In this document: positions 1 to 64,000 of the stretch, one piece after another
How positions within the stretch are numbered: position 1 is the stretch's first letter
How the letters are laid out: each line of letters starts with the position of its first letter
From: Desulfarculaceae bacterium
GTDB taxonomy: Bacteria; Desulfobacterota; Desulfarculia; Desulfarculales; Desulfarculaceae
Length of the DNA stretch: 64,000 nt
Assembly: GCA_021737145.1 (NCBI GenBank)
Contig: JAIPEN010000006.1
Span: 1-64,000, forward strand
Direction: 5' to 3'
Program-made: the position numbers and the translations under genes
Notes under the pieces: model-generated
What the model saw: only the letters and a program-made list of their open reading frames with translations
Databases searched by the model: none
What the model was told of the DNA's origin: nothing

Positions 1-265
1 CAACCGCAGAGGAATCATCTCAAACCTTTTTCAATACCTCATAAGGCGGGTCGTAGATTCTGCCGCCGTCACATACAAAGAGATCGTCCAAAGCGTCAAC
101 CCTATTAAGCTCGCTGATGCGTCATGCGGATAGGCTCATCGCGCCAATATCCTAAGATTGGCTGGGAGTTGGAATTTCTGCCCATTGATGGCGCAAGCAG
201 CCCCTCGCTTGCCGGGTGGAAAGTGCTCTTCCATCCATACAATTTAGAGAAGTCGGTGCGGAGGA

Positions 266-1258
266 ATGGCGAAAATGCCACGTATGGCTAAGGTATTGCT
301 AGTTTTGGTTGTTTTTGTTTTTGCGCTTGGAGTTACACCGGTTTCGGCCATGACCACCCTGGTCATGGGAACCGGCAAGCCGGGGGGCAACTACTACACC
401 TTTGGCAAAGTATTAGCCGAGGTTGTCAACGAAGAAAGCGCCGAGAGCGGCATCCGGATAAAGGTGGTGGCCTCGGAAGGGTCGGTGGAAAACCTCAAGG
501 GGCTGGAAAGCGGCAAGTATCAACTGGCCCTTGCCCAGGCGGACATGGTGTTTTTTGCCACCACGGGAAGGGGGCCTTGGAAAAAGGCCGGGTCGCAAGA
601 GAAGCTGCGTTCGATTTATGAAGTCTACACCGAAGCGGTAACCTGCGTGGCCACGGAGGCCTCGGGAATCCGTTCCGGCAAGGACCTCAAGGACAAGCGG
701 GTGGCCCTGGGCACCAAGGGATCGGGGACCCGCACCAACGCCTTGGAGGTGCTCAAGTACAATCTGCTAAGGCCCTCGGATCTGGGCCAGGCTTTGGATG
801 TGGGGCCGATCCAGGCCGAAAGGCTCATGTACCAGGGCAAGCTGGACGCCTTTTTCTACACCATAGGGCATCCCAACCCGACCTTGCAGAAATTCCTGGA
901 GTACTATGGCAAGGCCCGTCTGGTGGCCCTGCCGCCCTCCCCGGGTATGCTCCTGCAGAACCCCTATTTTGTGGAATACCCCATCTGGATCAGCGACTAC
1001 CCCGGCACCCACAACAAAGAGGGCAAGGTGCCCACCTTTGGCATCGAGGCCTACCTCATGTCCAGCAACAAGGTGCCGGCCAAGGTTATCTACGAGGTGG
1101 CCCGCTTGTTCCTGGCAAACCTGGATGTCTTCAAAAGTCGTCTCAAGGTGATGCTGGAGGTCAAGCCCCTGGAGAGATACAAAATTAAGGATAATGCCTG
1201 GATCGCCCCCTATCACGAGGGCATGCTGAAGCTGTTCAAGGGCGTGGGCTTGATTTAG
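266..1258 (+). CDS. TAXI-family TRAP transporter solute-binding protein
   Basis: Periplasmic substrate-binding component of a TRAP transporter of the TAXI type, about 330 aa, the usual family length. A signal peptide occupies roughly residues 1-28, with a hydrophobic run and a VSA cleavage site. The mature protein opens with the typical GTGKPGGNYYTFG ligand-loop region. A strong GGAGG at 260-264 sits only 1 nt before the first ATG (266) but 10 nt before an ATG at 275, so the true start may be 275. No membrane (DctQM-type) subunit lies next to it, so it must work with permeases encoded elsewhere or left of the window. The ligand cannot be told from sequence; glutamate-like and other carboxylates are known for the family. 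Confidence 0.88.
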   Translation: MAKMPRMAKVLLVLVVFVFALGVTPVSAMTTLVMGTGKPGGNYYTFGKVLAEVVNEESAESGIRIKVVASEGSVENLKGLESGKYQLALAQADMVFFATTGRGPWKKAGSQEKLRSIYEVYTEAVTCVATEASGIRSGKDLKDKRVALGTKGSGTRTNALEVLKYNLLRPSDLGQALDVGPIQAERLMYQGKLDAFFYTIGHPNPTLQKFLEYYGKARLVALPPSPGMLLQNPYFVEYPIWISDYPGTHNKEGKVPTFGIEAYLMSSNKVPAKVIYEVARLFLANLDVFKSRLKVMLEVKPLERYKIKDNAWIAPYHEGMLKLFKGVGLI

Positions 1259-1293
1259 CCCTTGGCACCGCGCCGGGCCCCTGGCGGCACGCC

Positions 1294-1332
1294 TTAAAAA
1301 AAAGCGGACCGGGCACCGCGCCCCGGTCCGCT
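1294..1332 (-). terminator. Rho-independent terminator of the ANTAR gene
   Basis: An 11-bp inverted repeat (AGCGGACCGGG / CCCGGTCCGCT, 1303-1313 and 1322-1332) is followed on the minus strand by a run of eight T. It lies downstream of the minus-strand gene ending at 1371. On the plus strand the stem is followed by C-rich sequence, so it serves mainly the minus-strand transcript. Confidence 0.75.
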
Positions 1333-1370
1333 CCCCCCACCCGGATTCCGGCCGCAAGGCCTGGGCCGGG

Positions 1371-1958
1371 TTATTCTTTGTCGCCGTTGAAGATGCGGTT
1401 GGTGGCGATGATCTTCTTGGCCACTTCCACCAGTTTTTGATTGGTGCTCCGCGCCTGCTGCTGCAGCTTGCTCATGGCCTCCGGCTCGCTGAGTCCCAGG
1501 GCGGCGATGACGATGCTCTTGGCCCGCTCGATGATCTCCCGGTCGGCCAGTTGCCGCTTGGCCTGCTCCAGCTGCTCCCACAGGTGGCAATAGCGCTCCT
1601 GCCAGTCAGCGGCCATGGTCAGCACCATCCTGGCAAGTCCCGCCCCGTGGCTGGGCCCGATCAGGCCCAGGGCGTGGCAATCCAGGGACAGACCCTCAAT
1701 GGCTTGGTCCAGGACCGCGGCGGCAACCACCAGGCCCACCTCATTGGCGGCCAGCACCAGGGCCCAGGCCCGGCGCTGCTCCTCATCAAATCCCCACAAA
1801 TCCCACAGCACCAAGCGTCCGCCGCACCGGGCGTCCTCGGGCAAAGTGGGAGCGGCTGGGTCCAGCTCCAGCACCTCGGCCTGAGCCAGGGCCTCGCCGA
1901 GCATGTCATTAAGCGGGGAGCCGTTTTGGTGCAGCATCGCGATGCGTAAGCGGTTCAA
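1371..1958 (-). CDS. ANTAR-domain antiterminator / response-regulator-like protein
   Basis: 195 aa. The C-terminal ~60 residues (about 130-190) are a three-helix ANTAR RNA-binding domain, seen in the run ADREIIERAKSIVIAALG followed by SEPEAMSKLQQQAR. Such domains bind paired hairpins in leaders and prevent termination. The N-terminal ~125 residues look like a degenerate receiver or AmiR/NasR-type sensing domain; I do not see a clear phosphoacceptor Asp with its usual neighbours. It is a single gene with its own terminator and lies tail to tail with the TAXI gene. Its RNA target is unknown. Confidence 0.75.
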   Translation of the reverse strand: MNRLRIAMLHQNGSPLNDMLGEALAQAEVLELDPAAPTLPEDARCGGRLVLWDLWGFDEEQRRAWALVLAANEVGLVVAAAVLDQAIEGLSLDCHALGLIGPSHGAGLARMVLTMAADWQERYCHLWEQLEQAKRQLADREIIERAKSIVIAALGLSEPEAMSKLQQQARSTNQKLVEVAKKIIATNRIFNGDKE

Positions 1959-2111
1959 GGCGCGCCTCCTTTGCCGGAGACCTTTTGCAAGGCCGCGGCC
2001 AAGGAGAGGCGATATTTTTAACCGAAATATATCAGGAAGATAAGTCCGGGAGACCGGAGAGGGGCCGGGGCAAGTTACGGCAAGGCAGCCAAGATTTACC
2101 GAAGGCCGGGC

Positions 2112-3131
2112 CTAGGAGCGGCGCTGCACCACGTAGGGAGCCACGGCCAGAAGGGTTTCCATCTCCGCCGAGGGAGGCTCCGGGCCCATGAGGGGACGCA
2201 GGGCCTCTTGGGCGGCGGCGGCATGCTCCCAGGCTCGCTCAAAGGTGTGGGTCACCCCGCCGGCCCGGCGCACCATCTCCTTGGCCTGGGCGGCGGCCTC
2301 CGGATTGGTGGGCGCGGCCTCGGCCAACTCCAGCAGGCGGGGCCTCTCATCCGGCGGGCAGTGCTCGCGGGCGTGGATGAAGGGCAGGGTGATCTTGCCC
2401 TCGGCCAGGTCGTGCCCCACCGGCTTGCCGAACTCGTGCTCGGTGCCCACGTAGTCCAGGGCGTCGTCCACCATCTGGAAAGCCATGCCCAGTTCGGCGC
2501 CATAGGCGTAGAAGGCGTCGATGGTGGCCTGGGGAGCGCCCGCGGCGATGGCCCCCATCTGGCAGGCCGCCGCGATGAGCACCGCGGTCTTGGCCTCGAT
2601 GACCTTGCGGTAGTTGGCCTCGTCCAGTTCGAAATCGCCGGTGAACAGCAGCTCCAGCACCTGGCCCTCGGCCATGATGGTGGTGCAGTCGGTCAGGGCG
2701 GTGACGAAACGGTGGTCCGGAAGCTCGGCGGCCAGGGAGTAGCTCTTGGAGAACAGGAAGTCGCCCACCAGGATCACTGCGTCGTTGCCATACTCGGTGC
2801 GCGCCGCCGGGCGTCCCCGCCTGAGCCCGGCCTCGTCGATCACGTCGTCGTGCAGCAGGGTGGCCGCGTGCAGGTATTCGAAGATGGCCGCGTGGCGGGC
2901 CTGGCCTTGCCGGCCGGCCGCGGCCGAGGCCAGCAGATAGAGCACCGGCCGAAGGCGCTTGCCCCCGCTGAAGATGATGTAGCGGCTCACCTGCTCGATG
3001 TAGGGCACGTGGCTCTTGAGGGTGTCTTCCAGGGCCTGGTCGGCCGGTTCGGCCAAGGCCAGCACCCGGGCGCGTAGCTCGGCGGGCTCCAGGGCTCCGG
3101 GCAGGGTCTTGGGGGCGGAATCGCTAGGCAA
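2112..3131 (-). CDS. ispB: Polyprenyl diphosphate synthase (octaprenyl type)
   Basis: Trans-isoprenyl diphosphate synthase, 339 aa, which elongates FPP with IPP to the side chain of menaquinone or ubiquinone. GGKRLRP lies at residues 56-62. The first Asp-rich motif is D95-D96-x2-D99 (in LLHDDVID) and the second is D222-D223-x2-D226 (in FQMVDDALDY). KTA at about 181 is also present. The small residues before the first motif fit a long-chain product, but chain length is not provable here. In an anaerobe the product most likely builds menaquinone. A divergent promoter candidate lies at 3164-3190. The symbol is by family. Confidence 0.9.
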   Translation of the reverse strand: MPSDSAPKTLPGALEPAELRARVLALAEPADQALEDTLKSHVPYIEQVSRYIIFSGGKRLRPVLYLLASAAAGRQGQARHAAIFEYLHAATLLHDDVIDEAGLRRGRPAARTEYGNDAVILVGDFLFSKSYSLAAELPDHRFVTALTDCTTIMAEGQVLELLFTGDFELDEANYRKVIEAKTAVLIAAACQMGAIAAGAPQATIDAFYAYGAELGMAFQMVDDALDYVGTEHEFGKPVGHDLAEGKITLPFIHAREHCPPDERPRLLELAEAAPTNPEAAAQAKEMVRRAGGVTHTFERAWEHAAAAQEALRPLMGPEPPSAEMETLLAVAPYVVQRRS

Positions 3132-3163
3132 GGGAATCCTTTCGCAAAATGGCTACAGGCTCG

Positions 3164-3190
3164 AATATACCACAGCAAGGCCCGTGTCAA
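3164..3190 (-). promoter_or_regulatory. Sigma-70-like promoter for the polyprenyl synthase gene
   Basis: On the minus strand TTGACA (3190-3185) and TATATT (3169-3164) are separated by 15 bp, and the start codon is about 33 bp further on. The spacer is slightly short; a TATTCG hexamer two bases on would give 17 bp. Confidence 0.45.
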
Positions 3191-3211
3191 TCGCCATCCC
3201 CGGCTAAAGGC

Positions 3212-3240
3212 TTACGAAAGGCGTTTAATGATGGTATATA
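3212..3240 (+). promoter_or_regulatory. Promoter of tRNA-Leu(UAA)
   Basis: TTACGA (3212-3217), a 17-bp spacer and TATATA (3235-3240) end 22 bp before the tRNA 5' end, the right place for a tRNA promoter. Confidence 0.5.
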
Positions 3241-3262
3241 TTTCACCACCATGATTCCAAGA

Positions 3263-3350
3263 GCCTGGGTGGTGGAACTGGTAGACACAGGGGACTTAAA
3301 ATCCCCAGGGGCAAAACCCCGTGCGGGTTCGAATCCCGCCCTAGGCACCA
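3263..3350 (+). tRNA. tRNA-Leu (anticodon UAA)
   Basis: An 88-nt class II tRNA with encoded CCA. The acceptor stem GCCTGGG pairs with CCTAGGC. The anticodon stem GGGGA/TCCCC encloses loop CTTAAAA, giving anticodon TAA. A long variable arm is present, as in leucine tRNAs, and the T-loop is GGTTCGAATCC. Its 3' end faces the 20-kb island-like region that starts immediately downstream. Confidence 0.97.
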
Positions 3351-3413
3351 AGTAAAACAGTTAGTCGCATGGTTAGATACAATTTGGATTCTAGCCGTTT
3401 TTATGTGAAATGG

Positions 3414-3658
3414 TGATTACGGATGGAATAAGTCTAACCGTTTGTTATGAAATAACTTGGTCTCTGGGAATGTGGGATTTGTGTTGGATCAGGGGACGGG
3501 TGTGTGGGTGATTACGGATGGAATAAGTCTAACCGTTTGTTATGAAATAACTTGGTCTCTGGGTGATTACGGATGGAATAAGTCTAACCGTTTGTTATGA
3601 AATAACTTGGTCTCTGGGAATGTGGGATTTGTGTTGGATCAGGGGACGGGTGTGTGGG
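3414..3658 (+). repeat. Tandem direct repeats, pattern A-B-A-A-B
   Basis: Two modules repeat exactly. Module A is 55 bp (3414-3468, 3509-3563, 3564-3618) and module B is 40 bp (3469-3508, 3619-3658). The order is A-B-A-A-B with no other DNA between copies. A contains a small palindrome GTTATGAAATAAC (3444-3456 in the first copy). Identity between copies points to recent duplication. It is not a CRISPR repeat-spacer layout. It sits 300 bp upstream of a cas9 fragment and may belong to that relic. Confidence 0.9.
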
Positions 3659-3957
3659 AATGGGAAGGCTTCCCACTGGATTTGGGGCACCATATCCCAC
3701 AGAAAAAATGACAGCCTGAGCATATCCTCTGACTGCCAGAGGAGCTCCTTGCTGGCATCAGCACAACAAGTTGAAAAATCTCAGGCCCTAAAAAGGAGCT
3801 GTCCCTGAAGCAAAAATGCTCCAGGGACAGTGCCCCTCGTAGTCCGAAGACCTTATCACAGCAACGCTTCCTGCACCGCCATGCTATGATGCCCTATCAT
3901 ATTTGGGGGAATACTAACCTGTCAAGATCAAATCACCGAAACAAACTGGGGGCCCCG
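3659..3957. other. Gene-free stretch between the repeats and the cas9 fragment
   Basis: No convincing gene. It holds an inverted repeat CTGTCCCTG (3799-3807) / CAGGGACAG (3822-3830). An overlapping alternative pairing is GGAGC (3795-3799) / GCTCC (3818-3822). Such a structure could be a remnant of a tracrRNA-like or transposon-end element, but nothing shows which. Confidence 0.4.
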
Positions 3958-4224
3958 ATGGCGACAATATTAGGTCTGGACGTTGGGATCACCTCGGTTG
4001 GCTTCGCGCTCATCGATGAAGAATCACAGTCAATCGTCGCCAACGGGGTTCATATTTTCGACGCCGCCGAGCAACCGAAAACAGGGGCATCGCTAGCTAC
4101 CCCGCGACGTTTGGCACGGGGGCAGCGCCGCCTGTCAAGGGCGCCGTGGGCCTGGTTGGCGCCGGGCCGGGCGCCGGCTAACCCATGGCGCGAAATGCTT
4201 GGCGCACCCATATCGTCATTATGA
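3958..4224 (+). pseudogene. cas9: 5' fragment of a type II CRISPR cas9 gene
   Basis: The ORF from ATG 3958 begins with the RuvC-I segment of Cas9: ILGLDVGITSVGFALIDEES, then HIFDAAEQPKTGASLATPRR and LARGQRRLSR, just where the arginine-rich bridge helix should start. In intact Cas9 this Asp (DVGITS) is a catalytic RuvC residue. After about residue 61 (near 4140) the similarity stops abruptly, and a GC-rich tail of unrelated residues runs to a stop at 4222-4224. A full Cas9 exceeds 1000 aa, so this is a dead fragment. No cas1, cas2 or CRISPR array is visible nearby. An in-frame upstream extension to 3886 does not look like Cas9. Confidence 0.8.
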
Positions 4225-4410
4225 AAACAACCCAAAAAACATAATGCCTATAATATTCGTTTGTTTGCCGTGGGGATCAAATAACGATAACAGGTTGAAA
4301 ATTAAATAAAATTTAAATTAAGTTAGACTGTAACAACACGCCTAGGTAGAACTAGTTGGTAATAAAAGTTCCTAAATCATATAGACGTTATAAAAAATAG
4401 CAAAATTTTG

Positions 4411-4440
4411 TTGACGCATTATTGTAAATTTGGCTAATAT
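4411..4440 (+). promoter_or_regulatory. Promoter for the island catabolic genes
   Basis: TTGACG (4411-4416), an 18-bp spacer and TAATAT (4435-4440) in AT-rich DNA, about 100 bp before the first MaoC-like gene. It is the only good promoter seen before this co-oriented gene run. Confidence 0.55.
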
Positions 4441-4486
4441 CTGTCCCGCGATTGAATTTGACCAGATAAGTCATTCTGTTGTTCGT

Positions 4487-4519
4487 GCCCCTGCCAAACG
4501 AGTAGCAGGGGCGTTTGGC
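4487..4519 (+). promoter_or_regulatory. Interleaved inverted repeats in the 5' leader
   Basis: GCCCCTGC (4487-4494) pairs with GCAGGGGC (4505-4512), while GCCAAACG (4493-4500) pairs with CGTTTGGC (4512-4519). The two stems overlap and interleave, so they are either mutually exclusive or form a pseudoknot-like fold. The element ends 20 nt before the start codon at 4540, a position where it could affect translation. Confidence 0.4.
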
Positions 4520-4539
4520 CGGCCGGAGTGGGAGTATTT

Positions 4540-4944
4540 ATGAGCGCTCAAAATTTGGATGACATGCAGGTTGGAGAAGACCTCGGCTCGGTGGAGTACG
4601 AAATCACCGACCAGGAGGTGGCGCGGTTCTTCGGAGGCGTGGGCGACTACACCTTTAAGGGGGAGGCTGCCAAGGGCAACCGATGTCTGCCGCCCATCAT
4701 GATCGGCAACGACTACCTCAAGCTCTACAAGAAAAAATACACTACAGTGGGCGCCTTGCACGCTAAGTTGCAGATGGAGGCCCTGGGCTGTTTGCGCAGC
4801 AATGAAAAGGTTACCACCAGCGGAAAAGTCCTGGATAAATTCAACAAACGGGGCAAAACATCGGTGATCATATTGACCAGCACCACGGACTCCGATGGCA
4901 AACCCATAGTGAACTTCACCATAAAATTAACATATATATTTTAG
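4540..4944 (+). CDS. MaoC-like (hot-dog fold) protein, first of a pair
   Basis: 134 aa from ATG 4540, with GGGAG at 4530-4534 as ribosome site; an in-frame GTG at 4528 is less likely. The sequence fits the FAS1-type/MaoC N-terminal hot-dog half that binds an acyl-CoA thioester. The classic hydratase Asp-x4-His pair is not evident, so this half is probably the non-catalytic partner in a two-gene hydratase with the next gene, as seen for split MaoC pairs. It begins the island's catabolic run and is followed after 22 bp by the second MaoC gene. Exact acyl substrate unknown. Confidence 0.65.
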   Translation: MSAQNLDDMQVGEDLGSVEYEITDQEVARFFGGVGDYTFKGEAAKGNRCLPPIMIGNDYLKLYKKKYTTVGALHAKLQMEALGCLRSNEKVTTSGKVLDKFNKRGKTSVIILTSTTDSDGKPIVNFTIKLTYIF

Positions 4945-4966
4945 TTGATTCACCGGGAGAATTCAC

Positions 4967-5389
4967 ATGACGGGTAGTGCCAAGCAACTGGTTGCCGGCT
5001 CAAAATTGGGCCCTGAGAAAATGGAAATGACTCTGGAGAAAATGCGGACCTATGAAAACTGGCCGGCTGTAAAAAATGTGCACTGCGACGAACAAGTAGC
5101 CAAGGAGGTTGGATTTTCCCAACCTATTTGCCGCGCCGTGATGTTCAGCGCGGCGGCGGACAAGATGCTTTATAGCACCTTCGGTCCCGCGGTTCTCACC
5201 GGCAATAAGCTGTCTCTTAAATATTTGAAGGCGATGCTTCCCGGGGACACCTGTGTTGCCCATGGGGAGGTAAAGAGCGTTACCGAGATCCCGGGCCATA
5301 TCAACTATTCAATAGATATATGGCTGGAAAATCAGGATCAGGAAAAGGTAGCAAGCGGCGAAGCCGAGGTTTCCATAGCAAGCGCGTGA
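4967..5389 (+). CDS. MaoC-like (hot-dog fold) protein, second of a pair
   Basis: 140 aa, MaoC/hot-dog family. The segment VGFSQPICRAVMFSAAAD occupies the place of the usual H-G-x-x-x hydratase helix, but the expected catalytic His of GxxAHG is replaced (Cys-Arg here). Hydratase activity is therefore doubtful, or uses a different geometry. It lies 22 bp after the first MaoC half and 19 bp before the CoA-transferase, so the three are probably cotranscribed and act on the same acyl-CoA. Confidence 0.6.
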   Translation: MTGSAKQLVAGSKLGPEKMEMTLEKMRTYENWPAVKNVHCDEQVAKEVGFSQPICRAVMFSAAADKMLYSTFGPAVLTGNKLSLKYLKAMLPGDTCVAHGEVKSVTEIPGHINYSIDIWLENQDQEKVASGEAEVSIASA

Positions 5390-5408
5390 CAGCACCGGGG
5401 CGATAGTA

Positions 5409-6602
5409 ATGAACGAAGTTTTATCGGGTATCAGGGTTCTTGATTTCGGGCGGCACATTTCCGGTCCCATGGCGTCGTTGATGCTGGCCGATTTCGGGGC
5501 CGAGGTCATAAGGATCGACCGGCCCGGGGGCGATGAAGACCGCTTCATGGGGCTTCCCTCCAAAAACAACGACAGCTATGCCTTCATGAATTTCTCCAGG
5601 AACAAAAAGGGCATCACCCTGGACTTCATGCATAGCAAGGAAGGCTTTGAGATTCTAATGAAGCTCATCGCCAAGTCCGATGTGCTGGTGCACAATTATT
5701 CTCCAATGGCCGTAAAAAAGCTGGGCATCGACTACGAGACGGTCAGCGCCCTGAACCCCCGCCTGATCTACGTGGAGATCACCGGTTTCGGCAGCGACGG
5801 CCCCTATGACCGGCGCCTGGGATTCGACCAGATCGCCCAGGCCATGTCCGGGGCCATGCACATCACCGGACAGCCCGACATGCCTCCGCAAAGGGCCGAG
5901 GTGCGCTACTCGGACTTCGGCACCGGCTTCTTCGGCGCCTACGGAGTGGCGTTGGCGCTCTTGGAACGCGAGAAGACCGGCAAGGGCCAGAAGATAGAGG
6001 CCAACCTCCTGCGCACCGCGGTGTTCATGAACGCATCGCCGGTGACAGAGTATCGGGCAACCGGCAAGGTGCGCGGACGCATCGGCAACCGTTCCTGGTA
6101 CGCGGGCACCTCCGACCTTTTCAAAACCAAGGACCAGAAGTGGGTCTACATCTCCACGGTCACGCGCCACCTGTACGAGCGCTCCATGGAGCTGTTTGGG
6201 CGTACTGACCTCTTGGAGCGGCCTGACATCAAGACCGACTACGACCGCTTCGTGCACCGCCAGGAGTTGGACAAAGTGATGGCCGACTGGGTGGCCCGAC
6301 ACGACAGCGGCGAGTTGGCCGAGAAGTTCGAGGCGGCGCGGCTACCCTATGGCTTTGTGTACGACGCCACCCAGGTGGACGTGGACCCCGCCGTGGTGCA
6401 CGACAAGATGCTGGTGAAAAAGACTAACTATGACGGCGAGGAGGTCACTCTGTCCGATGTGCCCTTACACCTGAAGGACAACCCGGGCTCGGTGAAGATG
6501 GCGGCTCCGGTCGTGGGCGAGCACAACCAGGACATCTACAAAAACGTGCTGGGCATGAGCGACCAGGAACTGGCCGACCTTGAAGAGAGAAAGATCATTT
6601 GA
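5409..6602 (+). CDS. CaiB/BaiF family (class III) CoA-transferase
   Basis: 397 aa, full family length. Type III CoA-transferases move CoA between carboxylic acids through an aspartyl-CoA intermediate in the cytoplasm. The N-terminal VLDFGRHISGPMASLMLADF and GAEVIRIDRPGGDEDR blocks and the YDRRLGFDQIAQAMSGAM segment are typical. The nucleophilic Asp should be in the region around residue 160-170 (RYSDFGTGFFGAY). In context it probably activates the acid imported by the TRAP transporter encoded next, using a product CoA-ester as donor. Confidence 0.88.
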   Translation: MNEVLSGIRVLDFGRHISGPMASLMLADFGAEVIRIDRPGGDEDRFMGLPSKNNDSYAFMNFSRNKKGITLDFMHSKEGFEILMKLIAKSDVLVHNYSPMAVKKLGIDYETVSALNPRLIYVEITGFGSDGPYDRRLGFDQIAQAMSGAMHITGQPDMPPQRAEVRYSDFGTGFFGAYGVALALLEREKTGKGQKIEANLLRTAVFMNASPVTEYRATGKVRGRIGNRSWYAGTSDLFKTKDQKWVYISTVTRHLYERSMELFGRTDLLERPDIKTDYDRFVHRQELDKVMADWVARHDSGELAEKFEAARLPYGFVYDATQVDVDPAVVHDKMLVKKTNYDGEEVTLSDVPLHLKDNPGSVKMAAPVVGEHNQDIYKNVLGMSDQELADLEERKII

Positions 6603-6714
6603 TCCGCGGCGTGGCGCATGCCTGCGGAGCATTGGTTGACATGGCGAAAAAGTACTTAGCGGTAAGGTCGAAACACAATGGAAGCAACTTTGGACTAATT
6701 GATGAGGGAGGGAA

Positions 6715-7758
6715 ATGAGACCGATGAAACTTAAAAAAACCACTTTTATTAGTTTGCTGTGTGCCGTAGCCATCTTCGGATTTGTGAGCATGGCAAGCGC
6801 GGCAAAAACCCTGTCGGTGGCCCTGTATCAGGCGCCCACCCACGAGCTGAGCGTGTGGATCAAGGAGTTGGCCCCCATGCTGGCCCAGATGAGCAACAAC
6901 GAGCTCAAGGCCAAGGTCTACGACGCAGGCACCATCGCCAAGGCCCGCGAGATGATCGACGCGGTGCAGCGCAACCTGGCGGACGTGGGCTTCGTGTACC
7001 CGGGCTTCAACTCCTCCACCATACCGGTGATGGAGGTGGTGGGCGCGGTCCCCTTCCTGATTCGCAACAACTATGAGTGGTGGAAGGCCTGGCCCAAGAT
7101 CGTGCCCGTGTTGCAGAAGGCTCTGGAGGACAAGGGATACGACAACATCGTTGTGTGCGCGGTTCCTTATTACGGCGGCTGGTACAAAATCGCCACCAAG
7201 GGCAAGGCCGTGAAGGTGCCTGACGATCTCAAGGGCATCAAGATCAAGGCGGTGGGCAAGGGCCTGAGGGACTATGTGTCCAAGGTCGGCGGCAGCTCGG
7301 TGTCGATCTCCACCGCGGAGGTTTACGAGGCCGCCAGCAGGGGCCTGCTGCAGGGCACCATCGGCTGCCACACCCACTGGACGGGCTGGAAGCAGATGGA
7401 AGTGTTCGACCACCTGCTGGACCTGCCGGTGGCACCCACCACCATGCTCTTCTACATAAACAAGAGCACACTGAAGAAGCTGGGTCCCAAGGACGCGGCT
7501 GTTTTCACGAAGTTCTGCGAAATGACCTCGGCCATCATCACCATCGACTCCATGGTCTCCGAGGCCAAAAACGAAATGATCGCCTCCAGCAAGATGAAGT
7601 TCTACAAGCCCACCCAGGCTGAAATTGAGCTTTGGTACGCTCCTTCCAAGGAAGTCATCGCTGAATGGGTGAAGAGGTCCGCGCCTTACGGACAGGAAAT
7701 TGTAGATATCGTCGAAAAGGTGCGTAACTCCAAAAAGAAGAACTTTCTTAACTACTAA
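6715..7758 (+). CDS. dctP: TRAP transporter substrate-binding protein, DctP family
   Basis: 347 aa periplasmic receptor. The signal peptide covers about residues 1-29 (basic start, hydrophobic core, ASA cleavage). The mature part has the DctP fold signatures: VGFVYPGF, DDLKGIKIKAVGKG and the GLLQGTIGCHTHW ligand region. GGGAGGG at 6706-6712 fits ATG 6724 better (11 nt) than ATG 6715 (2 nt), so the start may be three codons later. It forms a complete DctPQM transporter with the next two genes. A perfect 13-bp hairpin follows the gene, as often seen where the binding protein is made in excess over the membrane parts. The ligand is probably the carboxylate processed by the surrounding CoA enzymes. 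Confidence 0.9.
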   Translation: MRPMKLKKTTFISLLCAVAIFGFVSMASAAKTLSVALYQAPTHELSVWIKELAPMLAQMSNNELKAKVYDAGTIAKAREMIDAVQRNLADVGFVYPGFNSSTIPVMEVVGAVPFLIRNNYEWWKAWPKIVPVLQKALEDKGYDNIVVCAVPYYGGWYKIATKGKAVKVPDDLKGIKIKAVGKGLRDYVSKVGGSSVSISTAEVYEAASRGLLQGTIGCHTHWTGWKQMEVFDHLLDLPVAPTTMLFYINKSTLKKLGPKDAAVFTKFCEMTSAIITIDSMVSEAKNEMIASSKMKFYKPTQAEIELWYAPSKEVIAEWVKRSAPYGQEIVDIVEKVRNSKKKNFLNY

Positions 7759-7775
7759 AATATGAAGGTTGGCAA

Positions 7776-7809
7776 AGGCGCTGCCCTGGTTTGATGCAGG
7801 GCAGCGCCT
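7776..7809 (+). promoter_or_regulatory. Perfect hairpin between dctP and dctQ
   Basis: A 13-bp perfect inverted repeat (7776-7788 and 7797-7809, AGGCGCTGCCCTG with its complement) around an 8-nt loop. No T-run follows, so it is more likely an mRNA-stabilising or processing structure protecting the dctP transcript than a full terminator. Confidence 0.6.
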
Positions 7810-7934
7810 GCGCCCACTGGACGCAAAATATTCCATACCGCTAACAAAATGGCAGCGTTCAAAGAAACGTAAATTGTCAAAAAAGGGTTTTCGTGAATAG
7901 GTAATCCAGGCTTAAACCGTTCGAGGGGACAACA

Positions 7935-8399
7935 ATGCGGTCAATAAATAACTTGATGTTAAAGGTAACCTACGTGCTGCTGGTGGGCATAATCGCAGTT
8001 ATCATGTACGAGATTATCGGCCGGTCCTTCTTTCACTCCCCCACATCATGGTACCTGGAGGTTGCCAGTCTCCTGGGCGCCTGCGTGGCCACACTGGCCG
8101 CGGCCTATGTCCTGCAGGAAGAAGCTCACCTGGGCGTGGATTTCGTCATAGACCGCATGCCGCCCAAGTGGCGCAACGGCATGCTCTGCATCCAATCGAT
8201 CTTCGGCTTTATGATCACCGGCATTATCGTAACCATGATGGTCAAGGAGATTGCCTGGAGCATCAACCTGAACCGCTTGACCGACAACGCCATGATCCCG
8301 GTTTGCTCCTTCCAGATCGTGAGCACGCTTGGCCTGTTGCTTTTGGCCGTTCAATTCGTTATCAGGATGAAAAAATATTATGTCAAGTGGACTAAATAA
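7935..8399 (+). CDS. dctQ: TRAP transporter small permease, DctQ family
   Basis: 154 aa with four predicted membrane helices (about residues 7-27, 43-62, 83-105, 118-138). The family motif region EEAHLGVDFVIDRMPPKWR lies between helices 2 and 3. GAGGGG stands just before ATG 7935. It follows dctP by 176 bp and precedes dctM by 69 bp, completing a sodium-driven TRAP transporter. Confidence 0.9.
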   Translation: MRSINNLMLKVTYVLLVGIIAVIMYEIIGRSFFHSPTSWYLEVASLLGACVATLAAAYVLQEEAHLGVDFVIDRMPPKWRNGMLCIQSIFGFMITGIIVTMMVKEIAWSINLNRLTDNAMIPVCSFQIVSTLGLLLLAVQFVIRMKKYYVKWTK

Positions 8400-8468
8400 G
8401 ACAGAGTTATAGATAAAAAACCGGAAATAAGTTTGATCATAGATTTTTTACGAAAGGATTAACTACCG

Positions 8469-9779
8469 ATGGAAGGTATGGCTTGGCAGTTGATTTTGGT
8501 TTTCGGTTTGCTGGCTGTGTTCCTACTATCCGGCATGCCTTTGGCAATATCGCTGGGGGGGACCGGTATCGTCGGCATCATGCTCATAAAAAGCCCAGCC
8601 TATATTTTTAGCATGGGTTTCGTGGTCTGGGAGACGTTGTTTTCCTGGTCGCTGATAGCCATAGTGGGCTTTGTGTTGATGGGCTGTATTTTCAGCGAAT
8701 TCGGTTTCGGAAAAGACATCTACGACTTCGTATATAAATGGCTGGGCCACCTTCCGGGCGGCACGGTCATCAGTTCCATAGTGATGTGCGCCCTTTTCGG
8801 TTTCATCTGCGCCTCGGCCATGGCGGGCATCTCCACGGTGGGCAAGCTGGCCGTTCCGGAGATGGAACGCCTGAAAGTGAGTCGCAAGCTATATAGCGGG
8901 GCCTTTGCCTTCGGGGGCACGCTGTCGGCCATCATACCGCCAAGTATCTGGATGATAATTTACTGCGGCCTGTCCGAGGCATCCCTGGGTCACATGTTTT
9001 TCGCGGGAGTGGTGCCGGGATTCCTGTTGGTTATCATGGGCGCCGTCTACATCATTTTCAGGGTCAAGCTGAACCCCAACCTGTCGCCACCCCCGGAACG
9101 TAAGTACACCTTTCAGGAGAGGATGCAGGCCCTGATCAAGGTGATTCCGGCCATCATCACCTTCCTGGTGGTGCTGGGCGGCATCTACAGAGGCTTCTTC
9201 TCGGCAATCGAGGCCAGCGCGGTGGGCGCGCTCATGGCCTTTATCTGCGCCCTCATCTTCAGGAAGCCCGACATGACCATCCTGAAGAATGCCTTCAAGT
9301 CCACCGTGAAAATCTGCGTGATGATCTACATCATCCTCATCGGGGCCATGCTCTTCAGCCATCTCATCTTTCTCTCCGGCCTCAAGGAGTTCATCGTCTC
9401 GCTGTTCATGGGCATCGACGTGCCAAACATAGTCATCTATCTGCTGATCCTGGCCATCATCACCGTCATGGGCTGTCTGATGGACGTGCTGGCCCTGCTG
9501 GTGATCTGCGTGCCCATCTTCCTGCCCATCATCGACGCCATCGGTATCAACCCCATCCTTTTCGGCATCATCATGATCATCCAGAGCGAGTTGGCCGAGG
9601 TGACGCCGCCGGTGGGACTGAACCTTTTCATCATCAAGGGGGTCTTGCCTGAAGGGACCACCCTGGGGAGCATCGCAGCCAGTTCCTTCCCCTTCGTGGT
9701 CATTGGGTGGATCATCTTCATCCTCATGTACCTCTGGCCGGAAATATCACTGTGGCTGCCTTCATACATGGCTAATTGA
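8469..9779 (+). CDS. dctM: TRAP transporter large permease, DctM family
   Basis: 436 aa, about twelve membrane segments, the transport-channel subunit of the TRAP system. Typical family blocks are FLLSGMPLAISLGGTG near the N-terminus, AMAGISTVGKLAVPEM, GGTLSAIIPPSIWMIIYC and the C-terminal ELAEVTPPVGLNLFIIKG. Ribosome site AAAGGA at 8453-8458. With DctP and DctQ it should import an organic acid using the sodium gradient. Confidence 0.93.
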   Translation: MEGMAWQLILVFGLLAVFLLSGMPLAISLGGTGIVGIMLIKSPAYIFSMGFVVWETLFSWSLIAIVGFVLMGCIFSEFGFGKDIYDFVYKWLGHLPGGTVISSIVMCALFGFICASAMAGISTVGKLAVPEMERLKVSRKLYSGAFAFGGTLSAIIPPSIWMIIYCGLSEASLGHMFFAGVVPGFLLVIMGAVYIIFRVKLNPNLSPPPERKYTFQERMQALIKVIPAIITFLVVLGGIYRGFFSAIEASAVGALMAFICALIFRKPDMTILKNAFKSTVKICVMIYIILIGAMLFSHLIFLSGLKEFIVSLFMGIDVPNIVIYLLILAIITVMGCLMDVLALLVICVPIFLPIIDAIGINPILFGIIMIIQSELAEVTPPVGLNLFIIKGVLPEGTTLGSIAASSFPFVVIGWIIFILMYLWPEISLWLPSYMAN

Positions 9780-9805
9780 GCATCTTTGAAACGGAGTGAG
9801 TGAAA

Positions 9806-11008
9806 ATGCGTGAAGTAGTTATCGCCGGTTATTTGCGCAGTGCGCAGTCAAAATGCAAGCCCGACGACTGGAGCAAGGATTGGTTGGGAAACCTGCGCGC
9901 CGACGATCTAGTGGGCAAGGTGGTCAACGAACTAGTGAAGCGGACCGACATCGATCCCAACGAGATTGATGACTTCATAGTGGGCTCCTCCATCGGGGTG
10001 GGCGAGAACTACACCTGGGGCGGCCGTTTCCCCCTGTTCCTGGCCGGGCTGCCCGAGACGGTTCCCGCCAAGTTCGTGGACCAGCAGTGCGGTTCCTCCA
10101 TGGCCTCGGTGCATGTGGGCGCCCTTGAGATCATGGCCGGTCTGGCCGACATCGTGGTGGCCTGCGGCATGGAGCACCTGAGCAGGGTGCCCATGGGACA
10201 GGCACGGCGCAAGGGCGGCATGGTGAGCATCAATCCTGAGTTGAAGGAAGACCCCAAATACGATCACCTGGACATGCCCACGGCCCTGAACATGGGCCTG
10301 ACCGCCGAAAAGCTGGCGGAGCTAAAGGGCATCGGCCGCCAGGAGATGGACCAATGGGGCAAGCGCTCCCATGACCTCACCATCAAGGCGCGCAAAGAGG
10401 GATACTTCGAGACCGAGATTCTGCCCATCGAGACCCAGGACGCCGACGGCAACACCATGGTGGTCGACCGCGACCAGGCGGCAAGGGAAGGGGTGGAGGT
10501 TGAGAAGCTGGGCCAGCTTCGGCCGGCCTTCAAGGAGGGCGGCCTGGTGACCGCGGGCAACGCTTCCCCACTGAACGCGGGCGCCTCGGCCCTGATCCTG
10601 GCCGACAAGCAGACCGCCATCGACAAGGGCCTGACGATCATGGCCACGGTGCGAGCCATGGGCTTTGCCGGCGTGGACCCCAGCCTGATGGGCATTGGGC
10701 CCGTGCCCGCCACCCAGAAGGCCCTGAAGCAGGTCGGCCTGACGCCCCAGGACATCGACTACTGGGAGATCAACGAGGCCTTCACCGTAGTGGTGCTCAA
10801 CTGCATCAATGAGTTGGGCATAGATCCGGCGCGGGTGAACATCAAGGGCGGCGGCACCGCCATCGGACACCCCTTGGGCGCCACCGGCTGCCGCCTGATC
10901 GGCACCCTGGCCCGCATCCTGGAGGAGAAGGGCGGCCGCTGGGGCTGCGCCAACGCTTGCGTGGGCGGCGGCCAGGGCGTGGCCACCATCATCGAACGCG
11001 AGGGCTAG
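9806..11008 (+). CDS. Thiolase (acetyl-CoA acetyltransferase family)
   Basis: 400 aa from ATG 9806 (GGAG at 9793-9796; an in-frame GTG at 9800 is only 3 nt from it). The active-site nucleophile is C95 in VDQQCGSSMAS. The His motif GGGTAIGHPLGATG lies near residue 350 and the second Cys is in CVGGGQG near 382, so all three catalytic residues are present. It should split acetoacetyl-CoA or a longer 3-ketoacyl-CoA into acetyl-CoA units in the cytoplasm. It sits between the TRAP genes and the dehydratase, consistent with the last step of the local pathway. Confidence 0.92.
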   Translation: MREVVIAGYLRSAQSKCKPDDWSKDWLGNLRADDLVGKVVNELVKRTDIDPNEIDDFIVGSSIGVGENYTWGGRFPLFLAGLPETVPAKFVDQQCGSSMASVHVGALEIMAGLADIVVACGMEHLSRVPMGQARRKGGMVSINPELKEDPKYDHLDMPTALNMGLTAEKLAELKGIGRQEMDQWGKRSHDLTIKARKEGYFETEILPIETQDADGNTMVVDRDQAAREGVEVEKLGQLRPAFKEGGLVTAGNASPLNAGASALILADKQTAIDKGLTIMATVRAMGFAGVDPSLMGIGPVPATQKALKQVGLTPQDIDYWEINEAFTVVVLNCINELGIDPARVNIKGGGTAIGHPLGATGCRLIGTLARILEEKGGRWGCANACVGGGQGVATIIEREG

Positions 11009-11148
11009 TCCAAAAGTCCGCGCCGGCCTGGTGACGGCCAGGCGCGGGTCCACAAGCCAGCCTTGGGGATCACGAGCAAGTTTTGCGAGTTGCTTATTAA
11101 CATGCTTTGGAAAGAACAAATAGAGGGGGCGGCCAAGGAGGCTAAGGT

Positions 11149-12612
11149 ATGAAGGGCAAAGAGCAGTGGCATAAAAGAATATTCGGCATGAGGAAGAACC
11201 TCTATATCGGCGGCGACAAGATCGGCCGCGACGACGAGAGGTTCGGGCCGGTCCTGGACGTGGTGAACCTCACCTACGACCTGGCCGAGGACCCCCAGTA
11301 CAAAGACCTGATGACCGCCACCTCCCATTTGAGCGGGGAAACCATCAACCGCTTCTGCCACGTGCACCAGTCGGTGGATGACCTGCACAAGAAGCAGGAC
11401 ATGACCCGCATGATCTGCCAGAAGGTGGGCGGCTGCGTGCGGCGCTGCATGGGCGTTGACGCCATCAACGCCATGTACACGGTTTCCTACGAGGCGGACA
11501 AGGACAGACCCGGCGAGACCGCCTATCACGAAAACTTCAAGAAGTGGCTGGCCCGGTTCCAGGAAGAGGACATGATGGGATGCTGCGCCCAGACTGACGT
11601 CAAGGGCGACCGCACCAAACGGCCCCATCAGCAGCCGGATCCGGATTCCTACGTGCACGTGGTGGAGCGCCGGAGCGACGGCATCGTGGTGCGTGGCTGC
11701 AAGCTGCACATCTCCGAGGGCGCCATCGCCGACGAGATCCTGGTGGTGCCCACCAGGGCCCTGGTCGAGAACGACGCGGACTACGCGGTCTCGTTCGCCG
11801 TGCCTGGCGACTGGGAAGGCGTCAAGCAGCTGGTGACGATTCACAACTTCAGGAAACGGGACCATTTCCCCAAGGGCTTCGATGCCGGCTCCACCGATTC
11901 CTACGTGGTGTTCGACGACGTGTTCGTGCCCTGGGACCGCGTGTTCCTGTGCGGCGAGTACAAGCACGGCGGCATCCTGGCGCTGTTGTTCGCCCTGTTC
12001 CACCGGCACAGCTACTCGGGCTGCAAGCCGGCCCTGGGCGACCTGATGCTGGGCATCTGCGCCCTGGCCGCGAACGTAAACGGCATCGGCCGGGCCAAAC
12101 ATGTGACCGACAAGTACGCGGACCTGATCAAGGTGACCGAGCTGGGCTACGCCGCGGGCTACACCGCCTCGGCCATGGCCAAGCCGGAGATGTACATCCC
12201 CGGCCTTGGCATGCGGCCCTATGGTCCGGGCAACTACATCCCCAACTCCATCTACTGCAACGTGGGCCGCTGCCTCACCGGCGAGTCGGTGCTGCACGAG
12301 CTGGAGATCCTGGCCGACATCACCGGTGGCATGCCGGCCACCTTCCCCTACGAGGGCGAGTTTATCAATCCCGAGGTCAAGGACCTGGCCTGCAAGTACA
12401 CCACCCGCTGCCAGGACATCTCCCCGGAGAGCCAGGCGCAGTTGTGGCGCTACATCGGAGATGTGGCGGTCTCCAGCAAATCCGGCTGCGCCATGTTCGG
12501 CGCCATACACGGCGGCGGTTCGCCCAGGATGGAAAAGATCGGCATAACCTCGCAGTACGACATTGAAACCTGCAAGCAACTGGTGCGCGACATAGCCGGC
12601 ATGAAGGACTGA
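11149..12612 (+). CDS. abfD: 4-hydroxybutyryl-CoA dehydratase-type [4Fe-4S]/FAD enzyme
   Basis: 487 aa, 4-hydroxyphenylacetate-3-hydroxylase/AbfD superfamily. The known dehydratase holds its [4Fe-4S] cluster with three Cys and one His. Here C96-x3-C100 (GGCVRRC) and H285-x6-C292 (FHRHSYSGCK) reproduce that spacing exactly. Y289 and K293 fall where the known enzyme has its active-site Tyr and Lys. The block TDVKGDRTKRPHQQPDPDSY is also characteristic. Flavin monooxygenases of the superfamily lack these ligands, so an oxygen-sensitive radical dehydratase is the better call. It would convert 4-hydroxybutyryl-CoA to crotonyl-CoA. Neighbours supply activation, hydration, oxidation and thiolysis. 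A related substrate cannot be excluded. Confidence 0.85.
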   Translation: MKGKEQWHKRIFGMRKNLYIGGDKIGRDDERFGPVLDVVNLTYDLAEDPQYKDLMTATSHLSGETINRFCHVHQSVDDLHKKQDMTRMICQKVGGCVRRCMGVDAINAMYTVSYEADKDRPGETAYHENFKKWLARFQEEDMMGCCAQTDVKGDRTKRPHQQPDPDSYVHVVERRSDGIVVRGCKLHISEGAIADEILVVPTRALVENDADYAVSFAVPGDWEGVKQLVTIHNFRKRDHFPKGFDAGSTDSYVVFDDVFVPWDRVFLCGEYKHGGILALLFALFHRHSYSGCKPALGDLMLGICALAANVNGIGRAKHVTDKYADLIKVTELGYAAGYTASAMAKPEMYIPGLGMRPYGPGNYIPNSIYCNVGRCLTGESVLHELEILADITGGMPATFPYEGEFINPEVKDLACKYTTRCQDISPESQAQLWRYIGDVAVSSKSGCAMFGAIHGGGSPRMEKIGITSQYDIETCKQLVRDIAGMKD

Positions 12613-12644
12613 GCGTCTAGCCGGATGATTCGCGAAGGAGAAGC

Positions 12645-13553
12645 ATGATGGAAATAAAGAAAATATTCGTGGCCGGAGCCGGCCTCATGGGCGGCGGAAT
12701 CGCCCAGATATGCGCCCAAAAGGGCTATGACGTGACCATCAGGGACATATCCCAGGATTTCGTGGACAAGGGCGTGGCCAAGGTACAATGGTCGGTTGAA
12801 AAGCTGGTGTCCAAGGGCAAGGTGCCGGGCACGGTGGACGAGATCATGGGCCGCATCCATGGCGTAACCGACGTGGAGGCCGCCAACGGAGCGGACTTCG
12901 TGTTCGAGGCCATAATCGAGAACCTTGAAGCCAAAAAGGAACTCTTCGCCCAACTGGACAAGGTGTGCCCCGACCACGCCATCTTCGCCAGCAACACTTC
13001 GGCCATTCCCATCACCAACATCGCCGAGGCCACTCAGCGGCCCGAGCAGTTCTGCGGCACCCACTTCTTCAGCCCGGTGCCCCTGATGAAGATCGTGGAG
13101 ATCATCCGCGGCCTGATGACCTCGGACGAGACCATGGACACAGCCGAGGCCCTGTGCCAGGACATCGGCAAAGAGACGATCCGGGTGAACATGGACGTGG
13201 CCGGATTCGCTCTGAACCGCATCAACTTCCCCAGCACCATCGAGGCCATCCGTTTGGTGGAGGCTGGCGTGGTCAGCGTGGCGGACGTGGACAAGGGCAT
13301 GCGCCTGGGATTCGGCCGGGCCATGGGACCTCTGGAAACAGCGGACATGGCGGGCCTGGACATCGGCTTCAACGCCTACAATGCGGTGTACGAGGAGACC
13401 AAGAACGAGAAATTCTGTCCCCCCATGCTTCTGCAGCGCAAGGTGAAGATAGGGCACTTGGGCAGGAAGACCGGCATCGGCTGGTACATATATGACCAAG
13501 AGGGCAAGAAGATCGGACCGGCCCCCTTGATGCACGACAGAAAAAAGAAATAG
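12645..13553 (+). CDS. hbd: 3-hydroxyacyl-CoA dehydrogenase
   Basis: 302 aa, single-domain short form typical of 3-hydroxybutyryl-CoA dehydrogenase. Rossmann NAD motif GAGLMGGGIAQ at residues 11-21. The catalytic His is in GTHFFSPVPLMKIVEI, with an Asn-rich SNTSAIPIT segment before it. AAGGAG lies 5 nt before ATG 12645; a second ATG follows directly. It oxidises (S)-3-hydroxybutyryl-CoA to acetoacetyl-CoA. It follows the dehydratase gene by 32 bp and is probably cotranscribed. Confidence 0.92.
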   Translation: MMEIKKIFVAGAGLMGGGIAQICAQKGYDVTIRDISQDFVDKGVAKVQWSVEKLVSKGKVPGTVDEIMGRIHGVTDVEAANGADFVFEAIIENLEAKKELFAQLDKVCPDHAIFASNTSAIPITNIAEATQRPEQFCGTHFFSPVPLMKIVEIIRGLMTSDETMDTAEALCQDIGKETIRVNMDVAGFALNRINFPSTIEAIRLVEAGVVSVADVDKGMRLGFGRAMGPLETADMAGLDIGFNAYNAVYEETKNEKFCPPMLLQRKVKIGHLGRKTGIGWYIYDQEGKKIGPAPLMHDRKKK

Positions 13554-13743
13554 CGCTCTGGCGAGCAGGAAGGCGGCGCGCGCCGGCACTGGCTGGCGGC
13601 GGTGCGCGCCGCCGCCACCTGCGGCCGCGCCCACATGGCGGCGGACAAGGGTTCGGTGCTGGACAACGGCATGCGAACGAATTTATAACTAAGCGAAATA
13701 TGGATTAGATTGTGCAATGGCTGTTAAGACGAGGAGACAACGA

Positions 13744-14415
13744 ATGGGCAAGAATCCGACCAAGCGCTTGGCCATACTGAACAGCGCGGAGCACGTTTTT
13801 GCCGAGCGCGGCTTTCACGAGGCCACCATCTCGGATATAGCGGCCGGGGCCAAGGTCTCCGACGCGACCATCTATGAGTATTTCCCTTCCAAGGAAGCCC
13901 TGCTGTTCGCCATCCCGGCCGAATATAGCCTCAATTTCCAGGAACAAAACCGCTACGTATTGAAATATATAAATGGTCAAGCCAACAAGCTCAGGGCCAT
14001 TGTCCTGCGCCTGCTGGAGCTGTATCAGGACCATCCCGAGTACGCCAACGTTATCATCATGATACTCAAGACCAGCCGCAAGTTCACCGAGACCAATGAG
14101 TACGATGTCATCCGGCAGTCGGCCCAGCTGATGCGAAAGATCATCGAGGACGGCATGGCCAGCGGCGAGTTCCGCTCCGACCTGAATCCGGCCATCGTGA
14201 GAAGCATGATGCTGGGGACCATCGAGCACCTAGTGGTCAGGAAGGCCATACTGGGCAAGCCGGAGAACCTGGTGGAGCAGGCCGATAGCGTGGTGAGCGT
14301 CCTTTTCAACGGAGTCCTGGAGCCCCCCGAGGAGAGCGCCATAAAGATCAACCTGACCTTGCAGAAGAAGACGCGCGGCCAGGACGGCCAGGCGGAGATA
14401 AAAGACAGCGAGTAG
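13744..14415 (+). CDS. TetR/AcrR family transcriptional regulator
   Basis: About 223 aa from ATG 13744, which has GAGGAG 7 nt upstream; the in-frame ATG at 13717 lacks one. The N-terminal helix-turn-helix is clear: LNSAEHVFAERGFHEATISD followed by IAAGAKVSDATIYEYFPSKE. The C-terminal ligand domain and a charged tail follow. It lies inside the catabolic run with GC-rich DNA before it, so it likely controls this pathway in response to an acyl-CoA, as FadR-type TetR regulators do. The ligand is inference. Confidence 0.88.
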   Translation: MGKNPTKRLAILNSAEHVFAERGFHEATISDIAAGAKVSDATIYEYFPSKEALLFAIPAEYSLNFQEQNRYVLKYINGQANKLRAIVLRLLELYQDHPEYANVIIMILKTSRKFTETNEYDVIRQSAQLMRKIIEDGMASGEFRSDLNPAIVRSMMLGTIEHLVVRKAILGKPENLVEQADSVVSVLFNGVLEPPEESAIKINLTLQKKTRGQDGQAEIKDSE

Positions 14416-14443
14416 CCTTTCATCGGCCAAGAGGTTTGACCGG

Positions 14444-14890
14444 ATGCTGGACACTTTATTTTTCGACGATTTCACGGTTGGCCAAAAGTTTGTTTCAAAG
14501 GGGCGTACCGTCACCGAAGCGGACGTGGTCAATTTCTCGGACCTCACCTGGGACCACAACAGCCTGCACACCGATGAGGAATATGCCAAGGACTCCCGCT
14601 TCGGGCGGCGCATCGCCCACGGCATCCTGGGCATCGCCATGCACGCCGGCCTGACCTCGTACCTGACCGCGGACAGCATAGTGGCCCTGATGGGGCTGAA
14701 CTGGAAGTTTAAGAAGCCAATTTTTATCGGCGACACCATACATGTGGAGCAGACCGTAAAAGAGATGCGCCCATTGCCAGACGGCGCCCGGGGAGTGTTG
14801 ACCTTTGCCAAGGATGTTGTCAACCAGGACGGCGAGATCGTTCAGCAAGGCGAAGTGACCGTGTTGCTGGCCATGAAATCCAAGCAATAG
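14444..14890 (+). CDS. MaoC-family (R)-specific enoyl-CoA hydratase
   Basis: 148 aa, single hot-dog hydratase. Unlike the pair at the start of the run it keeps the catalytic Asp and His: D-x4-H in DHNSLHTDEEYA and the following RIAHGILG. It should hydrate an enoyl-CoA to the (R)-3-hydroxyacyl-CoA, or the reverse. It starts 28 bp after the TetR gene. Because the dehydrogenase encoded upstream is of the (S)-type, this enzyme may serve another substrate or a PHB-type branch. Confidence 0.83.
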   Translation: MLDTLFFDDFTVGQKFVSKGRTVTEADVVNFSDLTWDHNSLHTDEEYAKDSRFGRRIAHGILGIAMHAGLTSYLTADSIVALMGLNWKFKKPIFIGDTIHVEQTVKEMRPLPDGARGVLTFAKDVVNQDGEIVQQGEVTVLLAMKSKQ

Positions 14891-15008
14891 CAAAGATTAA
14901 AAACCGATCATCGAATGCCGATGTGGCCTGGGTCTATTCGTAAATAGGCGTGGATCGTTACGCGCGGCCGCGGTTTGCTCCGGGGATAAACCACGAAGAT
15001 ACGCAGTC

Positions 15009-16721
15009 ATGGAGAATGAAATGAATAACCCATATGCCAATGAGTTGTGGAGAGACAAGAATTGGCCCAAGGATATGCCCAGGGAGCTTCAATTCGCCTA
15101 CCAGGGATTGCCGCTATCCGGGTATGTGGAAAAGCACGGCGAGAACTTCCCGGACCGGGACGCTCTTGTCTTTTACGGCAAGTCAATCACCTACAAACAG
15201 TTGAACGACTGGGCCAACAGCTTTGCGCAGTTTCTGCTGGCGTCCGGTATAGGCAAGGGCGACGTGGTGGCCCTGTTCATGCCCAACACGCCCGCCTATG
15301 TCATCGCCTACATGGGCGTCTCCAAGGTCGGCGCCATTACCTCGGCATGCAGCCCGGCCTTCAAGGAGATGGAACTGGAGTTCCAGCTCAAGGACTCCGG
15401 CGCCAAGATTTTGGTCTGCCTAGACGAATACCTGGACGTGTTGCGCGCGGTCAAAGACAAGGTGGCCCTGGAAAAACTGGTGGTGACCGGGTTCGGGGAT
15501 TTCGTGAATCCCGACGGCGTGGACGATCTACCCGAGCACGTGGCCGTCCCTAGGGTGCATGAGCCCGGAGCGCTGGAGTTGTTGGACATATTCCGGGACT
15601 ACCCGCCCACGGCGCCGGGCATCGAGGTCGACCTGAAAAAAGACGTGGCCCTGATGCAGTACACCGGCGGCACCACCGGCCTGCCCAAGGGGGCCCTGCA
15701 TACCTATCATAACGTGATATACAAGGCGGCCTGCCGGGCGCAGATAGCCTTTTACGACATTCGCCAGCGCATCAAGGACATCCGCACCATCCAGATGGCC
15801 CCCATTTATCACATCGCCGGCCTGCTGCAGCTCAACTGCAATCTGTACGAGGGCATCACCCAGGTGATGCTGTCCCACTTCACTCCGCAGGAGGCGCTGA
15901 AGGCCATAGACAAGTTCCGGCCGCAGTACATGTCCACGGTCACCAAGATGAACACCGCCATGCTGGACGATCCGGACTCCGGCAAGTACGACCTGAGCTG
16001 CATCGAGAAGAACATGATCACCTCGGTGGGCCTGCCGCTCACCAAACAGATCGTGGACGCCTGGAAGGAGCGCATCGCGCCCGGGTCCAGGGTGGCCGAG
16101 ACCGCCTACGGCCTCACCGAGACCCACACCGGCGACACCTTCATGCCCCTGGACCGGCCGGCCAAGTTCGGGCCCCTGGGCGAGATATGCTGCGGCATAC
16201 CCACCTTTGGCACCGAGTTCAAGATCGTGTCCATGGACGACCGCAGCCAGGTGGTGCCCATCGGCGAGCGCGGCGAGATCGCCATAAACGGCCCGGCCAA
16301 CTTCATCGGCTACTGGAACAAGCCCGAGGAGACCGCCGATACCCTGGTGGGCGGCTGGCTCTACACCGGCGACACCGGCAAGTTCGACGAGGACGGCTAT
16401 TTCTACTGGCTGGGCCGCAAGAAGGAGATGATCAAGGTCTCGGGCTACTCCGTGTTCCCGGACGAGGTGGAGATGTTCTTGAACACCCACCCGGCCGTGG
16501 ATTGCAGCGGCGTAACCAGCGTGCCCGACGAAAACAAGGGCCAGGTGATAAAGGCCGTGGTGGTCTTGAAGGACGAGTACAAGGGCAAGGTCTCGCCCGA
16601 GGAGATCATCGCCTGGTCCAAGGACAAGATGTCGTTCTACAAGGTGCCCAAGCTGGTGGAGATACGAGATGCCTTGCCAAGGAGCGGGGGCACTAACAAA
16701 ATACTGCGCAGGCTCCTTTGA
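15009..16721 (+). CDS. AMP-forming acyl-CoA synthetase
   Basis: 570 aa ANL-superfamily ligase. It shows the ATP loop YTGGTTGLPKGAL, the adenylate motif YGLTETH, the hinge block YTGDTGKFDEDGYFYWLGRK and a C-terminal catalytic Lys (GGTNKILRRLL). It activates a carboxylic acid to its CoA ester with ATP. GGAG at 15011-15014 is 6 nt from ATG 15021, so the protein may begin with MNNPYANELW. The C-terminus ends right after the catalytic Lys region, short for the family but complete. It is a second activation option beside the CaiB transferase. Confidence 0.9.
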   Translation: MENEMNNPYANELWRDKNWPKDMPRELQFAYQGLPLSGYVEKHGENFPDRDALVFYGKSITYKQLNDWANSFAQFLLASGIGKGDVVALFMPNTPAYVIAYMGVSKVGAITSACSPAFKEMELEFQLKDSGAKILVCLDEYLDVLRAVKDKVALEKLVVTGFGDFVNPDGVDDLPEHVAVPRVHEPGALELLDIFRDYPPTAPGIEVDLKKDVALMQYTGGTTGLPKGALHTYHNVIYKAACRAQIAFYDIRQRIKDIRTIQMAPIYHIAGLLQLNCNLYEGITQVMLSHFTPQEALKAIDKFRPQYMSTVTKMNTAMLDDPDSGKYDLSCIEKNMITSVGLPLTKQIVDAWKERIAPGSRVAETAYGLTETHTGDTFMPLDRPAKFGPLGEICCGIPTFGTEFKIVSMDDRSQVVPIGERGEIAINGPANFIGYWNKPEETADTLVGGWLYTGDTGKFDEDGYFYWLGRKKEMIKVSGYSVFPDEVEMFLNTHPAVDCSGVTSVPDENKGQVIKAVVVLKDEYKGKVSPEEIIAWSKDKMSFYKVPKLVEIRDALPRSGGTNKILRRLL

Positions 16722-16824
16722 TGCAGCACGGCAGCCGCGGCGCCCGCTCCTTGCGAGGTTTTTCCCCGGCTGGGCCGGCGCCAGCCACAACAATCTACTT
16801 CCAACATGTTGGGGTGTTTGAAAA

Positions 16825-17598
16825 ATGAGTAAAGACCAACTTGTCGCTTTGGAAAGCAAGGACCATATCGCGGTAATCACCTTGAACAACCCGCCGGCCA
16901 ACGCCTGGGGCCTGGCCATGGGAGAGGCCTTCAAGGCCATCCTGGACCAGGTGGAGGGCGACGACGAGGTGCGGGTGGTGGTGATCACCGGCGGCGAGGC
17001 CAAGTGCTTTTCCGCGGGCTACGACGTCACCGACGCGCCCAACTCCGCAAAGACCAGCCCCCTGGTGCGCGAGCTGTGGCGGCGCTTGGACCGCTTTGAA
17101 AAGCCCATCATCTGCGCCATGAACGGCCACGCCCTGGGCGGAGGCCTGGAGTTGGCCCTTTCATGCCACTTCCGGGTTATGACCGACAACCCCAAGGCCA
17201 TGGTGGGGCTCACCGAGCTGAACCTGGGCATCATCCCCGGCTGGGGCGGCACCCAGAGGCTGGCCCGGGTGGTGGGACGCGCCAAGGCCATGAACATGAT
17301 CCTGTTCAGCCAGCGGCTCGACTCCGCTAAGGCCCTGGAGATCGGCCTGGTGGACCGGGTGGTGCCCGCGGCCGAGCTTATGAACGAGGTGATGGCCATG
17401 GCCCAGACCCTGGCCGAGCGTCCGCCCATCGCGGTGCGTTGGGTGCTCAAGTCCTTCGCGGCCGGCCTGTACGAGGGCCTGGACGCGGGCCTGAACACCG
17501 AGGCCGACGGCTCCATGGCCGTGCGGGATACCGAGGACCGCGCCGAGGGCTTTGCCGCGTTCCTGGAAAAACGCAAGCCCGAGTTCAAGGGCCGCTAG
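16825..17598 (+). CDS. Enoyl-CoA hydratase / crotonase family
   Basis: 257 aa, full crotonase length. The oxyanion-hole block and both catalytic Glu positions are present: GHALGGGLELAL and the block LTELNLGIIPGWGG. It fits hydration of crotonyl-CoA to (S)-3-hydroxybutyryl-CoA, linking the AbfD-type dehydratase to the dehydrogenase. It is the last intact gene of the plus-strand catabolic run, followed by a GC hairpin and then gene debris. Confidence 0.9.
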   Translation: MSKDQLVALESKDHIAVITLNNPPANAWGLAMGEAFKAILDQVEGDDEVRVVVITGGEAKCFSAGYDVTDAPNSAKTSPLVRELWRRLDRFEKPIICAMNGHALGGGLELALSCHFRVMTDNPKAMVGLTELNLGIIPGWGGTQRLARVVGRAKAMNMILFSQRLDSAKALEIGLVDRVVPAAELMNEVMAMAQTLAERPPIAVRWVLKSFAAGLYEGLDAGLNTEADGSMAVRDTEDRAEGFAAFLEKRKPEFKGR

Positions 17599-17613
17599 CA
17601 AAGATAGCGCCGG

Positions 17614-17633
17614 GGCCCGGCTTGCTCCGGGCC
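17614..17633 (+). terminator. GC-rich hairpin after the crotonase gene
   Basis: GGCCCGG (17614-17620) pairs with CCGGGCC (17627-17633) across a 6-nt loop. No T-run follows, so termination would be weak or Rho-aided. Confidence 0.3.
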
Positions 17634-17855
17634 TTGGCCCCGCCCAATATCCCGCCTGATTCCCAGGTGATGGATTCAATCATCGCAGACCTGCCTTCAT
17701 GTGCCCTGTTTCGAGCCGCCGAACGATAATTTGATAAATGCGGAGATGCTTATTTCTGCCAGTATAAGACACTTCTGTAAATCGTTCCGTGATCTCGTTA
17801 ATGCATATAAATTTAATGGGTTACTCTGCATTATCCTTTTCGCATGTCGTAGTGT

Positions 17856-18407
17856 GTGGACCGGCATAAGACACTCATTTTTAAAGTTCGCTTATCCGGA
17901 CTTCGGCCGATTTACGCCAACGGTCTGTTATGTGGGTATGTAGAGCTGAAGGCCACGGGCAAGGGAGCAAAGCCCAGCCGCTATAAGGGCCACGACAAAG
18001 ACCAATGGGAGAGATTCAAAAATCTGCCGAATATTCTGTACACAGATGGTAACGAATGGGCTCTCTATCGCGACGGCAAAGCCGTTAAAAAAGTTATGCG
18101 TCTTGCAGGCGACGTAGCTTTGGACGGGCCTAACGCAGTTGAAGAGCAAGACGCGTTATCCCTGCTGTCGCTCTTTCGCAATTTCGTTGAGTGGGAACCG
18201 ATCATCCCCAAATCGGTTCGCCAGTTGGCTCAACTTTTGGCGCCATTATGCCGCATGCTTCGCGACGATGTGGTCGAGGCTTTAAAGAATTCAGATTCAC
18301 CTTTAAACGAGTTGGCGAGCGACTGGCGGGACTGTACGTCGTCAAAGCGTTTGGGACAAGAATTGGTTTTTGCTAATGGGCACATTCCCGGTAGACCTCG
18401 GGTTTAA
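17856..18407 (+). pseudogene. Fragment of a restriction-modification (N6-adenine methylase type) gene
   Basis: 183-codon ORF matching only an internal N-terminal part of large fused restriction-methylase proteins. The marker segments are CGYVELKATGKGAKPSRYKG, then HDKDQWERFKNLPN, ILYTDGNEWALYRDG and LLAPLCRMLRDDVVEAL. The nuclease start is missing upstream. Similarity ends about 18340 at LASDWRD, shortly before the IS3 remnant. Over 700 residues of methylase are absent. Lower GC than its neighbours also points to acquired DNA. The gene is dead, apparently cut by or beside the IS. Confidence 0.65.
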
Positions 18408-18428
18408 TAGTCTGTTCGTTTAGGGGCC

Positions 18429-19252
18429 TCAGCCCCAGCCGATGATCTTGAAGTAGGTGAAATCGGTCTGCCAAAGCTCATGCACTCGCCTGGTCTTGTG
18501 CCTAAACTCATCGGCTGCCGTGAGCACGATATAGGCCGGGCTGGCTACCAGGTCATAGTCCTTGAGGACGCGATAGACGCTGGACTCGCTGATGAAAGCC
18601 CCTTGGCTGTCGGTGATGTGCCAGGCCAGCTCCCGGGGGGTGAATTCAGGCAAATTCTTGGCCTCTGAAACAATGTGCTTCTTCTCGCTCTCAGGTCTCT
18701 TGTTCAGAATCGCCGGGCGTGGGAAGGCTGGTTGGCCAGGCCATCGTAGCCATGATCCAGATACCGCCGGTACCAGCGATAGAAGGAGCTACGCGGCACG
18801 TCCATTTCCAGCAGCGCCTGCGTCACCGGCAGGGATGATCCCTCCACCAGCCGGATGATCTCCATCTTCTCGGCTTGAGTAAAGCGCATCACCGATCCAG
18901 ATCGTCGCCCGTGCCAGCCAAGCTTTTTTTTAAGCACTACGTTTTTCAAAGACAGATCGGCCACCAGTTTCTTGAGCTGGCCATTCTCCTGAAGCAAAGC
19001 CCGCGCCTCGCCGCTGGTGGCCTGGCGCTTGGTGTCGCCCATCATCCGCCGCTTGCCCGTCTCCAGAAACTCTTTGCTCCAGCTGTAGTACAAATTGGGG
19101 GCTATCCCCTCCCGGCGGCAGAGCCCGGCGATGCTTTCCTCACCCCGCAGCTCTTCAAGAACAATACGAATCTTCTCCTCGGCCGAGTACTTCCGCCGAG
19201 TCTTCCGCCTGATCTCCCGGACCTTGCCTTCCACTGCTTCACTCTGGCTCAT
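18429..19252 (-). mobile_element. Broken IS3-family insertion sequence
   Basis: Minus-strand transposase remnant in two reading frames. 19252-18704 encodes a 182-aa helix-turn-helix OrfA-type part (KYSAEEKIRIVLEELRGEES, then CRREGIAPNLYYSWSKEF, and a second HTH ending YRRYLDHGYDGLANQPSHAR). A frameshift near 18714 leads to 18653-18429, which encodes the start of the integrase core (ELAWHITDSQGAFISESSVY then LWQTDFTYFKIIGWG). Only the first catalytic Asp region remains; the rest of the DDE domain is gone, ending at a TGA beside a small GGGGC/GCCCC palindrome (18424-18437). No terminal inverted repeats could be assigned. Confidence 0.8.
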
Positions 19253-19587
19253 GGCTCACTCCTTAGGGTGGTGATTTTACCCAGGAGTATCCATTAGCTG
19301 AAACCTCAAATCTGTCCCAGAGGCTCTGACACCAAACACCATATTTTAGGGGTGGGGGAGGGGGGAAGCATATTTTCAATAATCCATGGTTTGGCCACTG
19401 GGTGCGAATTTTATAAAAGGGCCCAGCGCGACAAATTTCATTCGATGTTGGTCATGCAAGGCACAATCCTGCTTGCTAGCACCCAGTGAAAGGTGCTTAG
19501 CATCACTTAAAATCGGTTAATACCGTCAGGTTTTGAGACTTGTACAGCCTTGGTTCATTTTTGCGGGCTGAGCCGGATCAGTTGGGA
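19253..19587. other. Gene-free stretch right of the IS3 remnant
   Basis: 335 bp without a convincing gene. The part next to the transposase start holds AT-rich sequence and may contain the right IS end. It lies downstream of the minus-strand EtfA fusion gene, but no clear terminator hairpin with a T-run was found. Confidence 0.4.
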
Positions 19588-21216
19588 TCAGAGGGTATAG
19601 AGGACCACCAGGCACCTGGTGGGCTCACTACTCTGGCTCTTTAGCTTGTGGGGTATATCAGAATTAAAATGAATCGACTCACCGGCTTTGAGTTGATGCA
19701 CCTTCGAACCCAGTGTGAACTCCAACTCCCCCTCCATCACAAAGATGAATTCCTCACCCTCATGCTTGTAGGCCACGGGTTTGTGGGCTAGATGAGGTTC
19801 GATGGTGATCATGAAGGCGCGTAGGTGACTGTTTTCGGCTTCCGGGGTCAGGGTGGTGTAATGATAGCTCTGGGTGCGCTGGCGATAGGCTTTGGCTCGG
19901 CGATCGGTGATGGCGGCCTGCTCCTCGCTGTTGAGGAAAGTGCCCGGGTCCACCTCCATAACCTTGGCCATGCTGAGGATAAAGCCCACGGGAGGCGATA
20001 GCCGCTCATCCTCGACCTGAGCAATAAAATCGGGATCCTGGCCGGTTTTTTCCGCTAACTCGCTTTGGGTCCAATTACGGGCGGCGCGCAATTGACCCAC
20101 AATAGCGCCGAACCCGCTGGGGGACATACCCTCCTCCCCGCCGATGCTGCCGGCCGAATCGGCCAGGCGGCGCAGAACCACCTGCTTGGCTTTCTGGGTC
20201 AGCGCGGGCAAAAAGGTTTCCGCATCCGCCACGATGCCAATATCCGCCAAATTGAAAATAGGGGCGGCGGCATCACGGTTAATCGCCACGATGGTATCGG
20301 CCTCCATTATGCCGGCCGTGTATTGCATGGCTCCCGAGGTGCCCACCGTAATCAAAAGCTTGGGCCGCACGGTTTTACCGGTCTGGCCGATGAGCCGGCC
20401 TTCTTCCACCCAGTGGTGCAGCACCGGCGGACGCGTGGCCCCCACCTCGGCGCCCAAGGCGGCGGCCAGATCACGAACCCGCCCGAAACCCCTTAGGTCG
20501 CCGAGGCCGGCGCCGCCCACCACCACGGTTTCGGCATCTTCCAGACGCCTGGTTTGTTGGGGCTCCCTGGTGCGCCGCTTCAATTGCAGTCCCTGGCAGG
20601 GCTCCACACGCTCCGGTTCGATCCACCCAATGGGCGCCCCTTCCTTGGGTTCGCTTTGGGCCGGTTCGGGGGCCCCCTGCGGCCGGACCGTGGCAAAGGC
20701 CAGGGGCCACCCTGGGGCCAGGGTGATATCGGCTAAAATCTCCCCTCCCCAGGCGGGGCAACGGCCAGCCACCTGGCCGTCTTTTAGGAAAAGCTCCTCG
20801 CAATCCGCGATCAGTCCGGCCTGACAGCGCTGGGCGCCGAAAGCGGCAACCTCGCGGCCAAAGTCGTTGAGGCTGAACAGCACCACCCAGGGTTTGCGGG
20901 CCTGAACAAAATCCGCCAAAACCCGGGCGAAAATATCGCTACGCGGGACAGCGAGCCGCGAATGCGCCAAGCAGAAAACTTCATGGGCGCCGCCTGCCGC
21001 CGCCTGTTGGGCGGCTTGGGACATGGGGACGCATTCGGCAAGGTCCATATCTTGGTTCTGTAAGCCATCAGGGTCCGGGGCGCCCATTAAAACCATGGCC
21101 ACCGGGGCCCCCGCCTCCTGGGCCAAGGGCAGCGCCTTGGCCAACACCTTGAGACTATTCCGCCAGAGGCGCTTGGTGCGCAAATCGCCGCAAACCCATA
21201 TGTAATTAGACTTCAT
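19588..21216 (-). CDS. etfA: Electron-transfer flavoprotein alpha subunit fused to an XRE-HTH and cupin domain
   Basis: 542 aa, about 200 longer than a normal EtfA. Residues 1-335 are EtfA, with the C-terminal FAD domain blocks LIGQTGKTVRPKLLITVGTS and GAMQYTAGIMEADTIVAINR. Residues about 358-425 are an XRE-type helix-turn-helix (QLRAARNWTQSELAEKTGQ). Residues about 450-542 are a cupin with HEGEEFIFVMEGELEF and HFNSDIPHKL. The last two parts alone resemble a common small HTH-cupin regulator. There is no stop or frameshift between them. It overlaps the etfB stop by 4 bp (ATGA), so the subunits are coupled. Role: accepts electrons from the acyl-CoA dehydrogenase encoded upstream; the fused part may bind DNA or a ligand. 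Confidence 0.85.
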   Translation of the reverse strand: MKSNYIWVCGDLRTKRLWRNSLKVLAKALPLAQEAGAPVAMVLMGAPDPDGLQNQDMDLAECVPMSQAAQQAAAGGAHEVFCLAHSRLAVPRSDIFARVLADFVQARKPWVVLFSLNDFGREVAAFGAQRCQAGLIADCEELFLKDGQVAGRCPAWGGEILADITLAPGWPLAFATVRPQGAPEPAQSEPKEGAPIGWIEPERVEPCQGLQLKRRTREPQQTRRLEDAETVVVGGAGLGDLRGFGRVRDLAAALGAEVGATRPPVLHHWVEEGRLIGQTGKTVRPKLLITVGTSGAMQYTAGIMEADTIVAINRDAAAPIFNLADIGIVADAETFLPALTQKAKQVVLRRLADSAGSIGGEEGMSPSGFGAIVGQLRAARNWTQSELAEKTGQDPDFIAQVEDERLSPPVGFILSMAKVMEVDPGTFLNSEEQAAITDRRAKAYRQRTQSYHYTTLTPEAENSHLRAFMITIEPHLAHKPVAYKHEGEEFIFVMEGELEFTLGSKVHQLKAGESIHFNSDIPHKLKSQSSEPTRCLVVLYTL

Positions 21217-21992
21217 GATCCGATTTTACCTGCAAGGGCAAGCATCTCAAGCAACGCTTCCGCCTGCTCCAGAGGGTTGCCTTCAATAATTCTACAGCTG
21301 CGGTCATGGGTTGTTTTTTTCAGGTCGGCCACGCGGGTGGGTGAGCCGGTCAGCCCCACTTGTTCGGCCGTCAGGCCCAAATCAGCCACGTTCCATTGCC
21401 ACAGCTTGGGCTGATCATAAACCTGGGACAGGCCCACCAGACCCACGGGTCTGGGAATAAAAGCCCGGGGATCCATGGCAAGCGCCGCCGGAGTCTGAAC
21501 CTGCCAGGCCTCCTCCCAGGTATCGACGACCCTGTGAACCTCCCAGCCGCCATGCTGCAATTCCATCTTTTTAACACCGCCTAAAAAAGGCAGGTCCAGC
21601 AGACTGGCGGTCTGAGGTCCGACCTGTCCGGTGTCGCTATCAGCGGTGCGGGTGCCGAAGAAAATAAAATCAAAAGCCCCGATTTTTTGCACCGCCTTGG
21701 CCAGAACCTTGGCGGTGACCAGGGTGTCCGACCCCGCGAGGGCCCGGTCGCTGACCAGCACGGCCTCATCGGCCCCCATGGCCTGGGCTTCGTCCAGGGC
21801 CTCGGCACTGACTTCGGGCCCCATGGACAGCGCGATCACCGATGCGTTCATCGTGTCCTTGAGGCGGATGGCCGCCTCCAAGGCCGGACGGTCAAATGGA
21901 TTGAGCTCACTGTTGCCCACAGCGCGCTGGGGCCCCCCGAGGTGGGAGGCCTTGAGGACCGATTTGATACAAACAATGATGCGAAGGGACAT
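21213..21992 (-). CDS. etfB: Electron-transfer flavoprotein beta subunit
   Basis: 259 aa, normal EtfB length. Family blocks include NPFDRPALEAAIRLKD at residues 31-46 and the nucleotide-binding GTRTADSDTGQVGPQTASLL. CGGGAGG precedes the ATG. It lies between the acyl-CoA dehydrogenase gene (22 bp) and etfA (4-bp overlap), a classic acd-etfBA operon. Together they pass electrons from acyl-CoA oxidation to a membrane quinone reductase or other acceptor. Confidence 0.92.
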   Translation of the reverse strand: MSLRIIVCIKSVLKASHLGGPQRAVGNSELNPFDRPALEAAIRLKDTMNASVIALSMGPEVSAEALDEAQAMGADEAVLVSDRALAGSDTLVTAKVLAKAVQKIGAFDFIFFGTRTADSDTGQVGPQTASLLDLPFLGGVKKMELQHGGWEVHRVVDTWEEAWQVQTPAALAMDPRAFIPRPVGLVGLSQVYDQPKLWQWNVADLGLTAEQVGLTGSPTRVADLKKTTHDRSCRIIEGNPLEQAEALLEMLALAGKIGS

Positions 21993-22014
21993 GATACCTC
22001 CCGGGAGACGGCCG

Positions 22015-23166
22015 CTACAGGGTTTCCCGCAGCGCCTCGCGCGCGATCACCATGCGATGAACCTCTGAAGTTCCTTCATAGATGCGGGTTACCCTTGCAT
22101 CGCGATAATAGCGCTCCACGGCATAGGCTTTGGAGTAGCCGTAACCCCCATGGATCTGCAAGGCCAGGTCGGTAACCTTGCCGGCCGCTTCCGAGGCAAA
22201 AAGCTTGGCCTGAGCCGCGGCTTTGGTGACCGGCTGGTTAGCATCTTTAATCCTGGCCGCGCGGTAAACCATCATGCGGGCCGCGTCCACCTGCGTGGCC
22301 ATATCGGCTATCATCATCTGAATCATCTGATGGTTCCCCAGGGGAACCCCGAACTGCTGCCGCTGATTGGCGTAGCGCACCCCCTCCTCCAGGGCCGCCT
22401 GGGCGATGCCCAAGGCCTGGGCCGCGATGCCGATGCGTCCGGTGTCCAAAGCCGCAAGACCGATCCGCAGCCCCATGCCGGTCTTCCCCAGCAGATTAGC
22501 CTTGGGAAGGCGGCAGTCGTAAAGGCGGATGGAGGTCACAGGGTTGGCCCGCATGCCGCACAGGTCTTCCAGATCCCCCACCACGAATCCGGGGGTGCCT
22601 CTTTCGGCCACCACCACGCTGACCTCTTTACGGCCGCTGCCCTGGGCGGTGTTGGTAAAAACCAGACAAATATCGGCAATGCCTCCGTTGGTGACAAACA
22701 CCTTGTTGGCGTTGACCACCCAATCGTCGCCATCAGCCAGGGCGGTGGCGATGATCCCGCCGGCGTCGGAACCGGCATTTGGCTCCGTTAAACAGAAGGC
22801 GCCGATTTTTTCACCTTTTGCCAAGGCCGGCACCCAGCGTTGGTGCTGCTCGGGGGAGCCGAAGGCCACAATGGGATACAGGGCGACGCTGTTATGCACG
22901 CTCAGACACAACCCGATGGCGGCGCTGACCCGTGAGACCTCTTCGATGGTAATGGCATAGCTGACCGTATCCAGCCCGGCGCCGCCCAGCTCCCGGGGGG
23001 CTTGAATGCCGAAATACCCCAAAGGCCCCATTTTTTCGGCCACTTCCCAAGGAAAACGCGCCTCCTGATCGATTTGAGCGGCTATGGGGCGCAGCTCCTT
23101 TTCACAAAAATCGCGGACACTGCGGCGCACTATGCGGTGTTTGTCGGTCAAAATTGGATCATGCAT
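22015..23166 (-). CDS. Acyl-CoA dehydrogenase (short-chain/butyryl type)
   Basis: 383 aa, typical short-chain length. FAD/substrate blocks CLTEPNAGSDAG and IHGGYGYSKAYAVERYYRDA are present. The catalytic Glu is in RIYEGTSEVH near residue 367, the position used by butyryl-CoA dehydrogenases. It forms an operon with etfB and etfA downstream. In this island it could oxidise butyryl-CoA to crotonyl-CoA, or reduce crotonyl-CoA in the reverse sense. The ribosome site is weak, but no better start is visible. Confidence 0.92.
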   Translation of the reverse strand: MHDPILTDKHRIVRRSVRDFCEKELRPIAAQIDQEARFPWEVAEKMGPLGYFGIQAPRELGGAGLDTVSYAITIEEVSRVSAAIGLCLSVHNSVALYPIVAFGSPEQHQRWVPALAKGEKIGAFCLTEPNAGSDAGGIIATALADGDDWVVNANKVFVTNGGIADICLVFTNTAQGSGRKEVSVVVAERGTPGFVVGDLEDLCGMRANPVTSIRLYDCRLPKANLLGKTGMGLRIGLAALDTGRIGIAAQALGIAQAALEEGVRYANQRQQFGVPLGNHQMIQMMIADMATQVDAARMMVYRAARIKDANQPVTKAAAQAKLFASEAAGKVTDLALQIHGGYGYSKAYAVERYYRDARVTRIYEGTSEVHRMVIAREALRETL

Positions 23167-23667
23167 GCAACATACCTATGCAACGGACCTGAAAAACAGG
23201 TGCAAACTCGAGAGAATAAGGCATTACGCTCAGGACAGAGATAAACCAGATTGGCAGGGAACGGTCAAGCAATTCCAATCCGGCCGACCAAAGGGCGATA
23301 CTGAAATATACCAGCGAGCCATCCAACAAGAGACAGAACTGTCCCCCTAATACTGATCCGGATACTGATACTGATCCGGGCTTCGCTGGCAAGCTTACAA
23401 ATGCTCGGTTGATTTCCGTACGATTATGCAGAGTGCAGGTAGTCGGCTACTCTGTAAGCACTCAGCAGCTTAAAGTAAACAAAGCTTTTGCAAGTTGTGC
23501 TGTGGGGCGGCCTGAGTTAACCCGGCGGCCCCACGAGTTTGGACTTGAGGTCCGCCTTCGGGCTTGGATAGCGAAATTTTAGGTGAACACGGAAGGAATC
23601 AGATAACCGGCATGCGGTAGCACGTACTCCCCGAAACACTCTCGTTTGATTCCCCCCTGTTCCCCGG
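23167..23667. other. Gene-free stretch at the right island edge
   Basis: No convincing gene. It contains three short direct copies of TACTGAT at 23351, 23363 and 23369 and an imperfect hairpin GTGGGGC/GCCCCAC (23502-23508 and 23528-23534). Upstream signals for the minus-strand acyl-CoA dehydrogenase should lie in its left part, but none stood out. Confidence 0.4.
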
Positions 23668-23698
23668 CAAAAACAAGAGCCGGCTCTTGCGAACCGGC
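23668..23698 (-). terminator. Terminator downstream of tRNA-Leu(CAA)
   Basis: On the minus strand GCCGGTTC and GAGCCGGC form an 8-bp stem (23698-23691 with 23686-23679, one G-U pair) closed by a GCAA tetraloop. It is followed by TCTTGTTTTTG, 26 nt after the tRNA 3' end. Confidence 0.75.
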
Positions 23699-23723
23699 CC
23701 TTGGCATAACTGCTTATTTTTGT

Positions 23724-23811
23724 TGGTGCCGAAGGTGAGACTCGAACTCACAAGGCCACAAGGACCGGGGGATTTTGAGTCCCCTGCGTCTACCAATTCC
23801 GCCACTCCGGC
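23724..23811 (-). tRNA. tRNA-Leu (anticodon CAA)
   Basis: 88-nt class II tRNA with encoded CCA on the minus strand. The acceptor stem GCCGGAG pairs with CTTCGGC. The anticodon stem GGGGA/TCCCC encloses CTCAAAA, giving CAA. It has a long variable arm and T-loop GAGTTCGAGTCTC. Its 3' end points left into the island-like block, mirror-wise to tRNA-Leu(UAA) at 3.3 kb. Confidence 0.97.
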
Positions 23812-23820
23812 ATCCAGCCT

Positions 23821-23849
23821 TTTATAGGCCCCAGATGGTGATTGGTCAA
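23821..23849 (-). promoter_or_regulatory. Promoter of tRNA-Leu(CAA)
   Basis: On the minus strand TTGACC (23849-23844), a 17-bp spacer and TATAAA (23826-23821) end 10 bp before the tRNA 5' end. Confidence 0.65.
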
Positions 23850-23965
23850 GGGCCAGAATAGGTTTTTAGCGCCCCGGCGGGGCATATAGCCCCTTGTCCG
23901 GGGCAGGCGGGCTGGGTTAAAAAAAGGATACACAGTTTAACACCACCCAGCAGGGAGACCAGTTA

Positions 23966-24511
23966 ATGGACCTCAGCCATGCCGAGGTGCTCTTCGACGC
24001 ATCCCAGATTTCCGGCCAACTGGAGGCCCTGGCCCGGGACATCGCCGCCGGCGGGGACGAGCCCGGCAGCCTTTGCCTGGTGGGCATCCGCACCGGGGGC
24101 GCGGTGCTGGCCCGGCGGCTGCAAGGGCTTTTGGCCGGGCTTTTGGGCGAGGCGCCGGACACCGGAGTGATGGACATCACCCTGTACCGCGACGACTGGA
24201 CCATGCTGCACAAACGGCCCAAGGTGGGCACCACCGAAATCACCTTTGAGATAGATGAGCGCAGGGTGGTGCTGGTGGACGATGTGCTCTACACCGGGCG
24301 CACGGTGCGCGCCGCCCTGGACGAGTTGATGGACTTCGGCCGGGCCCAGCGCATCGAGCTGGCCGTGCTGATCGACCGCGGCGGCCGGGAACTGCCCATC
24401 CAGGCCAACCACATGGCGGCCGAAGCCGCGGCCGGGCCGGAATACGTCATCGAGGTGTTGCTGGAGGAGGAGGGGCATCCCAGGGACGAGGTGGTGCGCC
24501 TGCCCCGTTAA
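23966..24511 (+). CDS. pyrR: PyrR bifunctional pyr regulator / uracil phosphoribosyltransferase
   Basis: 181 aa, normal PyrR length. The PRPP-binding loop is VVLVDDVLYTGRTVRAALD near residue 105. The segments LVGIRTGGAVLARRL, DITLYRDDW and VLIDRGGRELPI are family-typical. GGGAG lies about 10 nt upstream of the ATG. PyrR converts uracil plus PRPP to UMP, and in many bacteria binds pyr mRNA leaders. No pyr genes adjoin it here and I see no pyr attenuator, so an enzyme-only role is possible. Confidence 0.92.
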   Translation: MDLSHAEVLFDASQISGQLEALARDIAAGGDEPGSLCLVGIRTGGAVLARRLQGLLAGLLGEAPDTGVMDITLYRDDWTMLHKRPKVGTTEITFEIDERRVVLVDDVLYTGRTVRAALDELMDFGRAQRIELAVLIDRGGRELPIQANHMAAEAAAGPEYVIEVLLEEEGHPRDEVVRLPR

Positions 24512-24566
24512 GGGATCATGGAGACCAGGCCTTGGCCCTGGGGGCCGGGCCGGCCTCCGGGGGGCG

Positions 24567-24584
24567 GATGAATACTCATTCATC
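24567..24584 (+). promoter_or_regulatory. Palindromic operator upstream of the hdr-flx cluster
   Basis: GATGAATACTCATTCATC is an inverted repeat of 7-bp half-sites with a 4-bp centre. It resembles TetR/FadR-type operators (TGAAT...ATTCA). It lies 23 bp upstream of the -35 box at 24608, a place for an activator or a repressor that loops. The binding protein is unknown. Confidence 0.5.
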
Positions 24585-24607
24585 GTTCGGTAAACCCAAG
24601 AAAGAAA

Positions 24608-24637
24608 TTGACAGTCTATAGTGTTTGTGTATACACA
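24608..24637 (+). promoter_or_regulatory. Promoter of the hdr-flx selenoprotein cluster with overlapping palindrome
   Basis: TTGACA (24608-24613) and TATACA (24630-24635) stand 16 bp apart. A perfect 12-bp palindrome TGTGTATACACA (24626-24637) covers the -10 box, a natural place for a repressor. Confidence 0.6.
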
Positions 24638-24677
24638 TAGTACCTTGTGAAGAGGGCTACAAACCCCTCTTATGCAC

Positions 24678-24707
24678 AGAAAATCTATGGATTTTCTATC
24701 AATCCAT
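24678..24707 (+). promoter_or_regulatory. Two mutually exclusive hairpins in the hdrA leader
   Basis: AGAAAATC (24678-24685) pairs perfectly with GATTTTCT (24690-24697). Overlapping it, ATGGATT (24687-24693) pairs with AATCCAT (24701-24707). Only one can form at a time. They lie between the promoter and the hdrA start at 24743. Confidence 0.4.
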
Positions 24708-24742
24708 CGATTCAACTCTTGACAAGGAAGCCGGAGAAGCTA

Positions 24743-27700
24743 ATGGCAGCAGCCAAACAAGTCACCGGAGCGGTGATGGTCGTGGGCGGCGGCATCGCGG
24801 GAATGCAGGCGGCCCTGGACCTGGCCAATTCAGGCTACTACGTTTATTTGGTGGAGAAGAGCCCGGCCATTGGTGGGGTCATGTCCCAGTTGGACAAGAC
24901 CTTTCCCACCAATGACTGTGCAATGTGAATTATCTCCCCTAAACTGGTCGAGGTCGGCCGGCATATCAACATAGAGCTCCTGACCAACTCCGAGGTTCAG
25001 GATATCGACGGGGAAGAGGGCAACTTCACGGTGAAGGTGGCCGAGCACCCCCGTTTTATCGACATGGACAAGTGCATCGCCTGCGGCGCTTGCTACGACA
25101 AGTGCCCCAAGCGCATCCCCAACGAGTACAACGAGGGGCTGGACAAGCGCAAGGCAGCCTACGTGCGCTATGCCCAGGCGGTGCCGCTGAAATATTCCAT
25201 CGACAAGGACAACTGCATTTACTTCCAAAAGGGCAAGTGCAGGGCTTGTCAGAAGTTCTGCCCCACCGGGGCGGTGGACTTCGAGATGGAAGAGCAGCAG
25301 CGCGAGCTTCAGGTGGGTTCGGTGATCATCAGCGCGGGCTTCCGCCCCTTTGATCCCAGCCCCTACGTCCAGTACGCCTACGCCAATTTCCCGAACGTGG
25401 TCACGGCCCTGGAGTTCGAGCGCATCCTGGCCGCCTCCGGCCCCTGGCTGGGCCACCTGGTGCGGCCCAGCGACGAGGCCGAGCCCAAAAAGGTCGCCTG
25501 GATCCAGTGCGTGGGCTCCCGCGACATCAACTCCTGCGACCATCCCTACTGCTCGGCGGTGTGCTGCATGTACGCCATCAAGGAGGCGGTGATCGCCAAG
25601 GAGCACTCCAAGGAAAACTTGGACGCGGCCATCTTCTATATGGATATGCGCACCTTTGGCAAGGACTTCGAGCGCTACTACGACAATGCCAAGGAAGACG
25701 GAGTGCGCTTCATCCGCAGCCGCATCCACTCCATCAACCAGCTCGCAGACAAGTCCCTGCAGATCGAGTACGCCACCGAGGACGGGCGGGCCATGTTGGA
25801 AGAGTTCGACATGGTGGTGCTCAGCCAGGGCCTGGAAATTTCGCCCGAGACTGCGGCCATGTGCCGCCAGCTGGGCCTGGAGCTCAACTCCTCCAGCTTC
25901 ATCGACACCGCTTCGTTCACCCCGGTGGCTTCCAGCCGCCCGGGGGTCTATGTCTGCGGCGCCCTGGCCGGGCCCAAGGACATCCCGCTGAGCGTCATGG
26001 AGGCCTCGGCCGCGGCCTGCGCCGCCGCCGGCAACCTCTCCAGCGCCCGCGGCAGCATGACCAAGGAGCAGGTGATCCCCGAACAGCGCGCGGTGGCCGG
26101 CGACCAGCCCAAGGTGGGCGTGTTCGTCTGTTCCTGCGGCATCAACATCGCCGGGGTGGTGAACGTGGACGAGGTGGCCGAATACGCCAAGACCTTGCCC
26201 TACGTCTCCTACGTGGAAAACAACCTGTTCACCTGCTCCCAGGACACCCAGGACAAGATGGCCGAGGTGATCGACGAGCAGGGCCTGAACCGGGTGGTGG
26301 TGGCGGCCTGCACCCCGCGCACCCACGAGCCCCTGTTCCAGGAGACCATGGTGGGGGCCGGCCTGAACAAGTATTTGTTCGAGATGGCCAACATCCGCAA
26401 CCAGGACTCCTGGGTGCACTCGGATCAGCCCGAGATGGCCACCGAGAAGGCCAAGGACCTGGTGCGCATGGCGGTGGCCAAGGCCGCCCTGCTCAGCCCC
26501 TTGCAAGAGGTGCAGCTTGAGGTAGACCCCGGGGCCATGGTCATCGGCGGCGGCCTGGCCGGCATGAACGCGGCCCTGGAGCTGGCCAAGCAGGGCTACT
26601 CCTGCCATCTGGTGGAGCGCGACAACGCCCTGGGCGGCAACGCCCGCTCCCTGCGGGCCACGGCCAAGGGCGAGGACGTCGCCTCCTACCTGGTGGAGCT
26701 CTCCCAGAAGGTGGAGGAGGAGCCCCTGATCACCACCCACCTGGGCACGGTCATCAAGGACGTGGACGGATTCGTGGGCAACTTCAAGACCACCCTGGCC
26801 GGCGACAGCGGCGAAGAGGTGGTGGAGCACGGCGTGGCGGTCATCGCCACCGGCGCCTCCGAGTACAAGCCCAATGAATACGCCTACGGCAGCCATCCCA
26901 AGGTGATGACCCACCTGGAGATCGACGACGGGTTGGTCTCGGGCGAGGTGGACCCCAAGCAGGTGAACTCACTGGTGCTCATCCAGTGCGTTGGCTCCCG
27001 CGAGCCGGAGCGGCCCTACTGCTCCAAGGTGTGCTGCACCCACTCGGTGGAAACCGCGCTGCACTTCAAGGAAGAGAACCCCGAGTGCCAGGTGGTGATC
27101 CTCTACCGCGACATCCGCACCTTTGGAGAGCGCGAGCTCCTGTACAAGGAGGCCCGGTCCAAGGGCGTGTTGTTCGTGCGCTACGACGTGGACCAGAAGC
27201 CGGTGGTGGAAGCCGACGGCGAGGGCCTCAAGGTCACGGTGCGCGATCACATCCTGGGCCGCGATCTTCTGATAGACGCGGACATGGTCGGCCTGGCCAC
27301 GGCCATCACCAGCCACAAGGCCACGGACCTGGCCCAGATGTTCAAGGTGTCCATGGACGAGGACGGCTGGTTCCTGGAGGCCCACCAGAAACTCAGGCCG
27401 GTGGACTTCGCCACCGACGGCGTGTTCATGGCCGGGCTGTGTCACTATCCCAAGCCCATCGAAGAGGCGGTGGCCCAGGCCCAGGCGGCCGTGGCCCGCG
27501 CGGTAACGGTGCTTTCCTCCAAGGAAATGATGCTGCCGGGCACCGTGGCCGTCATCGATCAGAGCAAGTGCGTGGGCTGTGGGGTGTGCTGGACGGTGTG
27601 CCCCTACCAGGCCATAGACGAGGACGAGAACGGTCTGGCCGTGGTCAACGAGGCCCTGTGCAAAGGCTGTGGCACCTGCGTGGCTTCCTGCCGCTCTGGC

Positions 27701-27760
27701 GCTCCCAACCTGCGCGGCTTCACCAACCAGGGCGTCATGGCCCAGATCATGGCTCTGTAG
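24743..27760 (+). CDS. hdrA: HdrA-type selenoprotein (double-module heterodisulfide reductase subunit A, Sec at residue 62)
   Basis: Read through an in-frame TGA at 24926-24928 as selenocysteine, the protein has 1005 aa. GGAGAAG precedes ATG 24743. Residues 10-60 hold the FAD site (GGGIAGMQAALDLA). FPTNDCAM-U62-IISPKLVEVG matches the HdrA motif in which the second residue after AM is Cys or, in some methanogens and deltaproteobacteria, Sec. A ferredoxin insert follows: C111-x2-C114-x2-C117-x3-C121. Near 596 a second FAD module begins (GGGLAGMNAALELA), and two [4Fe-4S] sites lie near 942-990. HdrA is the flavin-bifurcating core of Hdr complexes. It heads a co-oriented cluster; mvhD follows after 21 bp. 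The frame continues cleanly after TGA, so a frameshift is not needed to explain it. Confidence 0.9.
24944..24961 (+). promoter_or_regulatory. Candidate SECIS hairpin for hdrA
   Basis: CTGGTC (24944-24949) and GGCCGG (24956-24961) form a 6-bp stem with G-U pairs around loop GAGGTC, whose first base is 22 nt after the TGA. Distance and G-containing loop agree with bacterial SECIS elements inside the coding region. It is weaker than the other two in the cluster. Confidence 0.55.
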
Positions 27761-27781
27761 CAGATAGGACGGTACGGTTCC

Positions 27782-28222
27782 ATGAGCGATAATTCCCAGT
27801 ATCAACCACGCATAGCGGCGTTCCTATGCAACTGGTGCTCCTACGGCGCGGCCGACCTGGCCGGGGTGAGCCGGTTGCAGTACCCGCCCAACATTCACGT
27901 GATCCGCATTCCCTGCACCGGCCGCATGAGCCCCAAGTTCATCTTGCAGGCCTTCAGGCAGGGAGTGGACGGAGTGTGGGTCTCCGGCTGACATCCGGGC
28001 GATTGCCACTATATTGCTGGCAACCTCTTCGCCCGACGGCGGTTCGCCGTTATGAAAAGCCTCCTGGAGTACGTTGGCATTGAACCCGGTCGGCTGCATT
28101 TCAGCTGGATCTCCTCGGCCGAGGCCACCAAGTTCCAAGAAACGGTGGTCGAGGTCACCGAGTCGGTCAAGGCTCTGGGCCCTGCCAAACACATGATCAA
28201 AGACATCCGGAAGGTGGCCTGA
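27782..28222 (+). CDS. mvhD: MvhD/FlxD-type iron-sulfur selenoprotein (Sec at residue 70)
   Basis: 146 aa when the in-frame TGA at 27989-27991 is read as Sec. The motif SG-U70-HPGDCHY corresponds to the GGCHxGDCHY motif of MvhD, where the U position is Cys; Sec-containing relatives (VhuD) are known in methanogens. Other ligand candidates are C16 and C19 (CNWC), C45 and C75. MvhD carries a [2Fe-2S] cluster and passes electrons from a hydrogenase or Flx/Fdh module to HdrA. The second half (77 codons) stays in frame to the stop, which overlaps the next ATG (TGATG). Neighbours confirm the role. Confidence 0.9.
27996..28035 (+). promoter_or_regulatory. SECIS hairpin for mvhD
   Basis: A two-part stem starts 5 nt after the TGA: CGGGCGA (27996-28002) with TCGCCCG (28029-28035), then TTGCCA (28003-28008) with TGGCAA (28018-28023). 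A 5-nt bulge lies on the 3' side and the apical loop is 9 nt. Thirteen perfect pairs immediately downstream of the TGA are strong support for selenocysteine insertion. Confidence 0.8.
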
Positions 28223-29184
28223 TGGAAGCGGTGGCTCAGAAGATAAGAGAGACCGCGGCCAAACTCCTGAGCGAAGGCAAGGTGGATTGCGTCATCGGCT
28301 ATGCCCAGGGCACCGTGCCCATGCGCGACTACCCTTACTTCGCCTACACCCCAGAGGAAGCCCAGAATCTCACTTGGTCGCCCTTTTGCTGTAACAACTT
28401 GGCCAACTTCCTGATCCGCCGCCCCAAGGGCGAGATCGGCAAGGTGGCCATCGTGGCCCAGGGTTGCGTGAGCCGCAGCATCGTGGGCCTTATCAAGGAA
28501 AACCAGATCGCCCGCGAGGATGTCTACATCCTGGGCGTGCCCAGCCCGGGCATGGTGGACCGCCGCAAGGTGCAGGATCGGTTTCCGCTCAAGACCATCA
28601 CCGAGGTGACGGTGGACGGCGAGGATCTGGTCGTCAAGGGCAAGGACTTCGAGGAGCGGATTCCCCAAAAGGAAGTGCGCCGCGACAACTGCTACACCTG
28701 CGTGCAGCGCAACCCGGTCATCGTCGACGAGATGATGGGCGAGGAAGGGCCCTCCGACTGGGGCGGCAACATCGACGCGGTGGCCGCGCCCTGGGAGAAG
28801 CTGGAGCCCGGCGAGCGCTGGGAGGCCTTCATCGATGAGGTCGACTCCTGCATCCGCTGCTACGCCTGCCGGGACGCCTGCCCCCTGTGCTACTGTCACG
28901 TGTGCTTCGTGGACGAGGCCATGCCCCAGTGGTGCGGCAAGACCCAGGACGAGGCCGATGTGGCCACCTTCCATATCCTGAGGGCCTTCCACTGCGCCGG
29001 CCGCTGCACCGACTGCGGCGCCTGCGAAAGCGCCTGCCCCCAGGGCATCAAGGTGCGCCGCTTCACCAGCAAGATCGAAAAGGACATCCGCGAGCTCTAC
29101 GATTACTCGCCGGGCATGGACCTGGAAGCGACGCCGCCACTTAGCGTCTATCGGCCCAACGATCCCCAGGAATTCATCAAGTAG
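28222..29184 (+). CDS. FdhB/FrhB-like iron-sulfur flavoprotein-type subunit with two [4Fe-4S] sites
   Basis: 320 aa. The N-terminal ~170 residues resemble the F420-dehydrogenase/FrhB N-terminal fold (WSPFCCNNLANFLIRRPKGE, VAIVAQGCVSRSIVGLIKEN). The C-terminal part has a dense ferredoxin-like region: CIRCYACRDACPLCYCHVC near 216-234 and GRCTDCGACESACPQG near 262-277. ATG overlaps the mvhD stop, so translation is coupled. It likely relays electrons between the Flx pair and HdrA-MvhD. F420 use is doubtful in this type of organism; related proteins in sulfate reducers have no assigned donor. Confidence 0.72.
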   Translation: MEAVAQKIRETAAKLLSEGKVDCVIGYAQGTVPMRDYPYFAYTPEEAQNLTWSPFCCNNLANFLIRRPKGEIGKVAIVAQGCVSRSIVGLIKENQIAREDVYILGVPSPGMVDRRKVQDRFPLKTITEVTVDGEDLVVKGKDFEERIPQKEVRRDNCYTCVQRNPVIVDEMMGEEGPSDWGGNIDAVAAPWEKLEPGERWEAFIDEVDSCIRCYACRDACPLCYCHVCFVDEAMPQWCGKTQDEADVATFHILRAFHCAGRCTDCGACESACPQGIKVRRFTSKIEKDIRELYDYSPGMDLEATPPLSVYRPNDPQEFIK

Positions 29185-29195
29185 GAAGGCTAGCC

Positions 29196-30224
29196 ATGGC
29201 TGACAAGATACTGGCCAAAGACAAGCTGGGCGACTTCCTGGGCAAACTGCAGGCCGACTACGAGGTCTACGCGCCCCAGGAGGTGGAAGGAAAGCCCCAG
29301 TGGGCTCCGGTGGAGGAGAGCGACAAGGTCCTGTGGGACTTCTCCAACACCCACACGAGCCCCAAGGACTTTTTCTTCCCCCAGACCGAAATCATGATGC
29401 GCTTCAAGAACGTCCAGGACCATGAGAACGGCATGGTCATGGAGGCCGAGCCTCCCCTGGCCAACAAGCGCCTGCTCTTCAACATCCGTCCCTGCGATGC
29501 CAAGGCCTTCCAGGTGTTGGACCTGATCTTCGTGCAGGACGAGATGACCAACGACCTGTTCTGGAAGGACAAGCGGGACAAGACCACCCTGGTGGGCCTG
29601 GCCTGCTCCGATCCCTGCCCCAGCTGCTTCTGCACCTCCATGAACTGCGGCCCCGCTTCCACCACCGGCCTGGACGCCCTGGTGTTCGACCTGGGCGACA
29701 AGCTTTTGGTGCGCGCCCTGACCGAAAAGGGCGAGGCCGTGGCCGAGGGCCTGGACGACGCCGCCGAGGCCGACCAGGCCGCCGCCGAGGAGCAGACCAA
29801 GGCCGCCGAGGCCCAGATAAGCTCCAGCGTGGGCATGGACAAGGTAAACGAGCGCTCGGTGATGGAGCTCTACGAGGCCGGCATGTGGGACCGGGTGTAC
29901 GAGAACTGCCTCAACTGCGGCACCTGCACCTACGTCTGCCCCACCTGCCACTGCTTCGACATCCAGGACGAGACCCAGGGCGAGTCCGGACGCCGGGTGC
30001 GCAACTGGGACAACTGCATGAGCTGGCTGTTCACCATGCACGGCACCGGGCACAACCCCCGGGGCGCCAAAAAGGATCGGGTGCGCCAGCGCTTCATGCA
30101 CAAGTTCAAATACATCCCGGTCAAGCGCGACGGCGAGATCGGCTGCGTTGGTTGCGGGCGCTGCGTGCTGCTGTGCCCGGTTAACATCGACGTGCGCCGC
30201 GTCGTCAACGACATGAACGCTTAG
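29196..30224 (+). CDS. flxB: FlxB-like 4Fe-4S dicluster beta subunit (sulfhydrogenase-beta / AsrA family)
   Basis: 342 aa. The N-terminal part contains NIRPCDAKAFQVLDLIF and a Cys-rich ACSDPCPSCFCTSMNC segment typical of the hydrogenase-beta/AsrA family. An acidic Ala-Glu-rich insert lies near 180-205. Two [4Fe-4S] motifs follow: CLNCGTCTYVCPTCHC near 234-249 and CVGCGRCVLLCPVN near 318-331. In FlxABCD-Hdr complexes this subunit joins the NAD-linked FlxA to the FlxD/MvhD-HdrA core. 11 bp separate it from the gene upstream and 18 bp from flxA. Confidence 0.82.
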   Translation: MADKILAKDKLGDFLGKLQADYEVYAPQEVEGKPQWAPVEESDKVLWDFSNTHTSPKDFFFPQTEIMMRFKNVQDHENGMVMEAEPPLANKRLLFNIRPCDAKAFQVLDLIFVQDEMTNDLFWKDKRDKTTLVGLACSDPCPSCFCTSMNCGPASTTGLDALVFDLGDKLLVRALTEKGEAVAEGLDDAAEADQAAAEEQTKAAEAQISSSVGMDKVNERSVMELYEAGMWDRVYENCLNCGTCTYVCPTCHCFDIQDETQGESGRRVRNWDNCMSWLFTMHGTGHNPRGAKKDRVRQRFMHKFKYIPVKRDGEIGCVGCGRCVLLCPVNIDVRRVVNDMNA

Positions 30225-30242
30225 CGCAAAGGCCAATTAGCT

Positions 30243-31082
30243 ATGCGAAACACTTACGTACCCTATCCGGTCCGCATAAAGAAGGCCGAGGTGGCCACCG
30301 AGGACAAGCAGCTGAAGACCTTCCTCCTGGAGTTCATCAATGAGCAGGAGGGCGAGGACTTCAACTACATCCCCGGCCAGTTCGCCGAGCTGAGCGTTTC
30401 GGGCTACGGCGAGATCCCCATCGGAATCGCCTCCAGCCCCACCGAGGGCAACGACCTTCTTTTCACGGTGAACAAGGTGGGCAGCGTTTCCACCCAACTG
30501 CACAACATGAACGAGGGCGACATCATGGGCGTCAGGGGGCCGCTGGGCAACAGCTATCCCCTGAGCGAGATGGAGGGCAAGAACATCGTCATCGTGGCCG
30601 GCGGCTTCGCGGTGACCACCCTGCGCTCCACCATGATCTGGCTGCTTGATCCGGCCAACCGCTCCAAGTACGGCGATATCACCTTTATCTACGGCGCGCG
30701 CACCCCCGGCCTGCTGCTCTACGAAGAAGAGTGGCGCCAGTGGCGGGAGAGCGGCCAGGCCAACGTAAACATCACCATCGACCGCGAGGCCGAGGGATGG
30801 GACGGCCTGGTGGGCTTCGTGCCCACGGTGTGCGAGGAGGTGGCCCCCAAGCCGGACAACGCGGTGGCCCTGATCTGCGGGCCTCCGGTGATGATCCGCT
30901 TCACCCAGCCGGTGTTCGACAAGCTGGGCTGGCAGCCCGAGCAGATCGTGATGAGCCTGGAAAACCGCATGAAGTGCGGTATCGGCATCTGCGGCCGCTG
31001 CAACGTGGGGCCGGAGTATGTGTGCAAGGACGGGCCGGTGTTCACCAAGGCCCACCTGGATCAGCTTCCCAAAGAATACTAG
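30243..31082 (+). CDS. flxA: FlxA-like FAD/NAD(P)-binding oxidoreductase subunit
   Basis: 279 aa, sulfhydrogenase-gamma/dihydroorotate-dehydrogenase-electron-transfer family. FAD-binding PGQFAELSVSGYGEIPIGI near 46-64, nucleotide-binding IVIVAGGFAVTTLRS and CGPPVMI near the pyridine-nucleotide site. A C-terminal [2Fe-2S]-type set is MKCGIGICGRCNVG followed by VC. It should oxidise NADH or NADPH, or reduce NAD(P)+, at the outer end of the cluster's electron chain. After it comes a GC-rich hairpin, so it may end the first transcript section. Confidence 0.85.
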   Translation: MRNTYVPYPVRIKKAEVATEDKQLKTFLLEFINEQEGEDFNYIPGQFAELSVSGYGEIPIGIASSPTEGNDLLFTVNKVGSVSTQLHNMNEGDIMGVRGPLGNSYPLSEMEGKNIVIVAGGFAVTTLRSTMIWLLDPANRSKYGDITFIYGARTPGLLLYEEEWRQWRESGQANVNITIDREAEGWDGLVGFVPTVCEEVAPKPDNAVALICGPPVMIRFTQPVFDKLGWQPEQIVMSLENRMKCGIGICGRCNVGPEYVCKDGPVFTKAHLDQLPKEY

Positions 31083-31091
31083 GAGACAGAT

Positions 31092-31134
31092 TCCCGGCCC
31101 GGAGTATCGATAATTATTTGCTTCCGGGCCGGGA
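31092..31134 (+). terminator. Strong GC hairpin after flxA
   Basis: Perfect 12-bp stem TCCCGGCCCGGA (31092-31103) / TCCGGGCCGGGA (31123-31134) with a 19-nt AT-rich loop, 10 nt after the flxA stop. There is no T-run beyond it, so it may be an attenuator-like or mRNA-protecting structure instead of a full stop. Confidence 0.45.
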
Positions 31135-31169
31135 TTGATATAGGTTAACAATGAATGAATGTCCAGCCT

Positions 31170-31255
31170 CGGGGTAAGCTATAGGTTACCGGGCTGACAA
31201 CCCAGCACAAGCAGCGGGCGGGACGATAGCCGAGCGAACGGCTTCCCTGCCCGGT
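31170..31255 (+). promoter_or_regulatory. Structured leader before the third selenoprotein gene
   Basis: Two consecutive hairpins are visible. One has outer CAGCC/GGCTG and inner GGTAA/TTACC arms (about 31170-31205). The other has CGGGC/GCCCG outer and AGCCG/CGGCT inner arms (about 31218-31255). They lie just before the ribosome site at 31261. I do not recognise a known riboswitch. Confidence 0.4.
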
Positions 31256-31273
31256 CATCTGGGGAGAGGACGA

Positions 31274-32596
31274 ATGAGCCAAGAGCCGATCAAACTGGGC
31301 AAACGCGAGTCCAAGCTGCGCGTGGACCCCAAATGGGCCGATGTGTGCCTCACCTGCGGCACCTGCGCCGGCGGCTGTCCCGTCACCGGCGTGGACGGCA
31401 TGGACCCCCGCAAGGCGGTGCGCATGGCCGCCCTGGGGCTTGACGACGAACTGATCAACTCCCGCTTCCCCTGGGTCTGCACCCTGTGCGGGCGCTGCGA
31501 ACGCGCCTGTCCCATGGGGGTGGAGATTCTGGCCATGATGCGCAAGGCCCGCGGCCTGCGCGAGCGGGACAAGGTGCCCGGACCCATCCACAAGGGCACC
31601 ATGATGTCCATGGAGCGGGGCAACAACCTGGGCATCCCTTATGACGACTGGCTTTTCCTGCTGGCCGACATGTCCAAGGAGATGGAGGACGAGGGCTTCC
31701 CCGGCTTCTACGTCCCCGTGGACAAGGTGGGCGCCAGGGTGATCTCCACGGTGAACTCCAAGGAGCCCTTCGGCGAGCCGGACGACATGAAGTTCTGGTG
31801 GAAGATCTACTACGCGGCTCACGAGAGCTGGACCGTTTCCAGTGAGAACTGGGAAGGGGTGACCTGGGGCCTGTTCGGCGGGGACGACGAGTCCATGAAG
31901 GAGCAGGCGCGGCGGGTGCTGGAGAACGGCCGCAAGGTGAAAGCCGAGGTGCTTCTCCTACCCGAGTGAGGCCACGCATACTTCGGGACTAGGCTTAGTC
32001 TCCAAAAGTGGTTCCCCGAGGCCTTCGAAGAGTTCAAGGTCATGAACGTCTTCGAGTTGATGATGGAATATATCAAGGAGGGCCGGGTCAAGATCGACCG
32101 CGAGAAGTTCGCGGGCAAGCTGGCCACGGTGCATGACCCCTGCAACTACGGCCGCAAGAGCGAAAAGACCTTCGGCCACGGCTATTACGACGAGATCCGC
32201 TGGATCACCGACCAGATCTGCGACACCTGGGTGGACACCTATCCCACCCGGGAGAACAACTTCTGCTGCGGAGCCGGCGGCGGCGCCTGGGCCATGCCCT
32301 ACACCAACGAGCGCCTCTACTACGGCCGCAAGAAGGCCGAGCAGATCGCGGACACCGGGGCCGAGATCGTGGTGGCCCCTTGCCACAACTGCCGTGACCA
32401 GATCATGAAGGGCCTGACCAAGGATTTCGATCTGGACATAGAGACCTTCTACCTCTGGGAGCTGCTGGCTGAAAGCATTATAGTGGAGCCCTGGAACGAG
32501 GAAGAGGTCGAGAAGGCCCACAAGGAGTCCGAGGAGCAGTGGGAGCGCTTCGGCGTCGAACTCGAGGACGAGGACGAATGGACGCCCCCCGAATAG
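31274..32596 (+). CDS. HdrC-HdrB-like (HdrD-type) iron-sulfur selenoprotein with two CCG domains (Sec at residue 232)
   Basis: 440 aa when the in-frame TGA at 31967-31969 is read as Sec. The N-terminal HdrC-like part has C25-x2-C28-x2-C31-x3-C35 and C79-x2-C82-x2-C85-x3-C89. The first CCG domain ends in LLLPE-U232-GHAYFGTR; relatives read PECGHAY, so Sec replaces a cluster Cys. The second CCG domain keeps its Cys (DPCN, CCGAGGG, PCHNC). CCG domains of HdrB/HdrD hold non-cubane [4Fe-4S] clusters that reduce disulfides. GGGGAGAGG precedes the ATG. It ends the cluster, with a terminator 24 bp on, and would be the thiol/disulfide-side reductase. The natural disulfide (for example DsrC) is inference. 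Confidence 0.88.
31972..32011 (+). promoter_or_regulatory. SECIS hairpin for the HdrD-type selenoprotein gene
   Basis: GGGACTA (31985-31991) and TAGTCTC (31996-32002) form a 7-bp stem with tetraloop GGCT that starts 23 nt after the TGA. CCAC (31972-31975) and GTGG (32008-32011) add a lower stem. This is the classic bacterial SECIS geometry with a G in the apical loop. Confidence 0.8.
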
Positions 32597-32619
32597 GCTG
32601 CTAAAGCATAGAGACCCCC

Positions 32620-32656
32620 AGGGGCCGCCTCGCACGGGGCGGCCCCTGTTATTTTT
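32620..32656 (+). terminator. Terminator of the hdr-flx cluster
   Basis: Perfect 10-bp stem AGGGGCCGCC (32620-32629) / GGCGGCCCCT (32638-32647) followed by TGTTATTTTT, 24 bp after the selenoprotein stop codon. Confidence 0.88.
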
Positions 32657-32667
32657 CGGACAGAGGC

Positions 32668-33186
32668 ATGGCCGAGATAAAATCAGCTCTGGAGATCGCC
32701 CTGGAGAGGGCCGCCGCCCTGGGCGCGGGCGAAGACGACAGCCGCCGCGAGGCCCGGGAAAAGGGCCGCGCCCTGGCCCGCCGCCTGTTGGAGGGCGAGG
32801 CAGAGCCCGATGACCTGGCCGGGCTGCAGGCCGGGGCGGCCCGCCTGGGAGCGGCCGGGGCCTTGCTGGAGGCCCTGGGCGGGCGGCAGCCAGCTGCCCT
32901 GGAGGGGCTCAAGGCGCTGGCCGTGGGCACCCCGGCGGTCGCCGTTTGCGAGGAAGTGGCCGCGGCCCTGGAAGAGCGCGCCGCAGCCCAAGACGCGCTG
33001 CACCAGCAGCTGGCCCAAGAGATGGCCGCGGACCTGGCCGCCCTGGGCGCCGGGGGCCCGGCAATGCGGCCCAACCCGGCGGCCCATCCGGAGTACGCCG
33101 CCCGGGCGGAAGATGCCCTGGCCGGGGCCGAGAAGGGCCTCCAGGCGGCCGGAGAGCGCTACCAGGAGGCGCTGGGGCAAGGGTAG
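32668..33186 (+). CDS. Ala-rich helical protein, DUF6657-like
   Basis: 172 aa, strongly Ala/Glu/Leu-rich and predicted almost all helical. The start MAEIKSALEIALERAAALG resembles a small conserved family of unknown function found in Deltaproteobacteria (DUF6657-like, from memory). No Cys motif, membrane segment or signal is seen. It begins 12 bp after the terminator of the selenoprotein cluster and is not likely cotranscribed. Confidence 0.6.
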   Translation: MAEIKSALEIALERAAALGAGEDDSRREAREKGRALARRLLEGEAEPDDLAGLQAGAARLGAAGALLEALGGRQPAALEGLKALAVGTPAVAVCEEVAAALEERAAAQDALHQQLAQEMAADLAALGAGGPAMRPNPAAHPEYAARAEDALAGAEKGLQAAGERYQEALGQG

Positions 33187-33495
33187 GGCCGCCGCCCCCG
33201 CGCAGGATGCCGCAATGCAAGCAGTGCGGACGCTGCCGCCGGGCGGAGGTCTGGCCCTCGGCGCTTCCCGAACATCGCCGCGATTCGGCTGAGTTGATGC
33301 GACGGCTGAAAAGCTCTAATTCCGCGATCAGACAACGCCACGATTAGCGTCCTTGTTTAAGGTACAATTGGTCAGCATGGTTCCGCCGCTGCGGATACCA
33401 GCCCCCCTGCCTTTTCAAAGACCGCCCCAGTCCCTGACCGCGCGAGCCGGGAAGGGCGCCCCGACGCTATGCCATGCAGGTAAAGGAGTTGTAAA
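33187..33495. other. Gene-free stretch
   Basis: 309 bp between the helical protein and the carboxymuconolactone-decarboxylase-type gene. Nothing convincing was seen: no terminator with a T-run and no clear promoter. Confidence 0.3.
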
Positions 33496-33861
33496 ATGCG
33501 GAAAATTGATCAGCTAGCCGAAATCAGGGACGGGTACCACAAGTTTTTCCAGGTTCAGCCAGAGGCCGGGGATTTGTTCATGGCCCATTTCGAGACGGCC
33601 TATCAAAGCTCGGTCCTGGAGGCCAAGACCAAGCACCTCGTCGCCCTGTGCGGTGGCATCATCGCCGGGTGCAAGGGCTGCATCCTGGGCCAGACCGACT
33701 TGGCCCTGGAGCAGGGGGCCACCGCGGAGGAAGTTCTGGAGGTGTGCACCGTGGCCATGTCCCTGGGCGGCACCCTGGCCGGCTCTCAGGTGTCCCTGGT
33801 GGTGCAATTCCTGGAGGAAAGGGGTATGCTGCCTCGGGCCTCCAAACCGGGCGAGGCCTAA
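33496..33861 (+). CDS. Carboxymuconolactone decarboxylase / AhpD-like protein
   Basis: 121 aa, all-helical CMD-fold protein. C59-x2-C62 (GCKGCI) stands at the AhpD redox-active CxxC position, and the helix EQGATAEEVLEVCTVAMSLG follows. The His normally three residues after the second Cys (CxxCxxxH) is Gln here, so proton relay may differ. Probably a small thiol-based peroxidase partner or disulfide reductase in the cytoplasm. AAAGGAG stands before the ATG. Confidence 0.82.
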   Translation: MRKIDQLAEIRDGYHKFFQVQPEAGDLFMAHFETAYQSSVLEAKTKHLVALCGGIIAGCKGCILGQTDLALEQGATAEEVLEVCTVAMSLGGTLAGSQVSLVVQFLEERGMLPRASKPGEA

Positions 33862-33972
33862 GCAGGGGCCGCCGCGTTGGCGCCAGCGGCGAGTTGGCAG
33901 GGGCGGCCGCTTTATCGACCAAGTCCTCGGGCGCCGGCCTGGGGCCAAGAGCAGGGGGCCAAGGAAGGGACC

Positions 33973-34566
33973 ATGGAGCAAGACCCGCAAAAGCTGAGAC
34001 AAAGATCCCTGGCCCTGCAGGAGCGGGGCTGGGAGGTGCTGGGCCGCCTGGGCCTGCCCGAGATATGGTCCGGAGTGGGGCGGCCGGTGCTGGTGGGCTC
34101 GTTGCGCTTCGGCCTGATGTGCCGCCCCAACCTGGATATGGAGATATACACCGACCGCCCTTCGGTGGCCCAGGGCTTCGCGGTGGTCAGCCAGTTGGCC
34201 GGCCTGCCGGGGGTGCGCCAGGTGCTCTACTTGAACGCCCTGGACACCCCGGACCAGGGGCTCTACTGGCGGGTGGACTATGAAGACGAGCAGGGCGACC
34301 TGTGGGACATAGACCAGTGGCTGGTGGCCCACGATCATCCCAACGCCGGGCTGGCCGACGGCCTGGCCCGGGCCATGGAGGACAAGCTGACCAAGGCCCA
34401 GCGCGGGGCCGTCCTGGCCCTGAAGGAGGCCATGGGCCCGGAGCGCGCCCTCCGGGGCGTGGATATCTACAAGGCGGTTATGGCCGGCGGGGTGGAGACG
34501 CCCGCCGGGCTGGAGCAATGGCTGGCCGACAACCCGCCGCCCGAGATCGAGACCTGGCAGCCCTGA
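33973..34566 (+). CDS. Hypothetical protein, possibly nucleotidyltransferase-fold
   Basis: 197 aa from ATG 33973 (AAGGAAGGG just upstream); the open frame extends to 33877 but that part is Pro-rich and unlike a protein start. The stretch VGSLRFGLMCRPNLDMEIYT has the G-S...D-x-E pattern of nucleotidyltransferase folds, and WRVDYEDEQGDLWDIDQWLV adds conserved acidic and Trp residues. I recall similar proteins only as hypothetical. Function unknown. Confidence 0.55.
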   Translation: MEQDPQKLRQRSLALQERGWEVLGRLGLPEIWSGVGRPVLVGSLRFGLMCRPNLDMEIYTDRPSVAQGFAVVSQLAGLPGVRQVLYLNALDTPDQGLYWRVDYEDEQGDLWDIDQWLVAHDHPNAGLADGLARAMEDKLTKAQRGAVLALKEAMGPERALRGVDIYKAVMAGGVETPAGLEQWLADNPPPEIETWQP

Positions 34567-34567
34567 C

Positions 34568-35230
34568 CTAGAGCATGGGGAAGTAGTACTGCTCGATCAG
34601 GGCGAAGTTCTTTTTGACCTGCTCCGCTCCCTTGAGAATGGGGCCGTGTCCGGGCAGGACCAGCTCCAGGTCCAGAGCGGACACCTTTTTAATGGAGTCC
34701 TTGAGCAGCTCGCCGTTGCCGCCGGGGAAGTCCACCCGGCCCACCCCCTGGGCGAACACCAGGTCACCGGCGATGAGCGCCTTTTGCCGAGGCCAATGCA
34801 GGCACACGTGGCCCGGAGAGTGACCCGGAGTGTGGATCACCTCCAGGGTGTGCTCGCCCAGGCTCAGCTCGCCCTCGTCCAAAATCAGGTCAAAGGTGAT
34901 ATCCGGGAAGTTCATGCCCAGGGCGCTGGCCAGGGCCCGGCCCTCGCCGTGCATGTAGTCTATCTCGGCCTGGTGCATGGCCAGCTTGGCCCCGGCCCGT
35001 TGTAGCTTTTCCGCGGCCTCCAGGTGGTCGGGGTGACAGTGGGTCATGATCACCAAGGGCGGCGTGTCGCGGAAGCCGTCGCCGGTCAGGCCGGTCTCCA
35101 CGTTGCCGTAGAGCTGGCTGTGGCCCGGGTCCACCAGGGTGGGGGTCTGGCCCGCGATGAATACGCTGTTGCAGTTGTTCACCTGGGTCTGGGTCCAGGG
35201 ATAGAAGTAGAGGTTCTCGGCCAGCTGCAT
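34568..35230 (-). CDS. Metallo-beta-lactamase-fold hydrolase
   Basis: 220 aa from the ATG at 35230, which has a perfect AAGGAGG 5 nt upstream; the frame runs 15 codons further without a start signal. Metal ligands: H64-x-H66-x-D68-H69 (THCHPDH), then HTPGHSPGH near 134-142, the Asp of AGDLVFAQG and the His of LPGHGPI. Glyoxalase-II-like family; substrate not predictable. It converges on the preceding hypothetical gene with only 1 bp between. Confidence 0.88.
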   Translation of the reverse strand: MQLAENLYFYPWTQTQVNNCNSVFIAGQTPTLVDPGHSQLYGNVETGLTGDGFRDTPPLVIMTHCHPDHLEAAEKLQRAGAKLAMHQAEIDYMHGEGRALASALGMNFPDITFDLILDEGELSLGEHTLEVIHTPGHSPGHVCLHWPRQKALIAGDLVFAQGVGRVDFPGGNGELLKDSIKKVSALDLELVLPGHGPILKGAEQVKKNFALIEQYYFPML

Positions 35231-35349
35231 GTCGCCTCCTTGGGATCTGCCATTTAGCGGGGAGGGGCGCGCCATAAAGGTTTGACCCGGCCGCCCCGGG
35301 CAATTATGCTTTCACCAGTATACCCCAGCCCATTCGGAGGCCCCAAAAC

Positions 35350-35619
35350 ATGAACTCTCCCGCCGCGCCATCGCGCCCCGACTGCTTCGGAGACCTGGAC
35401 CGGGTTTTCCCCACCGGAGAGGAGGGCCTGCGCGAGGTCTCGGCCGGGTGCTGGGACTGCACCGCGCGGGTGGAGTGTTTGCGGGCGGCGGCCACGGCCA
35501 GGGAGGGCGGCGATGTGCTGGCCGAGGAAAAGGCCCTGCGCGAGGACCCGGACGGGATGGTGGGATTCATGCGGCGCTGGTCCCGCCGCAAGACCAAGGC
35601 CCAGCGGGAGGATAGTTGA
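35350..35619 (+). CDS. Small four-cysteine protein with a WhiB-like cluster pattern
   Basis: 89 aa, hypothetical. Four Cys at 12, 34, 37 and 43 give C-x21-C-x2-C-x5-C, the spacing of the [4Fe-4S] site in WhiB regulators. The context FPTGEEGLREVSAGCWDC then RVECL is also WhiB-like (FP...E/R...C..C....CL). The C-terminal basic tail RRWSRRKTKAQRED could contact nucleic acid, but the WhiB GGxxx(W/E)R turn is not clear. WhiB proteins are essentially actinobacterial, so homology is unproven. The stop overlaps the start of the next gene, so the two are coupled. Confidence 0.6.
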   Translation: MNSPAAPSRPDCFGDLDRVFPTGEEGLREVSAGCWDCTARVECLRAAATAREGGDVLAEEKALREDPDGMVGFMRRWSRRKTKAQREDS

Positions 35620-36413
35620 TGGCAGCCTATTGCCCCTATTGCGGCAGCGAGATGGACGGCGAGAGCGCCGGAGGCTCCGGCCTGCCCGGCACGGCCACCT
35701 GCCCCACCTGCCGCCAAGAGGTGGATCTGCCCAGCGAACCTCCCCGGACGCCCCCGTTCATGCCTCCGCGCCTGGAGGAGCCGCCCGGGGAGCCCCTGGA
35801 TTACGTGCCCTGGGAAGGGGAGGGCGGTTTTTTCGGCCGCCTGCTGCGCACCATCGGCCGGGTGCTGGCCCATCCGGTGCTCTTTTTCCGGGCCCCGGCC
35901 CGGCCCGGCTGGGCCTGGGCGCTCAGCTTCGGCCTCATCCTGGGCACCCTGGGCCAGGCCTTGCAGATTTTCTGGGGCCACCACCTGGGGGGCGCCTCGG
36001 GGATGCACTACGATTCTCTGCGCTCGGCCCTGGTGGCCTTGATCTTCTCGCCGCTCACCGCCCTGGTCTCCATGTTCCTGGTCGCCTGGATCACCCATTT
36101 CTGCCTGTGGATCCTGCGCGGGGCCAACAACGGGGTGCGGGCCACCTTCCGGGTCATGGCCTACGGCCAGGCCACCAACATATTCATGTTGGTGCCCTTC
36201 GTGGGCATGGTCCTGATGCCCGTCTGGGGCCTGGTGCTGGCTATCGGCGGCCTGGCCGGGGCCCACGGCATCGGCCGCTGGCGGGCCTTTTTCGCCATCT
36301 TCCTGCCCTTGGTGGTCATCATCGGCTTCAGCGTGGCCGCGGTGCTGGTCCTGCTGGCCGTGGGGATCGGCTCGGAGCTGCTCGACAAACTGCAAAGCCT
36401 TCCCAACATTTAA
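35619..36413 (+). CDS. YIP1-family membrane protein with N-terminal zinc ribbon
   Basis: 264 aa from ATG 35619 (GCGGGAGG upstream), overlapping the previous stop. Residues 4-38 hold CPYCG...CPTC, a small zinc ribbon. A Pro-rich linker runs to about 65. Then come four or five membrane helices (about 100-120, 140-165, 185-205, 208-225, 230-255) with the Yip1 signature FRVMAYGQATNIFMLVPFVG. Inner-membrane protein of unknown function. Confidence 0.75.
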   Translation: MAAYCPYCGSEMDGESAGGSGLPGTATCPTCRQEVDLPSEPPRTPPFMPPRLEEPPGEPLDYVPWEGEGGFFGRLLRTIGRVLAHPVLFFRAPARPGWAWALSFGLILGTLGQALQIFWGHHLGGASGMHYDSLRSALVALIFSPLTALVSMFLVAWITHFCLWILRGANNGVRATFRVMAYGQATNIFMLVPFVGMVLMPVWGLVLAIGGLAGAHGIGRWRAFFAIFLPLVVIIGFSVAAVLVLLAVGIGSELLDKLQSLPNI

Positions 36414-36444
36414 AGGCTTGCCCAACATTCGACAGGAGGCTTCC

Positions 36445-36909
36445 TTGCGCGCCTTGATTGTTCTGCTGGCCGTGGGCCTGGTGCTGGTCCTCACGGCCGG
36501 GGCGGCCCAGGCCTATAACACCACCCTTAGGGTGGAGGTGGTCAACAAGCTTTTCGGCAGCATGCAAGGGCCGGTGGATGTGGATATCACCGGAGACCCG
36601 GATCACAAGGTCAGCGATAGTGTGGAACGGGGAACCCCGGGAAAGTACGTGCTGCCCCAGCCGGCCTGGCTGGCCAAGCTGACCAACTACAGTTACAAGA
36701 TCACGGTGCGCGCCCATGGCGACGAGTTTAAATCCGTGGTCTGCAATGTGGACATGACCAACATCTTCTCGGTCGGGCCGCAGATCACCGACTTCCATGT
36801 GAGCACCACCGCCATAAGCAGGAAGGTCTACTCAACGGTGAACTCGGATAACTACGGCACCTACGGCACGGTGAACATCATCATAAGCAACATCGACCCC
36901 GGCAAATAG
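36445..36909 (+). CDS. Secreted hypothetical protein
   Basis: 154 aa if translation starts at TTG 36445, which has AGGAGG 5 nt upstream (36434-36439); the frame is open back to 36418. A signal peptide covers about the first 24 residues (LRALIVLLAVGLVLVLTAGA then AQA cleavage). The mature part looks beta-rich (alternating Val/Ile/Thr) with VEVVNKLFGSMQGPVDVDIT and KITVRAHGDEFKSVVCNVDM. No family recognised. It closely follows the YIP1 gene and may be cotranscribed. Confidence 0.6.
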   Translation: MRALIVLLAVGLVLVLTAGAAQAYNTTLRVEVVNKLFGSMQGPVDVDITGDPDHKVSDSVERGTPGKYVLPQPAWLAKLTNYSYKITVRAHGDEFKSVVCNVDMTNIFSVGPQITDFHVSTTAISRKVYSTVNSDNYGTYGTVNIIISNIDPGK

Positions 36910-36920
36910 GGGCCGGCCGT

Positions 36921-38855
36921 CTAACCGGCCTCTTCTCCTTCGAAAAAGCGGGCGACATCCTCAAGATTGTGGGTCAGGGGCACCGGAGCCAGGGCCTTGA
37001 GGAAGCGCTTGCCATAGCCCTTGCTCACCAGGCGCACATCCAGCACGGCCAGCAGCCCCCGGTCGCTGGGGGTGCGGAGCAGGCGGCCCAGGCCCTGCTT
37101 GAGGCTCAGGATGGCCTCGGGCAGCAGCAGGTGGGCAAAGCCGCTCTTGCCGTCCTCTTCTTCCAACCGCTGGCAGCGGGCGGCCACCAGGGGATCGTCG
37201 GGCGGGGCAAAGGGCAGCTTGTCCACGATCACCGCGCTCAGCGCCGGACCGGGCACGTCCACCCCCTGCCAAAAGCTGGCCGTGGCGAAGAGCACGCTGG
37301 GGCTCTGGTCCACGAAGCGCTTGAGCAGCTCCAGGCGCGGGGCCTGGCCCTGCACCAGCATGGGGAAGGGCAGCTCGTCGGCCAATAGGCCGCTGACCTC
37401 CTTGAGGTTGCGGTGGCTGGTGAACAGCACAAAGGCCCGGCCCCGGCTGTGGGCCAGCAGCTCCCTGACCTGGGTGGCCACCGCGCGGGGAAAGGCCTCG
37501 CTGTTGGGGGGCGGCATCTTGCGGGGCACGTAGAGCAGGGCCTGGGAGGCGGGGTCAAAGGGCGAGGCCACGATCTTCTGGCGGGTCTCGGAGGGCAGGC
37601 CCAGGCGGGCGCAGAAGGGCGTCAGGTCGTCCAGGGGGGCCAGGGTGGCGCTGGTGAAGACCAGGCGGCCCAGATGCCCGTACAGGGCCTGTTGCAGGTG
37701 GGGGCCCACCTCCACCGGCGACAGATGCAGGCGCACCCCGCCCCGCGACTCGGCCCAGGCCACGCTGTGTCCCGGCACCGGCTGGGCGGCGGCCTCCAGG
37801 TCGCGGGCCAGGGCCTGGGCCCGGTCGGCCAGGGCCTCGGCCGCTTCCTTGCCCTTGGGCAGGGCCTTGGCCATCTCGCCCAGGGCCTCTCGCAGGGCGC
37901 TGCTGGCCGGGGCCAGGCGCTCGAGCTGCTCTGGGCTCAGGGTGACCCGCCCGCCCGGGCCCAGCAGCTTGCGCAGCCGGTTGAACAGGGCCTTGCCCGC
38001 CGCTTCCACCGCCCCGGCCGCGGCAGCCGCCTCGGCCTCGCGGGGCAGTTCCTTGAGCACATCCCTGAGCAGCAGAGACAAGCGCTGCGCGCCCAGCCCC
38101 ACCCCGAAGGCGGCGGTGGCCACCTCGGGCAAAAGGTGGGCCTCGTCGAACACGACCGCCTGGTAGCGGGGCAGGGCCTCACCGTGGCCCCCGGCCTTGA
38201 GCACCAGGTCGGCCAGGAACAGATGGTGGTTCACCACCACGATGTCGGCCTCGGCCGCCCGGCGGCGGGCCTCCATGAGAAAGCAGTGCTCCCGGGTGGG
38301 GCAGCGTCCGCCCAGGCATTGCTCGCTGTTGCTGGTCACCTCGGCCAAAAAGGCGTCGTGCAGCCCCTGGCCCCGCACCTCGTCCAGGTCGCCGGACTCG
38401 CTATCTTCCAACCATGCGTTCAGGCGGGCCAGGGCGGTCCCCGCGCCTGGCAGGGACAGGTCGGGCTGGGCGGCCAGGCCCAGGTAGCGCCGCTGGCACA
38501 GATAGTTGGTGCGGCCCTTGAGCACCGCCCATTTCAGTTCCGGCGCCAGGCCCCTCTGGACCAGGGGCAGCTCCTTGAGGTTGATCTGGTCTTGCAGGGT
38601 GCGGGTGCCGGTGGAGACCACCACCTTGAGCCCGCTGGCCACCGCGGGCAGCAGATAGGCCAGGGTCTTGCCCGTGCCGGTGCCCGCCTCCACCACCAGG
38701 GGAGTCTGTTGCCTGAGGGCCTGGTTGACCGCAGCGGCCATGTCCACCTGGCCCTGGCGGGGGGCGTAGGCGGGGATGAACTCGGCCAGGGGACTGTCCG
38801 CTCCCAGCCAGGTTTCGGCCCAGGCCTGGTCGTCGTTGGTGCTAGATTGGCTCAT
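36921..38855 (-). CDS. dinG: ATP-dependent DNA helicase, DinG/XPD family
   Basis: 644 aa from ATG 38855. Walker A AGTGTGKT near 55-62, the DEAH box FDEAHLL, and the C-terminal helicase motif region with SFWQGVDVPG and QGLGRLLRTPSDRG. Four Cys between the Walker motifs (NYLCQRR, CLGGRCPTREHC) can hold the [4Fe-4S] cluster typical of DinG. A 5'-3' superfamily 2 helicase for repair or R-loop removal. An upstream in-frame ATG at 38894 overlaps the region used by the divergent CBS gene's promoter and is less likely. Confidence 0.9.
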   Translation of the reverse strand: MSQSSTNDDQAWAETWLGADSPLAEFIPAYAPRQGQVDMAAAVNQALRQQTPLVVEAGTGTGKTLAYLLPAVASGLKVVVSTGTRTLQDQINLKELPLVQRGLAPELKWAVLKGRTNYLCQRRYLGLAAQPDLSLPGAGTALARLNAWLEDSESGDLDEVRGQGLHDAFLAEVTSNSEQCLGGRCPTREHCFLMEARRRAAEADIVVVNHHLFLADLVLKAGGHGEALPRYQAVVFDEAHLLPEVATAAFGVGLGAQRLSLLLRDVLKELPREAEAAAAAGAVEAAGKALFNRLRKLLGPGGRVTLSPEQLERLAPASSALREALGEMAKALPKGKEAAEALADRAQALARDLEAAAQPVPGHSVAWAESRGGVRLHLSPVEVGPHLQQALYGHLGRLVFTSATLAPLDDLTPFCARLGLPSETRQKIVASPFDPASQALLYVPRKMPPPNSEAFPRAVATQVRELLAHSRGRAFVLFTSHRNLKEVSGLLADELPFPMLVQGQAPRLELLKRFVDQSPSVLFATASFWQGVDVPGPALSAVIVDKLPFAPPDDPLVAARCQRLEEEDGKSGFAHLLLPEAILSLKQGLGRLLRTPSDRGLLAVLDVRLVSKGYGKRFLKALAPVPLTHNLEDVARFFEGEEAG

Positions 38856-38887
38856 ATGGCCCCAGGTGCGCCCCAATCCTAAAAAAC

Positions 38888-38916
38888 TTGACAAGTATCC
38901 CGGGGCGGATTGTATC
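38888..38916 (+). promoter_or_regulatory. Promoter for the CBS-ACT gene
   Basis: TTGACA (38888-38893), a 17-bp spacer and TGTATC (38911-38916), about 110 bp before the CBS gene start. Confidence 0.5.
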
Positions 38917-39027
38917 TTGGAGCGTGCGGACGCACAAGTATTGGGCTACAATGAATGGTGCCCGGGCCTGGGGCCCCGGCCTTTGTCGAAAGATGAATCG
39001 CGGATTATTGCAGCCGGGAGGATGTAG

Positions 39028-39696
39028 ATGCTGGTCAAGTATTGGATGACCGCGGACCCCGTAACCGTCACGCCGGATACTTCGGTGATGAAGGCGTCCC
39101 AGTTGATGAAGGAAAATAACGTCCGCCGCCTGCCCGTGGTCGACGACAAGGGCGCCCTGGTGGGCATTGTGAGTGACCGGGATCTCAAGGAGGCCAGCCC
39201 CAGCAAGGCCACCACCCTGGATGTGCACGAGCTGTATTACCTGCTCAGCGAGCTCAAGGTGAAAGACATCATGAGCCGCAAGGTGATGACCATTAAACCC
39301 GATGACACGGTGGAAAAGGCGGCGGTGCTCATGTTGGAGCACAAGATCACCGGCCTGCCCGTGTTGGAAGACGGCAAGGTGGTGGGCATCCTGAGCCAGG
39401 GCGACGTGTTCCGGGTGCTGACCAGCATCACCGGAGTGTATCGTGGTGGAGTTCAGTTCGCCCTGAACCTGGAAGACCGGGCGGGCTCCATCAAGGACGT
39501 GGCCGACGTAATCCGCAAGCACGGCGGCCGCATGGTCTCCATCCTCACCTCCTACGACATGTGCGAGGAGGGCTGCCGCAACGTGTATATCCGCATCGCC
39601 GACATGCCCGATGACCGGCTCAAGAGCCTCACCGAGGAGCTGGAGCACGAGTTCACCGTGGTGCAGGTGTCCCAGGAGCAGCTCAGCGACATCTGA
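39028..39696 (+). CDS. CBS-pair and ACT domain protein (AcuB-like)
   Basis: 222 aa. Two CBS domains (about 7-60 and 77-135) give a Bateman module for adenine-nucleotide binding; VVDDKGALVGIVSDRDL and VLEDGKVVGILSQGDVF are the matching strands. An ACT-like domain (about 142-215, FALNLEDRAGSIKDVADVIR) adds amino-acid-type sensing. AcuB-like proteins are linked with acetate/acetoin use and energy status, but the target here is unknown. Ends in a good terminator. Confidence 0.88.
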   Translation: MLVKYWMTADPVTVTPDTSVMKASQLMKENNVRRLPVVDDKGALVGIVSDRDLKEASPSKATTLDVHELYYLLSELKVKDIMSRKVMTIKPDDTVEKAAVLMLEHKITGLPVLEDGKVVGILSQGDVFRVLTSITGVYRGGVQFALNLEDRAGSIKDVADVIRKHGGRMVSILTSYDMCEEGCRNVYIRIADMPDDRLKSLTEELEHEFTVVQVSQEQLSDI

Positions 39697-39720
39697 TCCG
39701 GCCCCAAAATAAACGCCAAG

Positions 39721-39750
39721 GGCGGCTCCCGCAAGGGGGCCGCCTTTTTT
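39721..39750 (+). terminator. Terminator of the CBS-ACT gene
   Basis: GGCGGCTCCC (39721-39730) pairs with GGG-GCCGCC (to 39744) around a GCAA tetraloop, followed by TTTTTT (39745-39750). Confidence 0.9.
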
Positions 39751-39768
39751 GATGGGCGCGCGCCGGGA

Positions 39769-42231
39769 TTAGTGATCGGGAGCGGGCGCGAGCGCGGGAG
39801 CCGGAGGATCGGCCGGCGGCGCGCCCTGGGAACTGAAGGTCTCGGACTGCAAGAAATCCTGGGGCCGTCCCTCGGTCTGGCCCGGGGTTGGCTGGCCGGG
39901 TTGAGGCTGGCGGCCTTCCAAAAACGACTCGAAGAAGCCGCCCTTGCCCCCGGCGGGCACCGGCTGGCCGTTAAGGCGGTCCACCCGCACGAAGACCACG
40001 CCCTCAGGCACCGGGAAGTCCGAGGCCGGCTGGTCCTTGAGCGCCTGGCCCATGAACTGCTGCCAGATGGGGCCGGCCGCCCGCGACCCGGTCTCCTTGC
40101 GGCCCAGGGGCCGGTTGTCGTCCTGGCCCACCCACACCCCGCAGATGAGCTGGGGGCTGAAGCCCACGAACCAGGCGTCGCGCAAGTCGTTGGTGGTGCC
40201 GGTCTTGCCGGCCAGGGGGCGCTTGAGCGCGCGCATGCGCCGCCCGGTGCCCTCCTGGATGACTCCCTGCAGCAGGTGGGTGGTCAGATAGGCGGTCTGG
40301 GGCGAGATGACCTGGCGGTCCTTGGGCTCGGCCTTGTAGATCTCCCGGCCATCGCGGTCCAGCACCTTTTCCACGAACACCGGCTCCATGAGCACCCCGT
40401 GGTCCGCGAACACGCCGTAGGCCCGGGTGAGCTCCAGCAGGGTGAGCCCGCTGGTGCCCAGGGCCAGGGAGAGGTTGGGGGCCAGCTCGCTGGTTATGCC
40501 CAGGCGGCGGGCGTATTCCACCACGTAGCCCAGGCCCAGGTCGGAGAGCAGCTTTACCGTGACCACGTTGCGCGAATGGGCCAGGGCCTGCCTGAGGGTG
40601 GTGGATCCGTAGAAGCGGCTGGAGTAGTTCTTGGGACGCCACTTCTCGCCCGGCTGGGTGGGATCGTCATAGGTGATGGGCGCGTCCAGCACCACCGTGG
40701 AAGAGGTGTATACCCGTTTGGGGTGATCCAGGGCCGCCGCGTAGATAAAGGGCTTGAAGGCGCTGCCCGGCTGGCGGTGGGCCTGCAGGGCCCGGTTGAA
40801 CTGGCTCTTGAAAAAGTCCGAGCCGCCGATGAGCACCCGCACCCGCCCGCTGCCGTTCTCCATGGCCAGCAGGGCGGCCTGGGCCACCGGTTCCTGCACC
40901 AGCTTCAGTTGCCAGGCCCGGGCCTTGGCCTGGTAGGCCATCGGCATGACCCGCACCACGTCGCCCGGCTTGAAGACCTGGCCGATCTTCTTGAGCGGAG
41001 GGCGGTAGTCGTCCGGTTTCTTGCGGGGCGGCTTGGCCCAGCGCACCTGGTCCAGGGCGATGTAGCCCCGGGCCGGGCCCAGCCTGAGCTCGGCCCGCTG
41101 CCTGGCCGGGTCCAGGGCGGTGACCACCGCCTCGGCGGGGGCGCCGGGCTCCAGGGAGCCCTGGCCCACGGGCACCGAGCGCGCCTTGTCCAGCTCAAGG
41201 CCGCTGATCCGCTTGACCGGCCCGAAGTAGCCCTGGCGGCGGGTTAGCTGGGCCAGGCCCTTTTTGATGGCCGCCCTTCCGGCCGCGGTGAGACCGGGGT
41301 CGCAGGCGGTGTGCACGATCAGGCCCTGCTCGTAGAGCATCTTTTTGCCGTAGCGCTCCTCCAGCCACTGGCGCACGGTCTCTTCGTAATAGGGCGCGGC
41401 CACGGTCTGGGGCCGGTGCAGCTTGATGTCCAGGGGCTGGGTCAGGGCGGCCTGGGCCTGCTCCGGGGAGATGGAGCCGTCGGCCTGCATGCGCTCGATC
41501 ACGTATACCTGGCGGGCGCGGGCCCGGCGGGGATGCCTCAGGGGGCTGTAGCGGCTGGGGGCCTGGATGAGCCCGGCGATGAGGGCCGCCTCGGCCACGT
41601 TCAAGTCCTTGGCCGGCTTGCCGAAGTAGGTGCGGGCCGCCGCCTCCACCCCGTAGGTGCCGTGGCCCAGGTATATCTCGTTCAGGTAGATGTAGAGGAT
41701 GTCCTGCTTGGAGAGCTCGTGCTCCATGCGCCAGGCGAAGATCATCTCCTTGATCTTGGGCACCCAGGCCCTGGCCGGGGTGTTCAGAAGGGCCTGGGCC
41801 ACCTGCTGGCTGATGGTGCTGGCTCCCTGCACCACCCGGCCGGCCCGGATGTTGGCGATGGTGGCCCGGGCGATGCCCGCCAGGTCTATGCCCTGGTGGT
41901 GGAAGAAGTTGCCGTCCTCGGCGGCCACGAAGGCCTTGACCGCCATGGGGCTGATCTCGCTGAGCGGCACCACGAAGCGGCGCTGGTGATAGTAGCGCAC
42001 CATGAGGGAGCCGTCGGCGGCCAGAACCCGGGTGACCGAGGGGGGGCGGTAGTCGGCGATGCTCTCGACCTGGGGAAGGTCTTCGGTGATGTAGAACCAG
42101 CCCACCACCCCCGCGCCGGCGGCCAGGATGACCAGGACCAGCGACAGGGAAAAACCCCATATTAAAAGGCGCTTTAGCCAGCGCCGTTTACGGGGGGCCG
42201 GGGGGGGAGCGGATGGCAAGTGCTTCTCCAT
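39769..42231 (-). CDS. mrcA: Penicillin-binding protein 1A (bifunctional glycosyltransferase/transpeptidase)
   Basis: 820 aa from ATG 42231; the open frame reaches a TTG at 42273. Basic cytoplasmic start, one membrane helix (about 21-45). The GT51 domain has EDGNFFHHQGID and QQVAQALLN. An OB-like insert follows. The transpeptidase has SxxK (PGSAFKPF), SxN (AHSRNVV) and KTG (AGKTGTTND). A Pro/Gln-rich tail ends the protein. It polymerises and cross-links peptidoglycan at the periplasmic face. The divergent hypA starts 129 bp away. Confidence 0.93.
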   Translation of the reverse strand: MEKHLPSAPPPAPRKRRWLKRLLIWGFSLSLVLVILAAGAGVVGWFYITEDLPQVESIADYRPPSVTRVLAADGSLMVRYYHQRRFVVPLSEISPMAVKAFVAAEDGNFFHHQGIDLAGIARATIANIRAGRVVQGASTISQQVAQALLNTPARAWVPKIKEMIFAWRMEHELSKQDILYIYLNEIYLGHGTYGVEAAARTYFGKPAKDLNVAEAALIAGLIQAPSRYSPLRHPRRARARQVYVIERMQADGSISPEQAQAALTQPLDIKLHRPQTVAAPYYEETVRQWLEERYGKKMLYEQGLIVHTACDPGLTAAGRAAIKKGLAQLTRRQGYFGPVKRISGLELDKARSVPVGQGSLEPGAPAEAVVTALDPARQRAELRLGPARGYIALDQVRWAKPPRKKPDDYRPPLKKIGQVFKPGDVVRVMPMAYQAKARAWQLKLVQEPVAQAALLAMENGSGRVRVLIGGSDFFKSQFNRALQAHRQPGSAFKPFIYAAALDHPKRVYTSSTVVLDAPITYDDPTQPGEKWRPKNYSSRFYGSTTLRQALAHSRNVVTVKLLSDLGLGYVVEYARRLGITSELAPNLSLALGTSGLTLLELTRAYGVFADHGVLMEPVFVEKVLDRDGREIYKAEPKDRQVISPQTAYLTTHLLQGVIQEGTGRRMRALKRPLAGKTGTTNDLRDAWFVGFSPQLICGVWVGQDDNRPLGRKETGSRAAGPIWQQFMGQALKDQPASDFPVPEGVVFVRVDRLNGQPVPAGGKGGFFESFLEGRQPQPGQPTPGQTEGRPQDFLQSETFSSQGAPPADPPAPALAPAPDH

Positions 42232-42359
42232 TTCCTGCTCTGGCAGTCTACCAGAGCCGCCAGGCCCAGCCAAGCTGGAGCCCCGGGCCCGGTTGACCCT
42301 TCCGGCGCGGGCGTGCTAGTCTCAAAATCCTCATAACGCCCCTAGCTTGCGGGAAAAAC

Positions 42360-42701
42360 TTGCACGAACTCTCCATCGCCCAATCCCTGCTGGCCATCGT
42401 TTTGGACGAGGCCCGCCGCCACCAGGTGAACAAAGTTACCAAGGTGGCGGTCAAAATCGGCGCCTTGGCCGGGGTGGTGCCCTCCTCGCTCACCTTCAGC
42501 TTCGATCTGATCAAGGAAGGCACCAAGGCCGCCGAGGCCGAGCTGGTCATCGAGCAGGCCCCGGCGGTGGGCGAGTGCCACACCTGCGAAGGGGAGATAG
42601 ACATGAGCCGCCTGGTGGAGCAGTGCCCCCACTGCGGGTCCAAGGACATCGAGTTCACCGGCGGCCAGGAGCTGTACGTGGATCACATCGAGGCGGAGTG
42701 A
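42360..42701 (+). CDS. hypA: Hydrogenase nickel-insertion protein HypA
   Basis: 113 aa starting with TTG at 42360 so that the essential N-terminal Met-His (MHELSIAQSLL) is kept; His2 binds nickel. The zinc site is C-x2-C (CHTC, near 73-76) with C-x2-C (CPHC, near 90-93). With HypB it loads Ni into [NiFe]-hydrogenase. It is first in the hyp cluster, 22 bp from hypB. No hydrogenase structural gene is in the window. Confidence 0.93.
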   Translation: MHELSIAQSLLAIVLDEARRHQVNKVTKVAVKIGALAGVVPSSLTFSFDLIKEGTKAAEAELVIEQAPAVGECHTCEGEIDMSRLVEQCPHCGSKDIEFTGGQELYVDHIEAE

Positions 42702-42723
42702 GACCGCCGGGAGCGAGAGGCAA

Positions 42724-43374
42724 ATGGCCGAGATAGAGGTGGGGCGCAGCATTCTGGAGGCCAACGACAAGCTGGCCGGCCAGCACCGGGAACGCTTCGC
42801 GGCCAGCGGGGTCAAGGTGCTCAACCTGATCTCCAGCCCCGGGGCGGGCAAGACCAGCGTGTTGGAGCAGACCCTCAAGCGCCTGCAAGGCCGCCTGAAC
42901 TGCGCGGTGATCGAGGGTGACATCCAGACCGACGAGGACGCCCGGCGGGTGGCCGCCTGCGGGGTGCCCGCGGTGCAGATCCAGACCCAGGGAGCCTGCC
43001 ACCTGGACGGGGTGATGATAAACGAGGCCCTGGCCGCCCTGGACCTGGCAAGCCTGGACCTGCTGATCATCGAGAACGTGGGCAACCTGGTCTGCCCGGT
43101 GGATTTCGACCTGGGCGAGGACATGAAGGTGGCGGTCTTGTCGGTGACCGAGGGCGACGACAAGCCCAGCAAGTATCCCGCCCTGTTCCAGCAGGCGGGG
43201 GTGCTCCTGGTGAACAAGGTGGACCTCCTGCCTTATATCGATTGCGACATGGAGCGCATCCACCGCACCTGCCATCAGCTCAACCCGGAGCAAAAGGTTT
43301 TTGACCTGTCTTGCCGCACCGGCGAGGGGCTGGACCCGTGGGTGGACTGGCTGACGGGCTGGGCCAAGGGCTAG
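42724..43374 (+). CDS. hypB: Hydrogenase nickel-insertion GTPase HypB
   Basis: 216 aa. P-loop SSPGAGKTS near 37-45. The family block EGDIQTDEDARRVAACGVPA contains the Cys of the dimer-interface metal site, and LLVNKVDLLP is the G4-like NKxD motif. It lacks the His-rich nickel-storage run found in some HypB. Role: GTP-driven nickel delivery with HypA. GAGAGGC stands just before the ATG. Confidence 0.94.
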   Translation: MAEIEVGRSILEANDKLAGQHRERFAASGVKVLNLISSPGAGKTSVLEQTLKRLQGRLNCAVIEGDIQTDEDARRVAACGVPAVQIQTQGACHLDGVMINEALAALDLASLDLLIIENVGNLVCPVDFDLGEDMKVAVLSVTEGDDKPSKYPALFQQAGVLLVNKVDLLPYIDCDMERIHRTCHQLNPEQKVFDLSCRTGEGLDPWVDWLTGWAKG

Positions 43375-43553
43375 GGGTTGCTTTCGGACGGCGTCCAACA
43401 CCTGCCCGCGGGGCTGGTTTCGCGCTTTTCAGCCTGGACGTGCCGCCGTGTGGGCACCCGGCTAAAAAGCGCTGCAACCCCGTCCCTGGTCAACGGACTT
43501 GAACGCCTTTTCGCCTGCGGGGTCTTGGGAGCGCCTGCCATGGGCCGGACGGA

Positions 43554-45929
43554 GTGAGAGGGAAGACCAAAAGAGAGTCGGCCCTGGTGCGGGGGGTGGT
43601 GCAGGGGGTTGGCTTTCGGCCCTTTGTCTACAACCTGGCCCGTGGCCTGGGGCTCACTGGCTGGGTGCTCAACGACGCGGCCGGGGTGGAGCTGGCCGTG
43701 CAGGGCGGCGGGCAGGCGGTGGAGGAGTTTTTCGCCCGCCTGACCAGCCAGGCCCCGCCCCTGGCCGCCATCCACCAGGTGGAGCGGCGGGAAGCACCGC
43801 CCGAGGCCGGGGAGAGCGAGTTCGTGATCCGGGCCTCGGCCGGCGGCCGGCGCCGCACTTTGATCTCGCCCGACGTGGCCGTGTGCGAGGCCTGCCTGGC
43901 CGAGATGCTCGACCCCGCCGACCGCCGCCACGGCTACCCATTCATCAACTGCACCCACTGCGGTCCCCGCTACACCATCATCCAGGACCTGCCCTACGAC
44001 CGGCCCATGACCACCATGCAGGTGTTCACCATGTGCCCGGATTGCCAGGCCGAGTACGAGGACCCCGGCGACCGGCGCTTTCACGCCCAGCCCAACGCCT
44101 GTCCGAAGTGCGGCCCCCGCTTGTGGCTGGCCGACGCCCAAGGCGCGGAGCTGCCCGGCGATGATCCGGTGGCCGAGGCCGCCCAGGCTTTGGCTGCCGG
44201 CGAGGTGCTGGGGGTCAAGGGGCTGGGCGGCTTTCACCTGGCCGCCGACGCGGCCAACGACGCGGCCGTGGCCAGGCTGCGCGGGCGCAAGCACCGCGAG
44301 GAAAAGCCCTTGGCCGTGATGGTGCCCGGGCTGGACGAAGCCCGCGCCCTGGCCGAACTGGACGATGCCGAGGCCGAGGCCCTGGCCAGCCGGGAGCGGC
44401 CCATCGTGCTGGTCCCCTGCCGGGAAAACGCTCCCTTGGCCCCCTCGGTGGCCCCCAACAACCGGCTCATCGGCCTGATGCTGCCCTACACCCCGCTGCA
44501 CCATCTGCTGTTGAACGCGGCGGCCCGACGCGGCCTGAGCGCCCTGGTCATGACCAGCGGCAATGTGAGCGACGAGCCCATTTGCCTGGACAACCACGAG
44601 GCGGTGTGCCGCATCGGGGCCCAGGCCACGCGCGGGGCCATCGTGGACAAGCTGCTGCTGCACGACCGGGACATCCACCTGCGCTCCGACGACTCGGTGG
44701 TGCGGGTGGTGGACGGAAGCCTGCGCGCCATACGGCGCTCGCGGGGCTTCGTGCCCTCGCCCCTGATCCTGGCGCCGGGCACCGTGCCATCCGGCTGCCC
44801 GCCGGTGCTGGCCGCCGGGGCCCACCAGAAGAACACCCTGTGTTTGCTGCGCGGCGATCAGGCCTTTATCAGCCAGCACGTGGGCGATTTGGACGATCTG
44901 CGCACCCTGGAGTTTTTCGAGCTCACGGCCGCGCATCTGGCCCGCGTTCTGGAGGCCGAGCCTGAGATCATCGCCTGCGACCTGCATCCTGACTATCTCT
45001 CCAGCAAGTGGGCCGCCGAGCGCGGCCTGCCCCTGGTGCGGGTGCAGCACCACCACGCCCACGCGGTGGCGGTGATGGCCGAGCACGGCCTGAGCGGCGA
45101 GGTGCTGGGGGTGAGCCTGGACGGCACCGGCTATGGTGACGACGCCTCGGTGTGGGGCGGCGAGCTGCTGGCCGCGCATGGCGGCGGCTACCGCCGTCTG
45201 GGGCGGCTCAGGCGCTTTGCCCTGCCCGGCGGCGAGGCCGCGGTGCGTCAGCCCTGGCGGGTGGGCTGGGCCCTATTGGAGCAGGTGTTCGGTCCCCAGG
45301 AGGCCGCCTCCCTGGCCCTGGGCCTGGTGGAGCGGCGGGGGGAGAGCCTGGCTCTGATGAGCCAGATGACCGCCAAGGGGCTCAATTCCCCGCTCACCTC
45401 CAGCCTGGGGCGGCTCTTCGACGGGGTGGCCGCCCTGTGCGGCCTGCGCGAGGAGGCGGCCTACGAGGGCCAGGCGGCCATCGAGCTGGAGCAGGCCATG
45501 GACCAACTGGCGGCCGAGGGCTACCCCATGGCCCTGCGCGAACAGGACGGGCTGTTGGAGCTGGACTGGGGGCCCACGGTGGAGGCGGTGGTGGCCGAGG
45601 TGCTGGCCGGGTCCGAGCCGGGCCTGGTCTCGGCCCGTTTCCACGCCGGGCTGCTGGCCGGGCTCAGCGCCTGGGTGCAGGCCGGGGCCGAGTTGTCCGG
45701 CCTGGACCGCGCCTGTTTGGGCGGCGGCTGCTTCATGAACGCCTGCCTCTTGACCGGGCTGCCCGCAGCCTTGGAGAGCGCGGGCCTGGCGGTGTACACT
45801 GCGGCCCAGGCCCCGGCCAACGACGGCGGACTGAGCCTGGGCCAGGCCGTGGCCGCGGCCCATGCCTGGGACCAGGGCCTGGACCCCGGCGGAGTCACCA
45901 CCCTCACTCCACAAGAGGGCAGCGCATGA
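43554..45929 (+). CDS. hypF: Carbamoyltransferase HypF
   Basis: 791 aa, GTG start at 43554. Order of domains: acylphosphatase-like (1-95, GVVQGVGFRPFVYNLA), two zinc fingers (about 105-190, CEACLAEM, CTHCGPRYT, CPDCQAEY, CPKCGPR), YrdC-like (about 200-385), and a Kae1-like carbamoyltransferase with HHHAHAVAVMAEHGL and GVSLDGTGYGDD. It makes the cyanide ligands of the [NiFe] centre from carbamoyl phosphate, passing them to HypE. A 179-bp gap separates it from hypB, and its stop overlaps the hypD start by 4 bp. Confidence 0.95.
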   Translation: MRGKTKRESALVRGVVQGVGFRPFVYNLARGLGLTGWVLNDAAGVELAVQGGGQAVEEFFARLTSQAPPLAAIHQVERREAPPEAGESEFVIRASAGGRRRTLISPDVAVCEACLAEMLDPADRRHGYPFINCTHCGPRYTIIQDLPYDRPMTTMQVFTMCPDCQAEYEDPGDRRFHAQPNACPKCGPRLWLADAQGAELPGDDPVAEAAQALAAGEVLGVKGLGGFHLAADAANDAAVARLRGRKHREEKPLAVMVPGLDEARALAELDDAEAEALASRERPIVLVPCRENAPLAPSVAPNNRLIGLMLPYTPLHHLLLNAAARRGLSALVMTSGNVSDEPICLDNHEAVCRIGAQATRGAIVDKLLLHDRDIHLRSDDSVVRVVDGSLRAIRRSRGFVPSPLILAPGTVPSGCPPVLAAGAHQKNTLCLLRGDQAFISQHVGDLDDLRTLEFFELTAAHLARVLEAEPEIIACDLHPDYLSSKWAAERGLPLVRVQHHHAHAVAVMAEHGLSGEVLGVSLDGTGYGDDASVWGGELLAAHGGGYRRLGRLRRFALPGGEAAVRQPWRVGWALLEQVFGPQEAASLALGLVERRGESLALMSQMTAKGLNSPLTSSLGRLFDGVAALCGLREEAAYEGQAAIELEQAMDQLAAEGYPMALREQDGLLELDWGPTVEAVVAEVLAGSEPGLVSARFHAGLLAGLSAWVQAGAELSGLDRACLGGGCFMNACLLTGLPAALESAGLAVYTAAQAPANDGGLSLGQAVAAAHAWDQGLDPGGVTTLTPQEGSA

Positions 45930-47014
45930 AACACGTGGACGAATATCGCGACCCCCGCATCACCCGGGAGCTGGGCGCCCAGATCCGGCGCACAAGCACC
46001 AAGCCGGCCCGCTTCATGGAGCTGTGCGGCACCCACACCATGGCCCTGGCCCGCCACGGGCTGCACGCCATGCTGCCCGACACCGTGTCCATGGTGTCGG
46101 GTCCGGGCTGTCCGGTGTGCGTAACCGCCACCGAGGAGATCGACCGGGCGGTGAAGCTGGCCCGCACTCCGGGGGTGGTGGTGGCCACCTTCGGCGATTT
46201 GGTGCGGGTGCCGGGCAGCCACAACTCCCTGGCCGCCGAACGGGCCCAGGGCGCGGCGGTGGAGGTGGTCTACTCGCCCCTGGACGCGGTGGCCCTGGCC
46301 GCCAAGCGGCCGGACGAGCAGGTGGTGTTTCTGGGCATCGGTTTCGAGACCACCGCCCCCACCGTGGCCGCCGCCCTGCTGACCGCCGATCAGCAGGGGC
46401 TCGGCAACTTCAGCGTGCTCAGCGCGCACAAGCTTCTGCCCCCGGCCCTGGCGGCCCTGCTGAGCGGGCCGGACCTGGGGCTCAGCGGCTTCCTGTGTCC
46501 GGGCCATGTGACCACGGTGATCGGCACGGCCTGCTACGAGCCGGTGGCCCGGGACCATGGCCTGCCCTGCGTGGTGGCCGGCTTCGAGCCCGCCGACGTG
46601 CTGGCCGCCATCCTTCTGCTGGTCAAGCAGGTGGAGGCGGGCGAAAGCAGGGTGGAGATCGCCTATCAGCGGGCGGTCAAGCCGGAGGGCAATCCTGCGG
46701 CCGTGGCCCTGATGAACCGCTTTTTCGAGCCGGTGGACGCGCCCTGGCGGGGCCTGGGGGCCATTCCCCAGAGCGGCCTGGCCCTGCGCGCCGAGTTCGC
46801 CCACTTGGACGCATCCAAGAAATTCGACGTGAGCGTGCCCCCGGCCCAGGATCATCCCGGCTGCCGCTGTGGCGATGTGCTGCGCGGGCTGATCACCCCG
46901 CCCGAGTGCAAGCTCTTCAACACGGTCTGCGCGCCCTCCACTCCGGTGGGGCCCTGCATGGTATCGGCCGAGGGCACCTGCGCGGCCTGGCATCGCTACC
47001 GGCGCGAGGACTGA
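45926..47014 (+). CDS. hypD: Hydrogenase Fe-cofactor assembly protein HypD
   Basis: 362 aa starting at ATG 45926, which overlaps the hypF stop (ATGA). Conserved Cys motifs ELCGTHTMALARHGL near 36-50 and GPGCPVCVT near 62-70. The C-terminal [4Fe-4S] Cys set (CRCGDVLRGL, then CKLFNTVCAPSTPVGPCMVS) is complete. HypD acts with HypC as the scaffold on which Fe(CN)2CO is built. No hypC is seen here. Confidence 0.95.
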   Translation: MKHVDEYRDPRITRELGAQIRRTSTKPARFMELCGTHTMALARHGLHAMLPDTVSMVSGPGCPVCVTATEEIDRAVKLARTPGVVVATFGDLVRVPGSHNSLAAERAQGAAVEVVYSPLDAVALAAKRPDEQVVFLGIGFETTAPTVAAALLTADQQGLGNFSVLSAHKLLPPALAALLSGPDLGLSGFLCPGHVTTVIGTACYEPVARDHGLPCVVAGFEPADVLAAILLLVKQVEAGESRVEIAYQRAVKPEGNPAAVALMNRFFEPVDAPWRGLGAIPQSGLALRAEFAHLDASKKFDVSVPPAQDHPGCRCGDVLRGLITPPECKLFNTVCAPSTPVGPCMVSAEGTCAAWHRYRRED

Positions 47015-47041
47015 GGGCCCCTGCCAGCAAGGAGACACATC

Positions 47042-48568
47042 ATGAGTCCAAGTCAACCCCCGGTATTGCTGCTGCATCCCTACGACGACGTGCTGGTGGC
47101 CCTGGCCGAGCTTCCCGCGGGCACGGAGCTGGCCGGGCACGGCCTGGTCTGCGGCCAGGACATCCCGGCCGGGCACAAGGTGGCCCGGCGCGCCTTGCCC
47201 CAGGGGCACCAGGTGCGCAAGTACGGCCAGATCATCGGCTCGGCCTCCGAGGCCGTGGCGGCCGGGGACTGGGTGCACACCCACAACCTGGCCTTCGGCC
47301 AGTTCGAGCGGGACCTGGCCATCGGCCAGGACGTCAAGCCCACCGAATACGTGGCCGGGCAGGAGCGGGCCACCTTCCAGGGCTATCTGCGGCCCAGCGG
47401 CCAGGCGGCCACCCGCAACTATCTGGGGGTGCTGGCCACGGTGAACTGTTCGGCCTCGGTGTGCCACTTCATCGCCCAGGCGGCCTCGGAGCTTTTGGAC
47501 GATTATCCCGGGGTGGACGGGGTGGTGCCCCTGGGGCACGGCTTCGGCTGCGGCGGGACCACGGGCTCGGTGGGCCTGAGCCATCTGCAGCGCACCATGG
47601 CCGGCTACGCCCGTCATCCCAACTTCGCCGGGGTGCTCCTGGTGGGGCTGGGCTGCGAGGTGAACCAGCTGGAGCTGCTGATGGAGAACATGGACCTGAG
47701 CCAAGGCAGGCTCTTGCGGGCCATGAACATCCAGCAGGCCGGGGGCACGGTGAAAACCGTGGAGTGGGCCGTGGAGGCGATCAAGGAAATGCTGCCCGAG
47801 GCGAACAAGGCCCGCCGCCAGAGCCTGCCGGCCAGCCACCTCAAGGTGGGCCTGGAGTGCGGCGGCTCGGACGCCTATTCCGGCCTCACCGCCAACCCGG
47901 CCCTGGGCGCGGCCATGGACCGGCTGGTGGCCCACGGCGGCACCGCCATCCTGGCCGAGACCCCGGAGGTCTACGGGGCCGAGCATCTGCTCACCCGGCG
48001 GGCGGTGAGCCAGGCGGTGGGCCAGAAGCTGGCCGAGCGCATCGAGTGGTGGGAGGAGTACTCTTCGGGCCACGGCGCCACCCTGAACGTGAACCCCACG
48101 CCCGGCAACAAGGCCGGCGGCCTGACCACCATCCTGGAAAAGTCCCTGGGCGCGGTGGCCAAGGCCGGCACCACCAACCTGTGCCAGATGTATGAGTACG
48201 CCGATGCGGTGGAGCAGACGGGCCTGGTGATGATGGACACGCCGGGGTACGACATGGTCTCCATCACCGGCATGGTGGCCGGCGGGGCCAACCTGATTTG
48301 CTTCACCACCGGGCGGGGCTCGGTGTGCGGCTCGCGGCCGGCGCCCACCCTGAAGCTGGCCACCAACAGCGCCATGTTTGGCCGCATGGCCGACGACATG
48401 GACATCAACTGCGGAGTGATCGCCGACGGCGAGGCCACGGTGGACCAGATGGGCCAGGTCATCTTCGAGCGCATCCTGGCCGCCGCTTCGGGCCAGCCCA
48501 CCAAGAGCGAGGCCCTGGGCTTCGGCGACCAGGAGTTCGTGCCCTGGCAGGTGGGGGCGGTGCTCTGA
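47042..48568 (+). CDS. uxaA: UxaA-family dehydratase (altronate/galactarate dehydratase-like)
   Basis: 508 aa. An N-terminal SAF domain (about 1-95) is fused to the full catalytic domain of the UxaA/GarD family, recognisable by CHFIAQAASELLDDYPGVDG, GHGFGCGG, LGCEVNQLE and GLECGGSDAYSG, then NPTPGNKAGGLTTILEKSLG. These enzymes dehydrate sugar acids with an Fe or Fe-S centre. It lies 27 bp after hypD and 29 bp before hypE, so it shares their transcript. There are no other hexuronate genes nearby; the substrate may be a different hydroxyacid. The symbol marks family only. Confidence 0.85.
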   Translation: MSPSQPPVLLLHPYDDVLVALAELPAGTELAGHGLVCGQDIPAGHKVARRALPQGHQVRKYGQIIGSASEAVAAGDWVHTHNLAFGQFERDLAIGQDVKPTEYVAGQERATFQGYLRPSGQAATRNYLGVLATVNCSASVCHFIAQAASELLDDYPGVDGVVPLGHGFGCGGTTGSVGLSHLQRTMAGYARHPNFAGVLLVGLGCEVNQLELLMENMDLSQGRLLRAMNIQQAGGTVKTVEWAVEAIKEMLPEANKARRQSLPASHLKVGLECGGSDAYSGLTANPALGAAMDRLVAHGGTAILAETPEVYGAEHLLTRRAVSQAVGQKLAERIEWWEEYSSGHGATLNVNPTPGNKAGGLTTILEKSLGAVAKAGTTNLCQMYEYADAVEQTGLVMMDTPGYDMVSITGMVAGGANLICFTTGRGSVCGSRPAPTLKLATNSAMFGRMADDMDINCGVIADGEATVDQMGQVIFERILAAASGQPTKSEALGFGDQEFVPWQVGAVL

Positions 48569-48597
48569 GCCGGGGCAAGGAAACGAGGAGAGAGGGA

Positions 48598-49611
48598 ATG
48601 GGCAAGCCGGATACGATCCTCTTGGACCACGGGGCTGGCGGCAAGGCCAGCGCCGAGCTGGTGGGCGGCCTGTTCGCCAAGCACCTGGGCAACGAGGTGC
48701 TGGACCAGATGGACGACGCGGCGGTGGTGGATCTGCCGCCGGGGCGCCTGGCGGTGAGCACCGACAGCTTCACGGTGGACCCCATCTTTTTTCCGGGCGG
48801 GAACATCGGCTCCCTGGCGGTGCACGGCACGGTCAACGACGTGACCATGCGCGGGGGGCGGCCCCTGTTCCTCACCGTGGGTTTCGTTTTGGAGGAGGGC
48901 CTGCCCGTGGCCGACCTGGAGCGGGTGGTGGCCGCCATGGCCGAGGCCGTCCAAGAGGCGGGGGTCAAGGTCATCGCCGGGGACACCAAGGTGGTGGGCC
49001 GGGGCCAGGCGGACAAGCTGTTCATCAACACCACCGGCATCGGGGTGATCCCGCCCGGCCTGGAGCTGGGGGCCCATCTGGCCCGGCCCGGCGACGTGGT
49101 GCTCGTATCGGGCAGCATGGGCGACCACGGGGTGACCATCATGGCCGCCAGGGAGGGCCTGGGCCTGGAGGCGCCGCTCAGCTCGGACTCGGCCGCCCTC
49201 AATGGGCTGGCGGCCGGGGTCATCGTGGCCTGTCCGGGCCTCAAGACCCTGCGCGATCCCACCCGGGGGGGCCTGGCCACCGCGCTCAACGAGATCGCGG
49301 CCTCCAGCGGGGTGGACATGGAGCTGGACGAGGCTGCGGTGCCCATCGACCCGGCGGTGGCCGGGGTCTGCGAGCTGCTGGGCCTGGACCCGCTCTACCT
49401 GGCCAACGAGGGCAAGCTGATCTGCATCGTGGACCCGGACCAGGCCCAAACCGCCCTGGAGGCCCTGAGGGCCCATCCCCTGGGCCACAGCGCGGCCATC
49501 ATCGGGCGCTGCGGCGGGACCAAGCCGGGCAAGGTGTGGATGAACACCAGCGCCGGGGGCAGGCGCATTTTGGACATGCTCTCCGGCGAGCCCCTGCCGC
49601 GCATCTGTTAG
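48598..49611 (+). CDS. hypE: Hydrogenase maturation protein HypE
   Basis: 337 aa from ATG 48598 (GAGGAGAGAGG upstream). AIR-synthase-like ATP site: DHGAGGKASAELV at the start, STDSFTVDPIFFPGGNIG, AGDTKVVGRGQADKLFIN and DPTRGGLATALNEIA. The C-terminal Cys that carries the thiocyanate is present (EPLPRIC at the very end). It dehydrates the carbamoyl group from HypF. Last gene of the hyp run; it overlaps the convergent glycosyltransferase gene by 4 bp. Confidence 0.95.
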   Translation: MGKPDTILLDHGAGGKASAELVGGLFAKHLGNEVLDQMDDAAVVDLPPGRLAVSTDSFTVDPIFFPGGNIGSLAVHGTVNDVTMRGGRPLFLTVGFVLEEGLPVADLERVVAAMAEAVQEAGVKVIAGDTKVVGRGQADKLFINTTGIGVIPPGLELGAHLARPGDVVLVSGSMGDHGVTIMAAREGLGLEAPLSSDSAALNGLAAGVIVACPGLKTLRDPTRGGLATALNEIAASSGVDMELDEAAVPIDPAVAGVCELLGLDPLYLANEGKLICIVDPDQAQTALEALRAHPLGHSAAIIGRCGGTKPGKVWMNTSAGGRRILDMLSGEPLPRIC

Positions 49612-50993
49612 GCGCCGGTTTTATTTCCGCGTAAGAGCATCCAGAGCCGCCACAGGCCGTAGGCGGCATAGGGCATGAACAGGGGCATCATCACCCCCCG
49701 GAAGCGGGCCCCCAACCAGGGCCAGGCCGACAGGGGGATCAGGTAGATGAGCATCAGCCAGATCAGGGCGTGACCCCAGGCCGCGTCTCCCCGGCGCAGG
49801 GTGGCGGGCAAGGCCGCGGCCACGCCCAGGTAAATCAAGCCCAGCAGCAGGGCCGTGCCCACGGTGACGGCCCACACGTCCCAGCGGGGCCCGAAGTACT
49901 GGGCCTTGTATTCCTTCCAGGGCAGGGTCCACAGGCCCCCGATGGGGCCGTGCTGGCCTTCTTTGCTGCCCCAGACATAGAACATGCCCACCTCCACCGG
50001 ATAGAGCAGGAGCACTCCCACTCCCTTGGCGCTGGCCTGGATGAAGGACTTGGGGTCGTCGAGGATGATCTTCAGGCCCAGGCGGCGGTAGTAGTCGTAG
50101 ACCTGGGGCCGGGTCCAGGCGGGGTCGGCCTCGGCCTCCACCTGCTTGACAAGCCGGTCGCGGGCCTCCCGGCGGCTGATGCCCTCCCGCGTGGCGATGG
50201 TGCCCGCGGCCCGGTAGAAGAGCAGGTTGTCCGCCGTGACCTGGGAAAAGGTGGCGCTGCCCGAGACCCAGTAGTTGCGCGCCTGCCAGGCGCCGGTGAT
50301 GACCAGCCAGGACAAAAAGACGCAGAACAAGAGCTTGAGCACCGTGCGTCCGGCCAGGTGGCGGCCGCGGGCCCAGAAAATGAGCCAGAGCAGCAGGGGG
50401 ATGATGAAGTAGTAGCTGATGGGGCGCACCAGGGCCGAAAGGGCCAGGGTGAAGCCCAGGGCCACGGCCCAGCGGGCCCTGCGCTCCGGCGGGGCGTCCG
50501 TGAGGCGCAGGCCCTCAAAGGCCACCAGGGTGAACAGCACGGTGAACAGGGTCTCGCTCATCAAATATTGCGACAAGAAAAAGTTCACCGGCTCGACGGC
50601 GAACAGCAAGCAGGCCCAAAAGGCCGCCCGGCGGTTCCACAGGCGCGCGGTGATGGCGTAGATCAGGGGGAAAAGGACCATGGACAGCAGCACCTGCAAG
50701 CTGAGCATGGGGAGCTGCTTGACCCCGAACAGGGCGTAGGAAAAGGCGATGAACAGGGGATAGCCCGGGGTGCGCAACAGCTCGGCCCGGTAGGGCTGGT
50801 GGGCGTGCTCGGCAAAGGTGCCGTTGAGCAGGATGGACTCGGCGGGATGGTAGTAGCCCTCCGAGTCCGCGTTTTCAAAGGCATGGGGATGGTGGGGAAA
50901 GGCGACCCACAGGGTGCCCAGGCGCAACACAAGCACCGCCAGCATCAATAGCAGCAGAGCCTTGTTGTTGAACCAATGCTCGGTGCGCAACAC
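49608..50993 (-). CDS. Glycosyltransferase family 39 / ArnT-like membrane protein
   Basis: 461 aa from GTG 50993 (GAGGGG 4 nt upstream); an in-frame TTG at 51023 lies before this ribosome site. About ten to eleven membrane helices. The first periplasmic loop has the acidic pair of GT-C enzymes (ENADSEGYYHPAESIL) and RTPGYPLFIAFSY. It should transfer a sugar from a polyprenyl-phosphate carrier on the outer face of the inner membrane. Acceptor unknown. Confidence 0.8.
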   Translation of the reverse strand: MLRTEHWFNNKALLLLMLAVLVLRLGTLWVAFPHHPHAFENADSEGYYHPAESILLNGTFAEHAHQPYRAELLRTPGYPLFIAFSYALFGVKQLPMLSLQVLLSMVLFPLIYAITARLWNRRAAFWACLLFAVEPVNFFLSQYLMSETLFTVLFTLVAFEGLRLTDAPPERRARWAVALGFTLALSALVRPISYYFIIPLLLWLIFWARGRHLAGRTVLKLLFCVFLSWLVITGAWQARNYWVSGSATFSQVTADNLLFYRAAGTIATREGISRREARDRLVKQVEAEADPAWTRPQVYDYYRRLGLKIILDDPKSFIQASAKGVGVLLLYPVEVGMFYVWGSKEGQHGPIGGLWTLPWKEYKAQYFGPRWDVWAVTVGTALLLGLIYLGVAAALPATLRRGDAAWGHALIWLMLIYLIPLSAWPWLGARFRGVMMPLFMPYAAYGLWRLWMLLRGNKTGA

Positions 50994-51100
50994 TATACCC
51001 CTCGTCGCGAAGTGGACGCACAAGGGGGGATTAGCCTGCCCGGGCGCAAGCCTGGGCAGGGGGAAGCTCCCCCCGGGCGGATGGATGCCGGCGCGGGCGC

Positions 51101-51469
51101 CTAGGCGCCCAGATAGGTGGCTCGGCTGTCTTCGGATTCCCAGGCCGAGACCGAGTGCATGGACACCTGCTCGGGCAGGTCCTGGGCGATGGTCTCGTAC
51201 AGGTGCTTGGCGATCAGCTCGCTGGAGGGATTCACCTGGTCAAAGGGGGCCACCTCGTTGAGATGGCGGTGGTCCAGTTGATCCAGGGCCTGGTTCATCA
51301 GCTTCTTGAGCTCGCCGAAGTCCATGAGCAGGTCGGCCTTGTCCAGCTTATTGCCCTGCACCACCACCTCGACCTTCCAGTTGTGGCCGTGCAGGGCCTC
51401 GCAGCGGCCCTTGAAGTTGCGCAGGCTGTGAGCCGCGGCGAAGCGGCCGGTCACCATGAGACGGTACAT
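51101..51469 (-). CDS. queD: 6-carboxy-tetrahydropterin synthase QueD / PTPS family
   Basis: 122 aa. Zinc ligands H14, H27 and H29 (FAAAHSLRN, ALHGHNW), catalytic C23 (GRCEALHGH), and the later DHRHLNE with the Glu of SAWESEDSRATY. It fits QueD, the second step of queuosine synthesis, better than eukaryotic-type PTPS by its short length. It lies 7 bp after the zinc-ribbon gene and is probably cotranscribed from the promoter near 51.9 kb. Confidence 0.9.
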   Translation of the reverse strand: MYRLMVTGRFAAAHSLRNFKGRCEALHGHNWKVEVVVQGNKLDKADLLMDFGELKKLMNQALDQLDHRHLNEVAPFDQVNPSSELIAKHLYETIAQDLPEQVSMHSVSAWESEDSRATYLGA

Positions 51470-51476
51470 TACGCGC

Positions 51477-51824
51477 TTACTCCGCCGGGCCGGTGTAGGG
51501 CGAGCCGCACTCGGTGCACTTGCCGTCCGGTCCGATGATGCCGATGCAGGCGCCGTCGCTGCAGGCCACCCGCTCGCTGGTGTCGAAGCCCTCGCCGGGC
51601 TCGGCCTCGCCGCCGTGGGCGTCCCCGCAGTGGGGGCAGTAGTTGGCCGCGGGCAGGGCCTTTTGGCCGCAGCTGGCGCAGGTCAACAGTTTGGGCTCCT
51701 CGCCCTCCGGGGCGGGCAGCTCGTGGCCGCAGTGATGGCAAAAGGCGGCTCCGCTCAGGGCATCCTGGCCGCAGTGGGCGCAGGTGAGGGCGGGCAGCTC
51801 TTGGTTACAATGGGGGCACTCCAT
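51477..51824 (-). CDS. Multi zinc-ribbon protein
   Basis: 115 aa from ATG 51824 (GGGAG 7 nt upstream). At least five CxxC knuckles: CPHC, CAHC, CHHC, CASC and CPHC, plus a final CSDGAC...CTEC set with a GIIGPDGKCTECGSPY tail. This is a double zinc-ribbon (zinc_ribbon_2/DZR-like) protein, probably an adaptor for protein or nucleic-acid binding. The C-terminal GPDGKCTECG block is also found in other small zinc-ribbon proteins of this group. Function unknown. Confidence 0.75.
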   Translation of the reverse strand: MECPHCNQELPALTCAHCGQDALSGAAFCHHCGHELPAPEGEEPKLLTCASCGQKALPAANYCPHCGDAHGGEAEPGEGFDTSERVACSDGACIGIIGPDGKCTECGSPYTGPAE

Positions 51825-51897
51825 GGCGGGCTCCCTGGTCAGTGGTAAAATAAAGGACTGTGGTTGCGCCGGTAGGGGCGCGGCTTTCCATAGCAGA

Positions 51898-51926
51898 ATA
51901 ATGGTGCCCCGGCCGCCTTGTGTCAA
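51898..51926 (-). promoter_or_regulatory. Promoter for the zinc-ribbon-queD operon
   Basis: On the minus strand TTGACA (51926-51921), an exact 17-bp spacer and CATTAT (51903-51898), about 74 bp before the start codon. Confidence 0.65.
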
Positions 51927-51949
51927 GGCACCCGGCAAGGGGCGGTTTC

Positions 51950-51978
51950 TTGACTATGCCGCTGGCGCCGTGATAGAG
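51950..51978 (+). promoter_or_regulatory. Possible promoter for the FG-GAP protein gene
   Basis: TTGACT (51950-51955), 17 bp, ATAGAG (51973-51978), about 70 bp before the start at 52047. The -10 match is poor. Confidence 0.35.
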
Positions 51979-52046
51979 CTTGGCAGGCGATTAAAAAACG
52001 CTTTAGCCCGTGGGGTTGAGGGGGCTACTGGTGGAGGAGTAAGTAG

Positions 52047-53723
52047 ATGCAGACCCGCCTGATTTCCCGCATTTCGGCCGTCCTTATGGCGGCGTGCCTT
52101 TTGTTGGCCGCCGCGGCCCCGGTGCTGGCCGCCGGCCCCTCGCGCGTGGTGGTGCTGCCGTTCACCGCCAACAGCAAGGAAGACATATCCTTCGTGGTCA
52201 AGGGCATGAGGGACATGTTGGCCTCCCGCCTGCCCTGGCAAGACAAGGTGACCGTGGTGGAGCCCGACCTGGTGGCTCCGGTGCTGGCTAAGGTGAAGCC
52301 CCCTTACAACGACGCCAAGGCCCGCCAGATCGGCAAGGACCTCAGCGCCAACGTGGTGGTCTACGGCTCCATCACCAAGCTGGGCAAGAGCGTGAGCGTG
52401 GACGCCCGGGTGGTCAAGGTGGACCAGGCCGGTCCGGCCCTCACCGCCTATGTGCACGCCAAGGACCTGGACGCGGTGATCCCCCAGATCAACAGCTTCG
52501 CCCAGCGGATCAACGCCGAAATCTTCAAGCGTCCCGACGCCATAGCCGCCCAGAAACAAGCGGCGGCTCCGGCCAAGACCGCTTCGGGCGGGGGCTCCAG
52601 CGGAATGGACAAGCTGCCGGCCAACATCAGCCCGCTGAACCCGCTGTTCCTCAAGCAGCTCTCGGGCGTGGAGAGCGACCGCTACTGGCGCAGCCCGCGC
52701 TTGAACGGCATCGTCCAGTCGGTGGCCGTGGCGGACATCGACAACGACGGCAAGAACGAGCTGCTGGTGCTGTTCAAGGACCGCATGCGCTTCTACCGCC
52801 TGAGCGGCGACGCCTTCCGCCTGATGTACGAGTTCAAGAACGGGCCCACCGGGGAGTACCTGTTCGTGGACTGCGCGGACATCGACGGCAACGGCAGGCC
52901 CGAGATCTACGTCTCCAACCGCAACTTCGAGAGCGTGGAAAGCTTCGTGCTGGAGTGGAGCGAAGGCGGCCCCCACTTGAGGGAAAAGGACGTGGCCTAT
53001 TATCTCAGGGTGCAGCAGAACCCCCTGGGCAAGGGTCACTGGCTGCTGGGCCAGCAATCGGCCGTGGACAGCCCCTTCTGGGGCCCGGTGTACAAGATGC
53101 AGGTCAAGGGTGGCAAGGTTGTGGAGGAAAGAGTCCTCAAGCTGCCCGACACCGCCTGGCTCTACAACTTCGTGCTGGCCGACCTGAACCAGTCGGGCCG
53201 CCTGTACACCGTGCTCATCGGCCCCACCATGCACCTGAGGGTCTACAACGACAAGAACCAGCAGATGTGGATCAGCGGCGAGACCTACAACGCCTCCAGC
53301 AAGTTCCTGAAGTACATGGCCCTGCAGGGCACGGACTACGATTCCTCCTGGTGGTATCTGCTCAGCCGCCTCTACCTGACCGACCTGAACAAGGACGGCC
53401 GGCATGAGATCCTCTGCCTACAGGTGCAGGGGCGCATGGGCATGGTCATGGACCACACCCGCATGATCTATCAGGGCACCATCTTAGGCATGTCCTGGAA
53501 CGGCCTGTCCATGATAGAGGACTGGCGCACCCCGCGCATCAGCGGCGATGTGACCGATTACGTGATCGGCGACGTGGGCAACGTGGGGCGTCCCGCCCTG
53601 GTGCTCAGCTTCACCCAGAAAGTATTCGGCGGCATGATCGAGAAGGGGGTGAGCAACGTGGTGGCCTTTACCCTCAAACCCTCCACGCAAAAGCGCAAGG
53701 CCCCCAAGAACAAGGGCCTCTAG
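52047..53723 (+). CDS. Secreted FG-GAP/VCBS-repeat protein with TolB-like N-terminal domain
   Basis: 558 aa. Signal peptide about 1-28 (basic start, LLAAAAPVLA). Residues about 30-165 resemble the nucleotide-free TolB/CsgG-type domain (RVVVLPFTANSKED, DLSANVVVYGSITKLG). A Gly/Ala/Ser linker lies near 175-190. Then a beta-propeller with Ca-type loops: VADIDNDGKNELLVLF, CADIDGNGRPEIYVS, LADLNQSGRLYTVL and LTDLNKDGRHEILCLQ. Likely periplasmic or outer-membrane facing; partner unknown. GGAGGAG precedes the ATG, and a strong terminator follows. Confidence 0.82.
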   Translation: MQTRLISRISAVLMAACLLLAAAAPVLAAGPSRVVVLPFTANSKEDISFVVKGMRDMLASRLPWQDKVTVVEPDLVAPVLAKVKPPYNDAKARQIGKDLSANVVVYGSITKLGKSVSVDARVVKVDQAGPALTAYVHAKDLDAVIPQINSFAQRINAEIFKRPDAIAAQKQAAAPAKTASGGGSSGMDKLPANISPLNPLFLKQLSGVESDRYWRSPRLNGIVQSVAVADIDNDGKNELLVLFKDRMRFYRLSGDAFRLMYEFKNGPTGEYLFVDCADIDGNGRPEIYVSNRNFESVESFVLEWSEGGPHLREKDVAYYLRVQQNPLGKGHWLLGQQSAVDSPFWGPVYKMQVKGGKVVEERVLKLPDTAWLYNFVLADLNQSGRLYTVLIGPTMHLRVYNDKNQQMWISGETYNASSKFLKYMALQGTDYDSSWWYLLSRLYLTDLNKDGRHEILCLQVQGRMGMVMDHTRMIYQGTILGMSWNGLSMIEDWRTPRISGDVTDYVIGDVGNVGRPALVLSFTQKVFGGMIEKGVSNVVAFTLKPSTQKRKAPKNKGL

Positions 53724-53746
53724 GCTCCGACCCGAAAAGCAACCGG

Positions 53747-53778
53747 CCCGGCGCTCCCCAGGGGGCGCCGGGTTTTTT
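53747..53778 (+). terminator. Terminator of the FG-GAP protein gene
   Basis: CCCGGCGC (53747-53754) pairs with GCGCCGGG (53765-53772), extended by a CCCC/GGGG inner part, then TTTTTT (to 53778). Confidence 0.9.
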
Positions 53779-53831
53779 CGTTTTGACGCCTTGCCTCAAC
53801 GGCAAAAGAGCTTCCGGCAGGGCCAGCCGCC

Positions 53832-53930
53832 GGTAGACAAGGCGGCTGGCGAGCGAGGGCCGCGGGCGTGGCGGGGACCCGCGCCGAGGTACGAGCGCGG
53901 CCAGCAGCGCCGCCGCTGGCGGCCGGCGAA
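53832..53930 (+). repeat. Hairpin-rich intergenic repeat, copy 1
   Basis: From 53832 the sequence CAGCCGCCGGTAGACAAGGC continues as a hairpin (AGCCGCC / GGCGGCT) and then AGCGAGGGCCGCGGGCG. A second hairpin (GGCGGGG / CCCGCGCC) and a GAGG-x6-GCGC-x-GCCAG block follow. The same layout occurs on the other strand at 60.87-60.97 kb. It lies between two converging genes. Confidence 0.6.
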
Positions 53931-53939
53931 ACCGGCTGG

Positions 53940-55196
53940 TTAATTCAGATGGGGCCGGGGCCGGGTGGCGTAGAGGGTGGAGCGGAAGGCCTCCCGCAGC
54001 ATCTTGCGGGCCAGCTTCTTGGGGTTGGCGTAGCGCACCTTGCCGTGCACCACCAGGGCGCTCACCGCCAGGGTGCGCCCGGTGCCCGGGTCGCGGCCGT
54101 AGCCCGCGAACCACTCGAAGAGCTCGCTGCGGTCCGGCCCCCGGATGGTGCCGGTCTTGCCGCCCAGGTCCAGGTACTTGAGCACCTTGTCCCGGCTGAG
54201 GCGGCGGAAGGCCCGCCGGGCGGTGCCCGACTCCACGGTGGCCTCGAACAGGCGCTGCATCTGGTCGCAGGTCTCGGGGCTGATCACCGCCGGGCCCAGG
54301 CGGGGGCGGCTCTGATAAAAGACCTTGCCGTCCTCGCGCACCATGCGCTTGATCACGCAGGGCTGGGGCAGGCGGCCTCCGTTGACAAAGGTGGCCACCA
54401 TCACCGCCGCGTGCAGGGGGCTCATGCTGGTGATGCGGTTGAAGCCGCTGGCCATTTCGCCCAGGGCGAAGTTGCCCTGGGGATGCACCAGGCGGCTGGG
54501 ATCCAGGGGCAGCTCGAAGGGCAGGGACTTTTCAAAGCCCAGGGCGCGGGCGTAGCTGGTGAGCACCCCGCTGCCCAGCTGGTAGATGCCCAGGCGCGCG
54601 AAAATCGGGTTGTTGGAGGAGGCGAAGCTCTTGGCCAGGGTGACCAGGCGGGGGCGGTAGCGCGGCTTTTCCCGAAGCTGGAAGCGGTAGAGGGTGTGGG
54701 GGCGGCCCACATAGCCCAGGCGGCTTTCCGCCTCCAGGCCGGCCTCTTCCAGGGCGGCGGCGGCGGTGATGATCTTGAACAGGCTGGCCGCCGGGGAGCT
54801 GGCGTCCAGAGCCACCCCCGGGTCCAGATGGCGCTTGCGCACCCCGGCCATGACCAGCACCCGCCCGGTGTCCGGCTCCAGCACCACGATGGCCGCCCGG
54901 TGGCTCTTGAGAGGCTTGAGCCAGCCCTCGGCCATGGTCTGCAAGTGGGGGCTGATGGTGGGCTCCAGGCGCAGCCGGCCCAGGGTGGGGTGGTCCGCCC
55001 TGACCGGATAGCCGGCGGCCAGGCGCGGGGCCCAGCCCTCGAGCATGGCGGCCAGGGAGTCCTTGGGCAGCAGGTTGGGCCCGGCCAGAACCGGGGCCGA
55101 AGCCATAAGCAGCGTCAGGAGCAACGCCAAAAAGGCCCCGGCCGCACCCAACAGGGGCAGCCGCGAGGCCTGGAAAGGCTTGTGGCCGGTTTTCAC
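53940..55196 (-). CDS. Penicillin-binding transpeptidase without glycosyltransferase domain
   Basis: 418 aa. Signal anchor or signal peptide about 12-38 (hydrophobic, ending PVLAGP). The transpeptidase active-site set is complete: SxxK in PAASLFKI near 137, SxN in ASSNNP near 198, and KTG in GGKTGTIRG near 345. It lacks the usual long class B N-terminal domain, so a small PbpA-like or specialised cross-linking enzyme. It starts 4 bp after the serS stop and is cotranscribed with it. Confidence 0.87.
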   Translation of the reverse strand: MKTGHKPFQASRLPLLGAAGAFLALLLTLLMASAPVLAGPNLLPKDSLAAMLEGWAPRLAAGYPVRADHPTLGRLRLEPTISPHLQTMAEGWLKPLKSHRAAIVVLEPDTGRVLVMAGVRKRHLDPGVALDASSPAASLFKIITAAAALEEAGLEAESRLGYVGRPHTLYRFQLREKPRYRPRLVTLAKSFASSNNPIFARLGIYQLGSGVLTSYARALGFEKSLPFELPLDPSRLVHPQGNFALGEMASGFNRITSMSPLHAAVMVATFVNGGRLPQPCVIKRMVREDGKVFYQSRPRLGPAVISPETCDQMQRLFEATVESGTARRAFRRLSRDKVLKYLDLGGKTGTIRGPDRSELFEWFAGYGRDPGTGRTLAVSALVVHGKVRYANPKKLARKMLREAFRSTLYATRPRPHLN

Positions 55197-55200
55197 TCGG

Positions 55201-56484
55201 TCAGCTCTCCCGTGGGGTTATCAACTCCAGCCCGCCCATGTAGGGAACCAGGGCGGGGGGCACCTTAACCGTGCCGTCGGCTTGCTGATAGTTTTCCAGG
55301 ATGGCCACCATGGTGCGGCCCACGGCCAGGCCGGAGCCGTTCAAGGTGTGCAGCAGGGTGGTGCCCTTGGCGCCCTTTTCCTTGAAGCGCAGCCCCGCCC
55401 GCCGGGCCTGGAAGTCCTCGAAGTTGGAGCAGGAGCTAATCTCCCGGTAGCGGTTCTGGCCGGGCAGCCAGACCTCCAGGTCATAGGTCTTGGCAGCGGA
55501 GAAACCCAGGTCCGCGGTGCAGAGCACCACCTTTTGGTAGGGCAGGCCCAACAACTGGAGCACCTTCTCCGCGTTGGCCGTCAGTTCCTCCAGGTGCTGG
55601 TAGCTCTCCTCGGGCCGCACCAGGCGCACCAGCTCCACCTTGTCGAACTGGTGCAGGCGGACGAGTCCGCGTACGTCCTTGCCGTGGCTGCCCGCCTCGG
55701 CCCTAAAGCAGGGGGTGTAGGCGGTGTATTTGAGCGGCAGGCGCTCGGCCTCGATCACCTCGCCCATGTGCAGGTTGGTCACCGGCACCTCGGCGGTGGG
55801 GATGAGCCAGTAGTCGGTGTTCTCCAGCTTGAACAGGTCCTCGGCGAACTTGGGCAGCTGGCCGGTGCCGGTCATGGCCTGGCTGTTGACCATGAAGGGG
55901 GGCAGCACCTCCAGGTAGCCGTGCTCGCCGGTGTGCAGGTCCAGCATGAAGCTGGTAAGGGCGCGCTCCAGGCGGGCGCCCGCGCTCTTGAGCACCGCGA
56001 AGCGGGCCCCGGTCATGCGGGCGGCGGCCTCGAAGTCCAAAATGTCCAGGGCTTCGCCGATGTCCCAATGGTTCAGGGGCTCGAAATCGAACTTGGGAGG
56101 CTCGCCCCAGGTCTCCACCACCGGGTTGTCCTCTTCGCCCTTGCCCACGGGGACGGACTCGTGGGGCGGGTTGGGGATGGTGTAGAGCAGGGACTTGACC
56201 TCCTCCTCCACCCCGGCCAACCGGCCTTCCAGCTCCTTGATGCGGCCGCCCACCTCTTTCATCTCGGCGTACACGCCAGAGGGGTCGCCGCCCTCGCGCT
56301 TGACCCGGCCCACCTCTTGGCTGACCTCGTTGCGCCGGGCCCGGAGGCCCTCCAGCTCGGGCAGGATGGCCCGGCGTTGAGCGTCCAGGGACTCGAAGCC
56401 GGCCAAATCCACCACCGCCTGGCGCTCGGCCACGGCCTTTTTGACCAACTCTAGGTTTTCGCGGAGGAATTTAAGATCAAGCAA
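55201..56484 (-). CDS. serS: Seryl-tRNA synthetase
   Basis: 427 aa, normal length. N-terminal coiled-coil arm (about 30-105, charged heptads) that grips the long variable arm of tRNA-Ser. Class II motifs: motif 2 in [20 protein letters not shown] with HQFDKVE, and motif 3 in [31 protein letters not shown]-type ribosome site (AAGGAGG) just upstream. Charges tRNA-Ser and, where selenocysteine is used, also tRNA-Sec, the first step of Sec synthesis. This makes it functionally relevant to the selenoproteins in the window. Confidence 0.97.
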
Positions 56485-56725
56485 GGAGGAACCTCCCGGC
56501 GGGTGGCAGCCTGTCCTCCGACCCGCCCATGGCCGGCGGGCTGCCCTAACCCCTTTATGACACCCAACATAGTGGGCTAAGACAATCTAACACAACAATA
56601 TACGGTATGTCAAAACCCGCCAGGCACCCGGCCAAGCTTTTTTCACATCCGTATTTGGCCTAAATCTAACGAAGAAACGGACGATTACCAGAGGTTTTTG
56701 GTGTCAAGACGGGTCGGGAGGCGTC

Positions 56726-58117
56726 TCAGTCCTTGAACACGGTGGGATACAGGGTGCGGGCGCAGTCCGGACAAAGGCCGTGGCTGAACTCGGCCGAGGA
56801 GTGCTGCTCCACATAGGTTTCGATCCGGCGCCAATAGCCCGAGTCGTCGCGGATCTTTTTGCAGTGGGCGCAGATGGGCAGCAGGCCGCTGAGGGTCTTG
56901 ATCTCGGCCAGGGCGGTCTTGAGCTCGCTGATCAGGCGTTCGCGCTCGCGTTCGGCCAGCTTGCGCTCGCTTATGTCCTGCCCGCTGATGATCACCCCCA
57001 GGGCCTCGCCCGAGGCGTCCTCCAGGGGGGCGCAGTTCCAGTGGAAGGTCAGGATGCGGCCGTCCTTGGCCAGCAGGCGGCTTTCCTGCTCGCGCAGCAC
57101 CGGGCCGGCCAGGGAGGCTCTCAGGGCCCGGGCCATGGCCACCTGGTCCTCCGGAGCCACCAAAACCCGCAGAAAGTCCTTGAGCGCGATGTCTTTCCGT
57201 TGCCAGCCAAAGACCTGCTCAGCCCCCTGGTTGAACTGGTGCACCCGGAGGTCGGGCGAGAGCAGGATGATGGGCGAGGCGGTGCTGGCCAGCAGGGCGC
57301 GCACCCGGGCCTCGCTTTGGGCCAGGTTCAGGGTCCGGGTGCCCAACTCGCGGAAGAGCACCTCATAGGGCCGGGTGAGGCTGGCGGAGATGGTGGCCCG
57401 GTAGATCAGGTAAAAAGAGACGACCTTGAGCACGTGGCCGGTCTGGTTGATCAGGCCGTAGACGTCCTGGTACATGGTGAAGCACAGTTCGGCGGCGATG
57501 GTGCAGGCGATGGACCAAAGCACCAGGCGCAGCACCGAGGGGTCCAGCAGGCCGCGCCGCCACCAAAAAGCCGCGCCCGCGGCCACCAGCAGCAGGCAGA
57601 TGAAATACTCGCAGGCCAGCTTGAAGCTGGTGAGGCCGGCGCCCTCCACGTAGCAGGCCGGAAAACGGCCGGTGAAAATGGCCAGGATGGCCCCGCCGGT
57701 GAGCAGGGCGAAGACCAGCAGCAGCCTCCAGGGCGGGATGCGGCGCGCGCCCAGCAGGGCCGCGGCCAAAAGGGCGCCTGCCTCCCAGAAGCGGGCGGTG
57801 ACCCAGAGCTGGGTGGCCTGGTCGGGGCCAGTGCCGGGCATCACCCCCATGCCCTGATAGGCCAGGGTGTGCAGCAGGTCCAGCATGCCCACGAAAAGAT
57901 AGGCAATACCCAAAAAGAGCAGATAGGGGGTCTGGCTGAAGCGGCGGGAGTTCCAGGCCACCATGAAGATGCCCGCCGCCACCACCACCGCGAACATCTC
58001 GGCCAGGCTGTGAAACAGGTTGTAGGAGTAGCCCTCGGCCAGGTGCAGGCCCAGGATGATGAGGCACCAGATCAGCAGGTTGCGGGCCAATACCGCGGGG
58101 GCTAGGGACGGAGGCAT
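56726..58117 (-). CDS. MASE3-PAS sensory membrane protein
   Basis: 463 aa from ATG 58117 (GAGGAG upstream); the open frame runs to a GTG at 58156 without a ribosome site. Seven membrane helices in about the first 230 residues form a MASE3 domain (LLIWCLIILGLHLAEGYSYN, GIAYLFVGMLDLLHTLAYQG). A PAS domain follows (about 275-390, ending ISGQDISERK), then a short coiled coil. The C-terminal Cys-rich segment is LPICAHCKKIRDDSGYWRRI with SHGLCPDC. No kinase or cyclase domain exists. Signal and output are unknown; the CxxC pairs may bind metal. Confidence 0.85.
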   Translation of the reverse strand: MPPSLAPAVLARNLLIWCLIILGLHLAEGYSYNLFHSLAEMFAVVVAAGIFMVAWNSRRFSQTPYLLFLGIAYLFVGMLDLLHTLAYQGMGVMPGTGPDQATQLWVTARFWEAGALLAAALLGARRIPPWRLLLVFALLTGGAILAIFTGRFPACYVEGAGLTSFKLACEYFICLLLVAAGAAFWWRRGLLDPSVLRLVLWSIACTIAAELCFTMYQDVYGLINQTGHVLKVVSFYLIYRATISASLTRPYEVLFRELGTRTLNLAQSEARVRALLASTASPIILLSPDLRVHQFNQGAEQVFGWQRKDIALKDFLRVLVAPEDQVAMARALRASLAGPVLREQESRLLAKDGRILTFHWNCAPLEDASGEALGVIISGQDISERKLAERERERLISELKTALAEIKTLSGLLPICAHCKKIRDDSGYWRRIETYVEQHSSAEFSHGLCPDCARTLYPTVFKD

Positions 58118-58377
58118 GCTCTCCTCGGAGCGGCTCGGGTTAGGTGTGGCGCGCACGGCGGCTCATGGTGGGAGCCGAGCGGGTGGGCCGATGCGAAACG
58201 GAACCACCTTAACACACCAGATGTCCAAAAGAGAGCGGTTTTCTTGTCGTAATGGTTCGCTGCTGGAGTTTTGCTTGTGCCTGGAGCGGAATTGATTTAT
58301 GCTCACCGCTATATTGCAGCTACAATGAGGCCGGCGGACCGCTGGCCCGGCTTTAGGAAGACAAAAAGGAGACCAAG

Positions 58378-59532
58378 ATGCCCAAAGTCGCCGTAATCGG
58401 GGTGGGCCAGTCGGCCTTTGTGCGCGGCTACCCCGGCTCCATCCGCGAATTGGCCTTTGAGGCCTATTCCGAGGTCATGAAGGACGCGGGCTGCGGCCCC
58501 GCGGACGTGGAGGCCACCGTGGTCTGCTCGTCCCCGGAATATGACAAGCAGCGCTCCCCGGCCGGGGTCATCGCCGAGTATTGCGGCCTGAACCCCCAGC
58601 CCACCTTCTACGTGGAGACGCTGTGCTCGTCGTCCAGCACCGGGCTCAAGCTGGCCTATAGCCTGGTGGCCAGCGGCCTGCACGACAGCGTGCTGGTCTT
58701 GGGCTTCCAGAAGATGAGCGAGATCACCAGCGCCGAGAGCCAGGAGCGCATGGGCCGGGGCGCGGACATCCAGTGGGAGAGCCCCTTTGGCACCATGATG
58801 CCCGCCTACTACGCCATGCACGCCAAGAACTATCTGCACACCTTTGGCGCCAGCCACGAGGACCTGGCCCGGATCCGGGTGAAGGCGGCCACCTACGGGC
58901 AGATCAACGAGAAGGCGGTCTACCGCAAGGGAGTGGAGCTGGAGCAGTGCCTGGCCGCGGACCCGGTCTCCAGCCCGCTGAAGGTCTTTGATTGCTGCGC
59001 CAACGCCGACGGCAGCTCGGCGGTGCTGGTGGCCTCCGAGGAAAAGGCCAAGGCCCTGGGCATCGCCAAGCCGGTGTGGATCCTGGGCGTGGGAGCGGCC
59101 AGCCAGCCGGTGAACATGTCCCTGCGTGAGAGGTTCAACGGCCTGGTGGTGGCCGAGGCGGCGGCCAAGCAGGCCTACGAAATGGCCGGGGTGGGCCCCA
59201 AGGACATCGACGTGGCCGAGGTGCACGACTGCTTCACCATCGCCGAGATGATGGCTTATGAGAACCTGGGCTTCGCCGAGCCGGGCGGAGGCCCGGAGCT
59301 GATCCGGGCCAAGGAGACCTACAAGGAGGGCTCCATTCCGGTGAACGTGGACGGGGGCCTGCTGAGCAAGGGCCATCCCATCGGAGCCACCGGCGGCAGC
59401 CAGGTGCGCACCATCGTATTGCAGCTAAGGGACGAGGCCGGGGACATGCAGGTCAAGGACCCCCAGATCGGCCTGGTGCACAACATCGGCGGCGTGGGCC
59501 TCTACGGCAACGTCACCATTTTCGGGAGGTGA
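58378..59532 (+). CDS. Thiolase-like protein (SCP-x / BbsB type)
   Basis: 384 aa non-canonical thiolase. Nucleophile Cys in VETLCSSSSTGLKLA near 84; the second half has AEVHDCFTIAEMMAYENLG and the His motif LLSKGHPIGATGGSQV near 320-335. This subtype needs a small DUF35 zinc-ribbon/OB partner, and that gene follows 3 bp later. Such pairs act as thiolases, for example in anaerobic benzylsuccinate degradation and archaeal mevalonate synthesis. Substrate here unknown. Confidence 0.88.
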   Translation: MPKVAVIGVGQSAFVRGYPGSIRELAFEAYSEVMKDAGCGPADVEATVVCSSPEYDKQRSPAGVIAEYCGLNPQPTFYVETLCSSSSTGLKLAYSLVASGLHDSVLVLGFQKMSEITSAESQERMGRGADIQWESPFGTMMPAYYAMHAKNYLHTFGASHEDLARIRVKAATYGQINEKAVYRKGVELEQCLAADPVSSPLKVFDCCANADGSSAVLVASEEKAKALGIAKPVWILGVGAASQPVNMSLRERFNGLVVAEAAAKQAYEMAGVGPKDIDVAEVHDCFTIAEMMAYENLGFAEPGGGPELIRAKETYKEGSIPVNVDGGLLSKGHPIGATGGSQVRTIVLQLRDEAGDMQVKDPQIGLVHNIGGVGLYGNVTIFGR

Positions 59533-59535
59533 TAC

Positions 59536-59964
59536 ATGCCCAAGCCTGAGATGGACACCCGCTTCGCCAAGTTCGGCACGGTGAGCTTCACCGCGGTCAC
59601 CAAGGTCAACGACTTCATCGGCTACCTGGAAGAGGGCAAGGTCACCGGCACCAAGTGCAAAAAGTGCGGCGAGGTGTTCTTCCCGCCCCGGGCCGATTGC
59701 TACAAGTGCCTGGACAGCGAGGTGGAATGGTTCACCGTGGAGGGGACCGGCAAGCTGGAGACCTACAGCCAGCTCATGTACGCGCCCATCGGCTTCGGGG
59801 AGGACCTGCCCTATGCCATCGCGGTGCTGGACTACGGCGACTACAAGGTCTTCGGCCGCATCGGCGATGTTCCCTTCGAGGAACTGGAGATCGGCATGGA
59901 GATGGTCACCAGGGCCAACGAGCTGCCCAACGGAAACCTGAACTACGTGTTTGAAAAAGCCTAG
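59536..59964 (+). CDS. DUF35 zinc-ribbon/OB-fold acyl-CoA-binding partner of thiolase
   Basis: 142 aa. Rubredoxin-like zinc knuckle C-x2-C...C-x2-C (GTKCKKCGEVFFPPRADCYK then CL) near 41-60, followed by an OB-fold (VEGTGKLETYSQLMYAPIG). It is the obligate partner of the adjacent thiolase, probably shaping its CoA tunnel. It starts 3 bp after the thiolase stop and ends in a strong terminator. Confidence 0.9.
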   Translation: MPKPEMDTRFAKFGTVSFTAVTKVNDFIGYLEEGKVTGTKCKKCGEVFFPPRADCYKCLDSEVEWFTVEGTGKLETYSQLMYAPIGFGEDLPYAIAVLDYGDYKVFGRIGDVPFEELEIGMEMVTRANELPNGNLNYVFEKA

Positions 59965-59987
59965 GCCAGGCCCGTAACCAAACGACA

Positions 59988-60025
59988 AGGCCCGCTCCCC
60001 GGTTGGGGGGCGGGCCTGTTTTTTT
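59988..60025 (+). terminator. Terminator of the thiolase-DUF35 operon
   Basis: AGGCCCGC (59988-59995) pairs with GCGGGCCT (60010-60017), with an inner CCCC/GGGG part and GGTT loop, followed by GTTTTTTT. Confidence 0.92.
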
Positions 60026-60037
60026 GGCGCGTGCGGC

Positions 60038-60733
60038 TTACTTGTAGATGACCAGCTTCTGGCCCACCATGATCACGTTGCTGCGCAGGTTGTTCCACTG
60101 CTTGAGGTCGCGCATGGTGACCTTGTAGCGCTGGGCCACGGTGAACAGGGTGTCGCCCCGGCGCACGGTGTAGACCTGCTTGCTGCGTTCCGGGGCCTTG
60201 GCTGCCTTCTTGGCCGCGGGTTTGGCGGGGGCCGCCTTGGCCGGGGCGCCGGGCTTGCTCTTGTTCTCCAGGCTGGAGATCTTCTTGTCCACGGTGAGGG
60301 CGTCCAGGCGGTCCTGCAAGGCGGCCACCCGGTTGCTCAGCTGGGTCAGCTTGGTCACCGAGCCGGCCTTGGAGGCCACGGCCTTGAGCTCCTTGTCCAG
60401 GGTGACCATGCGCAGCATCAGGTCCTGCACGTCCTTTTCCATCTTGGCCACCCGCTCGGCCGTGGCGCCGGGCACCACCGAGGGCGAGACCGGCGGCGGG
60501 GGAATCATCTCCGGCTGGCTGAGCAGGACCCAGATGGCCACGGCAAGGGCCAGCAGGGAGAGCATCAGGCTGACCAGGCCCAGGGCGCCGGGGCCGTTTT
60601 TGGCCTGCTTGGGCGGCAGCACCGGGGCCTGCGGGGTCACGGTGCGGCGGGGCTGGCCGGGAGAGGCGCCGGGGTGGGGCGGATCGCCGCCCAGGTCCAC
60701 CCGGGGTCCCATGTCGTCATAAGAGGAGAGCAT
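60038..60733 (-). CDS. LysM-domain membrane-anchored protein
   Basis: 231 aa from ATG 60733 (AAGGG 7 nt upstream); the frame is open further but lacks a start signal. A Pro-rich cytoplasmic part (1-50), one membrane helix (about 57-77), a periplasmic coiled coil (about 95-155), an Ala/Lys/Pro linker, and a single C-terminal LysM domain (about 187-231, YTVRRGDTLFTVAQRYKVTM). It likely tethers the inner membrane to peptidoglycan. Confidence 0.85.
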   Translation of the reverse strand: MLSSYDDMGPRVDLGGDPPHPGASPGQPRRTVTPQAPVLPPKQAKNGPGALGLVSLMLSLLALAVAIWVLLSQPEMIPPPPVSPSVVPGATAERVAKMEKDVQDLMLRMVTLDKELKAVASKAGSVTKLTQLSNRVAALQDRLDALTVDKKISSLENKSKPGAPAKAAPAKPAAKKAAKAPERSKQVYTVRRGDTLFTVAQRYKVTMRDLKQWNNLRSNVIMVGQKLVIYK

Positions 60734-60869
60734 ACAAATCCCTTCTAACTGATGACCGCGCGACGGCGAACCGTCTGCCTGGCATTTATAGCACCCCTGG
60801 CCGGGCCACTCAAGGGCGGGGTAGGCCGCATATGTCATGAGGGCTGTGCCTCCGGCTTCGCCAGCCACC

Positions 60870-60972
60870 GACATACGGTGTTACTGGCTGCGCCCGGGCC
60901 TCGACGTAGCCAAAAGGCTACGCCCGCGGCCCTCGCTGGCCAGGCGCCTTGTCTGCCGGCGGCTGACCGTGC
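60870..60972 (-). repeat. Hairpin-rich intergenic repeat, copy 2
   Basis: Read on the minus strand from 60972: CAGCCGCCGGCAGACAAGGC, an imperfect hairpin, and AGCGAGGGCCGCGGGCG. A TAGCCTTTTGGCTA hairpin is next, then a GAGG...GCGC-x-GCCAG block. Its arms differ from copy 1 in the middle, but the hairpin is kept. The rest of 60734-61079 holds no gene. Confidence 0.6.
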
Positions 60973-61079
60973 CGTGCCTGGGTACAAACCGTGCCCTGAT
61001 AACCCATACGCTTTTTCATAATGGCCCGCGACTACTAGTTCGTGGTTTAACGCGACCCAACCCCCACGACATATGCGGC

Positions 61080-61964
61080 CTATTGATCGCCCACGAAGTC
61101 GGGGCGGAAGGCGCCGCGGGGCAGGGTCAGGGCCCGGGCGATTTCGTCTCGCAGGCGGGCGCGGTCAACCGGCAGGCGCCCGCTGAGGTTGACGTAGTTG
61201 GTGTAGTGATCGCTATGCAGGCTCAGGGGGCCGCCCAGCCCCGCGATGAGCCGGTCCGCCTCGGCCAGGACTTGGTGGGGGGTGCACAGGGTGAAGCGGC
61301 CCTTGTCGATCTGGTGCAGCAGCAGGGTGCGGCGCTTGGGCAAAAGGGTGCGCAGGCGCAGGGTGGGCTCGCCCGCCTGGTTGATGCGGTCGATCACCTG
61401 GGCGGTGGCCTCGGCGTGGGCCAGGGAGTCCTCGGGCCCGGCCAGGCCCAGGATCACGTAGAGGCTCAGCTCCAGGCCCGCCGCCAGGGCCATGCGTCCG
61501 GCCCGGGCCTGCTCCCGGCTGGTAACGCCCTTTTTCACCCGGAGCAGGGTGGGGTCGTGGCCGCTCTCCAGGCCCAGGTGCAAACGGCTCAGGCCCGCCT
61601 CGCGCAGGGCGCTGAGGCCCTCGGGGCCATGGGCCAGGATGCTGTTCACCCCCGCGTAGACCGTGATGCGCGCGAGACTGGGCCACAGCTTGCGGGCCTG
61701 GGCGCAGACCTCGGCCAGCTCGGCGGTGGGCATGGCCAGGCTGTCGCCCGCCGGCAAAAACAGGGTGCGCACCCGGTTGCCCAGTTCGGCATGGGCCTCC
61801 CGGAGGTCGGCGATGATCTCGTTCACCGGGCGCACCCGGAAGCGGGGGCCGCGCTTGTAGGTGCAGCAAAAGGAGCACTTGTTGTGGGGGCAGCCCACCG
61901 TGGCCTGCACCAGCAGGCTGTCCGCCTCCGAGGGCGGCCGGTAGATGGGGCCTTGGTAAAACAT
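61080..61964 (-). CDS. Radical SAM protein
   Basis: 294 aa from ATG 61964 (MFYQGPIYRPPSEADSLLVQ is the usual start of this group; an ATG at 62000 adds 12 residues). The cluster Cys are C25, C30 and C33 (GCPHNKCSFC), a C-x4-C-x2-C variant known for this subgroup. GLSRLHLGLESGHDPTL and LYVILGLAG are typical of the Elp3/MiaB-like radical SAM core. No SPASM or B12 domain. Substrate unknown. It is divergent from the ASKHA gene, with starts about 100 bp apart. Confidence 0.88.
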   Translation of the reverse strand: MFYQGPIYRPPSEADSLLVQATVGCPHNKCSFCCTYKRGPRFRVRPVNEIIADLREAHAELGNRVRTLFLPAGDSLAMPTAELAEVCAQARKLWPSLARITVYAGVNSILAHGPEGLSALREAGLSRLHLGLESGHDPTLLRVKKGVTSREQARAGRMALAAGLELSLYVILGLAGPEDSLAHAEATAQVIDRINQAGEPTLRLRTLLPKRRTLLLHQIDKGRFTLCTPHQVLAEADRLIAGLGGPLSLHSDHYTNYVNLSGRLPVDRARLRDEIARALTLPRGAFRPDFVGDQ

Positions 61965-62066
61965 GCCCAAAAGGCTACACCTTGCCTGGGAAAGGCGCAT
62001 CCTGATTGGTTTGACATTCACCCCCAGGGCTGCCAACATTTCCAGCGGATAACCCACCTTGGAAGA

Positions 62067-63680
62067 ATGATGAGCAACTGCGCCAAATACTTTGTAGAGT
62101 TGACCCCGCCCAGCCTGGGCGACAACACCGGCACCATCGACCGGCTGGCCAAGGCCTTGGCCAAGAAGCTGGACGCCTGGCCCGCCGCGCCGGTAAAAAG
62201 GCTGGACCGTTTCGCCTCGGTGATCCGGGAGAGCAACCACGCGGTGACCGCCACGGTCTGCCCAGGGCCCTCCGGGCCGGTGCTGGTGGAGGTGGAGGCG
62301 GGCGATACGGCGTCCGGGGCAATGGACCCGGCCCTGGCAAAGCGCGTGGCCGAGGTGCCGCCCGCGCTGTGGGGAAACAGCGGCCTGGGCGTGGCCCTGG
62401 ACGTGGGCTCCACCCACTTGCAGGCCACGCTGCACGATTTGGCCGACGGCTCCGAGTTGGCCAAGGGAACCCGGCTCAACCCCCAGGCCGAGCTGGGGGC
62501 GGACGTGCTGACCCGCATCCACGCCGCGGCCCAGCCCGGCGGCCAGGAGCGGCTGCACGCCATGCTGGTGGAGGCGGCCCAGGGAGTCATCGAGGACATG
62601 TGTTTCCGGGCCCGCCGCCAGCCCTACGAGGTGACGGGCCTGGTGGCCGCGGGCAACACCACCATGACCCACTTTTTCCTGGGCCTGGATGTGCAGTCCA
62701 TCCCCCGCGAGCCCTACATCCCCCTGGTCAACCGGCCCAGCCCCTTCTTTGCCCGCGACGTGGGCCTGAGCCTGGACCCGGAGGCGGTGGCCTGGGCCCT
62801 GCCCAACGTGGGCTCCTATTTCGGCGGCGACCTGGTGGCGGGCATCGTGGCCGCGGACCTGCACCAGCGGCCCGACGTGGCCCTGCTGGTGGACGTGGGC
62901 ACCAACGCCGAGGTGGTGCTGGGCAACCGCGAATGGCTGGTGGCCTGCGCCGGGGCGGCCGGCCCGGCCCTGGAGAGCGGGGTGGCCAAGATGGGCATCC
63001 TGGCCCAGCCCGGGGCCATCGAGGGGGTTCGGATCGACCCCGGGAGCCTGGAGCCCGCCCTCAAGATAATCCCCGGCCCGGACGGCTCCACCCCCAAGGC
63101 CAAGGGCCTGTGCGGCTCGGGCCTGTTGCAGCTTTTGGCCCAACTCTACCTGACCCGCATCATGGACATGCGGGGCAAGTTCCGGGTGTACGAGCATCCC
63201 CGCATCTTCGAGAGCGACGAGGGCTGGGCCTATATCGTGGCCACCCCCGAGGAGAGCGCCAGCGGCGAGCCCATCTACGTGGACGAGGTGGAGATCGACA
63301 TTTTGCTGCGCTCCAAGGCGGCCATGTACACCATCCTGCGCACGGTGCTTTTGGAGGTGGGGCTGGACTTCGGCGATTTGAGCGCCTTTTTCGTGGCCGG
63401 CGCCTTTGGCAACGTCATCGACCCGGAGACGGCCATCACCCTGGGCATGCTGCCCGACCTGCCCCGGGAGCGCTTCGTGCCCCTGGGCAACTCCTCCCTG
63501 GCCGGCTGCACCAAGCTCTTGCTGGAGCCCGAGTCCCGGCCCTCGGTGGAGGCGGTGGTGGGGCGGCTCACCTATCTGGAGCTCAACGTGAACCAGGCCC
63601 TGATGAACCGCTTCTCGGCCGCCCGCTTCATACCCCACACCGATCCCGGCCGCTTCCCCAGCGTGCCGGTCTGGCACTAA
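62067..63680 (+). CDS. ASKHA-domain ATPase, corrinoid-activation (RACE)-like, without ferredoxin domain
   Basis: 537 aa; ATG 62067 and ATG 62070 are both possible. The ATPase region carries ALDVGSTHLQATLHDLADG, VTGLVAAGNTTMTHFFLG, LLVDVGTNAEVVLGN and CAGAAGPALESGVAKMG, and the C-terminal VAGAFGNVIDPETAITLGM. It belongs to the DUF4445/RamA-RACE family that reactivates corrinoid proteins of methyltransferases by reduction. The usual N-terminal [2Fe-2S] domain is missing: the first ~100 residues have no CxxxxCxxC set. It would need an outside electron donor, or has a different target. No methyltransferase gene lies nearby. Confidence 0.85.
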   Translation: MMSNCAKYFVELTPPSLGDNTGTIDRLAKALAKKLDAWPAAPVKRLDRFASVIRESNHAVTATVCPGPSGPVLVEVEAGDTASGAMDPALAKRVAEVPPALWGNSGLGVALDVGSTHLQATLHDLADGSELAKGTRLNPQAELGADVLTRIHAAAQPGGQERLHAMLVEAAQGVIEDMCFRARRQPYEVTGLVAAGNTTMTHFFLGLDVQSIPREPYIPLVNRPSPFFARDVGLSLDPEAVAWALPNVGSYFGGDLVAGIVAADLHQRPDVALLVDVGTNAEVVLGNREWLVACAGAAGPALESGVAKMGILAQPGAIEGVRIDPGSLEPALKIIPGPDGSTPKAKGLCGSGLLQLLAQLYLTRIMDMRGKFRVYEHPRIFESDEGWAYIVATPEESASGEPIYVDEVEIDILLRSKAAMYTILRTVLLEVGLDFGDLSAFFVAGAFGNVIDPETAITLGMLPDLPRERFVPLGNSSLAGCTKLLLEPESRPSVEAVVGRLTYLELNVNQALMNRFSAARFIPHTDPGRFPSVPVWH

Positions 63681-63690
63681 AGAGGCCGCC

Positions 63691-64000
63691 ATGCAAGACG
63701 CCCCGGAGCTAAGGCCGCGCGCCGAACAGCTCAGCGGGCGCAAGCTGAGCCGGGTGCGCCTGGTGCACGACACCAGTATGTTCATGGAGCTGGAGCCCGG
63801 CGACGTGCTGGAGCTGGAAGGCGTGCGCTTCGTGGTCACCGGCACCGAGTACGAGGGGCGCTTCGGCCTGTCCGACCAGCCCAAGCCCTGGGTCAAGCGG
63901 GCCGTGGCCTGGGAAGACGGCTCGGCCAAGATCATCAAGCTGGTGTTCCACGAGGAGTTCCACCGCATGGTGGGCGGCTTCAAGGTGCGCTGCTACCGCT
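63691..64000 (+). CDS. Hypothetical protein, cut by window end
   Basis: 103 codons are visible from ATG 63691, open to the window edge. It starts 10 bp after the ASKHA stop, so probably cotranscribed. The segments RVRLVHDTSMFMELEPGDVL and KPWVKRAVAWEDGSAKIIKL suggest a beta-rich domain. It is not recognised; one possibility is a kinase-like protein, as HEEFHRMVGG follows KLVF. Function cannot be stated. Confidence 0.6.
   Translation, partial: MQDAPELRPRAEQLSGRKLSRVRLVHDTSMFMELEPGDVLELEGVRFVVTGTEYEGRFGLSDQPKPWVKRAVAWEDGSAKIIKLVFHEEFHRMVGGFKVRCYR

Follow-up and report, generated by a model that had tools for sequence, protein, structure and literature searches.

Positions 24743 to 32596 of the window, the 64,000-nucleotide stretch analysed here of the genome of an anaerobic Desulfarculaceae bacterium with sulfate reducers among its relatives, probably encode a soluble NAD(P)H-linked, flavin-based electron-bifurcating Hdr complex. 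We suggest that it is a variant of FlxABCD-HdrABC in which HdrC and HdrB are fused and three selenocysteine (Sec) residues are present, that FlxCBA is a swappable module, and that selenium and sulfur versions of the complex are isozymes. New here are a cysteine (Cys) twin of the cluster, in the same genome and in three relatives, and the exchange of the NADH module. Paired selenium and sulfur versions of one complex in four genomes make the role of selenium in electron bifurcation directly testable.

The earlier note had described a six-gene Hdr-Flx cluster with three selenoproteins, and six co-directional genes with three in-frame TGAs are indeed found, all on the plus strand. In brief, hdrA (24743..27760) encodes a double-module protein of 1005 aa with Sec62, in which a FAD module with an inserted ferredoxin is followed by an N-terminal domain, a second FAD module and a C-terminal 2[4Fe-4S] domain. 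Three segments of it (11-379, 447-608 and 827-1004) align to HdrA structures from methanogens. The mvhD/flxD gene (27782..28222) encodes a 146 aa protein of the FlpD family with Sec70, which aligns to the MvhD structure over 5-136. Then follow flxC (28222..29184; 320 aa), encoding an Fe-S protein with a weak N-terminal match to FrhB/FdhB, flxB (29196..30224; 342 aa), encoding a 4Fe-4S protein like sulfhydrogenase-beta, HydB and AsrA, and flxA (30243..31082; 279 aa), encoding an NAD(P)H reductase of the sulfhydrogenase-gamma/HydG/AsrB/DHODB type; all three contain Cys only. The last gene, the hdrCB fusion (31274..32596), encodes 440 aa with an HdrC-like 2[4Fe-4S] domain, one intact CCG motif and Sec232. 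The cluster content given in the earlier note was right, and its label "FdhB-like" was not, the protein concerned fitting FlxC.

The gaps between the genes are, in operon order, 21, 0 (a 1-nt overlap, TGATG), 11, 18 and 191 nt. An intrinsic-terminator-like site with 13 pairs follows the last gene on the plus strand (32619..32648). It is the strongest such site of the region and the only other plus-strand match is its own sub-stem, while the number of terminator-like matches in the region (7 observed vs 6.3 expected) is at chance level. A search of other genomes for the same gene order, which the earlier note had proposed, showed that HdrA-MvhD-FlxC-FlxB-FlxA is the usual order among the clusters of relatives. 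Among the flanking ORFs scanned (ten for L053, L093 and the window together, plus two more ORFs) the sole shared gene was a phosphoribosyltransferase upstream of HdrA, in the window and L093. ETF-type genes and an ORF reading as acyl-CoA dehydrogenase are located just upstream of the operon on the other strand.

Recoded UGA codons and their distribution

The three in-frame TGA codons, all on the plus strand and all at positions held by Cys in homologues, encode residue 62 of HdrA (CAMU; 24926..24928), residue 70 of MvhD (VSGUHPGDC; 27989..27991) and residue 232 of HdrCB (PEUGHA; 31967..31969). Counted along the alignments, Sec62 corresponds to Cys197 of 5odc_A and Sec70 to Cys67 of 5odc_D. Across the clusters of relatives the three positions read either stop or Cys, and this recurrence argues that the TGAs are not there by chance. 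Other in-frame stops in these genes of relatives are few (in HdrA of L117 and L119, and close to the end of HdrCB in L122). A further Sec in MvhD was considered and rejected; codon 147, TGA at 28220-28222, is the true stop and overlaps flxC.

A bacterial SECIS-type hairpin with a 7 bp stem and a 4 nt loop lies on the plus strand of hdrA at 24944..24961, +18 to +35 after the UGA. Six of its seven stem pairs hold in all 42 distinct Sec sequences and the outer pair in 41 of them, whereas no consensus structure was found in this region of 31 Cys homologues. Third-position conservation of HdrA codons +6 to +11 is 0.98-1.00 in Sec copies compared with 0.35-0.74 in Cys copies. The putative hairpin of mvhD (28004..28022, plus strand) has a consensus core of 4 bp and a low consensus energy; this short stem is kept in 58-59 of 59 sequences, and the window site fails the G-in-loop rule. 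For hdrCB the putative hairpin (31987..32000, plus strand) is an inner helix of four pairs, two of which covary among 14 distinct sequences, a moderate signal that is weaker than that of hdrA. With -8 kcal/mol attained at 150 of 322 control positions within the cluster as well, a generic scan of hairpin energy was rejected as a SECIS test and replaced by this comparison of Sec and Cys homologues.

The source genome encodes SelB and tRNA-Sec, and SelB was found in 12 of the 13 same-class genomes with a Sec cluster read, the exception being 71% complete. Each of the three genes thus shows what marks a bacterial selenoprotein, a UGA at a Cys position of homologues in a genome with Sec machinery. 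Every one of the TGAs is a stop in table 11, but that they are real stops, in decayed genes or through sequencing errors, is so improbable that we regard it as ruled out: the same positions are used across many genera, the others having Cys there, and the hairpins are Sec-specific in a genome with SelB and tRNA-Sec.

The NAD-side subunits were earlier noted to use Cys only, with Sec confined to MvhD, HdrA and HdrCB. This is true here and in relatives: 112 FlxC, 106 FlxB and 99 FlxA aligned stretches (more than 100 residues at >35% identity, after removal of nine duplicate loci) contain no in-frame stop, so that the asymmetry is real. It had led the earlier note to suggest that selenium may speed or tune the low-potential/disulfide half. 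The three Sec sites are not coupled in a strict all-or-none way, since mixed clusters occur. In the 72 clusters for which both HdrA and MvhD were read, the states after correction by hand are Sec in both in 38, Cys in both in 28, Sec-HdrA with Cys-MvhD in five and the reverse in one; the raw automatic tally was 37, 27, 6 and 2, before correction of L157 (HdrA Sec) and L164 (HdrA Cys). Three clusters have Sec-HdrCB alongside Cys in both HdrA and MvhD. When corrected for the tree, the states of HdrA and MvhD do not co-vary significantly (p 0.25), with seven independent pairs, about three changing the same way, none the opposite way and four showing no difference; these pairs are too few, and the states of two loci are uncorrected in this test. 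Nor is Sec specific to the Flx-operon context, as the genome has two further Hdr clusters in which both HdrA and MvhD contain Sec, in MvhD at a different position.

A cysteine twin and the NADH module

A Cys version of HdrA-MvhD-FlxCBA (L050), comprising five of the six genes, is encoded outside the window in the same genome. No HdrCB was found within the 18 kb covered there, and a Cys HdrCB is located on another contig. Three relatives (G049, G045 and G054) likewise have a Cys twin beside the Sec cluster, and G042 has the Cys cluster only, although SelB is present.

The five Cys copies of HdrA form one clade with support 100/100. In the tree of FlxC, FlxB and FlxA the same five clusters do not form a clade (AU p 2.1e-53, a formal test weakened by the definition of the group after a first tree). 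In G054, a Desulfarculus, nucleotide identity between the Sec and Cys clusters is 90.6, 89.8 and 93.1% for FlxC, FlxB and FlxA, compared with 77.8, 78.6 and 66.8% for HdrA, MvhD and HdrCB. Gene-conversion-like edges are found at the border of MvhD and FlxC and after FlxA, and one 200-nt window inside FlxCBA drops to 0.72. The incongruent trees and these edges indicate that the NADH module was swapped between selenium and sulfur versions. From the trees, the two operon halves appear to have separate family histories across relatives, and Sec/Cys identity appears to stay with the Hdr half while FlxCBA moves between clusters. At 89-94% amino-acid identity, FlxCBA is nearly the same in both G054 versions, which thus offer a natural comparison isolating the Hdr half. 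We infer that cells use the two versions as alternative isozymes, the selenium form when selenium-replete and the sulfur form as a backup.

It is possible, though we doubt it, that the Sec pattern reflects nothing but family heritage. HdrA, MvhD and the UGH-type Fe-S oxidoreductases would each be an old, recurrent Sec family, found together because the genome is rich in Sec, with no half of the complex tuned by selenium. The Sec pairs in the two other Hdr clusters, the mixed states and the lack of significant co-variation agree with this, and all three families had been catalogued as selenoproteins by 2006. Against it stand the Sec-free FlxA, FlxB and FlxC stretches, the presence of both versions side by side in four genomes, and the single clade of Cys HdrAs, which keep a Cys MvhD, and a Cys HdrCB where adjacent, despite the exchange of FlxCBA.

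Predicted electron path and partners

HdrCB matches HdrC, HdrB and 9ojn_A; we take the latter to be EtfD, its 1042-residue length fitting the relevant passage of PMC13083937. The CCG motif residues are C290, C331-C332 and C370xxC373, a single complete motif. HdrB has two non-cubane clusters in the structures as given in that passage of PMC13083937, and HdrCB is predicted to hold one at most. Sec232 falls outside a direct alignment with 9ojn, the local match beginning after it. In a MAFFT alignment with proteins of this genome that have two CCG motifs (rows of ten reverse-strand loci left out), it stands opposite the first Cys of the first CxxC; three of four tblastn alignments place it opposite the second. 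HdrCB is a candidate case of a disulfide reductase with a lone Sec at a degenerate cluster site, and it too makes the role of selenium testable, both in vitro and through gene deletion.

We infer that the products of the six genes form one complex. Judged from the families, NADH would reduce the FAD of FlxA, and electrons would pass via the Fe-S clusters of FlxB and FlxC and the [2Fe-2S] region of MvhD with Sec70 to the HdrA flavin. From there the low-potential electron would leave through the ferredoxin domains of HdrA to ferredoxin, and the high-potential electron would follow the HdrC clusters as far as the one non-cubane cluster of HdrCB. There Sec232 would face a substrate with a disulfide or trisulfide, for which DsrC is the most likely candidate. 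It would be the Hdr half, made up of HdrA, MvhD and HdrCB, that carries the selenium identity. Tentatively, we speculate further on a modular selenium/sulfur switch, in which one NADH-oxidising FlxCBA module serves two competing bifurcating halves, three-Sec and Cys HdrA-MvhD-HdrCB, with recombination homogenising the module and selection keeping the halves apart. Sec232 might then sit at the lost first non-cubane cluster of HdrB and hold one substrate disulfide sulfur in its place.

The genome encodes a DsrC with both C-terminal cysteines; a second DsrC-family match is also present. FlxABCD-HdrABC of Desulfovibrio vulgaris is cited in passages of PMC6687939 and PMC10553843, and a 2023 title in the reference list of the latter reports its direct interaction with DsrC. 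Both the intact DsrC and this title speak against another acceptor or direction for the same complex, be it another disulfide or CoA-type partner or a confurcating NADH producer fed by a thiol pool and ferredoxin. We consider this unlikely, even though the upstream ETF-type and acyl-CoA dehydrogenase-like ORFs, the single CCG motif and the distant profile matches of HdrCB (HmcF, TmcB and DsrK models being nearest, all far below cut-offs) are in its favor. Less probable still is that a hydrogenase or formate dehydrogenase encoded elsewhere feeds the complex through FlxC and FlxB, NADH not being the partner. FlxA and FlxB do resemble sulfhydrogenase subunits and the N-terminal FrhB/FdhB match of FlxC, below cut-off, points the same way, but FlxA has the NAD-binding and DHODB Fe-S domains (PF00175 and PF10418) of a HydG/AsrB-like reductase, and the gene order ending in FlxC-FlxB-FlxA is the usual one. 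Moreover, the six operon genes and four flanking window ORFs scanned gave no match to catalytic families of either enzyme, as the earlier note had stated. Its choice of NAD(P)H as likely partner is likewise backed by the FlxA reductase domain, and we retain the NAD(P)H-linked bifurcating complex as the probable reading.

Comparison with known systems

FlxABCD-HdrABC was reportedly described for D. vulgaris by Ramos in 2015, so that the earlier statement that the exact complex is uncharacterised holds for the variant with three Sec and not for the kind. By domain content the two systems share a FlxA-type NAD(P)H reductase, FlxB and FlxC Fe-S proteins, a FlxD of the FlpD/MvhD family, HdrA with a flavin domain, and HdrC and HdrB domains. 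HdrB and HdrC are separate subunits in D. vulgaris, whereas the window operon has a fused 440-aa HdrC-HdrB with a single CCG motif, which makes it a variant rather than a plain member; it also differs in the double-module HdrA, the three Sec and the Cys twin in the same genome. Class II benzoyl-CoA reductase BamDEFGHI is another HdrA/MvhD-type NADH-linked complex with Sec, its partners being BamBC and the NuoEFG-like BamGHI. For Desulfococcus multivorans, a passage of PMC5109826 mentions a BamE with Sec.

That Hdr complexes use selenium has been on record from 2006 at the latest, when Sec was listed in a GlpC-type Fe-S oxidoreductase as well as in HdrA and FrhD/MvhD. These Sec families are already in print, as is a hydrogenase version of the operon, glpC-hdrA-frhD-frhG-frhA, with four selenoprotein genes in Syntrophobacter fumaroxidans and Desulfotalea psychrophila (passages of PMC1794560 and PMC13188914). 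As described there, it likewise has Sec in the Fe-S oxidoreductase, HdrA and FrhD/MvhD of one operon, with the NiFe hydrogenase FrhGA where the window has the FlxCBA NADH module. In Desulfobacterium autotrophicum HRM2 most hdrA/hdrL genes are followed by mvhD, with FdhB-like genes at some loci, and this one genome encodes Sec HdrA, Sec MvhD and a Sec HdrD (an HdrC-HdrB fusion); the passages of PMC2702500 used here do not place the three Sec genes and FlxABC in one operon.

HdrABC-MvhAGD of Methanothermococcus thermolithotrophicus (5odc) resembles the window complex in the sequences of HdrA and MvhD, with the Cys noted above at the Sec sites, and differs in its hydrogenase partner and, according to the passage of PMC13083937, in the two non-cubane clusters of its HdrB. 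In Methanococcus maripaludis, switching between Sec and Cys isoforms depends on selenium, HdrA and hydrogenase operons being among those switched (passages of PMC11097638). The pairs HdrA(U)/Vhu and HdrA/Vhc described there parallel the window genome, in that Sec and Cys versions of HdrA and of an MvhD-type subunit are encoded together. Selenium regulation is experimental in that source, whereas here it is predicted, with an NADH module in the place of the hydrogenase.

The hdr-flx operon and its surroundings

Six genes, hdrA, mvhD (flxD), flxC, flxB, flxA and a fused hdrCB, run in one direction at 24743-32596 and contain three in-frame UGA codons, confirming the six-gene cluster with three selenoproteins described in the earlier note. 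The subunit names are backed by Pfam and NCBIfam matches. In brief, HdrA has Pyr_redox_2 and ferredoxin domains and matches HdrA2/HdrA models below their full-length cut-offs, MvhD matches FlpD (E 1.4e-53), and FlxC, besides its Fer4 domains, shows a weak match to FrhB/FdhB. FlxB resembles sulfhydrogenase beta and AsrA; FlxA resembles sulfhydrogenase gamma and AsrB and carries NAD-binding and DHODB Fe-S domains. HdrCB combines an HdrC-like Fer4_8 domain with a CCG domain, the Cys motif of the HdrB non-cubane cluster, and its nearest models (HmcF, TmcB, DsrK) all score far below their cut-offs.

The intergenic gaps are 21, 0, 11, 18 and 191 nt, a spacing that suggests co-transcription of all six genes. 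A 13-pair terminator-like site lies directly 3' of hdrCB; we rely on the spacing because terminator matches (7 found, 6.3 expected) and promoter matches (2 found, 1.6 expected) across the region are about as frequent as expected by chance. The 191-nt flxA-hdrCB gap starts with an element (31092-31134) containing a GC-rich hairpin, and the whole gap folds strongly (z -3.7). By eye in the alignment, the element is also present in the related cluster L051 and, with both arms altered, in L056, and is absent from L053; no second copy was found in the window's genome. The hairpin might set the level of HdrCB or affect mRNA processing.

A phosphoribosyltransferase gene is located upstream of hdrA (23966-24511, plus strand), as it is in Desulfocarbo indianensis SCBM (L093). 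On the minus strand, opposite to the operon, an ORF of EtfA type carries a cupin domain at its C-terminus (19591-21216); it adjoins a gene with an ETF domain and an ORF named, from sequence alone, as an acyl-CoA dehydrogenase.

Selenocysteine sites and their distribution

The UGA codons are codon 62 of hdrA (context CAMU), codon 70 of mvhD (VSGUHPGDC) and codon 232 of hdrCB (PEUGHA). Counted along the alignment, Sec62 and Sec70 correspond to HdrA Cys197 and MvhD Cys67 in the HdrABC-MvhAGD structure of M. thermolithotrophicus (5odc). The window's genome (G000) has matches to SelB (402 bits) and tRNA-Sec (73 bits); of 63 genomes from the class Desulfarculia, 44 have SelB (E 1e-60), and among the 13 that yielded a Sec cluster on reading, 12 do. 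Three further MvhD proteins of G000 (L203, L204 and L205 on contigs C6, C17 and C22) have Sec19, at the second Cys of CNWC, and not Sec70; the FlpD family therefore has alternative Sec sites inside one genome.

Sec and Cys homologues differ in the hairpin 3' of the UGA. The 7-bp stem of hdrA persists in 41-42 of the 42 distinct sequences with Sec, its synonymous positions are almost frozen in Sec copies only, and a search of 31 Cys homologues gave no consensus structure at the same place. In hdrCB, 13-14 of 14 sequences retain the inner helix, with two co-varying pairs. The short mvhD stem, present in 58-59 of 59, is weak, and the window's site fails the G-in-loop rule. Hairpin energy alone does not discriminate, as 150 of 322 control positions also passed.

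FlxC relatives are found in 42 of the 63 genomes, and clusters were fetched from 36 of these. Named loci from a wider contig search, the best 80 of at least 577 confirmed relatives, were added, which after removal of nine duplicate loci gave 110 clusters with at least one readable site. The cluster counts in this section refer to this set, with its best 80 of at least 577 relatives. HdrA-MvhD-FlxC-FlxB-FlxA is the usual order where the contig is long enough. HdrCB is on the same strand and at most 9 kb away in 22 of the 110 clusters, and has Sec in 20 of them. Counting Sec per cluster, a check proposed in the earlier note, gave all three in eight clusters: the window, L051, L053, L056, L062, L092, L093 (whose record is titled as a strain) and L096. 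The HdrCB proteins of L093 and L096 belong to a more distant subtype (37% and 35% identity), and that of L096 is encoded upstream of HdrA. No in-frame stops were found in 99 FlxA, 106 FlxB and 112 FlxC stretches, so the asymmetry already noticed, Sec on the Hdr side and only Cys in FlxA, FlxB and FlxC, is real.

The HdrA and MvhD states tend to agree: 72 hand-corrected clusters comprise 38 with Sec in both, 28 with Cys in both, five with Sec in HdrA only and one with Sec in MvhD only (37, 27, 6 and 2 in the automatic tally, before two miscalls were corrected). A tree-based co-variation test on 71 rows with uncorrected states, which offered too few independent events, gave seven pairs, about three changing in the same and none in the opposite direction and four without difference (p ~0.25). 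Sec in HdrCB alone, the reverse combination, occurs in L107, L131 and L155, where Cys HdrA (CSAC) and Cys MvhD accompany an upstream Sec HdrCB (TEUGHM). A Cys cluster of the same HdrA-MvhD-FlxC-FlxB-FlxA order on a contig titled Dehalococcoidia (L121) is possibly a transfer or a binning error.

Cys twins and probable exchange of the NADH module

The contig that carries the operon also has a second HdrA-MvhD-FlxC-FlxB-FlxA cluster (L050), 67-80% identical and with Cys at both the HdrA and MvhD sites. No HdrCB was found there within the 18 kb fetched; a Cys HdrCB and two Cys MvhDs of this genome are located on contig C16. This HdrCB shares 77.5% and 81.0% identity with its Cys counterparts in L094 and L064, but 48% with the HdrCB of the window. 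Cys-type HdrCB reads DCGGG and lacks the His of PEUGHA, which marks it as a distinct paralogue and not a simple replacement of Sec by Cys. A Sec cluster and a Cys cluster, one of each, also occur together in genomes G049, G045 and G054.

HdrA trees (23 rows) unite the family's five Cys copies (L050, L052, L054, L094 and L064) in a single clade (100/100). The tree of the NADH module, FlxC+FlxB+FlxA (26 rows), does not unite them, and constraining this group, which was chosen after an earlier first tree, is 400 log-likelihood units worse (LG+G4; AU p 2.1e-53). The NADH module of L094 clusters with those of Sec clusters L092 and L062 (100/100), and the Cys module of the window's genus clusters with L058/L091 and the module of the Sec cluster in Desulfocarbo (100/100). 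The MvhD tree is in line with the HdrA tree, but unsupported (54/0).

In the Desulfarculus sp. MAG G054 both clusters are on one 75-kb contig. Compared in 200-nt windows, their nucleotide identity averages about 0.77 across HdrA/MvhD, climbs to about 0.91 across FlxCBA, where one 200-nt window is at 0.72, and drops after FlxA; no comparable step was seen in the other three Sec/Cys pairs (75-83% by gene). In our reading, the NADH module of G054 has probably undergone gene conversion, and the older case probably reflects recombination or transfer. With a single clear conversion and a single older exchange, partly in draft genomes, the sample is small.

The HdrCB site and relation to known complexes

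Judging from the protein families, electrons would pass from NADH via FlxA to FlxB/FlxC, MvhD and the HdrA flavin, where they would be split. A 2025 cryo-EM study places the MvhD-type [2Fe-2S] cluster close to the bifurcating HdrA flavin (PMC12350162).

The window's HdrCB keeps the eight HdrC cysteines, followed by a Cys-free stretch up to Sec232, and then C290, C316, C331-C332 and C370xxC373, all invariant across 17 aligned sequences except C316. MAFFT aligns Sec232 with the first Cys of the first CCG CxxC in two-CCG proteins of the same genome, whereas three of four tblastn alignments place it at the second; the single-CCG paralogues L210 and L211 of this genome have Cys at its position. EtfD has Cys581 and Cys584 as ligands of one cluster and His583 as a ligand of the other, which is non-cubane (PMC13083937). 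By motif spacing, Sec232-Gly-His234-Ala would be the remnant, with His234 near the remaining non-cubane cluster and Sec232 free. We infer that Sec232 may take part in disulfide cleavage. The genome encodes a DsrC with both C-terminal cysteines of the characteristic motif.

The suggestion that the exact complex is uncharacterised does not hold for its kind, as FlxABCD-HdrABC is a known one. Catalogues of Sec families already include HdrA, FrhD/MvhD and GlpC-type (UGH) Fe-S oxidoreductases, and an operon of the order glpC-hdrA-frhD-frhG-frhA, encoding four selenoproteins, has been on record since 2006 (PMC1794560, PMC13188914). Sec HdrA and Sec MvhD are described together with Sec HdrD in D. autotrophicum (PMC2702500) and with Sec BamE in D. 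multivorans (PMC5109826). Among the matches listed, FlxABCD and selenocysteine appear together in the text of two papers: in PMC6687939 selenocysteine concerns a formate dehydrogenase, and PMC12054007 deals with HdrA genes that were missed in Methanocaldococcus and names FlxABCD in its reference list. As the listing covered 20 of 3,939 matches, it does not prove that no such report exists. No published report of NADH-module exchange was met in literature searches aimed at other points. As far as could be seen from this literature, the combination of selenium/sulfur twins and an exchangeable NADH module is new.
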